In this document: positions 1 through 64,000 of the stretch, piece by piece
How positions within the stretch are numbered: the stretch's first letter is position 1
Layout of the letters: each line of letters opens with the position of its first letter
DNA from: Henricia sp. BOLD:AAB3569
Taxonomy: Eukaryota > Echinodermata > Asteroidea > Spinulosida > Echinasteridae
Assembly (NCBI GenBank): GCA_037783545.1
Contig: JBBELK010000004.1
Span: forward strand, 1,116,001-1,180,000
DNA: 64,000 nt
Direction: 5' to 3'
The notes under the pieces: generated by a model
What the model saw: the letters and a program-made list of their open reading frames with translations, nothing else
Database searches by the model: none
What the model was told of the DNA's origin: nothing
Made by a program: the position numbers and the translations under genes

Positions 1-46
1 AAAAAACTTAATTTGATTGTATAATTATGGTGCTGATTTGAAGAGC

Positions 47-294
47 TTCATCGCAAAACGCGATAAACTTTAAATAAAAACAAATTGAGGAAATGGTGTC
101 AGTATATTCTTCATTGGTGGTCCTATACATTTGTAAAATAGATTTTTGAAACTCTGTTATATCCCACATAAAAAAATATGTTACTAATTGGAATTTGCCA
201 TTGACTGCAGTGCTTAGTTGTAATACAAAATGGTAGTTTTCTCAAAATGCCCAAAAATTGATAGGCCTATGCCTATATCGCGTTTTGCGATGAA
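47..294. mobile_element. Short inverted-repeat element (MITE-like)
   Basis: A perfect 19-nt inverted repeat, TTCATCGCAAAACGCGATA at 47-65 and its reverse complement at 276-294, bounds about 210 bases of AT-rich non-coding DNA. This is the form of a small non-autonomous DNA transposon. No clear target duplication is seen, so the superfamily is unknown. Confidence 0.55.
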
Positions 295-418
295 ACTTTT
301 CATATAGGCCTATACAATTAAAAGTAAGATTAATAAATGCAAAGTAAAAAAATGCAGCTACTTTGAATTGTCTTATCTTATTGTGCCTATAGATTCATTA
401 ATTTTAGGCACACATATA

Positions 419-1693
419 CACTGAAAACTTTATTTCGTCAATTGACATAAAAAAATTAGTCATACTCTGGGTCTTATTTGACTAATTTCCAATTAGTCAT
501 ACGTGGTTTGAATTGACTAATTTTAATTAGTCATGAAAAAGGGTCTTATTTGCCTAATTTAAAAAATGATTAGTCATGCGGCAAAATTAATTTGTCATGC
601 GTCAAAATTAATTAGTCTTGCACACAAAATTATTAGTCCTGCAGAAAAATTATTAGTCTTGCAGGAAAATTAATTAGTCCTGCAGTAAAATTAATTAGTA
701 ATGTCAGCCTGACAAACTTACTTTGTCACGGTGTGTTTCGTAGTACTGAAATAGGCCTACGCAGAATACGTGCAATGACTGCACGGTGTGTTGTGTTAAT
801 GCAACAAAGACATCCGCAGTTTGATGACGATAATGGGGACAACAAAAATGGAAGAGGCAACGATGTACCCAGGAAAACATCCAGTTACTATTCGTAGCTC
901 ATTTTATAAACTTACTTCTAACTGCAGCGTGAAAAGGAGTCTAACCTGGGCTGACCTAACATTACGAATACGTACTGAGTTGTCCTTATAGATCATGACT
1001 ATTTGTGTCAATACACGGATGTTGAGACCCGAAGCACGGCCTCAACCATGCCTTTACTCCGACACACGACATAGTTTGAAACATGCAAACCAATTATTGC
1101 CTTAGAAATCTCAGAGTCCCGCACAATTCTTTGGTGTCACACAAAACCCGTCACACGCTTACCTTTCCAGAGTAACGTCACAGAATGTTTAGTCCAGTCA
1201 AACACGACCTCATTTTACGGTGCGGTTCGCATGTAATGGCGTCGCACAGCTGCACGAAAACAAGAACTGAAGATTTATTTTCCCACGACCGAATTCATGA
1301 CTAACCTTTTATTACATTATCAATGTAAAGAATAATCCCGCCAAAACTCATGACTAATTAAATTAGTCATGAGTTTCGGCTGCATTATTCTTGCCATTAG
1401 TAATGCAATCAAAAGTTAGTCATGCAATTAGTCATGGGAAAATAAATCGTCAGTTGTTGTTTTACGTGACAATACAAATTAGTCAAAAGACGATCATCAC
1501 ATTTGTCAGTCGTTCAGATTAGTCTTCCGCTAATATTAATTTGTCCTGCAACAGTTTTAATTTGTCATGCACCAACAAAGATTTGTCATGTACCAACAAA
1601 AAGTTGTCAACTGACAAATTGTATACATGACTAATCATTTTGCCCTTGTTTGACTAATTTTCCACTGTGATTGACTAGATAATGTTTTCAGTG
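419..1693. mobile_element. 1.3 kb non-autonomous DNA transposon packed with ATTAGTCATG motifs
   Basis: The ends are inverted: CACTGAAAAC at the left and GTTTTCAGTG at the right, each flanked by TA (417-418 and 1694-1695), which fits a TA target duplication. Roughly 25 copies of ATTAGTCATG or close variants (ATTAGTCTTG, ATTTGTCATG and reverse complements) fill about 450-710 and 1295-1680, leaving a plain 0.6 kb centre. There is no transposase reading frame. Subterminal motif clusters of this kind are usually transposase-binding repeats, as in CACTA or Tc1-like derivatives; that role is inferred here. Confidence 0.65.
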
Positions 1694-2480
1694 TAGGTCT
1701 ATTTTATTTTTGTTTTTAGAGAAAACACCGATAAAGAGCGTTCAATCTTTAAATTGTTATATTGTAAGAAATATGATGAATTTATGTATTTATGAATCCC
1801 ATTCATTTTCAGAATTGGTCGCACATCGACGCAAAGAAGAGTAAAAGTATTTTGAATGAAAAAGTATTTTCAAACAAAAAGTCATGATTTCGTTTTGATG
1901 AATTTGAGCAAAGAACATGTAGCACAGACGACTTGACATAGACGACTTGACATAGACGACCTGCTCCTGTAATCGCATTGGCGAAACTGACCTCAGACAA
2001 TTAAGCATACTCCCAAAATAGTTTCCCCTAATTTAAAACCCGACCCCTTTGCAAGGCTTCCCGGCAATGCCTCGACTGTTATCTGACTACGAAAGGTCTG
2101 TGGCTCTTGTAGCGAACATCTCGTCTTCCTCAAACCACCCCATGTATATCCAGCGGTGTAGGAACAACTTTTTTCAATGCGGTAGGGGGCACCAAACCCC
2201 AAAATTAAACGAAAAAGCGAGGATGTTGATTTTATATCGTGGCGTACAAGGGCCATCGATGATGTTGTGACGTTGCACGTTCGGGTCAACTACCTGCATG
2301 TAATGAATATTATTAGCATATAGCTAGTTCGAAAGAGGCTTTATGGCAAGACAGAAGGCATAACGTTCGCCCAGCCTTTATATACTCCGCTCAAGACGCT
2401 CAATTATCTCACATTTTACCTAACAATATAATCCCAAAGCCATCAAGCCATAAAGTTTCCAAGAGGCTACCTGTATAGAG

Positions 2481-2655
2481 GTAATAGACTACTAGAGTGT
2501 GACGTCGGTTGCCATGGTAATTGGGTCTAAACATTCGCTGGTAATCTGAAACGCCCATTGGTAAAGCGCAGGGGAACAGTTTACTGGTTTTAGTGTAGAC
2601 CCAGTAACCTTGGTAACACACAAAGGGTGACGTTTTCACTTGAGTAGTCTATTGG
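2481..2655. mobile_element. Small inverted-repeat element
   Basis: The left arm begins GTAATAGACTACTAGAG and the right arm ends with the near complement (GAGTAGTCTATTGG). The arms stay partly complementary inward through the GACGTC, GGTTACC-like and GGGTCTA segments, so the 175 bases can fold into one imperfect hairpin. No coding capacity. Probably a MITE; superfamily not identified. Confidence 0.5.
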
Positions 2656-3316
2656 CAATGACTAAATGAAGTACCGAGTACTCTTTAGTGATAGCGCCAC
2701 CGGTCGGTGCAGTTTTTCCATGTCTCCATAGTCAAGCGTCAGTATGCCGTCTTCATGGGCACTGTGTGCGTGTAAATCACTGTACTTAAATGTGGACTTA
2801 TTTAATGTGCCGAATAATGTATCCTGCCTGCCGCACATACGCTGATTGAAGTAATTATGATGGTTCGAGCAACACGGAAGTGAAAGTGCACGTAGTAAAG
2901 TTCATTCTAAGAATGGCTTAATCTTAAAGTTTTTATGTAGTACAAACATTTACAGACACTAACAAGGAAAAACTACTACAAAATGATTATTATTGTATGA
3001 ACAACGGAACATTTTCAAGAAATGGGTAGAATTTATGCCTTTTTTAGCGATTGTTGTTCGACTATTCCTGGGAACTACTTGACCTTTCTTCTAAAAATGT
3101 CTTCCAGTTTCATGCACGCTTCTTTCCTTTTGAGCACACATTCATGAACAGATTCAAAACAGCTGAACAGGCGTTCATTTCATGCCCCAACAACCCCACC
3201 CCTGTTAGTACATTTGTGATTTCCTCCCAAGTGGGATCGCGGAGCTAGACAACGTTTCTGCGTGCGTGAATGAACATAAATGTGTGAGCGTGTCACTGCT
3301 TTGAGTGTAATTCACC

Positions 3317-3613
3317 TATCAATTGTTCCCCTCCCCCCACCCCCCGTGCTGCCCCACCCCCCGCGCTGCCCCACCCCCTAGGTGGGGGTTTGGTCACGTT
3401 TTTCATGCCCCAGGGTGGGGCATTTCACTCTTTGAAATACAATTTTATGTGTATTTGTATACAAGACGCGCATGCTTTGCACCCGAGGGGGGGGGGGGAT
3501 TTTTGTCACCTAAATGTTGCCCCAGGGGTGGGGATTTTGTCACAAAAAAGTGACAATCCCCACCATTTAGGTGGGGTAACCCGGGGGAGGGGGGGGGGGG
3601 GGGACAATTGATA
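3317..3613 (+). mobile_element. G/C-tract MITE, copy 1
   Basis: Perfect 10-bp inverted ends TATCAATTGT and ACAATTGATA enclose C-rich then G-rich tracts and an internal hairpin built on GGTGGGGATTTTGTCAC and its near complement. A second copy lies in the opposite orientation at 5768-6100, so this is a dispersed element rather than plain low-complexity DNA. The short open frames across it are a by-product of its composition. Confidence 0.65.
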
Positions 3614-4489
3614 AGTGCATGCATAACAATGTGTTTCTGAATTTGACAGCAAAACCCAATCCTGTGTGTTCACAAACGAAGTGACATTGTTTTTTTAAAA
3701 ATATGATCGTGGTAAATTGCCAAATTAATTTTCGCACAATATAGTGAGTTAATAACCCTGTCCGCGTCTTGTAAGCCTTAGGGCTCATTCACGGTTCATT
3801 CATGTTTAGAGCCACACAGTCCCATCGAGCTATGTGGTATTTCTGGGTCATGGCCCCGCGCTGTCGAGAGGCAATATGCCTCAGTGCCAGACAAACATTG
3901 GTCGATGGACCCTTTACGTCACAGGCAACTTTTGCAGTGACTGCGCTACGTCCGAGTGCAGTATTATTCCAACCTTGTCTGGGCGAACCTAGTACCCAGT
4001 ACCACGCACTACTCACTACGGAACTCAGAATCTGTGGGTATAGGTCTAGAGTAGGAGTACACACGTGCCCCGTGATCACAGCACAATCAGAGAAATATAC
4101 TAGATAGTCCGAGTAGTGCCAGGCTGGAGCTCTAAACCTCTATTTTAAAAATGCATTACACTTCATCAGTAAACTAGGCGCGAAACCTCTTTCCAGATTG
4201 GACGCAAGCTATATCTCCAAGTCTTCCACTATTTCTTTTCTGGGACCCCTGGAATACTAAATCGATATCGGAGTTGGATTTACGATTTATCTTACCGAGT
4301 GGAATTCCTGTGGAATCTTAATCAGTCGGGTACACGCGAGTCAGCAAGAGATACCCATAACGGGAGTGGCTGCCGTTTTTGAGAGCCAATATCTCGACGT
4401 TTTAGATATGATACTTGGATTGAGGTGATAACGCCACTTTAGAGTAAATAGGCTGTCCTCAACGGAACCTCGACCACGCGCCGCCCAGG

Positions 4490-4557
4490 ATGCAGGGAAA
4501 ACTTATATGTGTGCTTTTACTGTGGTTGGCCTTGACGGGAGTTCCTTGTTTAACGAA
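4490..4557 (+). CDS. npnt/egfl6-like: Nephronectin/EGFL6-like gene, exon 1 (signal peptide)
   Basis: This exon encodes the start of a secreted protein: Met, a short basic/polar stretch, then a hydrophobic core (LICVLLLWLALTGV) ending near Cys20, a typical signal peptide. The ATG at 4490 has A at -3, and an in-frame stop at 4445-4447 makes it the first usable start. The exon ends with two bases of a codon at a strong donor, GTAAGT (4558-4563). The split codon (AA|A, Lys23) is completed exactly by the exon 2 acceptor at 8427. The 5' UTR extends upstream for an unknown distance. Signal sequences are not diagnostic alone; the assignment rests on in-frame joining to exons 2-5. Confidence 0.8.
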
Positions 4558-5767
4558 GTAAGTTTGTTGTACCCCTCTTTCTCTGTCTTTTCTCCGTCTT
4601 ATATTTTTTTACCAAAGGCTCTACTGCCTTTTGAGTTCAAATCTTAACCACCACTTAACTGTATAATGCATTGGCATTGGCATTTGCGCGTTGTCATCCC
4701 GAAATAACTGAAGTGGCCATGAATTCCATCCATAGTATTCACAATTCAGTATTAAACCCCAAACTCCTCAAACTTTCAGACTCCTCGAAAACCTCAGAAA
4801 ACCCGAACCAATAAAAGCACAATCGGGGAGCGAATATATTCGCACGGTTTCAAACTTATAATTTAAGTTGCATCATGCAATGATGTGGGTGCGATTTCGG
4901 ATGGGAATTTTGCATTATTTTATGGTCAGTCGCGGCAGTTCTAAACTTGCCGACGTGAACTTTTACCCTTCATCCATTGTAGGAAGTTTGTTTAATCAAA
5001 GCCCGCGGTGCCAGAAACTGGCTTCACAAATATTGGCTAAAAATATTATTCCCAGAACTGTAAAGCTGAAAGGAAAGTTGTTTGTTTAGGGAACAGGAAA
5101 TGTAAATAAAAGTGTATCTACGTCATCGTTTCTTTCTTTCTTTTTTGTTTTTCTTGAGAAAACGATATAAACCATGTCTCTGTCTACATACACGATAATG
5201 TTGTATGGTTCCGGTGGCAACCATTACAATGCGTATGGGGCATCAGGAAAACCCATTTATCCTACAACTTTATACAAGTGTCGGATATATAAATAATAAT
5301 GCATTTGACCTCACTCCAAATGACTTTGTTTCTTTCCGATACACATTGTTTGCAAGAGAGGCAAACTATCGGCACCCTTTAAGGTGGCCGATATGCGAGG
5401 TCGAGTCATTCGCGGCATTAATTGTTCATTCATTGAAATTAGCTGTTTTACGGGTATTAAAGGCAACTTAAAACGTTTGTTTGAATTCTTTGAGGCAAAC
5501 TTAATTACCTGAAAGAACTATCAATAGTGGGTCTTGGCGGTCGGGATAAAACCAAACTACCCGGTTCTGACGAATGTTACAGGGTAGCCTTGAGCATGCC
5601 AGTGACTTCCGGTAATAATTAATGGGTGGCGACGTCTAATTAAGAATGGATGTGTTTCTAAAATAATGGCGGCGATTTGAAGGAAAAGTTGCGGTTCGTT
5701 CTTTCAATTATAGATGACGGCCTTGAGTTACATCTGTAATACATTTATTGAGGTGTTGTAAGAACGT

Positions 5768-6100
5768 TATGCACACCACCCCCGCCCCCCGCCCCCAACC
5801 CCACCATCCCTCCCCCCACCACCCCCACCCCCACTCCTCACCACCCCCACCCCCCACTCCCCACTCCCCCGGGTTACCTTATCTAAGAGGTGGGGATTGT
5901 CACTTTTTGCGTGACAAAATCCCCACCCCTGGGGCAACATTTAGATGACAAAAATCCCCTCCCTCGGGTGCAAAACATTGTATATACAAATGCACAGAAA
6001 AGTTTATTTCAAAGGGTCAAATGCCCCACTATGGGGCATGAAAAACCTGACCAAACCCCCACCTAGGGGTGGGGCAGCGCGGGGGGGGGGACAATTGATA
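5768..6100 (-). mobile_element. G/C-tract MITE, copy 2 (inverted relative to copy 1)
   Basis: Read on the minus strand, this matches 3317-3613 almost throughout, including the ACAATTGATA end at 6091-6100, the GGGGCATGAAAAACC region and the GTGACAAAATCCCCACC hairpin. Its other end is lost in an expanded C-rich tract. With copy 1 it forms an inverted pair on either side of coding exon 1. Confidence 0.65.
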
Positions 6101-7543
6101 GTTGCATTACTTGCCAACTGTGGCTTTTCTAGTAAAGAGATGATCGCTCATCCAACTACTTTGATTTGCACAGCTCAAATCTCTGTTTTAAGGTGTTTAC
6201 CCGCGAAGTAGGCAATAGGCCTATTTCTGTCCTACATGCACGTGTATGATAAATTTGTAATCTTGAACACCGAGCCCAACTCAACCCATCTGTATCCATT
6301 CTACGAAGATGTAAATCACAATAGATCTAAATCTCTCTGTTTTCTTATACATTGAAACTTTTTTACCACTTAGATTAAAAATAGTCACTCCTTACATATT
6401 GACACCGACTTGTGGAATTACTTCTCCGATGTAGTGTGAATGACGCGTTCAAAAAAGATACAGGTTTCTGGTTCTCTTCAGTCTATTTCGGAAGACAGTT
6501 TTAGAATCGTGTATGGTCTATTTCGAGCCCAAAATAGCCCAACAAAGCCGGTTTGTCCCTTTAAATTTTATACGTATAAATCTGAGCTGTCAATTGTGTA
6601 ACCTCAAGTGCGTGCTACAGCATAAGAAAATTGGGGATCTAAATTCCCCTTGTGTGTAATGATGTGACACTGCCTACGGCAAAGGTCATACAGCATTAGT
6701 TGCCATAAAGGGACGATTCGGTGTCGTTACATAGTTACACGTATAGCACGGTTTCAAAGTATTTAAGTTCTAAACTTTTCAAAGTTAAGTCCTACTTCAG
6801 GAGTAGAATTCTAAAAAATATTTGTAATGGAGTAGGTTATTTTCTAGAAATATTTGTCTTTCTATGGAATATACATCTATATCCTTTTTAAGAAGCTTAT
6901 AATATGTCCCTGATAAAAAAAAACTATGGCGCAAAATTTCAAGGATACGTTGTCGGATGATTACATTTTGATGAAAGCGTCCTTAACCAATTCAAAAAAT
7001 GTAGATTTTAGCGCAAATCACGCGTGTTTCCTTGGTCTGTGGATTGAGTTAGTCGTTTTTGCTCCATCAGTTCCCCTTCCCCAGTCGAGATTAGTCATAC
7101 CAGGGTCAAAGGGTGACTGGTGTGTTTTGACACTCGCCTGAATCGTGTTGGCCCTCCTGAACGTATTTGGGATAACCATTTCCAAGTGTTCTTGGGGAAG
7201 AAATGCAATGTATTGCTGTAGACGTTGTGGGTTCGATTCCTGGCTGCGTTCACACGCTGCGTGCCCTTCTGTTGGCCACTTTGGCATCAATTGTTTCTTC
7301 TCCGCGCAGTAGTGATCGTCACGTGTTTAATTTCCGCGCATAGCATGAAGTCGGGGAGTTGTGAGCCCAGCAGTGTTGTCAATACTTGACGCAATCCATG
7401 CATGGTGGCGTGCTGCCCTGGCTATTATAACAGTATAGTGTTTTTATCAACTGTCGTTAAGCAGGCGCGAGTTCTGCGAAAATTACGCCCTGCATTCTGA
7501 TTGGTCAAAGATCACATCCCCGTAGCTGGAACATGAAACTTAA

Positions 7544-7951
7544 AGGGGAAATATACCCAAGAAACAAAAGACATTGTGCTAAAAGAGTGCAATTTATACA
7601 AGAAAACAATAATTTAATATGACCCGCTGAAAAGCAGATACGAACGTCACAAAGAGCGGCCATTGTGTCAGAGAACTGGGCAAAGAATTACGTCTTTGCG
7701 TGCAACTTTTTCGTGTATTATCATAGGAATGCACGAAGGACGTGTACGCAGAAACGTCATTCTTTGCCCAGTTCTCGGACAAAATGGCGGCGCCCATAGG
7801 ACAAGGCATCGCTGCAAATACCGTTCTTTGTGAATGTAATATGTAGTTTTCAGTGGGTCATATTTCTTGTTCTTTGTATAACAACAATGTATGATTTGCA
7901 CTCTTTTACAATGCAGCACATTGTCCTTTGTTTCTTGGGTATACTCCTCCT
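7544..7951. mobile_element. TTAA-flanked long-TIR MITE (piggyBac-like target)
   Basis: The element is bounded by TTAA on both sides (7540-7543 and 7952-7955). Its arms are inverted over more than 100 bases with indels: the left begins AGGGGAAATATACCCAAG and the right, read inverted, AGGAGGAGTATACCCAAG, continuing through GTGCTAAAAGAGTGCAA- and TGACCC.CTGAAAA-type segments. There is no coding capacity. TTAA duplication is the hallmark of piggyBac-type insertion; assignment to that superfamily is inferred from target choice alone. A partial copy lies at 45632-45795. Confidence 0.7.
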
Positions 7952-8426
7952 TTAAACATGCTAAGCCATGCTTTAAAATAGTGTCGTGACCCAAAAAGTG
8001 CACGGATTACGATCGGTCCACCGGCGGGAACTGATACGCTACGAATTTCATCCAAACCAGATATAACGGAGGCCACTGTTTTCGCGGCATTCAAGACAAA
8101 AAAAGTTAATTTTTACATATTGGACATTTAAATCCTGTTGTTTACATATTATTTTGCTTATAGATTTTGTTGGCGTGATGAAGTTCAAACATAGGGTTCA
8201 CATAGCTTTAGGACCACCCACGGGACGTGTCGAAACGACACCTTTGTATAATATGAGGGTCTTGTTGTTGTACAGTATATACACCAAATATTCAACCAAA
8301 AGTTCGTTCTCTCAATGTGAAACCTCTAGTAACGTATGACTTGCATTTTTAGCATGAGTATCATTGTGATTCTTGGGTATGTTTTTCTTTCAATGTTATC
8401 CGTCTTTTGTCTTTAAATCTCGACAG

Positions 8427-8650
8427 AGGAAACCCTGGCAGGCCCCCGTTTGCAGGACAACGTTTATTTGGCCTACACGATGTAGGAAATCCAACGAGCC
8501 GGTGGCGACCGCAATCACAATGGACTACCACATCACGATTGCTACCTGGGCCAACAGTGTCCACGACTGGGGCCGGGGCCACGTGCAGATACGGCCGCCG
8601 TTTTGGCTGTTGCTACGGCTGGAGGAGGGACGTCTACGGACGCTGTCAAC
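8427..8650 (+). CDS. npnt/egfl6-like: Nephronectin/EGFL6-like gene, exon 2 (linker and CRYG/CC module)
   Basis: This exon encodes residues 24-97. Residues 24-75 are a Gly/Pro/Thr/Arg-rich, probably disordered linker. From Cys76 comes CRYGRRFGCCYGW followed by a final cysteine and Gln, matching the short cysteine module that opens mature vertebrate nephronectin and EGFL6 (recalled as CRYGGRIDCCWGW). The acceptor after CTCGACAG keeps the frame from exon 1. A second acceptor, 15 bases downstream (exon start 8442), is also in phase and could give a product five residues shorter. The donor is GTAAGT at 8651; one base of a Pro codon is carried over. The linker is much longer than the roughly 15 residues I recall in the human proteins. 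Confidence 0.9.
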
Positions 8651-9330
8651 GTAAGTTTACCATAATAGATTTTACAACTCTTTGTAATTATTTGAAAACG
8701 AAATGCTTGAGTTATTTTGCAGTAACATATTTGAGAAATAAGCGAGTTTTGGCCATTTCCAAAAAACCCACCGAAAGATACTTTTGAATGAATGGTGCGA
8801 TTTCAATCGGTGAGCTTCTTGAAGTAGATGGTCTTGTTTGCGTGCATTTGAACAGCTATGACTAAATGAAGCAGGCTTGTATGTGCAACCGTGGAATTGT
8901 CCCCGGGCTACATTGAAAAAAAAAGTGGACTGATGTGCCATTCGAAAACGAACACCGCTCAGCGGTTCTTCGTGGCTTTAGACGGAATCACAAATGTTGC
9001 ATGTATGAAAGTTTCATAAAGTGTACATATTTTTGGCTCCACAAATATTGTGAATTTTTGTAAATAAAAAACAAATTCTTACCAGTACCACTATCGCGTT
9101 GGAATACTCATTTACTAGTATAGCTTCGGCAAAATAAGTCTTAAAGGCAGTATAGGCCTACATGAAATCAGAATTGTTCACAGATTTACGCCTAACTTAC
9201 ACAATATAAACATGATGACCGTAGAAAACTTCCCCTGAAAAAGTTTTGTCTGAAGTGCTATAGTCTTTGAGAAATGAGTAAAACAAACAGTTTTCGTCTC
9301 ATGAGACGAAAATTTAATTAGCCCCAAAAC

Positions 9331-9556
9331 AATTTCGCCCAAGTGCCATTTCGCCTCCAAACCACTTCGCCCCCAAACCACTTCGCCCGAGTGCCATTTC
9401 GCCCCAAATCACTTTGTCCAAACACTACATCGCCCAAATGCCACTTCGCCTCAAAACTACTTCGTGCACTGGCAGTGGTTCAGGGCGAAATGGTTCAGGG
9501 CGAAGTGGTTTTGGGGCGAAATGACGGCAAACCCTTTTTTGACTGTTTTCTCAAAA
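9331..9556 (+). repeat. CTTCGCCC short-motif foldback repeat, copy 1
   Basis: Repeated blocks of the type CCACTTCGCCC and CCATTTCGCCC occupy the left half. The right half carries the complements (GGGCGAAATGG, GGGCGAAGTGG), so the segment folds back on itself. It ends in CAAACCCTTTTTTGACTG. The same arrangement, on the other strand, recurs at 51355-51480, showing a dispersed family. Confidence 0.6.
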
Positions 9557-9574
9557 GTCGTGAGCCCAAAATTC

Positions 9575-9640
9575 GTCCCACGAAATACGCATCTCTATAG
9601 CAAAGGCATGGAGCTGCGTATTTCGTGACATGAATTTGGC
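9575..9640. repeat. CACGAAATACG hairpin
   Basis: CCACGAAATACGCA at the left and TGCGTATTTCGTG at the right form an inverted pair around a short loop. The motif CACGAAATACG is also the unit of the tandem array at 10525-10580, and both places are followed or preceded by a similar AGCTCCATGC string, so the two are related pieces of one repeat. Confidence 0.5.
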
Positions 9641-10524
9641 CTCACGCGCGCATTGACGAGCCTTTGCCTTTAAAGGTATATTAATCTTCTCCGACATTAG
9701 CGTTTTACACATTAAATTCTTGAGTTTGTATAGGACAGCCATATAATTGCTTTAAACAAATCGGTTTATTAAAAATTTTAGGATCCCGAGCTGAAACAAG
9801 TGATAAGAAATTGAAGGTACGTGCTATTGTGAACAAGCCGCGGCATAAACGACAGACGCTAATCAAGTGAGACTATCCATCAGTTTCGGAGACGCAAATT
9901 ATTTTGGTCCCGAGCTCTAAAGTGCACCGTTGCTGAAAACAATTACAACCAAATAACACATACACCTTGTTCTATTTTTGGAGAGGAGGTCTGCATTCGT
10001 TACCGGAATGCGGACCTGTGGAAAGACCGAATATTATTTCCGGGAAAACTGTCCAGTGTTTTGGCAAAATAAATGCAGTATAATAGAATATTGTTGCAAT
10101 CTTGTTTAGTCTTCGCCAGAGAAAATATTTTGAGGAAGGAAAATAAAATATCTGTAAAAGATCCGTTGCCAACTATTCAATTTAAAAAATGACGCAGTTG
10201 GGTTGCAAATCACTACAGTCAAACGTTCAAGATAAATTCTGCCCTGGCAGTCTTGGGATTTTTGTATCTTAATCTTTTTTAATCAAATCGGTGTTACCAG
10301 AAGTAGAAATGTTCAAAACCAAGAAATAAGTTGTATAACTTCACGACAGCCTAATGTGCAAATATATAAAAAAAATTCGCACCAGAGATGCTGAGGCTTT
10401 TGCCATGCTATAGTCATTGTGTGACTAAAGCCGTAATCACCCTGCCCTACGTAAACAAGTCACCTATGCGACAAACTAACGGTAAATGCATACATACATG
10501 TACAAGGCAGAAGCTTAAATGCGC

Positions 10525-10580
10525 GCCACGAAATATGTGCCACGAAATACGTGCCACGAAATACGTGCCACGAAATACGC
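10525..10580. repeat. 14-bp tandem repeat, four units
   Basis: Four consecutive copies of GCCACGAAATACGT, with single-base variation in the first and last unit. Non-coding, and related to the hairpin at 9575-9640. Confidence 0.8.
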
Positions 10581-11004
10581 AGCTCCATGCTTTTTGTATA
10601 CTGCCTAAGATCGCAGCAACGCAAAATGCGGTAATATAGTGGAAGCGCAGGGATTTCCTTTCCGTCTATAACCTTGACTTTGGGGGATTGGAAGTGGGAT
10701 CTAGCCGCCAACTAGTACCAGACCATCGAGAGGAGATGGAGGCTTTCCGCTCCGGATCATCGTGTCGGAAGATGATGCGTTCCTTCTCTGAGATAGTGAT
10801 CAAGTTTTTTTTTTCTGTCGGCGTTATGTACCATCTACCTCCATGGTACCATGTATTTAGCGCCTCCGCTAGAGAGAGTGTGATGGGGCGGTGGAGGGGG
10901 TGACGTCCTCGTGGGTTTTTCCCCGGGGAAACTTCTAAGAAATTGCGTGCTTGATCTTTTGGCCATGGATTCGGTGGGATCAGTCGTCTGGCGTATGTAG
11001 ACTT

Positions 11005-11105
11005 TAAGGTCCACTGTGTCATTTGTATGACCCAAAATGTTACTTCATTAGTTGACAACAACAAAATACTCAGTGTTGATAGCAATAGTAACAAATACCG
11101 CATAA
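11005..11105 (+). repeat. Partial copy of the ATTTGCAGTTACCC dispersed family
   Basis: The string running TGTCATTTGTATGACCCAAAATGTTAC, then TTCATTAGTTGACAA and GTGTTGATAGCAATAGTAAC, matches pieces at 15648-15760 and, inverted, at 57850-57950. It is an old fragment without clear ends. Confidence 0.4.
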
Positions 11106-11439
11106 ATCTGTTTCTGTCCAAGGTGGTACATTACATTATGTAAAAAATTAACAAAATGTTTAACTATTCAGTTAGGCCTATTCTAAAACCATGCAAGGAT
11201 TTTAAAGGTTTGCTGGAGCATTGCTGTATGCACATTTAAATGAAGCTGAAATTTCTGCAGGCTAGATTACCAATATTCATTTTAGATACGCCCTTATTTA
11301 ATTTCCAGGAATCCGTAAAATGTCATCTTAGAAATGATACATTGAGTATATAATTTTGAATATTACATCGACAAAATGAGTAATTCTGTGACACTGGATT
11401 ACTTGAACAACGTTTAAAGTACAACAGTGGGGACCTTCA

Positions 11440-11590
11440 CCAAGGTCCATGGCTATTTCTGGAGGTTGTGGATTCGAGCAAAGATTCTGGTGTGCCCTTG
11501 AGCAAGGCATTCTACCATGAGTAAATGGGAACCAGCCAGGGCAGTGAAGGTGATAATGTCAATTAGCCTTTAGTATCTTGTAATTGGTAT
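11440..11590 (+). mobile_element. Degraded tRNA-derived SINE
   Basis: Contains GTGGATTCGAGCAAAG, a worn B-box-like region, followed by CCCTTGAGCAAGGCATT. That string is shared with the better preserved SINE at 28608-28990. The ends are not resolved. Confidence 0.45.
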
Positions 11591-12317
11591 GTACATGTAT
11601 ATGGACTATAGGCCCACGGTGGGCCAAGAAGGTTGACAGCCAAACCTAATAAAATGTGAAGGGTATAGTGCTACATAGCATTAGCTCATCTATTTAATCA
11701 CTTCTTATCGTGGGACTGTTTCTACCCTCGCTTTGTTTTAGAGGTATACTTCCATGTCAACTGTTCTGCAGGCCGATCTGATCTGGTTTCTCCAGTAATA
11801 AGAGTATCACAAAAGAGTATTCCAGCGCAGTATACCTGATATTTATAGCACGCTCTCATCCATATTCTTCCTACATCGCTACACATAAAACACAAGCCTA
11901 CTCAGGCAGTTTCTTCCCACGTGCAGTTTCTTTTTGGAATGCTTTGCCTCAGACATGTTTTCTTTCCTTCTTTAACCCGCCCATTTTCAAAAGAATGTAC
12001 CTACAGCGTCACTGATTTTCCTCTATCTTTACTGGCTACTGCCTTTCCTGAGTAGCTCCCTAGTAATACTGCCAGTAGCCCTCGGCCTTGTTTGGGGCGA
12101 CATGCTTTTAAAAAAAAAGCTTTTAAAACGTTTGTTCCAAAAGAACATATATGACTTCGTTTGATTGAGTCCTGTTCCGAGTCCTCTGGGTTTATCAACT
12201 CTGCGTACCATAGTTGAAAATTCAGAACGTTTCTTATTATTTCTTTCTGGCATTCATACCAAGGATTCCTCAATAGTGCTCATTGCACTGTCACTCGCAA
12301 GCGTGAGTAAACCCATG

Positions 12318-12577
12318 AAGAATTGGAATTAGAAATGGCCAGAGACACCGGGGAATCCCCTTGCTCTTCACGAAAGAATGCTCTGGGATCTTTAGAGTGC
12401 GTTACCATTACCTAACACACTGGACCAACTGCTTTACATCCCTTCCGAAGGATGGAGCAAGTGTGGTTCAGTGCCTTGCCCAAGGGCACAGGTACCGCAG
12501 CCGGATTCGAACCCGCAACCCCAAGTTTTCACCCACGCTTGCGAGTCAGTGACCCAAACCACTCTGCCACGGTACCG
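12318..12577 (-). mobile_element. tRNA-derived SINE (same family as 28608-28990)
   Basis: On the minus strand the head runs CCGTGGCAGAGTGGTTTGGG and contains the B box GGGTTCGAATCC. It is followed by the GGGCAAGGCAC segment, the GGGATGTAAAGC segment and the CACTCTAAAGATCCCAGAGC segment that also make up the 28.6 kb copy. The 123-codon plus-strand frame here is a by-product of the element. Confidence 0.7.
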
Positions 12578-15500
12578 ATGATAGTTGTTGACGTCACGCG
12601 TATGGCACGCCAAAGCGGAAATAATTCAACACTGATAATTTTGCAATCAACCCCGAAAAAACAAGTCTCAACATTTTTAAAAACTTGCCAACAAAAGCAC
12701 GATATGCCAGTTTCAAACAGGCTTTTTTTTTCTTGCGCAACATTTGCGAAAATGTGCGTAAACATTAAATTATCAGTGTTGAATTATTTGTCGCTTTGGC
12801 GAACCATAATATGGACACAGTAATGGCGGATAGCAAACGGTTGTCAAGAAAGTGAAACCCAACAATGACGGCGCTGGTAGTAACGTGTTGTCCCGCGAGG
12901 GCGCTCATCACTCACTCACCAGCCCCTATTAAAAATGGTCTAGCGACGCCGCTGGCACCACGTAGCAACAGTATGTACATGTATAGTATGTTTACTTCTA
13001 AATGGCACATTTATTTGAAAGTGAAAACGTTGCATGCGAAAGACTACTTTTAAAGTTGACAAGTTTCTCGATTTTTTGTCCGATAGTTATCAATATCATA
13101 TCAGCCCACGAATTAGACAGCACTCACAAAAACAAAGCCTACCTAACCAAGATGAATGGCCAGGTTTTGTTAATCGAACCTTTCATTTTGAAGCAGTATC
13201 ATTCGGAAGCTGTCAACTTCTGGGAAAAGATGAAAAGTCTGTTTTTATTGAAATATATTTTAAAGATGAACTTGGCCTTTGGAATATTACAACGAACCTT
13301 TAAATAAACCAACGATTAAACCTCCAACCGAGTGTTTCGGAGTGACCTGACACCGAGGGGAAACCCATAAATCTACCGGTGTGACAACCGTTGTGACGGG
13401 TTAGCCGTAACCGTGTTTCGGGAAAACAGGTGATGGTTGTCGCTAGCTGGGGTTTTTAAGGGGGGACATTAGGGAGACAGGCGCCGCTAGAGCTATACCC
13501 TGTCACGGACAATCGGAGGTCAAAATGCAAAGCACATGCCAGAAGGATCACGTCAATTCTTTGTATTTACGACCTCACGAAATTGCGTATACCAACTTTG
13601 GAATTGCCTTTTTGTTTTTAAATAAAATAAGACACCTTGAGTTTGATATGTTTATTATTCCGATGAACTGTAACGACGCCTCGAATAACCCGTGGCATTG
13701 CACGTTCTTCGTACCCAAGCAATAAATTTGTAGACATGCGTTAATTAGCACTTCGTCTCCTGTTTTAAGAGGCCTCCGCATGCCTCCGACAAATTCCAAC
13801 CACGCACACTCTTTCTAAAGCAGTTTTCTGTCAAAAACCGTACCGAATGTTATGCATTCCCCGTCGATGTTTTAAAACACGCACTACTAAATGGCATGAC
13901 AAATACCAGACACAATAATTATTTGTGAACGTGGGGTTCCTTGATTGGAGTAGTTTTTCGGTTATCGTCAAAGAGGTATTTGAACACAAAGATGTAAAAA
14001 CACAAGTTACGCTACCATTAGTACAAATTTTCTCTGCTTTCGGTAAACGACAAATTCCGTCCACCGTTAGAACGGGACATCCGGGAACTGTCATTATTGT
14101 TTTAACCTCCTTCCCAGCTTCATTTATTCGGAAACGAATAAATCAAGAGCTTGGAGTACTGACCGACAGTCGTTTCCCTCGGGCATACGCTCGGCAATTA
14201 ACTCGATTAAACGGTCATACTTAGGCTAGATATGCGTACTCGTAATCATGAACTTAGTGGTGTCGTTTAGGTACATTCTTTTTATCGTGACGTCACTTTT
14301 CCCGCTTTTGTTATCGACGATGTTTTGGTAAATCCACGGTTCATAAAAACTCACCTTTTGGCAATTCCAACATGCACGGTATTGTATTAAAACCTGCTAC
14401 GTGCACCCGGTCACATTACATAGCACCAACACATTTAGTGTGGTCATCTGGATACAATGTGAAAATAAGTAACACCCAAAAGTATTCTACATGCGCAACA
14501 CGCAAAAGGCTATCATTGGAATGTTTTCGCTTGAAAATTAATCAATCTATACATCATCAGATATTTGATTAATGGCTTGACAGACGCGTTTGCGTAAACG
14601 ATGAAGGCCCTCAATACGTCACTAATGGCGCATGAACTGTCATATCGCTTTCCTCCACTACCGCGCCGAAATCCCCACATAACTTTTTTTAAATTTTGTA
14701 TGACAATAAAAAGTGCCATGATTATCTTTTGATAGAAATCCAAATATTGACATACTCGACTGCCAGTTTATCTGTTGAGACGGACACAATGGATTTCAGG
14801 GTCAGCCTCTATGTGCTGGTATGCCGTAATTTTCGTTTTCAGTACCCAGCACTTATCTCTATAGAAATGTGTCCCAGGGTAATTTTTTGTATTCCGCGAT
14901 GGTGTGATGTTTTCAGTATAATAAAATTTGGGTTCTCGTTCAGGGGCCAATTTTCATTACTTAACACATAATTTATTTGCTTTGTAAAATGGTTTACCAG
15001 CCAAAATTATATGTCAAATTGTGTTCTTAGAAACAGTACCAAAATATTGGTAAATACACCCCTTTTCCCCCATTGGTACTAGCAGTTGGGGAAATGCGAA
15101 AGCCAAAACCATGTTTTATTCATGATGGACCCCTCGTCCTTCCCATCTTCTCCCCTCCCCACCCACTCCCCCACCCACACGCACCCCGTTTATTGCTCAG
15201 AGTTTACAACGGTGTTGTATATACCAATCCTTCAAATGCATGTCTGGATCCAACGATATGGGCAATTAAGTCCACAAACTGCGCGTCTATTTAATAATTT
15301 CGAAGTTCCGTGTGTCTACAATAACAAGTATTTCTATATAACAAAAAGCACTTGCTATGCCTTGGCAGTTTTGACAAATCGCAATGTTTGTGTTTACGTA
15401 CAAACGCATACCTTTGTATTCACGTCTGCCTTTGAAAGGGTAAAAAGGAAAAAAAGGGTAAAATCATCCAATATATCAAGATTATGATTGAGTTGATCGC

Positions 15501-15647
15501 CTGATACGTAATAGTTTATATCAGGGTGAAATAAAGGTGCTGCTACTTTCCTTTGGTATATTTTTTTCTGGTCAATGTCATTGTAAGTTGTCTGTAACAA
15601 GGTCAGGTTCAGGTATGTAAGGGAGTTGGATATAGATTAGGGCGTGC

Positions 15648-15760
15648 ATTAAAACCCAATACATAATTTGCATGACCCGAAATTTACTTCATGAGTTGAC
15701 AAGAAAAAAACCGACTAAAAGTGTTGATATAGCAATGGTAACAAACACCACATGGTATGG
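15648..15760 (+). repeat. Partial copy of the ATTTGCAGTTACCC dispersed family
   Basis: Shares the order ATTAAAACCCAATACAT, ATTTGCATGACCC, TTACTTCATGAGTTGACAA, ACCGACTAAAAGTGTTGATA and CAATGGTAACAA with 11005-11105, 19548-19720 and 57597-57950. No target duplication seen. Confidence 0.45.
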
Positions 15761-18284
15761 TATACCATTGTGGGAGAAATAATTGCTCGCAGCAGATCAT
15801 ACAAACAAAACGATATATATAAGAGTCAAACTTGTATAAGCTATAGTGGCCACCCCTTGGGACCGCAAAAACTGCAGTGGCCACTGAAAACAGGTGGCCA
15901 CTTCACAAAGGTTGCATGAGCATTATACACATGGCATTTGGGACCGAAGACAGGTGGCAACTATAAGCACATGGAAACCTTAGTTTGACTGTACTTCGTT
16001 TGCTGCAGAAATTAGCTTTCGAATAAGACATTAATTGGTCAGAAAGCTTCGGCAGACCAAGAAAATGTTCTTTATTCAAAATCTGAAAATAACAGCAACA
16101 GCGACAATACATGACCTTTAATGTCCTTAATGTACGGCTTCATTGCAAAATAATGAACCCATATTAGCCACACAAACAGACTTTGCGTGACAGCCACTGG
16201 GAACAAAATCAAAACTGGTTTGCCAAATTTTATTGCATCCGTCGTTGGGCCCACAAATGTGCGTCATTTACAAGAAAACAAGTGCACACCTGAAACCGTC
16301 CCGGAAACGGAAAACGGACCTGTTGCGCTTCATACTAATTCGAAGTGAAACTTGCATGTGGCTGCTAATGGATTGCTGGAAAAAGCGCATAAAATACATT
16401 TTCCGAGTTGAATTTGTTGACTCATAATCCAGGAAAGCAGCAACTATGAAGAAATCCAACCTCGTAAAATGTGTATTTTTCTAGTCGACTAATATGTCTT
16501 GATAAATAAACGAAGATAAATTCTCGCTTTTAGCAAACGGCGCTCGTCAGAGTTGGGGATTTTGTATTAAGAAGCGACTGCGTGAGCGATTTATTTATTT
16601 TAGGCATCCCGGTCGACCTTGAACACAGCAGCCGCAAGCACACTGAAACTTGATTCGCAAGCTTCACAAAGTTTGAACGAAAGTCATCCACACACTTTAC
16701 TCGGCATAATTGACAGATTCGTCGGTATCTTTGGTTTCTTGTATCTTCTTTTCAGACTGATATATGCTTATTTGCGTCAGTGACAATTCCCGTGGAGGAT
16801 CATTTGAGACAGAGGCCAAGGACTACATTGTGTTCCAACGATAAGACGGAAGGGATGCGCACTGTTTTCCAAAATGTTCTCGTGACTCCTTTGGCAGATT
16901 AAACTCAAACATTGGTTCATGTTTTTTTATTCCATTTTTATGCTGAATTACAAAGCCTTCTTCCGTAGTTGACTCAAACTGGTGAATGATTCACAAGATT
17001 AAACGTGTCTTCCTCGTGAATAAAGTATATTGTCATAATTTCTTGTTGAAGGATATTCATGCAGAATCATGTTACCTGGATCACACTAAACAAGTACCGA
17101 TAAGCCTACGGCGCTCCGACAACCATCTGCTAGTTCTGCTAATACCAAAGTCCATAATAATGCCTTTAAAAGGCAGTTTCATTCTGCAAGTGCAACCCTT
17201 GCGAACTTTGGGTCGTAACATAATAGATGTCTGCAATTTATACCGGAAGAATACTATTTGCACTTGTACGAGAAACATTAATGTGTTGATTCAGTCGCTG
17301 AAAAGATTACACGGGACGGTAACTCTACTTTGACAAAACAAAGAATCCAGTGTTGCTTACGAATGAAGTGTTAAGCCCTTGGTATTCATGAACTAAGGCA
17401 AACGGCGCCCAACATAACCCTAAAACAACTGCAAATGCTTGTAGCTTTCATGGTTTTACCACTAAATTTTTCTCTGCACTTTGTCTAGAACACATACTCA
17501 CTCGATGATGTTGTGCTATATAATTTCTCTACAAATACCACAAAGTATCACAATATAATGTCAAAATATGGGGTGCTACATAATTAACATGGTATTTTGT
17601 TAGTTTTACTCTGTGGTATTTTAATTAACTTTGCAGCCTTGTCGTCTGAAATTGGAATGTGCTAGACTGTTTATAGTTAATCAATCTTCTTGCAGAACGA
17701 GGTTTAGAACACAATATGTGAAACATTTTCCTAGCTACGGATTAATAAGCTTGCGGAACTGCATGTGTTATAACAGAGCACGGAATTTGCCACAATATAA
17801 GACAGTGGGCTTTGAAAGACATGCTTAGAAAAATAATGATGATCTAATTGTTGTTTTTACTTTCCCGCCAATTGTTCAATAGTTTGTATAGTGAAAACAA
17901 GAATGTCCGTGGATCGCGCCAATAAGCCAAAACTCGTCATTCACACCGCCTGTCTTTCCTCACTTCTACCCGTCGGTAAGGATGACACGGTGTGGCGGCC
18001 GCGTCGCTGTTGTCTTAACGAAGAGTTTTTCGTCGCTATTTCACCCTGAATCGTGTCTAGACAAATTGTGATTAATGTGGCTTAGGGGGAACAATAAGTT
18101 ATGACTAAATAGCATAACGTTTATAGGAGTGAGGTCGCTGACCAAGCGTGAATACCCAAGTGTATTGCACTATAACAAGTGTATTGCTTTGTTTGGAATA
18201 TCAAAATATGTATCTACTACGGAGATTTTAAATGCAATCAAACAGAATAAACCACAATATTTATTTATTTACTCGTTTATTAAA

Positions 18285-18670
18285 GGAAGGGACAACACTT
18301 GCAAAGGGTTGCCTAACTCTGTACGCTCCATGTAAAATTGCCATCTTTTGCAGTTCGGCGCTCGGACTTGAGAGGGCGCGGCGGGCGTGAGACATAACAG
18401 ATTTTTACATACTTCACGGCGTATGCGAGTCGGGAAACAAGGCATCAATCTTGACGTCGTCCATGCAATCGTTGCATGGTTGACGTCATAATCCCTTTTA
18501 AAATTTCAAATATGGCGCAGGACATAGTTGCTTTAGTTGCAGAGTTTGTCATCAAAATTAATTGGGTTGCCGACGTTGAAAACAATATTCTCTGATTCTC
18601 ATGAAGGTTTATGCACCAGGCAATACATAGGTAATATTTATATTATATTCGTCGAAATGTTGTCCCTTCC
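18285..18670 (+). mobile_element. CRE-palindrome repeat, copy 1 (complete ends)
   Basis: Perfect 12-bp inverted ends, GGAAGGGACAAC (18285-18296) and GTTGTCCCTTCC (18659-18670), bound this 386-bp element. Near its centre (18452-18488) lies a 37-bp palindromic block: TGACGTCG, then CCATGCAATCGTTGCATGG, then TTGACGTCA. Two further copies (27572-27906 and 60920-61290) keep the block. Non-coding. TGACGTCA is the consensus CRE/ATF site; any binding is inference. Confidence 0.7.
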
Positions 18671-19052
18671 TGGATAGATTCAAAAGTTATCGAAACCGAT
18701 GAAAGATATGAAAAAGATGGACAGAAAGAATAGGATGATTCATAGACATATTCTTTCAGCGTCTCGTCTTGGCTGTTTTGTCCGACAAAGATTCGCCTTG
18801 GAATCACATTCTCGTTCCCAAAAGTAATGACTAGTTTGTTTAGTCGCGGAATTCACCTGATAGACAACGTCTTCTGTCTGGTATGTTGCCAAGTTTGTCT
18901 GTCGTCACGACTTTTCTACGCAGCGCGCGGTACCAGCATGCAGCGCAAAGTTGAGTTTCATATTGACTTTATCAGTGCAAGTCTAAGTATCATTAAAACA
19001 TGGTAAAATACATTATAACTTCTATGTGTTGCATTAATGCACTTATGCCAAT

Positions 19053-19310
19053 TATATTTTTGCGTGTTTCTCATAGTCAGAGAGTGTGGTGTTCTGACGT
19101 GCTTCGTTTAACATGCACACTTAGTATCCACTTTATCAGACTAAATTGTTGTTGCCATGTGGTAGGTGTGAAGTACATAATCAAAACCGTGTTCGCCGTA
19201 GGAGAGAATGGCATAAAGCAACCAGACTGTTGATTGCTAGTCAATGGCGTGCACCACATAGCAACAACAGCATAGTATGTGACTTTCTAAACTGCACCTC
19301 CATTTAAATG
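19053..19310 (+). repeat. Dispersed repeat with GTGCACCAC..GCAACAAC arms, copy 1
   Basis: Shares long stretches with 29216-29500 (inverted) and 59375-59640: CACACTTAGTATCCACTT, ACCGTGTTCGCCGTAG, GGCATAAAGCAACCA, GGCGTGCACCACATAGCAAC. Within it GTTGTTGCCATGTGG and CCACATAGCAACAAC are inverted, so it can fold. No reading frame of note. Confidence 0.6.
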
Positions 19311-19547
19311 TAAATAATTCAGGGCGCCAGCTATTATGCAAAATGTTACACTCAAAAGGCTAATAAATCTGATACCTAACGAAAAATGAAAAATCCCTTG
19401 GATGCAAGGGCAACATAGTACAAAGGGTCTGCTTTGTTTATGATTGGGGGTCAGCGTTATCAGCACAGCCAAAACACAAGTAAGCCCACCCACATCAAAG
19501 GCAAATCCCGTGCGTTGGGCACGACATTTCAGAGTTTTACCATTAAA

Positions 19548-19720
19548 GCCCCAGTACATCATTTGCAGTTACCCAAAATTTTACTTCACAAGGTGGCACG
19601 GAAAAAGACCGACTAAAAACATCACATGATCTTTTTTTCGCCGTGTTAAATTATACTGTACCTTTTTGCCAACTGAAGGTGCTTTTTAAAATCATTTGCA
19701 AACGATTTTTTTACCATTCA
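19548..19720 (+). repeat. Partial copy of the ATTTGCAGTTACCC dispersed family
   Basis: Begins TTAAAGCCCCAGTACATC and continues ATTTGCAGTTACCCAAAATT, ACCGACTAAAAAC and GCCAACTGAAGGTG, then a TTTGCAAACGATTTTTTTAC stretch that is found inverted inside 57597-57950. Confidence 0.5.
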
Positions 19721-22372
19721 TTCAACACAAAAATCGTGCATGGATTTGTCAGGTTTTCTGAAGCATTTAAAGGGCCCCCTTATTTAGGATTTTTATCAAT
19801 GAAATATATGCTTTAAAACCACTCTACTCAGTTAAAGTCATAAAAATCCTATTTGGAGCTTGCTTTGGGGGTTAAAACAAAGGTTTTCAGTTTTTATGCT
19901 AATGAAAATATGCATATTCATGACCAAGGTCACTATGTCACAAGAGGCAAACACAGGAAAATCACATTCAACTGTGCACGAAAGATTCCACTTTTTTCTC
20001 AATTTTCCTGAAACTTTTGTAATCCATGGCTGTTTGAGTTTGTTCTACATGTTTCCTGTTGTAAGCCATGACAAAACTGGGGGTAGAAACTGCAGCAATT
20101 TGCCACAAGTCAAACTTGAAGTCTTATGTTTTTTCTTAACTTTTCCCTTCTGTCTTCCTTACGTGATGCACTCCGAACAGCGCCCTCTGTCTGTGATTTA
20201 TTGCAATGAAATCTTCAAAGTTGAAAAAGGCCACCTTTTATTGATTTTTACATCTAAACGAACAATAGTATGTCTTGCTGAACAAGTAATCCGTCATTAT
20301 AAAGCAAAGCTTCAACAAGTATCAAAATTAATCTTTAGTTATGCAACGCTGTTGCTTCTGGTTTTTAAAGGTTTTCCGATCATGCAACTTGTCTTTAAAG
20401 CATATGAAGTTTGAACACTTGTTGAAGTGATGACAAAAAGATGATCACTTGGCCGAATAGCGTGTTGTAGAATTAAATTAGGTGGGGAAAACGTTAAAGT
20501 GCCCTGAAATCTATCATAGATCAATGAAATCTATGGTATGCACCTTACTCCATTTAGTTATTTCTTATTTCAGTGGCCGTTTACCAGTCAGTACGGTTAG
20601 ATGTCAAAATTCAGCCGTGTATTCTAATCTAAGTACCTCGGGTGTGTTATCTCTCAGCACCGGTTCCCCAGCGTTCCTTCCTGTGCGGCAGGGGACCTCC
20701 TAACTATATTCGGGTCTGGGGCCGATGCCTGTCAGACGACAGAACCCTGGGACGAGGATGAAACAACCAACAGATCATGCAGATTCGGATTTGACGACTC
20801 TTTGAAAGCCCTTCGCTTCAAAGATGTATGGACTCTCCTTTCTTATTAAAGAAGGTTGTTCAAATTTTTCCAGAAAATGGATTTCGTTCTAACCTAACAA
20901 TCATATAAAATATACCTCCCTAAAATACTATCCATGGTAACAAACAGGACTTGGAATCTCCAATTTTGGATGTGGAAGCAAAAAGGTTGGTGTAATTACT
21001 GCACCACTCTTTGCAACCCGAAAATTAGTTTACAAAACATCGATGATTTTTGACGATATCGTTGACGAAAATCGCGAGGGGTGTAAAAAAAAAAGAAGTG
21101 ATTTGGACACACTGCTTTAAGTGGGATTAAATGGGGGCGGGTGGGAAGTGGCGAGGTCAACTTTAAATTGATTAAAGAGCATATTGTCATGCTTATGGTT
21201 AACTTCTTGTTCAATAAATTTGAATTGACGAATTTTCAAATTGGCACTGATAGCTTCGTTTCGGAGGCTGAGCCAATGTATTACGTCACGAGCCTTTTCA
21301 TTTTCAAATTTCATCACAAAGGCCAGCACCGCGAACCTAGTTTTCGGTGACAATTTGAAAATAATTCATCTACAACGGATTTTCCTTGGTTTGCTTTCAA
21401 TTTCAAACGAGATATTGGTACAAACGTATGAACTCCCTTTGGTGCCACAAGTGGTATGTATTTCACGAAGTGGTGCATGTCTTGGTGGGCTTGTTTGTCA
21501 CCATCTTGCGGCCGCAGGATAACTTGTGGCACTATTATTGGGCTTCATACAAATGTATGAATTGTATGAAATGGAAATGTACAATTTTTATTTGAACCTG
21601 AAGACAAGCCCGTGTTTTGTTACGTGCGATGCTTGCGTATAACAATCATTTGAACATGCCAAGAGGCCAATAAGTAGCAATAGACCTTCAACGACCGCAG
21701 ATTGAATCTGTCCATCATCTCCGTTGGTCAACCTCGCGTTTCGGGGCGTTGCAGATTCATCTTCTGGGGTGATGATTGCTGGCACTGCCACGTCTTCAAA
21801 TCGAGCCCAGAAGCTGTAAATTCCGCATGTGACCATGGCAGAACTGCCAAATCATGCGTGAGGCAGGAAACGCAGAGGGGTAACATCCCAAGGGCAAAGG
21901 TCGCCATGTGGTATGTCTTAATAAGCCAGTTCGCACAAACTAGTAGGAAATTATCTTCTTTTGATGATTATCCTCTTTTGATGATTGAACGAGGAGCCAA
22001 GTCGAATGTGATATGACACAAATGGAAGGTCAATGGTTGCACAATAAAACGAGCATGCATTGTTCAGGGATTCATCCAGGACCATTGAGATTGTTGGCGA
22101 GTTCTTAAAGATATACAGACCGTGCGTTTTAGGTGTAGCACCTCGAAAAAAAAAATAAATTAAAATTGATATTGTATTAGAAACATAAAAGTTTTTCGCT
22201 TTCAAATGAGATGTACCAAACTTGGTTGCAATGACATTTATTTTTTAAACACAGAAGCCTAAAATTACGCTTGACAAAATGACGCAAAGCTTACTTTGAA
22301 ATGCAAGTCACGAGATGTGAGAACGCACACGTCGTAGGCCTATTGACCCCTTTCGAACACGTGCGAATATGC

Positions 22373-22568
22373 CATTTTGGGAGTCAAATAATGCTGAGTC
22401 ATTGTGGAAGCAATGTGCGTGCGCGTTGTGTGTGTCTCTGGTGGGCGTAACGCGGTTTAGTTCACCAATGGGAGCCTCAGCATAGCGCGTTACGCGCGCT
22501 ATGGACATACACAACGCGCACGCACATTGCTTCCACAATGACTCAGCATTGTTTTACTCCCAAAATGA
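22373..22568. mobile_element. Foldback MITE with 42-nt perfect inner arms
   Basis: Positions 22390-22431 are the exact reverse complement of 22509-22550. Complementarity continues with small differences outward to CATTTTGGGAG and CTCCCAAAATG. The loop of about 77 bases is CpG-rich. No coding capacity; no target duplication identified. Confidence 0.75.
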
Positions 22569-22878
22569 AGTCATTGGCACGAGCTCAATACTCTCTTAAA
22601 GTTGAAAATGTTGTGAAATGAGAACCAACACCAACTGGTTTTTATACACAAATTAAGGGATGATACTACTGCAGCAGACAAAGAAACAAACTCAAATTTG
22701 TTTTAATTTCACAAAGAAATTATCTTTTTTGCCGTTCAAATTTTTCTTGACAGATTGGGGCGCTGTTTATGGCTAGTCAAGGAAGAAACACACAAACGTA
22801 GAAAGCATAACATTTTAAACAGCAACAGTAGCCCACTGATCAGTTTGTTACTAAAATACATGTGTGGGGATTGTTGCT

Positions 22879-23150
22879 ACACTCTCAGAAATAATGGTTC
22901 AAATCTGCACCCTCACGGGTGCTTATCTTTGATACAATAGCAGCACCCCTATAGGAGCAAATGTGCACCATGTGAACATGATTTGCACCTTGAAAGGAGC
23001 GAGTCTGCACTTTAGGGGTGCACATATGTTCAAATGGTGCAAATTTGCTCTCATCATGGAGGTAGGCTCTCATAGGGGTGCACATATCCTCCTATAGGGG
23101 TGCTGCTATTGTATCAAGATAAGCACCCCAATTGCACCCTATACTGGCAA
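22879..23150. mobile_element. Foldback element with GGGTGC motifs
   Basis: The segment at 22918-22957 and that at 23089-23128 are inverted copies of each other (GATACAATAGCAGCACCCCT and its complement) with one small indel. Between them are several short GGTGCACAT/ATGTGCACC and GGAGC blocks in both orientations. The left edge is ACACTCTCAGAAATAATGG. Probably a non-autonomous DNA transposon. Confidence 0.6.
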
Positions 23151-23689
23151 GTAAACAAATAAGTAAGACAATACAGTTTATGATATCAAGAATCCATTGA
23201 AAATTACACCAACATTTGTACACAGGTCTGTGGGTAAATACGACATCGTTTTACTCATGAATATGGAAATTTAATTAACATATATGTACAAATATAAAAC
23301 TTTAAAGATTTGCTAAAAGCAGCCAATCAATTATCCTCAATTGACTGGATTATGCAAAACATATCATCTACCATATACAATCCTATTTCATGCAGGCTAT
23401 TGACTCTGTCGTGACTTTAGAAGGAAATTGCCCTTGGCACTCTAATGGCAACTAAGCCTGAATTTATGTCATTCGTCTTTTTCGAAAAGACAATTCCCAA
23501 AGTATTTCCTGTCTAAAGACTCGTGGTACGGAAATGTCATGTTAGATAGTAGAATTACTTGTAACATCGCTTCAGCGCCACATGTCAAACCAAATTTGTT
23601 CATTGGCTGTGGCTACTATTTTGCGGAATTTTGATTGGGTGTTACAGCTCATGCTTCTATAAACACAAGTAGGGTTTTTCTTGTAAAAT

Positions 23690-23740
23690 CGTGAAATAAA
23701 ATTGTGGGTAATGCAAATGATGTATTAGGCTTTAATGAAG
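23690..23740 (-). repeat. End fragment of the ATTTGCAGTTACCC family
   Basis: GTGGGTAATGCAAATGATGT followed by ATTAGGCTTTAATG is the minus-strand version of the terminal sequence seen at 57597 and 19548. Confidence 0.4.
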
Positions 23741-24117
23741 CAACCGTCCGCCATCGTATGGCACGACAATGTCCTGCCTAGAGTACACGTGTGAAGTGGA
23801 ATGCAAATGATAGTATGGACAGGGAAGCAGTCTAGGCAAACCATTGCCTTGCTTGTATAGTAAGATGGCTGATGAGTATAGTAAGATGGCTGCTACTGTA
23901 CACTTGTCTATTTATAGAAGTCAGTGGCCTAGATTTGGAAAAGTAAAATCTTGTCCAAATCCAGTTGCTGAAATAACACACATAACGGTGATTAGACACC
24001 ATACCAGATGTTGTGTTCGTTACTTTGCCCAGTTGCGCTACCATGCTACACGTCACCGAGAGAAAAATTGGGTCCGTAGGAACACCTGAGGGAGTATAGG
24101 CATACCAACCGTGACTT

Positions 24118-24310
24118 ATAGCGTGTGCTCGGTGAGTCAGAGGTCTCTGGTTCGAATCCCGATAAGGTCCTTAGGATTTTTCTCTCGTCCCAAGTTGGTT
24201 GTTTCCTTTCAGTGGTAGTTAGGCACCATACCAGATGTTGCGTTCGTTACACGAATATGTGGAAAGTGGTAAATCCGTGGACCATACCGTCTTTCACAGG
24301 TTCATGTGCA
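24118..24310 (+). mobile_element. tRNA-derived SINE
   Basis: The head contains GTGTGCTCGGTGAGTCAGAG and the B box CTGGTTCGAATCCCG. The body continues GGATTTTTCTCTCGTCCC, TTGGTTGTTTCC and AGGCACCATACCAGATGTTG. The body string CACCATACCAGATGTTG also occurs just upstream at about 23998-24015, so a second fragment abuts it. Confidence 0.55.
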
Positions 24311-25336
24311 ACCAATTAATTTAGACAAGGCCTTGTAGTCTAGTTCCCTTCACCCAGGTGCAAAAAATCCACACACCTTCCCGTTGGGGTTGACATGGAA
24401 TTCACGCCATCTGGCTTGAACCTGTTCTTGGATGTGTACCCGAGGGGGAACATTAGTTGTAATTAAATGTGGTCAATTTAACAGATGCAGTGTTGTGGAC
24501 AACGGTCAGGTGTTTAATCGACGGTCAGCTGGCATTCGCTAAAATTTACACATAAATCCGACTCAGTTCTTGATAATGACAGCACACCATCATTTGCAGA
24601 TGAAACTTTTTTTAACGAAATACAGGAACAAGAGCATTATGCCTTCATAACTAAAGAATAATGTTGGTAAGGGGCCGTCCAAAGTTGTCAATGTTTTCCC
24701 AGTTATACAAAGGGGAGAGGACTTTACATGCACTGTTAAACGCATTGACAAAAAAAATTGCAGTTTGAACAATGCGTTTAAAAACGGAAGGTCCATACGG
24801 TTTTGTTTACTTTATTAATATTTTACCAGCGCCGTTCCCGCTCAAACCCACCGGGGAAGACCCGGTGTGGTCGCAGCTTGATTAGCGCACGGTGAGAATT
24901 TATGGAAAGAAATGTAGAGGTCACATTTAAAGGTCATCGAAAAAAAAATATTGTCCAGCCCAGGCCGAGTGTGATAACAGTGCGAGTCTGAACGAATAGA
25001 CATTGTCAACAGTAGAAATCGCTTGCGGGGACCGCCTTTGAACTCGGCGAAAACATTCTATGGATTCGTAACGAAAAGAGACACGTTGTTTTGTAGGATA
25101 TGCATACGGGCGAACGTGTTGGACTTTGCTCGTCCCGCTGAGACCATTATTGTCCCCGACGTTCAGCACCTGGCATGGTCTATTTTGTGGTTCGCAATTT
25201 TGATAGCAAGTACTTGTCCAATTGTATAATGTAGCCTACTCCTTCTTTGTACACAACAGTGAAATGTGACACACTCTGTATCCGCACGGTAAAAATCTGT
25301 CTCGTTGTAATTTTGTGCTTGAAAGATCTTGGTTTG

Positions 25337-26030
25337 TCATTGCACGATATGTGACAGCCTTTCAATTGTTCCCCGTTGTGTGTCAAACATCTACGGCATT
25401 CGAAATGATTTATTTTTGGCAAACAAAAGGGAAGAGTGTTGTCAGGTAGGGCCTATAGGCGTAGTTGGAGAGTCCCTCTATCAGTATCACATGTCGTCCT
25501 ATCAATATGAATTATTTTCTGGAATACAAGACGAAAATGGTACGCCAGAAGGCGTGCAATGCATGCAATGCATGTTAGCATGTACTAGCAATCAAGTTTT
25601 TAAATTGACGTCAAAGTAGCTTATGAACAGTAATTATTTTCTTCACACAAAATAAACCTTGAGAAAATAAATACATCCGCAAGAGAAATTAAATTAATTC
25701 TGTGTTGCGATAAAGTGCTATTGACAGGGCCCACGTGTGCATCGGTACTAACCTTGTCAGATAAGCTACATGTATAGTGTAATTAATCGGTATGCAATAT
25801 CGCAGTCAAATGCCACCAGAATGATTTACTTGATTAATGAAATTGCAAATGTAATCAAAATGGTGTTGCCCAGCTGTCTCCTAATAAAACAAATTAATTT
25901 GTGCTTGATTGTGATTCAAACGTGCTGCATCTGTAGTACTTTTCTCAACTGCCACAACTGAACATTTGGTGCACGATATGTGACAGAGTGTCGCCCACTT
26001 CTATCGTTCCCCATTGTGTCTCAAACACCC
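25337..26030 (+). repeat. Pair of direct repeats, about 65 bases each
   Basis: Positions 25337-25400 and 25967-26030 share TGCACGATATGTGACAG, then ATTGTTCCCC- and ATCGTTCCCC-type blocks and GTGTCTCAAACA. The intervening sequence shows no gene. The repeats are diverged and may be two fragments of one dispersed element. Confidence 0.4.
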
Positions 26031-26051
26031 CGGGGGTCTGACAGGAATTCC

Positions 26052-26083
26052 CATGCATATAGGCCTCTTGGCCTATATGCATG
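26052..26083. repeat. Perfect 14-bp-arm hairpin containing the TATAGGCC motif
   Basis: CATGCATATAGGCC (26052-26065), a TCTT loop, then GGCCTATATGCATG (26070-26083). The arms are exactly complementary. Confidence 0.8.
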
Positions 26084-26089
26084 CCCTGG

Positions 26090-26166
26090 CTCAAATCCAA
26101 CAACGCTATGAAGTTCCAGGGAAGCGCTGAGTATGTGCTAACCAAGATACGTTGGGTAGGGCAAAT
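26090..26166 (+). mobile_element. Tail fragment of a tRNA-derived SINE (family of 36485)
   Basis: TCCAGGGAAGCGCTGAGTAT followed by GTGCTAACCAAGATACG and TTGGGTAGGGCAAA matches the body of the SINEs at 36485-36645 and 54800-54955. The tRNA-like head is missing or too worn. Confidence 0.45.
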
Positions 26167-27061
26167 TGAAAAGTCAATCTTGTAAGTTGTATGGGAGAAG
26201 GTACTCGGGTTTCTCTAAGTATTATGTATATGGACGTTTGTACAAGGTGAAACATTTGTTGATTATAAAAACAAACTATCTCAAACAGATTTATCGATCT
26301 ATGTTATGTTACAGTGTGCATAGCGATAAATCAGTGAATTTCAAATGAAACGACGTCGGCTTATGTCAGTTGTGTGCACCGTTCTCCTGAATTGTCATCA
26401 ATGGTTGCTCAGGCTGGGGTGTCAGTCAAAAGACACAACTACTTGGACATCTCTTTAATATGTGCAATTATGTCAACTGTTGTGTGTGTTTTAATCATCA
26501 TGGTTTCACGGGGTTCTTACTTGTAGTACAAAATATCATCCATAGGAGTTTGCTATGGCACTTTCAATTATATTATTCTTTTGATTTTTCTTCCATAAAG
26601 TTAGATAGAATTATTCTGTCTTACCATAAACTGACATAATACACATATATCTCCCATTTATTGAACGGCGCAAAAAGTAATGGTCTTTTAGTTTCAAATT
26701 TATTTAAACGATTGCAATGTCCTTTTTTATTACAATACATTTTTATATACAGTGCAATTGAAAGAATGGGCATGAATCGGTTAATCATTTTGGATTTTGT
26801 AGGAATATAATTATAAATGTGTAAATTTACTTGTTATACAGAACATTTTTGCCACTGTACATGTGCACTGTGAATGAAATTGCCCTAAACAGTGAAATGC
26901 AAACTGTTACCTGATTTTAGATAGCCATGACTATTTTAGAACGCATGTGCTAAGGTGTAGGGATTGTTGAACATACCCTTTCCGATCATGTTGAGTATAT
27001 AAAGCATTTTCCAGACTAACCCACACTTCCCTATTGGCTTTTTTCAAAATTCTAATTCCAG

Positions 27062-27154
27062 CCATCTGCGACCGGCCGTGCGTGCATGGAACCTGTATCG
27101 GTAACAACCAATGCCAGTGTAAGCAGGGATATCGCGGCGCTACGTGCAACAGAG
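27062..27154 (+). CDS. npnt/egfl6-like: Nephronectin/EGFL6-like gene, exon 3 (EGF domain 1)
   Basis: This exon encodes residues 98-128, one complete EGF domain. Its six cysteines (100, 104, 109, 115, 117, 126) are spaced C-x3-C-x4-C-x5-C-x-C-x8-C. The sequence CVHGTCIGNNQCQCKQGY closely follows the first EGF of vertebrate nephronectin (recalled as CKHGECIGPNKCKCHPGY). It lacks the Asp-x-Asn-Glu calcium signature, as in that family. The acceptor CCAG|CC completes the Pro98 codon begun in exon 2. The donor is GTAAGC at 27155, leaving one G that starts Asp129 of the next domain. Both flanking introns are phase 1, usual for EGF modules. Confidence 0.93.
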
Positions 27155-27331
27155 GTAAGCTTCTTAGACTTCCTGGATTTAATGATTACATGTATGATCA
27201 AACTATGTGCATTCTCAATAGAGCATGTCCTCTCCTAAAGCATGGGAATGTTACGGTCCATCCTTCTATAGTGTTTCTATTTTTAACAAAAAGTGCCCTC
27301 ACTTGACACTGCACTGTCCACCCCACCACCC

Positions 27332-27529
27332 GCCACCCCAACCCCCTCCCCCCGCCACCCTAACCCCCTCCCCCCGTCACCCTAACCCCCTCCCCCCGTC
27401 ACCCTAACCCCCTCCCCCCGCCACCCTAACCCCCTCCCCCCGCCACCCTAACCCCCTCCCCCCGCCACCCTAACCCCCTCCCCCCGCCACCCTAACCCCC
27501 TCCCCCCGCCACCCTAACCCCCTCCCCCA
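27332..27529. repeat. 22-bp minisatellite, nine units, containing CCCTAACCC
   Basis: Units start at 27332, 27354, 27376, 27398, 27420, 27442, 27464, 27486 and 27508. Each reads GCCACCCTAACCCCCTCCCC followed by CC, with GTCACC in two units and CCCCAACC in the first. The complement carries GGG runs able to form G-quadruplexes. The CCCTAA core resembles the telomere hexamer, but the 22-bp period is not telomeric. Confidence 0.9.
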
Positions 27530-27571
27530 TACTATGTACAGACACACATATACAGGCTTAACTTCAAACAA

Positions 27572-27906
27572 GTTGTCCCTTCCTTTTAGGTATCGACGAA
27601 TTTAATTACAAATATTACCCGGTGCATAAACCTTCACGAGAATCAGAGAATCTTGTTTTCAACGTCGGCAACCCAATTAATTTTGATGATAAACTCTGCA
27701 ACGAATGCAGCTATGTGCTGCGCCATATTTGTCATTTTGAAAGGATGATGACGTCAACCATGCAACGATTGCATGGATGACGTCAAGATTGATGCCTTGT
27801 TTCCCGACTCCCATACGCCGTGAAGTTTGTAAAAATCTGTTGTGTCCCGACTCACGCCCTCTCAAGTCCGAGCGCCGAACTGCAAAATTGTAGTATTGTC
27901 TTTCTT
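27572..27906 (-). mobile_element. CRE-palindrome repeat, copy 2
   Basis: Inverted relative to copy 1. It begins GTTGTCCCTTCC (27572-27583) and ends near TTGTCTTTCTT. The 37-bp palindrome at 27749-27785 has intact TGACGTCA at both ends around CCATGCAACGATTGCATGG. The flanks (GCATAAACCTTCACGAGAAT, CAACGTCGGCAACCCAATTA, CAAGTCCGAGCGCCGAACTG) match copy 1. Confidence 0.7.
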
Positions 27907-28607
27907 AACAAGTAATCCTTCATATGCAGCAAAACTGCAGAAAGTTATTTAGCATTTCAGGGCCCTTTAAGTAATGAGTCGAACTATGGGTCCCCGGGAT
28001 CATGAGAACTGTATCATCACATGCCATCTCACGGGCGGAATGAGTTCATTACTGGGCGAAAGCTTCACGGCACAAGTTCTGATAAGATCCGTCTGCTTTA
28101 ATTGCCTTTACTCATCAAATTAACAGGTTGGTCGGTGAGCAGGCAGGCTTTATCATTCCTGTGCAAATGTCAAAGATTAACGAAGGAGTTGGGTTTTCCT
28201 TCCTCTTGCTTCTAATCAAAACCACGATCTTATATGACTCGTTTCTGTGCAGTTAGCAAATGCACTAAGGTTGTACTTGACGATTCATGAAATGTATAGA
28301 GAAGTTGAAAATACTGAAGTAAATTTACATTGACATGCATACCAGGTGTTTCTGTAACCTTTGGCGTCGTGAACGTTTTGGAACATTAAGTCGAAAATTG
28401 GTAATGTCAGCTCGGATAATCATGGTAATGTTTAAACTTTCCCTCTGATCTGACAGCGATCGGTTTGGTACTTTTCACCGATGTAGTATAACATTCTACT
28501 ATTAACTTATCGGACAATTTGTCGATTAGTGATATAGGCCTAGTTAACTTTTGTTACATTATCGATTGGGGATACGATATCCGTTGGTTTGATACTACGG
28601 TATATTA

Positions 28608-28990
28608 GCCACCGTGCACTGATGCGGTCTAGTGCGCTAAACTCAAGTTCCTGTATGAGCCAGTACTAGAATGTGGGTTCGATGCCGGGCCGTGACGGGC
28701 TGTGGCACTTGTGCTCTTGAGCAAGGCACTTAATCACACTTGTTCCGTCCTTCGGAAGGGATGTAAAGCCGTTGGTCCAGTGTGTTAGGTTTCGGTAACG
28801 CACTTTAAAGATCCCAGAGCATTCTTTCGTGAAGAGCAAGGGGAGAGATTCCCCGGTGTCCCTGGCAGTTTCTAATTCAACTTAGAAGTTGATATATAGT
28901 TATTCGAAGGTCTATGTTAATTGATCCCATTCCTGTAATTGGCGGTCCTTCCGCTGGTGAATAAATAAATAAATAAATAAATAAATAAAA
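28608..28990 (+). mobile_element. tRNA-derived SINE with ATAA-repeat tail
   Basis: The head has an A-box-like TAGTGCGCTAA and B box GTGGGTTCGATGCC, the RNA polymerase III promoter pair of a tRNA. The body carries CTCTTGAGCAAGGCACTTAA, GGAAGGGATGTAAAGCCG, and AAAGATCCCAGAGCATTC. It ends in about seven ATAA repeats (28958-28990), typical for a 3' SINE tail copied by a partner LINE. A related inverted copy lies at 12318-12577. Confidence 0.75.
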
Positions 28991-29005
28991 AAACTGCGCA
29001 AGCTA

Positions 29006-29191
29006 CAGTTGTAGTCAGAAGTTTACATATAGAACTGTGTTAAAACTGGTGTGCTTAAACTTGCGTTGTCACCATTTTTGTAACAGTCTTTACATAGCTC
29101 CCACACCTTGCAATGGTTTGGGTAGTCCTGTTTACCATTTTGGGTGATGATAGTAGTGGTGTACATGTATGTAAACTTCTGACTTCAACTG
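29006..29191. mobile_element. Tc1-type MITE with Sleeping Beauty-like terminal repeats
   Basis: The ends are CAGTTGTAGTCAGAAGTTTA (left) and the complement of CAGTTGAAGTCAGAAGTTTA (right), each flanked by TA (29004-29005 and 29192-29193). The terminal repeat I recall for the reconstructed fish element Sleeping Beauty begins CAGTTGAAGTCGGAAGTTTA, so the match is nearly complete. The 186-bp body has no transposase, so it would have moved using an enzyme made elsewhere. It lies 16 bases beyond the SINE at 28608-28990. Confidence 0.85.
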
Positions 29192-29215
29192 TACCTTTTA
29201 CGTGTAACATTTCTA

Positions 29216-29500
29216 TAGTGGCTGGCTCCTTGAATTCTTTACTTTCAGGTAGAGGTGCACTTTAGTTATACATACAACGCTATTGTTGTTATGTAGTACA
29301 CGCCATTGCTTCGCAATCAACAGTATGGTTGCTTTATGCCATTCTCTTCTACGGTGAACACGGTATTGATGCTTACCTTCCGCGTGCACCACATAGAAAC
29401 AACAATTTAGTCTGGCCAAGTGTGTACCTAGTGTACATGTGAAAGGAAGTATATAGGCCTACGTCAGTACACCAGACGATAGTTGTGCAAAACACGCAAA
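29216..29500 (-). repeat. Dispersed repeat with GTGCACCAC..GCAACAAC arms, copy 2
   Basis: Minus-strand copy of the 19053 and 59375 repeats. Shared strings include TGGTTGCTTTATGCCATTCT, ACGGTGAACACGGT, ACTAGGTACACACTT (inverted) and GCGTGCACCACATAG. The outer part (CAGTACACCAGACG, complement of CGTCTGGTGTACTG) is shared with the 59 kb copy and extends the element to about 29500. Confidence 0.6.
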
Positions 29501-30613
29501 GGGCTAATTGATAGGTACATCATTCAAAACACACGAACAAAACGGGCTTTGTGGCCTGGTAAATATCAATAATATGAGCATCCGACAGGGAAGGAAAGAC
29601 TCAATCAGAAGGACAAATAAAAAGAAACTAGAAATTGTCCGAAACGAACTCTACCTTCGGGCCATTCCGGTCATGGGTTAGAAAAGAGAAGGAAAATAAT
29701 CATCGAAATATTTTCCAAAACATGTTCGAATATATACCGGGTCGCTGATATAATTTTATGAGCACTTTGCTTGCAGCTTGACCTGGCATTTCCCGCTTGA
29801 AAAAAGACCGGGTATTTTCAGAAAGCCTTTAACAACGTCTTCCTGTGAAGAAAACCTTATCTCGGTTTGGATCGAATGAGCCGGTTTTTACTCCAAGGGT
29901 TCATCGACGTTTTGGCCCTGCGTATTTTCAAATGGTTCCGATACATGCTGCGTGCAAGACTGAACGTGACGAGATAGAATATAAGACCACTGGTCAACTA
30001 TGGTATTATTTGACCATCCCTTGTCAAAATACGTCACATAGTTTGTGCACAATTCCGAAGGAATCAGCAAGGATATGATTATAGAGAAACAGGTATTTGA
30101 AATCGGTATCAGTTTTGTTGCTAAAGTTGTGTTAAGGCATAATTGATGAAATAATAATATAACTCAACAGCACTGGTTGAAATTTTTAAAATGCAGTTTT
30201 CGGTGTCCGCTCTGGAAAGTCGTGAGCTGGAAAGTCGTGAGCCTTTTGGGCCATAAGGAAAGTATGTGTTTAATGCTTCATTTGCATATCGTAAATATGT
30301 AGATTTTGATGTGAGACAAGAGAAGGGTCATTTGGGTAGTTGTGTTCACTGACCACTCTTTTGAATATATCTTTTGGTTTAATTGTTTAATTACTCTTAG
30401 GTTTTCTGCTAATCTGTTTCCCCCTGAAATTCCACAATTCTCCCCTCCAGAGGGGGGCCGAACCAAGAACGTGACGAGTGCACCTTTAAGCTCCGGCTAA
30501 AGTAAAGTTGAACCTAGATTTTCCAGGGCAAGCTAAGAATATTTTGTCTGACCTGCCCAACCGTATAGTTCCTGTTTAATGACGAATCAGCCAGAGAACC
30601 TCAATAATTAATA

Positions 30614-31169
30614 TAGGGAGTCCCAGAAAAAGGAAGCCGAGATTAAATTGCCAATTACTCGGTAAGAACTCAGGATTTTCTAAAACGGCAACTACTATCC
30701 GTTTCACCACCCTGTCCTTTTTCTTATCACACCAAGAAACCTATAATATCCATGAATGATTGGGCACCAATGGTTTAAAGCAAGCCTGCCAGAAACGGCT
30801 GTCTGCTGAAACGGATAAACAGAATACAAAAGATATATAATCGCTTTAAAAAATCATTTATTCTAACATAAACTTTCAAGCTTTTAATGAGAGAACCGCG
30901 TAAATGATTTTTAAGCTGATTATTGGTCTTTTTCTTATGTTTATCTTTTTTGTATCGATGAACGTATTCATATAATCTGGAACAAAGCTATTTCTGGCAG
31001 GCTCGCTTTAAACCATCTGTGCTCAGTCATCCAAGAAGGATTTCTTGGGTTCATATAAGAAAGAGGACACGGTCATTAAACGGAAAGTAGGTGCTATTTT
31101 CCAAACGCCTCAGTCAACACCGAGTAATTAGCAATTTAATCTCGGTTTCTTTTTCTCTGGGACCCCCTG
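30614..31169. mobile_element. Mariner-type foldback element, near-complete palindrome
   Basis: The left half from TAGGGAGTCCCAG and the right half ending CTGGGACCCCCTG are inverted copies over almost their whole length, including GAGATTAAATTGC, AATTACTCGG and GGTTTAAAGC.AGCCTGCCAG. TA sits outside each end (30612-30613 and 31170-31171), as for Tc1/mariner insertion. Non-coding; about 278 bases per arm with scattered mismatches. Confidence 0.75.
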
Positions 31170-31183
31170 TACATGTGACCAGG

Positions 31184-32626
31184 GGCCAATTTCATAGAGG
31201 CGTTTAAGCACAAATATTTGCAGAAGTACAAAAAACTCTTGCTTATACTAGTAGAGAACGTTGCCAGTGAAATCTTCATGTGATAGAAATAGTGTATGAC
31301 CAGTGTCAGAGGACTGTTTCATTACCATGAAAATCACATGGAATTTTTGCTTGTAACCCACAGAGCTATATATAGGAACTAGAGTGAGCACTTATCACGT
31401 GACCCCGTGCCCTCAAGGGTGCGTGGACGCCATTTTGTTAGTGGGCAAAAAGTACGTGCTAATGTATTGACGACATGCGTATTTTCAGCTTTAATTTTAT
31501 TTTAAGATTATGCTTTCAGCGATAGGGGTGCAGAAAGATGTGGTTGCTAACTACAATCATCCTGACTGTCGGATCATTGTCCCATGTTTATATTTTACTT
31601 TAAAAGATTGAAACTTTAGTTAGGCCAAACACTTTTCTTTCCCCATGGGCCAAACAACATTCAAAATCGTCGCCCGGGTACTGTACAAGATTTGGGGAGT
31701 TGATCATAATTTGGAGTGGGAAAGTTTAAGATTTTGTGAGGAAACACTGGATTTTTTTTCAGCCTGCCTCATCTATTTTGCACACAAGGTCTGAAGCCAC
31801 GATCAACTTCCTAGTTCTTTCCTGCTACGTCCCCCACTGCTTTTTGCGTGTGTAGGTAGAGCATTCGGGTATACTAGTACCTCAGCCATTAACTTGGGGG
31901 AAAGTAACACCCGTTTCATACAGGCGCACGATCGTTCCGATTAAAATTTTGTTTCAGACAGGCGTCGGTATGCGAGCCGCGCGCACACTTAAGATCGACG
32001 TCTGAAACCAAGTCGCTGTTCAGTCGTTCGATCTTTCGACTTCTGGCGAACCAAGTCGCTCCAAATTGTTTCATACGTCGAACTTAATTCAAATTTCTGG
32101 GATAATTTAGTTCAGCGCGACTGTAAGGTGCAGGATTTCCCGGTGAAACCGACTGCCTAAGGGAAAAACTACCGTTCTACCGTTCACCATGCATTAAGTA
32201 CATAGCATAACCTAGCGTTTTCAAGAGAAAAACTGTATTTTTTTCATTTCTAAAATCACGTTTCTAACAAAATTCGCACTTTTTGTGACATTATTATGTC
32301 ATAATTAGTGGCAGAGGTGTACGTTACTTATACCTGCCTAGGTACAATAGAAAAAGCTCACTCATGACTGGCGTTAAACAGCCAATAAATCATTTAAAAG
32401 CCCATTTATAGCTGCCGCGCGGTTGACTGCAGTGGATACATCCGGGTATTTATCAATCATTTTGACCACTAACAAAATGGCGGACGCGGTCCCAGGGCGG
32501 CACGCCCGGGTACCGCGCACAGGCACGGGGTCACGTGATAAGTGCGCACTCTAGTTCTTATATATAGCTCCATGTTGTAACCTCATTTTATCAAGCAAGG
32601 TTTTTAGCAACTCTATGAAATTGGCC
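31184..32626. mobile_element. Small TIR element split by a hAT-like insertion
   Basis: A perfect 16-bp inverted repeat, GGCCAATTTCATAGAG (31184-31199) and CTCTATGAAATTGGCC (32611-32626), bounds the segment. With the 1216-bp insertion at 31359-32574 and one copy of its target site taken out, about 219 bases remain. It must be older than its guest. It abuts the mariner-type foldback. Confidence 0.65.
31359..32574. mobile_element. Non-autonomous hAT-like transposon, 1216 bp
   Basis: It is flanked by perfect 8-bp direct repeats TTGTAACC (31351-31358 and 32575-32582). Its ends are inverted: CACAGAGCTATATATAGG at the left and, read inverted, CATGGAGCTATATATAAG at the right. The match continues through AACTAGAGTG, ACTTATCACGTGACCCCGTG and, after a gap, CCATTTTGTTAGTGG, so each arm is about 85-110 bases. 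An 8-bp duplication and CA..G ends fit hAT. No transposase frame is present. An internal GTTTCATACAGGCG-type segment (about 31910-32095) may be a further small insertion. Confidence 0.78.
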
Positions 32627-34000
32627 TGCAGGACACAATGACCGTTTGGTTGCTCTTCTTGCACCAAATCCACATGTACATGCAGTGACTGTGCTCTGAC
32701 GTTCCCTGACATATTGTAGACGTCAATGTACCACCAAGCACAACAGGGTGCATAGGTCTCCCCTCTTTCGCTCTATCATACACTTTCTGGCTCCCCTTTG
32801 TGGCCCAGGAACCAATTTCTTACTTTTCTGGAGCCCGTTTGATTGAATTTGGAGGCATTAACCCCAACGCAAATGTCCTGCAAGAATTTGCCCCTGTTGT
32901 TCTGGAATGTCGACATGCACCACAGGTGCACATCTACGGTTGATGGAGCCGCGTTCAGCTCAGCTGCCGTGGTGCTTCATTTTTGTTTGAAAATTCCATA
33001 AAGAAAACAGAATCAATTCTATTCAGATGGAAGTCTGGATCTAATTCACTTGCTGGAAAACTACAGTAGGATCTGAAATTTTTGTATCCGCTTTCCTCAA
33101 TTTGTTTAATACTAAAATTGACTTATTTCCGAGTCGAAATTGGCGTGAAGCCATGCGTAGAATGCAAAGTCGAATGTATTATGTTCAGAACTTTTTATAT
33201 TCCACCAGGCCTCATGCAATATCCCGTGTGGGCATGTGCCGGTTCGCGAATGAGTAATGCTTTCCGTTTTTATTTGATTACTAAAGTTAGCCCAGTCGGA
33301 AATATGAAGAACGTATAGGCATATAGAATAACTTGAAAACATTCGCCACTCGATGACGAAGCATCAGTGTTTGTGTGTTTTTAAAGCAACATGTAGTTAG
33401 TATTCAGTTTTTAAAGAGAGGAGGAGAGCAACATTTTAGATCGTTACTTACAAAGTCAAATCTTTCCAAAGAGTGCGGATTACAGTTTCTCCCACGAATC
33501 ACACGTTTTCGTAAGTTGTTTTGAAGGTTGGGTGCGGAATTCCTTAAGAGAAGCAGACAGGGTTTCAGAAACATTATAGAGATGCAGAACAATTCGAATT
33601 CACACTGTGCCTTCTTTCTCTTATCAATTTTGACCCAGTCGCTTTGGATAAAGTATAATTTTGACACTAAACCGATCCAATAAACAATGACGTCACGGTT
33701 TGTTTAGAATAAGATGGTTTGTAGGGCCATATAAAAGCGCACGCAACGTCGTTATTTTTAGTGTACATGAATCGACACGTAGTATATGCTGACTTGGAAA
33801 GCTAGCGAGATAGGCTTTAGTTTTCAACGAATTTCAGAGCAATGCGACTTCAAAGATATAACAGGATTTCCACCATTTTAAAGATATACAATCCGTGGTT
33901 CTCAGCAAATTTGATTTTCTCTGCACGATTTATTTAGACCATTTACTTTATTTTAACGACAAAACATAATACTTTGTATTTAAACAACCCTGAATGCCGC

Positions 34001-34290
34001 AATGGGGCGACATTTCGGGAAGACTCACCGGAGACCACCGAAATTTCGGCAAGAGTCACTCAAAATGACACCTTATTTTTTTACCCGAAGCTTCCAGAGA
34101 TGGTCACAGACCTAAGAGAATCGGTTCCAGACCTAATAAAAATGGTTCTCGATTTAAAAAAAAATGGTTTTTGACCTAACAAAATATTTTTAAACTCAAA
34201 AATATTAGGGCGACACCAAAATGTCGCCCTATTGAGCACGTCGCCCTAACATACCTTTTTTACACACGATTTGTCGCCCTATCCTACAAT
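34001..34290. repeat. GGGCGACA short inverted-repeat cluster
   Basis: GGGGCGACATTT at 34004 faces TGTCGCCCT at 34222 and further GTCGCCCTA copies at 34240 and 34273. AGGGCGACA and TGTCGCCCT at 34207-34230 form a small hairpin. Origin unclear; possibly a worn MITE. Confidence 0.35.
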
Positions 34291-34691
34291 TCATAGTTTT
34301 TTTTAGACATCGGCAACCTTATCTTTGCTCGAGCGTCGGGTAAAATTTACGTGCGTTATGCACAAACGGCCAGCGTTTCCTGGGGATAAGATGAATTGGT
34401 TTTCCTATTGGCAAAACATCGGAAACAATTCAATTGACAACATCCCCGTACTGGTGGTCGGTAAGACTCAGCGCTTTCTTGTTTTTTCTCCATGGTTTCT
34501 GTTTCCCAGGTGGTGGCTTTATAGTCACGAAGCTGTCTGGCAAAGTGTGACACCATAGCAGTACCAACTTTGATCGTATACAAACTAAACAGGTTACCAT
34601 TATGTACATTTAAATATTTAAATGGTGACGTCCAGTATCGTCTCTTTTGCAGTGCTTGGGGAAAATTGAAAGTCCATTATTTACATGTTGG

Positions 34692-34860
34692 TATATGACG
34701 CGGAGCCGGGCGGTCGGGTACTTCTTTCCAGCCTTTCACCTCTGGCGTCCCGGGGTCGATTCCAGGGCAAGTATATAGGCTCTATATGGATTGGGTTTGC
34801 AGTCCGTACTTGACCGCGTGGGTTTACAACGGGAGATTTCTATGATGGGGGTTTTTCTTC
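34692..34860 (+). mobile_element. tRNA-derived SINE (TGGATTGGGTTTGCAGTC family)
   Basis: The head ends CTCTGGCGTCCCGGGGTCGA with B box GGGTCGATTCCAGG. The body runs TATGGATTGGGTTTGCAGTC, ACTTGACCGCGTGGGTTTAC and GGGAGATTTCT. Same family as the inverted copies at 41075-41225 and 45505-45625. Confidence 0.65.
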
Positions 34861-35537
34861 AAAACCTGTATCGCCTTCTTCGTTATTTTGAGTTGATATA
34901 TTTTGTATTATCGTGATAATTAAAAATCTAGTTAAAGCTAACACCGTATGACATATAAAGGGCCTTAGATGCCGAAAATGCCATAAATTTACAGGAATTT
35001 CAAGGCAAGATTTTACGGATTTCTAGAATAACAGCATAACATATCTAAAGAAGAATGTTGGTAATTTACCATACAGAAATTTGAGCTATAAATGCTTCAG
35101 AAAATCTTAAAAATCCATAGCCTTTACATGTTATGTCATTGCAAATATTACACAAGGCCTTTGAAGTACTCCGTATATCTGACATTTCGTTTTCAATTAA
35201 TTAGGGAGCACTATAGATGTAGGCCTAGGTCTATAGTGAGATTGTCCTCTTTCGATAATATCTTTCTGTCGAATTACCGAGACTGCGGTGTTTATTGTGA
35301 CATCGTCGAGGCTGTCGAGCCCATATCCACTGTCCGTTGCATGAATAGTTTCTTTCTTTTGGCCGTAATTATCTATTGGTAAATCTCTTCGATCACCACC
35401 AGCTGAAAGGGTGCCACATTATTACGGAGACAATCATTTGCAAATGCATGGGGAGTCGCGGGCAATCATGTACATTTGAACTCCTGCACTTTTCAGACCG
35501 TGTGGTCCAGGTTAAAGATCACACTGACTTACCAACC

Positions 35538-35777
35538 GGGTGCACCTCACTAAATAGAGTCCCCATAAGAAACAATGCTAAATTTCCAATATTAAACAAT
35601 CTTTTAAAAATACTTCGAACACTCACTGCGTCTCGAAGCATAAAAACGTAAGACACTCCTTGAAGTCTCATCTTTTTAATTCGGTTCAATTTTATTGGGG
35701 AAGTCCGTCACTTTAATCCACTAATTTCCGTTTGAAACAAAACCACATTTGGAAGAATGAAAATTGACAAACAATTT
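35538..35777 (+). mobile_element. Partial copy of the GGGTGCACACAAGTAAATAG element
   Basis: Starts GGGTGCACCTCACTAAATAG and follows 47406-47887 through CCCATAAGAAACAATGCTAA, TGAAGTCTCATC, CAATTTTAT and CTAATTTCC..TTGAAACAAAAC. More diverged than the copies at 47.4 and 63.7 kb, and its right end is missing. Confidence 0.6.
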
Positions 35778-36484
35778 TCGTGTTTGACAACAGCACAGAT
35801 CTGTCACTTGCAAGTTGCGGGTATCACGACCCCAAAAATTACAAAACGTAACATGCTGCTGGCGGTGGTGGGGTGCGTCCAACTACCCACACCCCCAGCC
35901 TATATATACGCCCCTGACGTCACGCGTCTTTTCATTTGTACATTTTATCACAAAAAAAGCAGTTATAGACCCTCGTTTTTTTATGACAATTTGAAATTCC
36001 TCTATAATGCAGTAGAATGTTATTACACTCCCAATCAGTTGTTGTTACTAATACTATAATGTAAATTTGTGCTATACATGTATTATCGGGTAGTGATATA
36101 TACGTTATATATTGGTTACTATACATTATCAGTTGTAACAACTTTGCAAACCAGGATCTGTCTGCTTTTTGGTAGACACACAAATATTAAAGACAGCTGC
36201 AAGTCGGAAAGTGCGTCATTCTGCAGGCCTGACGCATTAAAGGGCAGATGCAGTTTGGAGATCATATTCAGTTCAGTCAGACTAGAATGGGATCAACTTT
36301 CCTCAATGCGTTAGATTCACTCTCATTTTAGGATCATTCTATTTTCACGAGGTTTGGGTAAATTTTTGTGACAAAAATTGACCCAAGCCCAGCTACATTG
36401 TACGTTATTCATTATGTCCATTTAATGCAGAATGACTTGTTCTACTATAACCAAAGTACTTGCTTGAACCGGCCATTCAACACC

Positions 36485-36645
36485 GGCCAGCTCGGTGGTC
36501 GAGTGGTTTAAGACGTCTGCCTTGTTTGCAGGAGGTCGCGGGTTCGAGTCCCACCCGAGTACGCTGTGAAGTTTTACATAGCGTCTCGGGAAAGCACTAA
36601 GTATATACAGTGCCAATAATTACGTCGGGTAAGGGCAAAACAGAC
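36485..36645 (+). mobile_element. tRNA-derived SINE with long variable arm (Leu/Ser-like head)
   Basis: The head GTCGAGTGGTTTAAGACGTC gives an A box, and GGGTTCGAGTCCCACCCGAG a B box, with a 15-20 base variable arm between them as in tRNA-Leu or tRNA-Ser. The body CGTCTCGGGAAAGCACTAAG, GTGCCAAT and GTAAGGGCAAAA matches 54800-54955 and the tail at 26090. The downstream body and multiple copies argue against a functional tRNA gene. Confidence 0.65.
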
Positions 36646-39600
36646 CTTAATTAACAAAGTGCTTGCATCAAATTGTAACAAAACTATAGGCCTATACATC
36701 ACAAAATTGTACTTCTGAATTTCATTTTTGTTTTAACATTTTTATATGTTCATATATGCACATTTAATGATTGGAAAACTTAAAAAAACAGAAACAACAA
36801 CTTTATATAATTAAATAATAATGACTATAAACTGCCTTGTAGAAATTTCAGCCACATAGATGCAGTAGTACTTCAGAAAACATGACAACCAAAATTTACA
36901 TTTATTATCTACTCTTTGTTTCAGTTATATAGCCTACGCTTTGTTTTTCCTATATGGATTTATTTTGTTCTAGAGTACATCAGCACGAACAATTGCTCTT
37001 TGAAGTTGTTGATTTTTATGTTTTTTTAACAACATCTGTTGAAATATATCACCGAAACTGTTAACTATTTTATCCTGCTCCAAAACAAATCACGTTTGCG
37101 TCAATGTCATGGTAATAATGTTCGAGTAGCACCAAAAAGATTGAGCCTGCTACCATTAAAACTGCAAGGCCGTAGGCTGTGGAGAGGGGTGTCGGGGGAA
37201 GGACACCCCCTCGTCATTCCCAATCTGGAGCCAGATGTCCGCTCATTTTTTAGAGTGTACTTTGTGTGTATGACGTAATGCTTCTCCGTGACGTCAATGC
37301 TTCTTGTCATGACGTCATTGATTCCCACAAAGAGGAAATTTGTCAACTTCCCTCCCTCCTTTATCATACCAGCCTACGGGCCTGACTTCCACCCGCGCTG
37401 CAGATGAGCCTGCATGCGCGATCTCAGTGCGTGATAATCACGACTGGTGTTCACACTGATGAACTACGCACACTTCTGTACTGTCATGTGACAGTAGGTG
37501 GAATTTCCCGTTCGAGGAAAGAACGTTTACTGACTCATTTCCGCGCAACCCTTGTCCAATTTAGGATGACGTTCAAATTATACTGGATACTCTTTAGACT
37601 TCCAGATAAAACGGTAATTAAAGCTGTTTAAGGTCACGCGCGCGCTTCCGGTTCTCACATTTTAGTTCGGGTGTTGGCATTTTACCCCGGATTGGGTTGC
37701 GCGTTCTATCTTCTCATGTTAACTCGCCTTATAGAAAATAGGGCGCTATTGCCTGTTTAGGACTAAACAATATTAAGCCAGGCCTATTCAGTTCAGTCCG
37801 TAAATTTACATTGGCTATTCCTAGGATTACAATTGTTCATGTAGTCAATACGTAGGTTGATGAAGGTACATTCGAAAGTAATGTACAATGCCTGACAGTG
37901 ACACAGCGGTTCAAGGGTCTGGCGAGTTAACAAAATGCGACTACGAGATTCAATTAATGGCATTCCGGTTGTCATTACCTCCCCCTACAGACCTTTGGGT
38001 GTGAGAGTGCCGAGTTTCCTCTCCAAGGCTAAGGACTTTCTCCCGCTTCTATAAATCATGTCAACCGTTCCCTATAGCAACTGCGAGTCTGTGTATCAAA
38101 AATATGTGCCCTGAACAACATGAATTCCAATATAAGCAAAGCTTGCGCGGATCGTAAATTTCTTGATTTATGGCGGGCAAGCCAGACGAAAGCCTTCATT
38201 ACAAGTTCGCTTTGATGTTTGTGGTTACATCAGCCCAAAAGAATGTTAACTTGTCGATATGGTCCGGGAGGTATTATTTATGACTGACGAATTACTGGCA
38301 AACAAGATATTATACCCGCAATATTTGCTCAATATGGATTGGCATATGATACAGTGCAGGAACGGGCCACTCTGCAAGTTCTGGCATAACTTGGTTCATA
38401 GGCCTGGCGGAATAATCTACCCTCCTCCATGATCTACCTCAGGCCCAGTCTATGAATTGTAAAAGGGCATTACAAATGCTTATTTTGTGTTTCTCCTCCA
38501 CTCAACATTAATGTAAATATAAATTTATCGGTGTAAAACTTCATTTGAATGAGTGGAAATAAAATGAACTGAGGATGGTGTCATATTCGCCTTTCAATTG
38601 AACTTGTAATTTGATGATGCTTTGTTTTGGCATCTCAAAACTTAAGAAAATGCTAGAATTTAAACTTTGTTGTAAAGCCCGGCAACTTTTGTTACTTGTG
38701 CATTTTTCTGTGAGAGCCTTAGAAAACCGCCGCCCACATTTGCAAATTATCGGCCTATATCGGCCCACATACTAGAAAGGTGTGCGCTGAAACTTGGGAT
38801 GGGGGCCGGTCTGACTTTACACGAACGACCGGGACAAATCGAACTTCTTTGATTTGTTTTACTGGTTGGTCTGTAAATCGCGAATTAAGGTGTGCGGCGG
38901 GTAGGAGAAGTGACGTCACTACATGTATTTCTCAGGTTTGTTGTCCTATAAATGGTTCCCTAATGACTCATTTAACGACTTATCCACTTTAACGATGACG
39001 CCCCACTTTCGATTCGCCGCAATGAAAATAAAAACGGGGCAATATTTATGATCAAACGCCTGGGATTTCTTGTAAAAAGAATAAACAAAACATATAAATC
39101 TCCCTCGGTGGTTTCTGTCGTCACTTCTTTGGCCTGAGACTGATGAGATTGCGGTTTATGTTCGGTTACACGTCGTGGAGAATGTTGAGAGAATGAATAA
39201 GCGACCCACTGATAAAATGTTGCGTGAACAAACATGCCGACATGACCCGTAGGATTCATGTTAGTCACATGGTCCCTCGATACCATTCAACTTGAACATT
39301 AAAACACATTCCACGGACAGCCCAAATAATTGTATGGCCTGTCTGCTTGGTAACCTCAGTCAACTGCATGCATGAGTCTCTTGAGAATTTGTAACATTCT
39401 GGCGGATCAGAATTTATTACATTGTTTTGCAGGTAGATTGATATCTGTCAAATGCCGACTGCATTTAGTTTTGGTGTGGGTTACGTCACATACTTGGAGC
39501 ATGTTGTGCTTGCTTATGTTTACAGATGCTGTACGACACTGGTACAAAATTATTCTTCAAAAAAAAAATCACCAGCAATTTCATTAAAATTTCAATTCTT

Positions 39601-41074
39601 GATCAGAACAGGAGTTTGTTGAAAGGAGTGAAATTGTGGATAACAAAGCACTGATTGACCAATCAGGACCGTTTCGCTTGTTGTGTACGTTGGGTTATTG
39701 TACTGTATCGTTTATTTGAGTAAGGTTTTTTTTTTTTGAACATTGAAAATCCTGTATACGGGCCTTAATCATAACAAATACGAGGCACGCTTTGCAAAAT
39801 ACCACTTCAGTTATACTACTCTCCAATCATACCCATGCACTCGAGTCGTCCGAAGCCAAAAGGCGAGTCCGGCGATTCTACTTTGCTTTTTGCGCACATT
39901 CTATACTGGTGAAGTTATATTTTTGTGAAGTGATGTCATATTGTGCAGGAAAATGCAGAATCTGTTTTCTATTACCCAATATTTTCTCCTGGATGGGGTC
40001 CCCCTCGAGTACAGATGCGCATCTGTTGCCACTGGTGGTCTTCTTCCCTTATAACATTCTTGACCTCAAAACGGTGTTATTTTTAGCGTTGGCTGGAGTC
40101 ATATGATTATGAATCCAACTCAAAGGGTCAGTATTCAAGATATTCTTCCCTCTTTCGTCGAAGATGAAGTCCAGACGCAGATATAAATATAGGCCTATCA
40201 TGGTAAAAATTATAAATTCCAAATTCGCAACCAAAGTATAATTATCCGAACAAATTATTATCCGAACAAATTATTATCCGAACTCTAAATGCCTTCCCAA
40301 AACTGTGTATACAAGATATATAGGTCACAGTCTTATCCACTGACCGTAACCGTTGGTTATATATACATACAACACATTTCTCGAGATCAAAATTAAATTG
40401 AAAGGAGTGGTATATGTTTGACTTTTTTTGGCTAACCGCATCGCTCCACGGCCACCTCAGCTCATTTGAAGACAAAAAGTACCCCTGAAACATGCCTTGA
40501 AGAAATTTGAGGCAGAAAATGCCCAAGATAGACAATAATGTCAAAAGGTGTCTCTTTATAGACACTTGTCACTATTTGTTACCCTTGTGATGCTTGCATT
40601 ATCTCCTTAAAGCAGCCTTAAGTTTCGTACATTTCTTCCATTTTGACACAAGCAATATTTTGTAGCATAAATCGTACGAAGTGTCTCGGTTTCCAAATCT
40701 ACACCCTTTACCGTGGAGAGGAGACCCATATACTATACAGATAACAGATCACTGATACCAACACGCGACACGGCGTCTGTATATCAGACGACTCTGGGCA
40801 ACCTGGCTGTTTGACCCCAGCCAATTTCCGTCTATATGAAATTAATTTTCTGTGTAAGTGTCACTCAATTTACTGCGCTGAAAGATTCACTGCACGTGGG
40901 CAATGTTACAAATTGGGTTAAAGATATGGAAAAGACAAGCTTTCTATCTTTACCAACTTCGTTGACAGGTATTTGGGCAAATCCCTTTCAAGAAACATGC
41001 ACAGATGTACACGTGATCGAAGGGGGTATTTCCGTGGCATATGCCGAGTTATATCTACGAAGAAGAAGATGCAG

Positions 41075-41225
41075 TTTTAGAAGTGGGAGGAAAATCCCCA
41101 GAGAAATCCCCCAGGGGAAACCCACGCAGTCGGACTGCAAACCCAATCCACATACACGCCCCGGCCCGGGATCGAACCTGGGACGTCAGAGGTGAAAGGT
41201 GGGAAAAGAACCACCACGCCATTGC
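41075..41225 (-). mobile_element. tRNA-derived SINE (TGGATTGGGTTTGCAGTC family)
   Basis: On the minus strand: TGGCGTGGTGGTTCTTTTCC, CACCTCTGACGTCCCAGG, B box AGGTTCGATCCCGGG, then TGTGGATTGGGTTTGCAGTC and GACTGCGTGGGTTTCCCC. The 119-codon plus-strand frame overlapping it is not a gene. Confidence 0.7.
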
Positions 41226-42780
41226 AACCCGCACAGATCGGTTTTGATCGTGTGTACTTTGACATTTTCTCTAGATCTTTGATTTTAGCAGAGGGCGCCT
41301 TCGATGCAAATACGTGTACATGTCACATGGTCTACAGGTTGAGATTATTGTGATATATATCTAATGTACGAAATACGAGATACTCAAAGCTTTCCTTAAA
41401 CTACGTACGTACATCTACAACAACTAGCAAAGTATGGCATCGATGTGATACTCGATACATAAGTCTTCTGCCTCAGCGCTCGGTGTCCGAAATGCTTGAA
41501 ACAACGGCGAAAACGGTTAATGCACGTATTGGCTATGAGCACTAAGTGCCTTGCATCTTTTAGTGAAATTCCAATAAATTCAAGTGCCGATGCCATTTAA
41601 AATTCTAACAAACTCTGGTGTCGATGCAAAAAGCCACCAGAAAAAGCAAAAGATTCACCTTTAGTATATACAGGTATTCTATTATCTAATCAATGTATTC
41701 ATGCATATTTACGTAGGCCCACTCTTTCCAAACTTGGCCTAAATACGCGCATCTGAAGTGCACTGCAAACAGTAACCATGCACGATAAATGTTGGCATAA
41801 CGTCCAAACCTGTAGATCATTCAAGCCTCCAGGGAAAGTCAATGTAAATGTACCCACTTCTGCACTTTCAGCTGATCTCGAGCTCTCCTGTGTAAACTAT
41901 TCTATTTTTGAAGTAGGCCTACATGTGCGAACCATTGATAGGCTTGCTGTTTTTCTCGGACGTGGGTTTTTAAACGTCCCACCTTGTGGATACAGTGGCT
42001 TAAACTGCCAATCCAGGCGTTACTTGCAGATTTCTGAAAACCCATTTTCTTTATCCAAACCGTTTTATCAAAATAAACTTTCTGGAGATACACAGTCGGC
42101 GAAAAGGATCTTGCTAATTGCTAGGTCAGATTTGAGTGGCTGGACCGTCATAGGTCATTGACCCTATAAACACCGGGACATTCCAGACATTGGCGCTATT
42201 TTGGCGATATGACGTAGGCCTACATGTAGTTTTGTGGGGAAGAACGTATTAAGAGGACTTGACTGCTGGGAAAACACTAAATATTTCAACACATTCTACT
42301 AATACTATATCCAGTAATTTGAAGATAAAGGTGACCAGGTCTCGAAACAACTACCATTCGGTCGATTTGTGCTTTTGGCCTATGTAAACGTTCCATGGAA
42401 AACACAGTGTCGCGCAGCTCAGCATTCTGCATGGTATCACGTACGTTAATCACAACCTTAACATGCAGATCCAATTCTTGACAGATAATTAACCATTCTA
42501 CATCTTGTTGCTAGGTTTGTTTTCATTGGTCTGGGTCAACAAATTTCATTAGAGAACTGGGAATGCGTGGGGCTATGCACCTGTCAGTCAAATTTCAAAA
42601 TGGAAATTGGATTTCGGAATCCAGAACATTCGAAATGTTAAATGTCGTTCAAATAATGTCTGTTTCTATAAGGTTCGTAGAATGTTTGTGGTTGCCCAGC
42701 AGGTTCTAAGTGTCTTTTTATAAAACTCGGCAGGCTTCATCGTGAAACATGAACACAAGCCTAAACCAGCACGATTGTGT

Positions 42781-43455
42781 GGTGCTGTCTGCATGTGGGT
42801 TGGTGGGGGCGGGTGGGTGTCAGGCGACCCAACACACCACCCTCTGACTGTTTATGGTGCTGTCTGCATGTGGGTTGGTGGGGGCGGGTGGGTGTCAGGC
42901 GACCCAACACACCACCCTCTGACTGTTTATGGTGCTGTCTGCATGTGGGTTGGTGGGGGCGGGTGGGTGTCAGGCGACCCAACACACCACCCTCTGACTG
43001 TTTATGGTGCTGTCTGCATGTGGGTTGGTGGGGGCGGGTGGGTGTCAGGCGACCCAACACACCACCCTCTGACTGTTTATGGTGCTGTCTGCATGTGGGT
43101 TGGTGGGGGCGGGTGGGTGTCAGGCGACCCAACACACCACCCTCTGACTGTTTATGGTGCTGTCTGCATGTGGGTTGGTGGGGGCGGGTGGGTGTCAGGC
43201 GACCCAACACACCACCCTCTGACTGTTTATGGTGCTGTCTGCATGTGGGTTGGTGGGGGCGGGTGGGTGTCAGGCGACCCAACACACCACCCTCTGACTG
43301 TTTATGGTGCTGTCTGCATGTGGGTTGGTGGGGGCGGGTGGGTGTCAGGCGACCCAACACACCACCCTCTGACTGTTTATGGTGCTGTCTGCATGTGGGT
43401 TGGTGGGGGCGGGTGGGTGTCAGGCGACCCAACACACCACCCTCTAACTGTTTAT
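42781..43455. repeat. 75-bp minisatellite, nine nearly identical units
   Basis: Nine units of exactly 75 bp starting at 42781, each beginning GGTGCTGTCTGCATGTGGG and ending CCTCTGACTGTTTAT. The only change I see is one base in the ninth unit (CTCTAACTG). Because 75 is a multiple of three and the unit has no stop in several frames, it produces long open frames on both strands (251, 233 and 230 codons); these are artefacts. The near identity means recent expansion or strong homogenisation. Each unit has a G-rich strand with four G runs. Confidence 0.95.
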
Positions 43456-43574
43456 GTTTCATCTGCTGATGAATCGATGAATTTTTGCCATTTATAGTAA
43501 AATAAAATGTTCAGTGCTCGAAACAGTCTATTTATACCCATCCAACCCCACCATCGAATTTAAGGGAGAGAGGG

Positions 43575-43840
43575 TTGTTATCCATAACAACCCGGCAGAA
43601 TGCTGGCGTAAGTTGCGTGGCGCAAGCGGTTTACATGTAGGTCATGACTGCAGGTGGAAACCACCTGTGGTAGTTTCTCCCTTTAGCAAGGCGCTCAACC
43701 CAGTTGCTCCATCCTTCAGATGGGATGTGAAACCGTACGTATGCTCAGTACATTGTGTAATGCACTTCAAATATGTTTCGCATAGAGATGATGATCTCCC
43801 CGATGTCTCTGGCTTGGCTACCAAAAGCGCCAGAATCAGC
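43575..43840 (+). mobile_element. SINE-like repeat, degraded head
   Basis: Contains CCCTTTAGCAAGGCGCTCAA, TTGCTCCATCCTTCAGATGG and GGATGTGAAACCGTACG. These correspond in order to the GAGCAAGGCACTTAA, CCGTCCTTCGGAAGGGATG and TAAAGCCGT segments of the SINE at 28608-28990. A head with intact A and B boxes is not evident. The 128-codon frame across it is incidental. Confidence 0.5.
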
Positions 43841-45504
43841 TATTGCACGCATTTTCCGCATAATATTATACAGCACACCGTATGCGGGAAAGCCACTTAG
43901 TAGGCCTATAGTTTATTAATTTGTATGTGTGCGATTTTTGTTTTGTGTGTGTTTGGTGGGGTGGGGTGGGGATGGCGTAGAAGCGGCACCTCTGATGTTT
44001 CATTTGCCTTTAGTTTTTGGTCTCGGTAAATTTTAATTTATTAAATCTGACAAACAGCAGTACACGCAAATGGGGCGTTAGGGCCTTTAAGGGGTGCTAT
44101 TTGCACGTACCCTGGCACAGTTTTATATCTAAAGTGTTATTCCAGGATATTTTACCACCGGTGTCAGTTTTAGATTTAAAAACCACGTTTCCATAACAAT
44201 GTGGAGCTCTAGAGAAGGACACTTTACAGTTAAATCGTCAATTTATAGTATATATCGTCAATTTTTATTTCCCAACGGAAGCCGTTAGGGGTGACGTGAG
44301 GGACATCATTGGTTGAAGATAGGCCTACATTCCTTTCGCCTGCGGAGTATCCTGCCATAATGTGCACATAAATCTGACCTATATAGTTGAACTTTTACAA
44401 GATATTTATGTTTTCCATTTTTTTTTACATAAGGGATCGATAAACACATTTGCCTTAACGATTCACTGGTGTAACTATATTTCTAGTCATTTATCACTAA
44501 CTAGGTTTTCAGGGTCCGCTGGGTGCAAGGTTTTGACTGATTTCCCTAAATAGTCTCAAAATAGCAAGTGGAACATTCTGCACGCTATTTGGCCCGTTTT
44601 TTCCCGAGGATGCCTTGCCCCATATCGGAAGAACTTGTGCGACTGCATCTAATCGTTGACATATTGATCGTTTCCGCGAGTGCTCACACGCCATGGAGTT
44701 TTCGTCGTTAAAGCCGTATTATTCCAAAATTTGGGAATTTTTTTTTGGGGGGGGGGGGGGTGGTGGGGTGATAAAAGGCGCCGCCGAAGTGCAAAATGTC
44801 AAAATATGGCCCAGAAGTGGAATTTAATGATTTACACAAATATTCCTTCAAAATGTGTCGTTTGGCTGTACTTGTCCGACAATGCGTTTTGTTTTAGGAA
44901 CAAAATGTTCGTCCCATGCAGAAACTCATGTCTGGTCTCATTTCAGTTGATATTTGTTTTACGTAGTGCGCGGTACTATAGCCGTTAGCGGCTCAATTTA
45001 CACAACCATTTCGGCCCCATCAAAAACAAAAAAGGCGCAAAACCAATTTTTGGGGGATTGTATTTGCAGCCGGCAAATTGCGTATTCTGCCGCCGTAAAG
45101 TTATAGGCCTATGTCCTATTTCCTGTTTTTAACATTTCTCGTAATTAAATTTATACCAATTTTATTGAGCAAAAAAAGTGTTTAGTTGAAGAAATAAATT
45201 TTACTGGTTAATCAATTCCATAATTCGGATAATGTGCCTTTAATAGAATTGAGGGTGAAGGCAGCGTAAACAGGAACATGTCTGCTTCCACTTATATGCG
45301 ATAAGGCTGGATGACAATTTTATGAATTAGACGTTTGATAAACCTTTTCAGTCTGTGAAGCCCAGCTGCATGCCCGCAAGTGATGTTGTTGATCATTTTA
45401 TGGCATTTTGGCAACTAAGGTAATTATGCCATCCATTATGGTATTTAGCTTCAACTCTACTTTATTACCAGCTTAAGATGACGGACATGTATTTTTTTTA
45501 GAAG

Positions 45505-45625
45505 CGGGGAAAAAAATAAATCTCCTGGGGAAAACTCACGCATCCGAGTAGGGACTGCAAACCACATCCACATGCCCAGGAATCGAACGCGGGACGCCCG
45601 AAGTAAAAGGCGGGCAATTCACACA
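45505..45625 (-). mobile_element. tRNA-derived SINE (TGGATTGGGTTTGCAGTC family)
   Basis: On the minus strand: CTTTTACTTCGGGCGTCCCG, B box GCGTTCGATTCCTGG, TGTGGATGTGGTTTGCAGTC, CTACTCGGATGCGTGAG and TTTTCCCCAGGAGAT. It abuts the partial TTAA element at 45632, probably marking where the latter was interrupted. Confidence 0.65.
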
Positions 45626-45631
45626 AAACCA

Positions 45632-45795
45632 AATTCGTACGCAAAAATCCTTTGCCCAGTTTTCGGACAAAACGGCGGCGCCTGTAATTCATTCTTTGTG
45701 AAGTTCGTATCCGCTTTTCAGTGGGTCACATCTCTTGCTCTTTTTATAAAAATAATGTAGGAGTTGCAATTGTGTCTTAGATATACTTCTTTAAT
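45632..45795 (+). mobile_element. Right half of a TTAA-type MITE (copy of 7544-7951)
   Basis: Matches the right part of the 7.5 kb element: CTTTGCCCAGTT.TCGGACAA, AATTCATTCTTTGTGAA, TTTTCAGTGGGTCA and a terminal TATACTTCTTTAA. The left half is absent. Confidence 0.6.
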
Positions 45796-45878
45796 TTCAA
45801 ATTTATCAAATTTACAAAATATACCACCGTGTACGATCCGTGTACATACCGTCCAATCAATTACCGTTTTAAAATAGT

Positions 45879-46225
45879 ATAAAGAAAAAGTAAAAACTAA
45901 CCGTTTACCGATTTGTAATCTTTATAAAGAAAAAGGAAAAACAAACCCTTTACCAATTACCGTTTTTCAATCTTTAAAAAGGAAAAAGGAAAAACAAATC
46001 CTTTACTAAGTACCCTTTTTTAATCCGTAAAGCCAAAAAGGAAAAACAAACCCTTTACTGTTTTACCGTTTTTAGAATCTTTATAAAGAAAAAGGATAAA
46101 CAAACCCTTTACCGTTTGCCGTTTTAGAATCCATATATAGAAAAAGGAAAAACAAACCCATTACCGTTTACCGTTTTTAAATTTGTATTAAGAAAACAGG
46201 GAAACGTTACAAGTTACGGTATTCC
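45879..46225 (-). repeat. Tandem array of about 52-bp units, left arm
   Basis: Six to seven units of the type AAAGAAAAAGGAAAAACAAA, then CCCTTTACC, then ACCGTTTTT.AATC, each variable in detail. The array is the inverted, shorter counterpart of 50185-51050. Confidence 0.8.
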
Positions 46226-46639
46226 TTTTTTAAATGTGTATCCCGAAAGAACAAATATCAAATCGCTTTCCGTTTGTTCAGTTGAAATTTGTAAATAAAA
46301 ATAGCACACTTGTATTTGGTTCATTTTATTTGACTAAGACAAATAATAGAAAATGTTATTATTTATTTTATTTTCTTTTGTAACAAAAACGTAGCGAACT
46401 AAAAACTATGACAAAATATATGTACTGAAACAAAAAAGGAAAAAGGGTAACAGAAAAAGGAAACCCTTTACCAGTTAAGCGCAACGAAATCCGAGTGCGG
46501 CCGAGTTGTCAAAAGTGTCTCGGTTGTTTCCGGAAAAGAAAACTTTTTTTGTATCGTTGAGGGCGCGCGGGCCCGCTGCATTTTGGTGCGCACTCTATAC
46601 TTAGCAAGTTCAATTTTTTCTAGAAATTTTACAACAAAG

Positions 46640-46729
46640 ATGGAGACGTTCGTGCTCTTTAGAGGTAGCAAGAGATTGTCCCTGAGAGACGATGATATGA
46701 CAACGGGCAAAATAAGCCGCATTTTTCAG
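46640..46729 (+). other. Exon-like coding block in left arm of the foldback element
   Basis: ATG at 46640 opens 30 codons (beginning METFVLFRGSKRLSLRDDD) that end at CAG followed by a donor-like GTGCGT (46730). The same block, unbroken, lies in the right arm on the other strand (49668-49757). It looks like the first exon of the element's own gene. I do not recognise the family. Alone it is too short to be certain. Confidence 0.45.
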
Positions 46730-47014
46730 GTGCGTATACAGTAAAATTTTAATCAGAGGCCGGTTAATATCGTACAAGACATGAGACATGAGTCGAGTCA
46801 TGATTGACATTTACTTAGCTTAGGCCTAAGCCTTTAGGCGGGGGAGGGGGTGGGGGCGGGGGGGGGGGGGGGGGGGGTAATCAAATAGGGCACGCCCGTA
46901 GCCCCTAGTCTGCTGAATGAAAAAAGGAATTCCATGTACCATTTTTGTAAACATTGCTTTTGCATTTATTTATTTATTTATTTTATTTTTTACAACCTAG
47001 GCCGCCTAAGACTA

Positions 47015-48233
47015 AGGCGCGTTCCCATTGGACTTCTTTTTACGCGCCCTCGCGGGAACTTTCCGCGACTCCCTGTAAACATTCCTTCCTGTAAATCTCC
47101 CGTGCGTTCCTACTACCATATATTTTACACGACGCGAGCGGAAAATTTAGCTATTTGGCTGGCCATGTGTGGTCAATTGAGGGCGTAGTTTACATAACCT
47201 TTGACCTAACAGGATGTTCGACGTGCCATGCGGGCGCGAAATTATTAATTGTGTGCATGCTGTCTGTGTACGTGCGCACGTACGTTAAAACCCTTCAGAC
47301 TGTCAGAAAAATATGGCGAGTTCTGCCGAGACAAGTTATAAGAATTCAGCGGCTACCAAAGGAAAAGCAACAAGGAAAAAAACACGTGCGTACGTACGTA
47401 CGTACGGGTGCACACAAGTAAATAGTGCTCCCATAGGAACCAATGCTAAATGCCCCATTTTCAAAAATCATTTTAAAATACTCACAACTCTCTCAGCTTC
47501 TCAGGACAACAACCAGAATACTCATTGAAGTCTCATCTTTTCAATTATGTTCAATTTTATGAGGGTAATCGTCACTTTTATTCCCTAATTTGCACTTGAA
47601 ACAAAACTATCCCTGCAACAGTGAAAATTGCTAAACAGACCAGCGTCCATTTTGGAACAAAGGCACATATACGCTACTGGGCAAAATAGGGCCACTTTTA
47701 GGAGCTACAGTGTCTAAAATGTTTGTAGTTGGAAGAAAAAAATACCCCACATCGCGGCGATAGTCATATTCTACACAAGACCACACTCGTTCAGCTCGCA
47801 ATTCTCTCTAATATAAAAGAAGAGGAGGGCATACAAAATATTCATGAGCTCGGCGCACGGATCTCTGCTATTTACTTGGGTGCACCCGTACATGGCATGT
47901 ACAGTACATAATAACGGAACAAGAATTTTCGCGCAATGTGTGGTGGGATTGCACAATGCAGGAAGTGACCTCATCCATTTGGCATTTTACACAGCGGTAG
48001 CGGTAGTTCTACAGGGCGGCGCTGTTCCCATTGGACTTTTCGAGGGCCCTGTAAAACTCCCGCGGCTGAGCGGAAAGTTTCCGCGGACTCTTTTACCCTG
48101 TAAGTTTTACATCGTGGTCGCGGTAACTTTACAGGGACGCTTGTTCTCCGTGCGTCCCCATTGGACTAAATTTTGCTACTCTCCCGCACAACCACGGGAG
48201 TTTAACCAAAAATAGTCCAATGGGAACACCACT
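47015..48233. mobile_element. 1.2 kb TIR transposon inserted in the foldback element
   Basis: The ends are AGGCGCGTTCCCATTGGACT and, read inverted, AGTGGTGTTCCCATTGGACT. TA flanks both sides (47013-47014 and 48234-48235). The uninterrupted right arm of the host reads GACTAATTC at the matching place, which is exactly the empty site. TAA is an equally possible duplication (Harbinger-like). Inside, TTCCCATTGGACTTTTCG (about 48026) and TCCCCATTGGACTAAATTT (about 48155) repeat the end motif. It carries the element at 47406-47887. Confidence 0.75.
47406..47887 (+). mobile_element. 482-bp TIR element, third level of nesting
   Basis: Starts GGGTGCACACAAGTAAATAG and ends with the complement of GGGTGCACCCAAGTAAATAG. 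GTAC lies outside both ends, a possible 4-bp duplication, although the left flank is itself a run of ACGT repeats. Other copies: 35538-35777 (partial) and 63712 to the window edge. Non-coding; the CTTGAAACAAAACTA and CAGACCAGCGTCCATTTTGG segments are conserved between copies. Confidence 0.75.
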
Positions 48234-49059
48234 TAATTCGTTATTTTAAAGTACATGCTGCCCCTTCATTACTGGGACGGCCTCGATACTTTTGGTCATG
48301 AGAAACTACAGCAAGGAAAAATGCATTCCTGGTTCCGCCCAGTACAGCGGTGGGGTCTTGACCCTTGCCGGACTGCAAACCTCCATGGCATTGCGGTCAG
48401 AATACTGGCGCATTAGTAATGAGGCAGTAGGCCTAGTTTCAAATCTGTACGTACTGCTATGGTTCAACTAAAATTACACCGTGGCAACGGCAATAAAAGT
48501 AGGCTCAGGTCTACAACAATTGTTTCCCCAAAATTAATACAGCAGGCCTATTAAAAAAAACTTTAAAAGTTTAGTATAAAGAACATGAACAAAAAATTGA
48601 TATATTTTCTACTTGTTAATTAGGGGGCCTATTATATTGATGGAAAGGAGAGTGCGAGTATACATTTTTGTTATGCTTATAATTTTTGGGGACATGCTTT
48701 TCCGGATGTAAACTTTATAAAGTAATAATTTCAAAAAAGAATTAGAAATAACCACTAATTTTCAAAATTCCCCCTCCCGAACACTCTGTACTTGTAGCCC
48801 TGACTCTTAGATTTAGAAGTGTTTAGACCATGATCCAGCTTGAAAAAAATGTAATAAATAAATAAATCACTGAAATAAATAATGAATTACTTGAGTTTTA
48901 ATTACATGTACCCAAATTAAAGCTGAATTTTTTTACAACTTAATAATGCAAAAACCTTTTTTTAATATATCACATCATCACATACTAGTACATTGTACAT
49001 GTAGTATAGGTCTATACCTGTACCTGATGACCTGTGTTTGAAAATGTTTATTTTTGTAG

Positions 49060-49310
49060 TTTTACCTGGATATCAATTGTTAGGTAATACCCAGGACTCC
49101 GTGTTTCTGTCTGATGACAGAAACACAGCCATCTTCCCGGATGAGAGTGGGAATTACTCTGTGCACCTGCTGACAGACAAAGCCCACTATGAAGTAAATG
49201 GTGACACAACTGGTCCCATGACCCAACCCCAACAACCTCCGAGTCCGGCAAGGGTCAAGACCCCACCGCTGTACTGGGCGGAACCAGGAATGCATTTTTC
49301 CTTGCTGTAG
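49060..49310 (+). other. Exon-like coding block, centre and right arm of the foldback element
   Basis: After an acceptor-like TTTATTTTTGTAG an open frame runs to a TAG at 49308-49310. It reads LPGYQLLGNTQDSVFLSDD..., then FPDESGNYSVHLLTDKAHYE, then a Pro-rich tail. The composition looks like real protein, not random DNA. Its last third lies in the inverted arm and is therefore repeated on the minus strand near 48305-48376. Joined directly to 46640-46729 the frame would not match, so an unseen exon, a different acceptor or decay must be assumed. Family unknown. Confidence 0.4.
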
Positions 49311-49667
49311 TTTCTCATGACCAAAAGTATCGAGGCCGTCCCAGTAATGAAGGGGCAGCATGTACTTTAAAATAAAGAATTAGTCTTAGGCCTGGGCGGC
49401 CCTAGGTTCTAAAAATAAAATAAATAAATAAATAAATGCAAAAGCAATGTTTACAAAAATGGTACATGGAATTCCTTTTTTCATTCAGCAGACTAGGGGC
49501 TACGGACGTGCCCTATTTGAACACCCCCCCCCCCCCCCCACCCCCGCCCCCTCCCCTGCATAAAGGCTTAGGCCTAAGCTAAGTAAATGTCAATCATGAC
49601 TCGACTCATGTCTCATGTCTTGTACGATATTAACCGGCCTCTGATTAAAATTTTACTGTATACGCAC

Positions 49668-49757
49668 CTGAAAAATGCGGCTTATTTTGCCCGTTGTCAT
49701 ATCATCGTCTCTCAGGGACAATCTCTTGCTACCTCTAAAGAGCACGAACGTCTCCAT
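49668..49757 (-). other. Exon-like coding block in right arm of the foldback element
   Basis: Minus-strand duplicate of 46640-46729: the same 30-codon frame and the same donor-like GTGCGT after CAG. Conservation in both arms shows that the inverted duplication includes the start of the element's coding region. Confidence 0.45.
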
Positions 49758-50184
49758 CTTTGTTGTAAAATTTCTAGAAAAAGTTGAACTTGCTAAGTAT
49801 AGAGTGCGCGCCAAAATGCAGCGGGCCCGCGCGCCCTCAACGATACAAAAAAAGTTTTCTTTTCCGGAAACAACCGAGACACTTTTGACAACTCGGCCGC
49901 ACTCGGATTTCGTTGCGCTTAACTGGTAAAGGGTTTCCTTTTTCCTTTTTCTGTTACCCTTTTTCCTTTTTTGTTTCAGTACAGATATTTTGTCATAGTT
50001 TTTAGTTCGCTACGTTTTTGTTACAAAAGAAAAGGAAATAGATAATAAAATTGTCTATTATTTGTCTTAGTCAAATAAAATGAACCAAATACAAGTGTAG
50101 GCCTACGTGCTCTTTTTATTTACAAATTTCAACTGAAAAAACGGAAAGCGATTTGTTCTTTGTTCTTTCGGGATACACATTTTA

Positions 50185-51050
50185 AAAAGGAATACCGTAA
50201 CTTAATACGTTTCCCCGTTTTCTTAATACAAATTTCAAAACGGTAACTGGTAAAGGTTTTGTTTTTCCTTTTTCCTTTTTAAAGATTAAAAAACGGCAAA
50301 CGGTAAAGGGTTTGTTTATCTTTTTCTTTATAAAGATTCCAAAAACGGTACAACGGTAAAGGGTTTGTTTTTCCTTTTTCTATATAACGATTCCAAAAAC
50401 GGTAAAACGATAAAGGGTTTGTTTTTCCTTTTTGCTTTTACGAATTCAAAAAAGGTACTTAGTAAAGGGTTTGTTTTTCCTTTTTGGCTTTACGGATTAA
50501 AAAAGGGTACTCAGTAAAGGATTTGTTTTTCCTTTTTGCTTTTTTAAGATTGAAAAACGGTAACTGGTAAAGGTTTTGTTTTTCCTTTTTCCTTTTTAAA
50601 GATTGAAAAACGGTAATTGGTAAAGGGTTTGTTTTTCCTTTTTCTTTATAAAGATTACAAATCGGTAAACGGTAAAGGGTTAGTTTTTCCTTTTTCTTTA
50701 TACTATTTTAAAACGGTAATTGATTGGACGGTATGTACACGGATCTAACTTGTAACGTTTCCCTGTTTTCTTAATACAAATTTCAAAACGGTAAACGGTA
50801 ATGGGTTTGTTTTTCCTTTTTCTATATGGATTCTAAAACGGCAAACGGTAAAGGGTTTGTTTTTCCTTTTTCTTTATAAAGATTCCAAAAACGGTAAAAC
50901 GGTAAAGGGTTTGTTTTTCCTTTTTTGCTTTTACGAATTCAAAAAAGGTACTTATAGTAAAGGATTTGTTTTTTCTTTTTCCTTTTTTAAGATTGAAAAA
51001 CGGTAATTGGTAAAGGGTTGTTTTTCCTTTTTCTTTATACTATTTTAAAA
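50185..51050 (+). repeat. Tandem array of about 52-bp units, right arm
   Basis: About fifteen units of the form GGTAAAGGGTTTGTTTTTCC, TTTTTCTTTATAAAGATT and CAAAAACGG. The element's end motif (GATTGGACGGTATGTACACG) occurs twice, at about 50726 and 51058, showing that the outer third of this arm was duplicated. Confidence 0.8.
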
Positions 51051-51354
51051 CGGTAATTGATTGGACGGTATGTACACGGATCGTGTACACCGTGTATATC
51101 AGTTCGTGTTCACTGCATGACTTGACAGTCCTCCAATGTGAATGTCTAGTTTCAAGGACCATGGAACCATGGAACTAGATAACAAGGAACCACATTTTTG
51201 TGTGTGTATTTATGACATCCACAAACTTAAACCTTTAAAGATAGTATACATGATTGGTAAACTGTTACAAATAGTTTTATCCCCCTGTGTGATTGAAGGT
51301 ATAGGCCTACATGATTAAAACCAACCTGAGAAAAAACCAGCTTCGTACTTCGTC

Positions 51355-51480
51355 TAACGTTTGAGAGAACAGTCAAAAAAGGGTTTGCAGTCATTTCACC
51401 CCAAAACCACTTCGCCCTGAGCCACTACCTGTGCACGAAGTGGTTTTGGGGCGAAGTAGCATTTGGGCGAAGTAGTGCCT
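51355..51480 (-). repeat. CTTCGCCC foldback repeat, copy 2
   Basis: Inverted match to 9331-9556: GAGAGAACAGTCAAAAAAGG, GTTTGCAGTCATTTC, CCAAAACCACTTCGCCC, then GAAGTGGTTTTGGGGCGAAG. It runs directly into the Tc1-like transposase remnant, so the repeat may be part of that transposon's end region. Confidence 0.6.
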
Positions 51481-51482
51481 CC

Positions 51483-52190
51483 CAAGCATATCCCAACAAT
51501 GTTCTATGGGCTTCAGATCCGATGACCAAGCTGGCCAGTTCATAACCTATGATGCCCTTATCCTCCAGGGCGGGTATTACACTATCCTGCATAAAATGAA
51601 CCCTTCTCTATTCAGTGCAGAGGCAAAAGGTGGTACGATTGATTGAAGGATTACATCACGATATCTCAGTCCAGTCATCTTGTACCGGTCGGTCCGACTG
51701 CCTACACAGACGCCTGCCCAAAATATCACTTAACCACCACCACCTTATGCATCAGTTTGAACCACATTACATGCTGCAAACCGTTATCTTTGGCGTCTCC
51801 ACACGCCCAAACAACCATCTTTGTTCGTACAGTGAACCGAATCTCATCTGAGAACAACACAGCTGCCCAGTCAGCGATCTGCCAGTTTTGATGTTCTCTG
51901 CTGAAATCCCCGAAAGGTCTTCTGGCTCTTGTACGTTGTTCACGGAGCCTGTTCCTTACTGTGTGGTGATGAATTCTTATCCACGCAGTGGCATGTTGAA
52001 GGTCACTTTGCAGCGACAGACCTCTGTCGGAGAGCAGAATTCACCAAATAGCGGTCTTTTCTGGATGAAGTACAGCGTTGACGGCCTTGACCTTGTCTTC
52101 TGGCATATCCCCCTGTCTCCTGATAGCATCTCCACGAATGCCCAACCACGCTTATGAACACAGCAAATTAACCCTCTGGGCAACCATCCT
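51483..52190 (-). pseudogene. Broken Tc1/mariner transposase
   Basis: Minus-strand pieces match the DDE transposase of Tc1-like elements in order. An N-terminal part contains HHHTVRNRLREQ; then come VLFSDEIRF (first catalytic Asp); GLRYRDVILQSIVPPFA; MQDS (second Asp, where MQDN is usual); and NWPAWSSDLKPIEHCWDMLG (catalytic Glu, where SPDLNPIEHLWD is usual). The pieces lie in different frames, with at least two frame changes and a probable internal deletion after the first motif, so no active enzyme can be made. Clear terminal repeats were not found. Confidence 0.8.
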
Positions 52191-52799
52191 CCAATGGCTG
52201 ACTGCTTGCTCTTGGCTACTTCCGGTTCACTTAACGTCTAGTCCCATCCACTAACACCAAAAGAAGACATAAATCGAACCAACTGCAAAAGCTTTCCCAT
52301 TTTTCTTTGGTGGAGAAAAACTGCAATGTCCAGAAACTGACTCTTATTGGCTTTTTACATAGGGTATTGACAAATCCTACACTCTAACATTTCTTTGTCT
52401 TGCTTGAATGATCTGGAACTCCACAAAACTATTGGGGCAGTGTTCAAAGGTTGAAATGTATAGCTGGTGATTTATTTGAGTAAACAAAGAGAAATTTATC
52501 AGCACAAAATACCTTGCTCCCTTAAATGTTTTAAGTAGTGTATTGTCAATGATGTATAGCGTTGTTAACAGATATCCATCTTTACCAGCAGAGCACTGAC
52601 TTGTTAGGTAACTGAGAGATGCGCCTTTTAATATAAGCTATAACGGCATTCTGTTTTGATCGCATGCAGACACCGCCTTATAATCACATATCGTGGAATG
52701 ATCATTAACCTATTTATGTCCGGTCTTTTGTCATTTTGATCTCTCCTGAATTTCTGTTTATATCATTCACATAGGCCTACATTATTTCCATTTTTCCAG

Positions 52800-52916
52800 A
52801 TGTGAATGAATGTAGCACCCGACCATGCCAGCACCGCTGTATGAACACCATGGGCAGCTACAGATGTTATTGCGAGGAGGGCTACACGCTTCGAGATGAC
52901 AAGAAAACATGCATGT
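52800..52916 (+). CDS. npnt/egfl6-like: Nephronectin/EGFL6-like gene, exon 4 (calcium-binding EGF domain 2)
   Basis: This exon encodes residues 129-167: DVNEC, then six cysteines at 133, 138, 142, 151, 153 and 166. Asp129, Asn131, Glu132, Asn144 and Tyr149 make the calcium-binding EGF signature, and C-x-N-T-x-G-S-Y is the usual Asn-hydroxylation context. [14 protein letters not shown] is almost identical to the second EGF of vertebrate nephronectin (recalled as HRCMNTYGSYKCYC). The acceptor TTTTTCCAG|AT completes Asp129. The donor GTGAGT (52917-52922) leaves one T, which with AT from exon 5 makes Tyr168. Phase 1 on both sides. Confidence 0.95.
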
Positions 52917-54799
52917 GTGAGTATGCTGTTGATTGTATGTTGACTCCATGCATTAATTCGATGACAGCTGTTATCGAAATTATATTCGAAACAATCATCT
53001 TGTTTTAAATGGGTTGCTGGCCGCGATATTTTCCCTTAAGTCCTCTCTTGCCTACTGATTGGTGCATGGCTTAGGCCCCTACATGCATATGTTTGTTCTT
53101 CAAACCGAACCATAAGAATTTTGGTGTTTCAAAGTTTCTGCTAACACTGAAAAAGATAATTGGTATATAACCACAGCAAGTATTGCACTCGGGATGTTCT
53201 GCTCGATCGTCCTATACTTCGCCACTAGACTACCAAGCATTTATGTATTTTTAAGGCCCATTACATCATTTGCAGTGACCAGAAAATCCCTACTAAGCCC
53301 GCAGTGACAAGAAAATCCCTACTAAGCCCGCAGCTCACGTGACGTTAAGGGTCAATTGCGCCTGATCGTATACTATGACTTTACAGAATGGGGATACCTT
53401 TCAGCTTAATTACATTCCACCCTGAAATATCTAGACTTTTAGTACCTTAAAATTATTTCTGCCAAACCTCCATATACCGGTTTTTGTTATAATATTTTAG
53501 CTAAGTGGCTAAACAAGATGCATATTTTGTGAAAATATCAGACTATAGCCCACAGGTTGGGGGATGAAAATTGTGTCCCAGAAAGCCCGAAGCATCTTTT
53601 TGTCAGAAAAATTGCGGTAAAACGAGACAGTTTGAAGATACACCTGTGCGAAAAACTGCGAATCATCCTAAAACTATCGAGTATATAGGCTATATCGGGT
53701 ATAATACAACAAAATTCTGCTCACAACAAGGGCAATTTTAGGTCCCAATCCTTTGTTCTTTATTGTTTTCATTCCTGATAATTCATTGGTCAGGCTATAG
53801 GTTTCTGTTACAAATGGAATAAGGCAATCTGCAAAGTTCCCAGGACCTATTACTAACAAGGTTAAATTGCAATAAAAAACAAATTTTGTAATAAAAACAA
53901 AATTTTGGCGGCACTTTTTGCTCCTTAATTGTATTTGTTTGCTCCATAATTTCCCACGGGTGGATTGTTTTGATTGATATCTCATTCGAAGGTTAAATAA
54001 CTTCGACAACCTGGGAAAACTATCCATACCTTGACCAAACTTAATTTACTGGGTGAAATCGGTCCTGAGGCCTGAGCAGACAATCCTACCTTTAATAACG
54101 TGCAGTAGCTGGTCACTTTATACAGCAGTTGATTTTGTCGGTCGCCTGAGATTTATTCCATTTGCTTATAAACACATAACCACTAATGACTTATGACAAC
54201 TCTTACGCCGCTCTTTCTAATCTGATAAAGATTACGAAAACATTTATCACTGAGCATGACTGCTGCAATGTGGATACTAGGTAATTTGTCAAAACAAAAA
54301 AATGAGAAATGACGGCCCTCTGGGGACAAAGTCATGAGCTTAAAGGGGAAATGGGCTTCCTCGTATAGCTTCCTTCTTTTCATGTACGATTCACATCCGA
54401 TTTCATCCTAAAATACATTCTAATGAAATATCAATAGGTTTATCGATTTGTCAAAGTCGTTAAGTTTGAGTCTCCACCAAAAAAAAGCGCAATTTATGAA
54501 ACTCTGAAAAATTGAACCTTTTTGTTCCACAACTTCTCATTTTTATAATTTTTTTTAATTTTTTTAAAGCTAACATTTTTGGCAAACCCATGTTTTGGCG
54601 ACCTTGACCAGAAACATGGCTGCAACGTTGTAATCGGGTTAACAAATCAACAGCCGTAGATGCCGATGGCTAATGCTGATCATTGGTTGAATATGTGATG
54701 GCGTCATTAACGTGATTCTGGTTATATCACCAAAGCATGGCCCTGTTCAGCCTGAGTATATAGACAAAATCGTACACCTTTTGACATCAAAACAGGCTT

Positions 54800-54955
54800 T
54801 TGGGATGGTGGTCGAGTGGTTAAGATGTCTGGTAATAGTGTGCAGGAGGTCGTGGGTTCGAGTCCCACCCGAGCACGTTGTGGTTGTTGTATCGGAGTGT
54901 CTCGGGGAAGCACAGAGTACATATTGCTGATCAAGTAGGGCAAAAACAAATCGAG
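54800..54955 (+). mobile_element. tRNA-derived SINE with long variable arm
   Basis: Head GGTCGAGTGGTTAAGATGTC and B box GGGTTCGAGTCCCACCCGAG; body GTGTCTCGGGGAAGCACAGA, ATTGCTGATCAAGTAGGG and CAAAAAC. The same family as 36485-36645, in the same orientation. Confidence 0.65.
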
Positions 54956-56479
54956 ATTGATATTCATTCCCCCGACGCAGGCCAAATTGCATTCTCTAAT
55001 CATGTAATATGTCTTTGGGTATTGGTTCAGAGTTAATTTTTACTTTCGCCAAACCTTTAATCCACACTAAAACGTTTAGAGCCAGGTGCTTCCTCTTGGA
55101 TTCCGAAAAACGGGCTAATACCAATAGCTCAACCCATCAAAGTAAGGCTCAGACGAAGCGAACTTGACAGCCGCAAATGTGGGATGTTTCCGCGGCTTGC
55201 GGTGAAAATTTGCCAGATCATAATAGAAATTAAATAATGCAAACAATGTACAAACTCCGTATTTCCAACGCCGTTTGCACGCACAATAATTCATAATGGA
55301 TCTGACGTTTTAGTGTTGAGAAAATCCTGAAATATTTTGGCAGTTTCTTTAATTTGCTTTATTCTGACAGAAAACATTTCTGACATAACTCTTCCTTTAT
55401 AATCTGATTGTATTTTGCTCGTATTGTCAATGGAAGGTTCTACCCCCACACTTCCCTGCGCGCAATGCATGATGAAACGGAATTCTAGTACACCAGACAT
55501 GAGCGCTAAGTTTGATCGTGTACAAACGAATGGGATTTTGCAGGGGAGTAGAGCTCTCAGCCGCTTCTAACTCGTAAAACGTGGATTATATCGGCGTCTC
55601 GGGGTGAAATGTTGACTTGATTTGTCACGAACTCGTGCACACGATAGGGCCGGCATGATTAGCGTGCACACCGCTCCGACTGTACCGACCAGACTCCCAC
55701 GCAAGTGCTCTTGTAAATATTTCAACTCCCCTGATTAAAATAATCTAAACTTCGAGATGCTTCGTTAAATTTTAGAATTTGATACTATCGCAAAAACATC
55801 GCAACTTACTTGATTGAACTGATCTATTTACCATATACATTGTAATATCGTCAATCGCACGTCGTTTGGGGATATCCAACGCCGTCTAAACAAACTTGGC
55901 ATTTCAGCATGCATGCGCGTGCAACCCCTTATTTTACTCTCTTGAAGATGCTCGGTTCCACCCGTTACAGACGGCAGATTGTAATTAACTGCACGTACTC
56001 CCGAAATTGGAAAAATAAACACCCTTATCATCCCCACGTTACGCATTGTGGATGATGCGAGGCATAGGTCACGTAGGCCAGTCAGATGCATTGGTGCATG
56101 GGTGACCATTTTGCTCAAGCAGAACGATGACATATTGCAAATTCATCTTGAGATCCACCTTACTGTGTTTTCATTTAGTTTTGTGTTAATTGGAGCTGCA
56201 ACCACGAACAGACATGGTTCTCTTTGTGTTTAGTTTTTTGGCTGTTCCGATTACAACCGGAACAGTCTTTGTTTTGATTTTGATTTTGTTTTCGTGTTTT
56301 ATAAAGGCATCAGTTTTTGTGGGATTTTTTTCTGTAAGATTCAAACCAGTTCAATCATATTCAGAAACGGGCGCATCTAGGTGGCTGCGCGCAGTTAGGT
56401 GGCTGCGCGCAGTTCTCTGTCTGCAATGTAGAAACATTTGACTTGTGGATTAAACGTTTAAAGTTTAAATTAATTTTAT

Positions 56480-56960
56480 TCCTCAGTAACATGTCAAAAT
56501 GACGTTGTTATCGGAAACTTCCGTTCTCTGGGGCGGATCCGGTGGGATGGGGGGGGGGGGGGGGGGGGGGGTTTCAACCCACACAATCTGGGGAGTGGGG
56601 GGCGGGAGGGGGTGTGTTTTCAACCTACACAATCTGCGCGCGTGTATTTGAACGCCCGCAATGTACTGCCAAGCGTACTGATTGGCCCATGCAGAGCGGC
56701 GACAAGATTTGTGTCGCTGCTTCAGCAAAATGTGGCCAATTTCAACAGGGCCTCGCGACGCATGACTAAGGAGTGCGTTAAAGAGGCTGCAACAAACTAA
56801 CATAACAAAAATATGCCTGGCAAATCCCCCTCCCCATCCCCACCACCCCCCACCAGTACTTCCCCCCCACCCCCCTCCCCCCACCCTTCCCGGTGGAAAA
56901 ACCCCCCTTTTGGAAAAAAAATCATAGATCTGGCCCCTGATTTTAGTACAGAAAAAGCCC
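56480..56960. repeat. G-tract and C-tract bounded region
   Basis: A long G run (about 56550-56572) followed by two TTTCAACC.ACACAATCTG repeats opens the segment. A C-rich stretch (56828-56885) closes it. The centre is ordinary sequence. The layout recalls the G/C-tract MITE at 3317, but I find no shared end sequence. The open frames of up to 160 codons are driven by composition. Confidence 0.4.
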
Positions 56961-57596
56961 GACATATGTTTTAACGATCAAATTCGGTGCACCCCTTTGC
57001 GGAAACATGGGATTGTAAACACATACCACATGGTCTAGTTTTATTGGAAAGTTAATTACTATAATAAATCAAACCAAAATTAGACCCTTGGACTGTGTAG
57101 TCTAACATTTTACAGTGTGTAGAAATGTCAACATAATTTCCTTCCAGCATGCCACATCTGTAGCAGAACGACACGATTTGCTTTTATGAGTTCTGAATAA
57201 TTTACCAGGCGTAGTATCAAGTTTATTTTTGGAAACGTACTGATTGTTAAAATGAACGGCTTAGATGATGCGGGCAGTCCTAATTGACAGCTTTGTAAAT
57301 TCAGTAAAACACAAAATGTAAAAGTAACGCAAATTTATAACAACATTCGACGCAAAACGTAAAGGTAACGCAATACGCAACAAGTTTGCCACATAATGTA
57401 ACAAATTTGGTCTCTCAAACTCAGTATACAAATTAGGTAACGCAGACTCTTACAAAAATTTGGCGTTTATGCATTTTTCAGGGAATCCCCGTAATGTTTT
57501 CAGCTGCTACTTATTTATTGTTGAACTCACTTTTTTTGTTCATTTCTAGCCTATTGATTTTTAATCATCGTTTTTGAATATTTCGGTCATATATTT

Positions 57597-57950
57597 AAAA
57601 GCCATTATATCATTTGCAGATGAACTTTTTTTACGAATTCCAGAGACAGCATTACATAACTAAAGAATAATATTGAAAAACTACTTTGTAGACATTTCAG
57701 CCACATAGAAGCAGCTAGTATAATGCTTCAGAAAAGCTTAAGAATCCATGCTTGTTTGTTGTGTTAAACTATTGGTAAAAACGTTTGCAAACGATTAAAA
57801 AAACACCTTCAGTTGGCATTTTTTCCCCACAAAATATATACCAAGTTACACGGGGAAAATTATGTGGTGTCTATTACCATTGCTATCAACACCTTTAGTG
57901 TTGAGAACAATTTTGGGTAACTGCTAATGATGTATTGTAATGGGCTTTGA
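57597..57950. mobile_element. TIR element of the ATTTGCAGTTACCC family, both ends present
   Basis: The left end AAAAGCCATTATATCATTTG CAGATGAAC faces a right end which, inverted, reads TCAAAGCCCATTACAATACA then TCATTAGCAGTTACCC. Internal segments (ACATTTCAGCCACATAGA, ATGCTTCAGAAAA, CTATTACCATTGCTATCAAC) recur at 36.85, 35.08, 15.7 and 11.05 kb. Non-coding. Confidence 0.55.
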
Positions 57951-59374
57951 TATCATTGCAATGCGACACCTGATGACGTCATCGGGACACCATACGACAA
58001 ACCTTACAAAACAATTAGTCATTGCACCTGTGACGTTCTATCTTGATCTGCTATTAGATTCTGTATAGATATGTCTTCATAAAATGTGTATTCAGCCACA
58101 TGTAATGTGATACCTGGATACATCGCAGTTTGGCGCTATACAGGTGAGGTATTTTGACCGACCCAAAGTAATCGCAAATTCATTGCATTTGACCGGTATC
58201 ATCTATAAGTTTGTCTGGATCCAGACAAGTCGTGTTTCCCGCTCCCTTTCCAACATAAATCTGTCGGCAAATATAAATTAAGCAGTAAACCAACTGGAAT
58301 GCCGATAGGCAATGGCGCGAATGAAATGCTACGGCCGATGCTGCAGATGTCCCGGTATGCTTCTACGAAAGTTGCCTTTTCGCCCGCCGAAAATTGCCTT
58401 GCCTCCCCGCTGAAATTTACTCACTAATTGCTTACAAATAGGTACCAAATTTAAGCCTTAGGGGAGTAAGGCGTGGGTGAATTTATAAAAGCAACGTTTC
58501 GCGCAAATCGCTCTCTGGAATATCACTAACAAACAAACTCACTGGACCCCGTGCGGTTCGCCATATCGGTATTCTACGAGATTGGGCACAGCCACAAAAT
58601 GTGCCGTGATTATATTCCAATTTCCTGCTCTTGAAGAGGGTCCCCGGGTCCTTAACCCAAAATTGAGAAGGGTCCCTCGGGACCTTAACTCTTGAACTTC
58701 ACCATGTCTGTCTGAACGATGTGGGAATTATCTCGTGCAGTGTTGAGAAGATTATCAAAAACGAAGCGCTTGATAAATCTAGACACATTCATTCACGTCA
58801 GGCTCAAAGTGATTCCCGCAGGGAGCTGACAGTTTGTTTTGCTTTTCCCAACAAGTATAACACACAATTTGATTTGATTATTATAAATCGTCGATGTAGG
58901 TCTTCTCCAAGTACGTTGGAGGCGGTTAACGGCAGCCGCAACATTGATATGTCGCCTGGACTTTCAAAACCGGTCCTAAAATTTTCCCCGATGCGTGCCG
59001 ATCAGCCTTAATCCCGCCAAGTATGTAACATGTCTCTCTCGCGGGAACGTATCATTTACCGCTCATGTATTTTTCAAAGCAGCCTGCCCCGGGGGAGATT
59101 GGGATATTTAATGGGAGGTCCCAGCACAGAGCATTTGAGTGTAATTGAGATCTTGGTTTACATCATTACGTGCACCTGGCGGGTTCTAAAAAGCCCCGCG
59201 GGGCCGCTACGGCTGCCGGGACCGTGACTGTAGTTTGACTAGTATAACTTGGCAGAACTTGGTACATTATTTCAGTCCATGCACGTTTGCACACACTTGT
59301 CGTTCTGTATTTTTCATGCGAACTGGGTTATTAATACTGCACAAGAAATAATGAGAAAAATAGACAATGCAATG

Positions 59375-59640
59375 TTAGCCTTTTGTTTCGCATAAATAGC
59401 GTCTGGTGTACTGACGTCCTTGTATTCACATGCACACTTAGTATCCACTTGACCAGACTATTTGTTGTTGATATGTGGCCCACGCGGCGGGAAGTACAGA
59501 ATCAATGCCGTGTTCGCCGTAGAGAAGAATGGCATGCATAAAGCAACCAACGTGTTGGTTGCTAGGAAACGGCGTGCACCACGTAGCAACAAGCGTAGTA
59601 TGTGACTTTCTAACGCACCTCCACTTGAAAGTGAAGTGGT
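59375..59640 (+). repeat. Dispersed repeat with GTGCACCAC..GCAACAAC arms, copy 3
   Basis: Matches 19053-19310 and, inverted, 29216-29500: CACACTTAGTATCCACTTGA, CCGTGTTCGCCGTAGAG, CATAAAGCAACCAACG and GGCGTGCACCACGTAGCAAC. Inner strings GTTGTTGATATGTGGCCCAC and the complement of GTGCACCACGTAGCAACAAG form a fold. Confidence 0.6.
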
Positions 59641-60052
59641 TATGGACATACATATAAAGTTGCCAGTGTGTGCAGTCTCTTGGCGGTTCAGCCGGTGCCG
59701 CGCCTAGCGTGTGCACCAAGATCGTGACGGTCGAATTAGTATTTCACCCCAAGACGTCGATATAATTTAAAAACAGATATACAGTAGGTTGAATCTGTAT
59801 CTGAGCTCAATCGTACCAGGTAACATTTGTGTCAAAAACACAAGTTCGCCGCGTTTTACGAGTTTGAGGCGGCCGAGAGCTGCACTCCCCTGCGAAATCT
59901 CATTCGTTTATGCACGATCAAACTTGGCGTTCCTGTACGGTGTACTTTACATAATTCCGTCCCGCCATGCACTGCGCGCAGGGAACCACAAGAGCACGTA
60001 TTATTATTACGTAAGACTTTTAACCAGCGATTTTGTTTTTCTACTACAACAG

Positions 60053-60172
60053 ATGACAGGCGTTGCGAGTCCATGCGTTGTTCCTACGGGTGTGAAGAAA
60101 GAGGGCGCTATAACGTGATGTGCATCTGCCCTGAAGGTTTACGAGTCGCCAGCAATGGCTACAGCTGTCTTG
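60053..60172 (+). CDS. npnt/egfl6-like: Nephronectin/EGFL6-like gene, exon 5 (EGF domain 3)
   Basis: This exon encodes residues 168-207 plus the first base of the next codon. Six cysteines (172, 177, 181, 191, 193, 206) make a third EGF domain without the calcium signature. CESMRCSYGCEERGR and CICPEGLRVASNGYSC parallel the third EGF of vertebrate nephronectin (recalled as CSMANCQYGCDVVKG and CQCPSPGLQLAPDGRTC). The acceptor CTACAACAG|AT completes Tyr168. The donor is GTGAGT at 60173. The trailing G is in the right phase to begin the Asp of a DVDEC-type calcium-binding domain, the next module expected in the family. Confidence 0.92.
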
Positions 60173-60919
60173 GTGAGTAGTTTGATCGTGCTCTAGACCA
60201 TAACAAAATACAAGAGGGGATTTTCCCTGTATTTCGCCTGCCAGGCTGCTTAGAGCACCAGCTGTCTTGATTGGCAACAATCTGCTCTTATAAAAACCCA
60301 TTAATTATGTCAGTTGTTAGGATCGGCCTTGTCCTGTTTTCATTGTAAGTTTGACGTCAAAACATAAGTCGACTACCGTGGATTATGAGCTTATACGTCA
60401 TCCTGCCACGCACTCTTGCGGTCGAGATGAAGCAAAAGCAACACAATGCTGTTTCTGTCAAAACGAGGAGACACGGGGAAGTTGGAGGAAATTGATAGCT
60501 TCTTGTATGTTCCTCATGTTGTACTCTCTGCACTGCACCCATTCTAATTTTAGATCATGTTACTCTGCACGATTTTACGCGGGAATGAGCCTGCATGTAT
60601 TGCTAAACTGTTACAGTACCGGTATACAGTTTCTTGTTACAATAAAGACCTACTAGTAGTACCATGTAAAACATTTGAACACGTTCATTAGAAAATGTTG
60701 GCTTAGATACGTGGATCACAATGTTTACCGTTCTTAAACACTTTTTTTACCATAATATATGTTAGACCATGGAGCTCCATGGTTAGACATCGTTCCTCCA
60801 TGGTTTAGACCATACACTAATCTTGCATAAGGTTGCTTAATTCCCCAGAATGTCGTCAGCATAGCAACGTTTCTTATAAAAGCATAGCAAACGGAAGTTT
60901 ATTTTCCAATAGTATCCCT

Positions 60920-61290
60920 CGAGCAAACAAGTCGCCATGTTTTGCAGTTGGGCGCTCGAACTCAAAGGACGTGAGTATTAAGGTCGCTGCACATTTTACA
61001 TACTTCACGGCATGTTAGAGTCGGGAAATTGAACAAGCGTTCAATAATGACGTCACCCATGCAACTGTTGCATGGTTGACGTCATCCTCCCTTCAAAGTT
61101 TAAATATGACGCAGCACACAGCCGCATTTGCTGCAAAGTTTATCATCAAAATCAATATGTTGCCGACATTGAAAACAAGTAATTTAAAGCGGCATGAGGG
61201 TTTATGCATCAGCCAATATACGAAGATAACATTTGTATTACATGTGTCGATAATTCGAAACAAATTTTTCTCTCCCTTTATAAGGTCACC
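60920..61290 (+). mobile_element. CRE-palindrome repeat, copy 3
   Basis: Shares CCATGTTTTGCAGTTGGGCG-type start, ACATACTTCACGGC, GAGTCGGGAAA, and GGGTTTATGCATCAGCCAAT with copy 1. Its 37-bp palindrome at 61048-61084 keeps TGACGTCA at both ends around CCATGCAACTGTTGCATGG. The GGAAGGGACAAC ends have decayed. Confidence 0.65.
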
Positions 61291-63711
61291 CATGCAGGGA
61301 ACAATTTTTGACAAATAGTTTCACTCTGTCATCAAACAAAGATGCTAATGTTACGGTAATTTACTGGCCCACCTTATAGGCCTACTCTATTTTATGTCAC
61401 ATATCTTTTACTCTTCGACTCTCGGCCCTTATCAGCTGCGGCACTTGTGAAAGAAAATGATTACAAGTTCTCGATCTGGGGCCTATGGTGTTTCAGCTTT
61501 GGGCCACTTGCCGCAAGTGTCTTGCATTATTGCAACATTACATGTTGTGACCACCTGCGCGCGAGACCACATCGCACCAGCCCTGCTATGCTGTGAGGCA
61601 CATTTTCAATTGCCATTTAGCTCATACGATCGAACATTTCTGTTATGTCTGGGGCAAGTCGGGGTTAACCAGCGGTTAATAGCCTTTTGGTGCCCCTCTT
61701 CCAGGGGGCCACAGACACCCAGAAATTGCCAACTGAAACTGAAGTCCATTTGAGGTCGATTAGGAGCTACAAGTTAAACCAGACATATTGTCTGTTTGCA
61801 TTAAATGTCAAGAACATTTTATGCAAGTCATTTCAGTGTTGATGATTAGAACGGCTTATTTCTGCATCTCTGGCTCTCAGTAGTTTCTTTTCTGCATTTC
61901 ATGCACGTATTGCCTACGCTCCTTTCGCAGTGGTTTGCGCGCCCGGTTTCGTCCGCTCCAACCACTGCTCAACTTGGCAATAATTCCTACGAAGCGCTGC
62001 ATGACGTCACCCGACACCAAGGCTGGATAACACTTGCCATGATTGGCCAGATTCTGTCACCTGACATCCTCGACCTGCTTTAAGTCTTCTTGCCAATTTG
62101 TTTCTTTAACACATCTATATAGACTGCCGAGGTGAATACGTCATCTTTTGCATTGGCACTTTACTTTGCATTTGACGAGGCCCGTGCTGCTGAGTAACCT
62201 CATGATGATTATACATAGTAACACTTGTCTTCCATCGTATACTTTGGAACAGCTGTTGACGACTGTTACAAACAAGTGACACAAGCTAACGACAGGAAGC
62301 GCAAGTGCATGTCATTGATTGCGAAAGGAAATGTCCAACACAATATTGTATAAAGACACTGGTCACTTATGGAGCTGGTCAAGGCGAACCACAGATAGTG
62401 CAGTGGGTGTTAGCAGTTACCACGCAAGATGACATGTCTGATGTCAGTTTTTTGTGAAGCAGCAATCCATTGTAATTTGTGGAACGTGCATATACGTGTG
62501 TTTATGGCGACCATATCACCAACGTTTTTATAGGAACTTACAAATCAGATTGAGGTTTCTTCTGGCTAATAATACTACCAAAAATTTATCTAATATAACA
62601 TTGTTTGTACAATGATCACAAAGCGTTTAACAAGTGGTAAAAGGGTGAAGTAATAAATCATCCAATATAGGCACACAGTTCATGAAAATACATATAAAGA
62701 TAGTAAAGTATCTAAATACAATGTATATATTAAGTCTTCAGCATGCATTTAAACACGCTTAACCCTTTCATGACTGATACTGATAGGACCCTGAAGTCCC
62801 AGCCTTATAGCCTTAAAAAGTTCAGTGTAAAAGGCAAGGGTTCAGTAACCAAACCCACAAGTGGATCTCAATCTCCCAGAAAGCACATTCCACAAAATTT
62901 GTTCCGTGCGAATCTCCAGTTTAACGAAGTTGACGAAATTAGCCCCGCCAGCAGAATCTTTGCCTGGTGTTACTTCGAGGTCTACAGGGGCGCGCCCTCT
63001 CCTCCCGGAATAAAGAGGCGTCAGAAACCTAATCCAAATGCTGTCACGGACGGGGTTTGAATGTGGGAGCCCATATATCATGCAGTATCTTTCTTCTTCT
63101 TTTTCTTTTTCTTCTTTTTTAAGTAGACAAGGGTTACGACATCACTTCAGTTCTCGTTGTCTGCGCAGTGTTAAGCTCGCGTACAACTGTTTGGGTGATT
63201 CACTGATTGAGTGATTGCTGTCAGTCACCAACCTTTCAAAGGGATTTCTATATCTATGGTGTGGCGCCGTAAAATAATTAAGAGAAGGTTCTGAAAAGAG
63301 TATTTCCGGATGTTCAGACACCTTACTCTGTCCAAGAACTGGTGAAAGCAGGTCTTTCGTGTGTAGTTTTATGAGCTCGTTAAGTTTGTATAGCTCAATC
63401 ATAATAAGTCACGGCTCATCTGCACCCGCAATCGAGGACTAATTAATTACAGCTAGTGATTTCCAGGCGCTAGGCTGACGTAATAATAGAGAATCTGGGT
63501 TTAATTTGATAAGACGTCGCATAGATTAGGATTAATTCATGAAATGAATTAGGGACGATCAGGCAGGAGCGGATGCACTGCAAACGTGTTTAAAACGCCT
63601 GTTATTTGTTATGCTGACGTCATATATTTGGCCCACAAACGAGGTCTGGCATCTTTGATATCGAGGTTATAAGGGCATCCCATAGGGTTTATTGGCGCCG
63701 CATTGCGTTAT

Positions 63712-64000
63712 GGGTGCAACCAAGTAAATAGGGCTCCCATAGGAACAAATGCTAAATGCCCCATTTTCAAAAATCATTTAAAAATACTCACAACTCTTTT
63801 AGCTTCTCAGGACAACAATCAAAATACTCATTGAAGTCTCATCTTTTCAATTTTATTCCCTAATTTCCACTTGAAACAAAACTACCCCTGCAACAGTGAA
63901 AATCGCTAAACAGACCAGCGTCCATTTTGGAACAAAGGCACATACGCTACTGGGCAAAATAGGGCCACTTTTAGGAGCTACATTGTCCAAAATGTTTATA
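63712..64000 (+). mobile_element. Copy of the GGGTGCACACAAGTAAATAG element, cut by the window edge
   Basis: Begins GGGTGCAACCAAGTAAATAG and follows 47406-47887 very closely (CTCCCATAGGAACAAATGCT, CCAGCGTCCATTTTGGAACA, TACTGGGCAAAATAGGGCCA), with one deletion of about 30 bases. Closer to the 47.4 kb copy than either is to the 35.5 kb one, suggesting recent activity of this family. Confidence 0.75.

Follow-up and report, generated by a model that had tools for sequence, protein, structure and literature searches.

In Galileo, a Drosophila transposon of the P superfamily, some subfamilies are described as carrying tandem repeats inside long terminal repeats, which are longest in non-autonomous copies; recombinant-TIR copies that have recruited internal sequence have the order TIR1-F1-F1-TIR2 (PMC3573991). 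Growth of terminal repeats by copying of internal sequence is the route proposed for this element (PMC3573991). Tetris is described as having a flanking domain, an outer tandem-repeat domain, and inner and middle domains (PMC4079207), and Tm1 as having composite terminal repeats of several domains (PMC3169594). Sea urchin is named among foldback hosts (PMC4079207).

Judged by its sequence organization, the element described here resembles known foldback transposons, a structural kind already described. In the 64 kb window (the whole stretch of Henricia DNA that was analysed), it forms a single unit of 5248 bp at 45835-51082, with limits set by a common terminus: both ends read 5'-GATCCGTGTACATACCGTCC. 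An earlier note had placed a foldback element at 45819-51099; the unit is real, but its limits as set by the common terminus are slightly narrower. Its features are as follows.

45829-45834, + strand: target-site duplication GTGTAC, left copy
45835-45854, + strand: left terminus, GATCCGTGTACATACCGTCC
45835-48374, + strand: left arm, which the nested insert (47015-48233) splits in two
45900-46204, + strand: left tandem array, period 52, 5.8 copies (Tandem Repeats Finder)
46217-46455, + strand: AT-rich block next to the inner end of the left array; the arms differ more here (11/239)
46456-46639, + strand: CpG-rich leader before exon 1, putatively promoter-like
46640-46729, + strand: exon 1, coding-like, of 30 codons; a donor-like CAG/GTGCGT follows
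46831-46882, + strand: poly-G tract with its edges; the mirrored poly-C lies near 49520-49560
47015-48233, no strand assigned: nested insert, 1.2 kb, ending in imperfect terminal inverted repeats of 20 bp (AGGCGCGTTCCCATTGGACT)
48375-49241, + strand: single-copy centre, 867 bp, CpG observed/expected 0.41
49095-49241, + strand: exon 2, coding-like (DSVFLSDDRNTAIFPDESGNYSVHLLTDKAHYEVNGD...), keeping the phase of exon 1 across CCCAG/GAC and stopping at the foldback junction
49242-51082, - strand: right arm, whose outer part includes a third terminal copy
49668-49757, - strand: right-arm copy of exon 1, identical to the left
50237-50699, - strand: right tandem array A, period 53, 8.8 copies (Tandem Repeats Finder)
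50726-50745, - strand: internal copy of the terminus, the outer end of right array A
50746-51082, - strand: right array B with terminus, a partial extra terminal copy; period 50, 5.3 copies at 50758-51039
51063-51082, - strand: right terminus, the outer end of right array B
51083-51088, + strand: target-site duplication GTGTAC, right copy

The inverted arms align over 1189 columns at 90% (blastn), and an extra 141-nt inverted pair with 99% identity (48234-48374 and 49242-49382) extends the left arm past the nested insert. Together these bear out the arms of about 1.3 kb per side reported in the earlier note. From outside to inside, each arm consists of the terminus, an array of roughly 52-bp tandem units, the AT-rich block, the CpG-rich leader, the 90-bp coding-like exon and intron-like DNA. 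Tandem Repeats Finder confirms the arrays that had been claimed at about 52 bp, with periods of 52, 53 and 50 and scores of 329, 534 and 289, respectively. The mirrored order likewise holds, as both arms contain the 90-bp block along with a poly-G/poly-C tract and a TTTA-type simple repeat. The nested insert is flanked by TA duplications (47013-47014 and 48234-48235) and is found in the left arm only; the matching right-arm position is an empty site. Because one arm carries this insert and the arms differ, an assembly palindrome is ruled out.

The earlier reading of the whole as a foldback element is supported: its two ends share a terminus, 6 bp are duplicated in the flanks, and the arm order is as described for foldback transposons. 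The 20-bp terminus occurs three times without mismatch in the window, a number reached in 0 of 100 shuffles even when three mismatches were allowed, and none was seen at either arm's inner edge. Long inverted arms with tandem repeats are accompanied by a target-site duplication round the whole unit. This duplication, GTGTAC, is an exact direct repeat just outside both termini of the one element copy; a 6-bp match between two random flanks arose in 0.033% of 200,000 draws within the window. The 6-bp duplication lies in a palindrome-rich target, and GTGTAC also occurs inside the element's own end. Since, in addition, AC stands beside GATCC in both flanks, a duplication of 4 bp with CGATCC ends is a possible alternative reading. 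Any further copy of the element is expected to end in GATCCGTGTACATACC.

In both arms, the leader and exon 1 are oriented toward the centre. Splice sites were assigned by eye, and the coding periodicity of the exons is modest, with 9.5-10.1% of window segments scoring equally high. The CpG observed/expected ratio of the centre is matched by equally low values in 1.9% of window segments. Neither exon 1, exon 2 nor the joined exons matched a Pfam family at E<=1; the exon-2 frame gave no match at E<=0.01, and ten other element frames gave none at E<=0.1. No transposase was recognized by Pfam in 11 of the 13 element frames of at least 75 codons; the other two, at 50290-50514 and 50749-51003, lie within the arrays and were outside the scan. 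Comparison of the exon protein with the PDB returned weak matches only, to an MHC class I protein (0.013) and a SYK domain (0.76), which we take as chance. Pattern searches for a relative produced 5 matches in viral contigs and 47 in prokaryote genomes, none of them confirmed. DNA patterns, including the terminal pattern, had no match in viral contigs, an unfair test for an animal element. As the element is animal DNA, absence from the viral and prokaryote collections weighs little.

Divergence between the arms is uneven, at 4-5% in the outer part and 0.9% in the inner part (1.7% with the poly-G tract). With poly-G left out, the outer region has 15/276 differences versus 6/645 in the inner region (Fisher p = 9e-5); with poly-G included, the inner count becomes 12/693 (p = 0.004). 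These counts include 46991-47014 and exclude the nested insert. In a change-point scan, shuffled data reached the observed value 0 times in 2000 when poly-G was omitted and 12 times in 2000 when it was kept. The outer arrays of the left arm (L) and right array A differ by 4.3%. Under an alignment with cheap gap extension and with gap columns excluded, identities were 357/373 for L-A (95.7%), 323/334 for L-B (96.7%) and 312/328 for A-B (95.1%). Global-alignment values of 84.7% for L-A and 80.2% for A-B were discarded, as the extra monomers of A had been misaligned; L-B was 96.7% there too. Right array B is a third terminal copy and is at least as close to the left arm as to its neighbour A. The extra right-hand array noted earlier is present, but a recent origin by internal duplication of array A finds no support in the identities, because A and B are no more alike than either is to L. 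Nor is the 90-bp exon specially conserved, as had been thought: it has 0/90 differences, but the intron-like stretch beside it has 0/101 and the innermost part of the arm 1/139.

Comparison with described systems reveals both likeness and difference. Like the "two recombinant TIR" copies of Galileo, the element has long terminal repeats that were probably lengthened inward, with the same TIR1-F1-F1-TIR2 outcome. Galileo and P elements differ in having 7-bp duplications and a P-type transposase; here the duplication is 6 bp and none was recognized in the scanned frames, though a transposase could lie in a parent copy. The tandem unit length is also different, and the copied tract here seems to include a coding-like exon. 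Of the foldback transposons in general (FB, Tetris, Tm1), Tetris and Tm1 have a comparable layout of several domains, but they mostly make 8-10 bp duplications and have units of about 220 bp and 14 bp, respectively. The Mutator-type features of Tm1 (8-10 bp duplication, MULE transposase) are not seen in the 6-bp duplication and the scanned frames of this element. Mutator as such is possible, as IS256/MuDR duplications are given as 4-10 bp (PMC10045372) and 6 bp is compatible with that range. Dada makes 6-7 bp duplications, inserts in small RNA genes and is described as being without terminal inverted repeats (PMC3706591); here there are long inverted repeats and no Rfam match at the insertion site, the only two matches in the window being to tRNAs, at 36489-36562 and 54807-54870. 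The TU elements of sea urchin, a host that may be related, are foldback in structure. They have 15-bp units and 8-bp duplications, unlike the units of about 52 bp and the 6-bp duplication of this element.

We consider it likely that the unit is a non-autonomous cut-and-paste foldback transposon that derives from a longer element's 5' end and whose second terminal repeat was extended by copying the first. The terminal repeats of this longer parent would each have comprised terminus, array and AT-rich block, about 0.6 kb in all, and a gene would have begun just within the left repeat. The parent's left end would have been copied into the place of the right end, during post-excision repair or by conversion, and the copied tract would have continued past the leader and exon 1 into the intron. 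The remainder of the parent gene would have been lost, such that the second arm now starts within exon 2. The 52-bp units are probably additional transposase-binding sites, and a transposase provided in trans would cleave at GATCC, its insertion cuts being staggered by 6 bp. Conversion of the inner arms could also explain the two divergence classes, as could faster change of AT-rich repeat DNA.

Other explanations differ in how much of this structure they accommodate. The 5' gene end in the arms could come from a captured host gene instead of the parent transposon's own gene, a possible though rather doubtful reading. The centre is CpG-poor (0.41) versus 1.4-1.6 in the array and leader stretches, as might be expected of a methylated gene body, and the exons match neither a transposase nor another Pfam family; yet the leader directly adjoins terminal-repeat sequence, as it would in an element's own gene, and a lone N-terminal fragment is too short for classification. 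It is very unlikely that non-mobile DNA was duplicated locally in inverted orientation by chance, or that two separate insertions came to face each other. One copy only is found within the 64 kb window, where blastn with the low-complexity filter on detected no further arm copies and matched only relatives of the nested insert. The flanking duplication and the third terminus inside the right arm, together with the common termini and their absence from the inner arm edges, argue against such an event. We regard a deletion derivative of a Polinton/Maverick as highly improbable. Its 6-bp duplications (PMC10045372) agree with the one seen here. These elements can have long terminal repeats. No polymerase B, integrase or other Polinton protein was detected by Pfam in the frames scanned. 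Polinton ends are AG...CT, whereas this element ends in GATCC.

A further reading concerns function. In maize, Mu killer comprises two TIRA copies and a partial inverted duplication of mudrA (PMC3440606). One could envision an animal counterpart, a natural hairpin silencer in which the element's own leader would drive a dsRNA-forming or antisense transcript that silences the parent gene in trans. The anatomy fits, with two copies of one element end round an inverted partial gene, leader and exon 1 facing inward and inner arms differing by 0.9%. We nevertheless think this improbable, as a foldback with gene-bearing arms would look identical without any silencing, and the nested insert adds to the unpaired part of the left arm. 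The read-through hairpin model for Mu killer is itself disputed: the account in PMC3440606 describes antisense transcripts from an internal promoter and calls read-through from flanking genes disproved. Mu killer also differs in being a Mutator derivative with reported silencing.

If our favoured origin of the foldback transposon, from a copied 5' end, is true, the two divergence classes would directly record how terminal repeats lengthen inward as internal sequence is copied. Since a leader and the first coding exon seem to lie within the copied tract, the element may also serve as a ready test of whether such copying events create hairpin silencers in animals.

In all likelihood the element at 45835-51082 is a genuine transposon of the foldback type, as the earlier note proposed; inverted arms, one terminus at both ends, the 6-bp GTGTAC outside them and a foldback-like arm order support this. 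Self-comparison aligns the arms in inverted orientation over 1189 columns at 90% identity, with an additional inverted pair of 141 nt (99%) further inward; the foldback junction lies at 48374/48375 on the left and 49241/49242 on the right. The 20-bp terminus GATCCGTGTACATACCGTCC has three mismatch-free occurrences in the window, at 45835 (+), 50745 (-) and 51082 (-), a number matched in 0 of 100 shuffles with up to 3 mismatches allowed. The following features are carried by the arms:

46640-46729 and 49668-49757, exon 1, a coding-like block, one copy per arm
47015-48233, nested insert of 1219 bp, in the left arm between the two aligned arm stretches

Taking GATCCGTGTACATACCGTCC as the end places GTGTAC immediately outside both ends of the element, and random flank pairs from the same window have 6 bp in common in 0.033% of draws. 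Next to GATCC the flanks read GTGTAC (left), GTACAC (right) and AAGTTA (internal copy); left and right have AC in common, and no position adjoining GATCC on the outside is common to all three copies. Because GTGTAC is also present within the element's own end and the target is rich in palindromes, a 4-bp duplication with CGATCC ends stands as a weaker alternative to the 6-bp duplication.

The nested insert lies between TA duplications and ends in 20-bp terminal repeats, AGGCGCGTTCCCATTGGACT and AGTGGTGTTCCCATTGGACT; the right arm preserves its empty site, ...GACTAATTC. Its piece at 47403-47727 has relatives in the window at 63709-64000 (85% identity) and 35537-35773 (75%). The sequence GTTCCCATTGGAC from the insert ends occurs in the window only inside the insert (47021, 48024 and 48215), a count made with the relative at 63709 running off the window's end.

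Divergence between the arms, counted outside the insert and with gaps excluded, falls into two classes. In the outer arm (46180-46455) 15 of 276 positions differ; further in, the leader differs at 2/184, exon 1 at 0/90, two stretches of intron-like DNA at 0/101 and 1/107, the segment 46991-47014 at 2/24 and the innermost stretch at 1/139. The inner arms thus total 6/645 without the poly-G tract (itself 6/48) and 12/693 with it, giving Fisher p = 9e-5 and 0.004, respectively, for a split at 46455 that was picked post hoc with the alignment already seen. A change-point scan, free of that choice, breaks at 46370 (14/191 vs 7/730), with a score reached in 0 of 2000 shuffles without poly-G and 12 of 2000 with it. 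Neighbouring differences are not independent, and merging them in an earlier count moved Fisher p from 1.7e-5 to 7e-4. The five gaps measure 10 and 7 bp outside and 4, 1 and 7 bp inside.

Cheap-gap alignment of the left terminal array (L) and right arrays A (50237-50699) and B (50746-51082) gives identities of 357/373 (L-A), 323/334 (L-B) and 312/328 (A-B). By these array and arm counts, the three terminal copies differ from one another by 3-5%, the inner arms by about 1%. We read the two classes, on sequence comparison, as an old terminal-repeat pair that may later have been extended inward; conversion of the inner arms, or quicker change of AT-rich DNA, would yield a similar picture. Array B lies outside the complete terminus of A, and its inward end falls exactly at A's GATCC (50740-50750), as though a further terminal segment had been attached, inner side first, to an end already finished.

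On the left arm the start context of exon 1, AAGATGG, is favourable; in both arms the exon ends at CAG|GTGCGT, a splice site read by eye. From CCCAG|GAC at 49095, an acceptor also read by eye and with a poor pyrimidine tract, the coding-like exon 2 is open in exon 1's phase to the foldback junction and runs on into antisense arm DNA, with a stop after 49307. A better-looking acceptor at about 49059, again by eye, would break the shared phase with exon 1. The three-base periodicity is modest, equalled by 10.1% of window segments for exon 1, 9.5% for exon 2 and 9.7% for the two joined. Pfam recognised no domain in the exons or scanned element frames, and two weak PDB matches to the exon protein look like chance. 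CpG observed/expected is 0.41 in the centre (equally low in 1.9% of window segments) and 1.4-1.6 in the array and leader stretches.

The window holds 0 N and has a CpG observed/expected of 0.87. The palindrome TAGGCCTA occurs 24 times vs about 0.9 expected from base composition, an abundance presumably common to echinoderm and hemichordate DNA. Three EGF-like frames surround the element:

26995-27303 (~27.1 kb), + strand, below Pfam curated cut-offs
52775-53005 (~52.8 kb), + strand, the only one passing Pfam curated cut-offs
59824-60177 (~60.1 kb), + strand, below Pfam curated cut-offs

Their periodicity is equalled by 7.3%, 3.0% and 1.4% of window segments. The frames suggest an animal gene, in whose intron the element would then sit; perhaps they are exons belonging to a single host gene, or to several, spanning it. 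Just right of the element, 51729-52237 (-) resembles a Tc1-like transposase by eye; Pfam gave no family there at E<=0.01. Elsewhere lie a GC-rich 75-bp unit repeated nine times in tandem (42780-43456; 99% matches; three frames open across the array), a C-rich minisatellite (27321-27528; 22-bp unit, 9.5 copies, 97% matches) and two matches above gathering score to the Rfam tRNA family (36489-36562 and 54807-54870, the second weak).

The element's anatomy is reminiscent of the maize silencing locus Mu killer. That locus is debated: antisense transcripts from an internal promoter are reported, flanking-gene read-through is rejected and long hairpins are kept as a minor possibility (PMC3440606). 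A Mu killer-like silencing role, suggested by this anatomy, would be improbable here.

The closest analogues of the element are already known. In Tetris foldbacks as described, the order of terminus, tandem array, inner domain and middle matches that seen here. For Galileo it is proposed that TIR1 was copied at TIR2's place, beyond the repeat end, giving TIR1-F1-F1-TIR2, and the tandem units are discussed there as possible secondary sites of transposase binding (PMC3573991). The arms agree with such a scheme if F1 is taken as the leader, exon 1 and intron; B, outside the complete terminus of A, falls beyond the fit. The Henricia element is most likely, as far as seen, a non-autonomous member of this kind of transposon.
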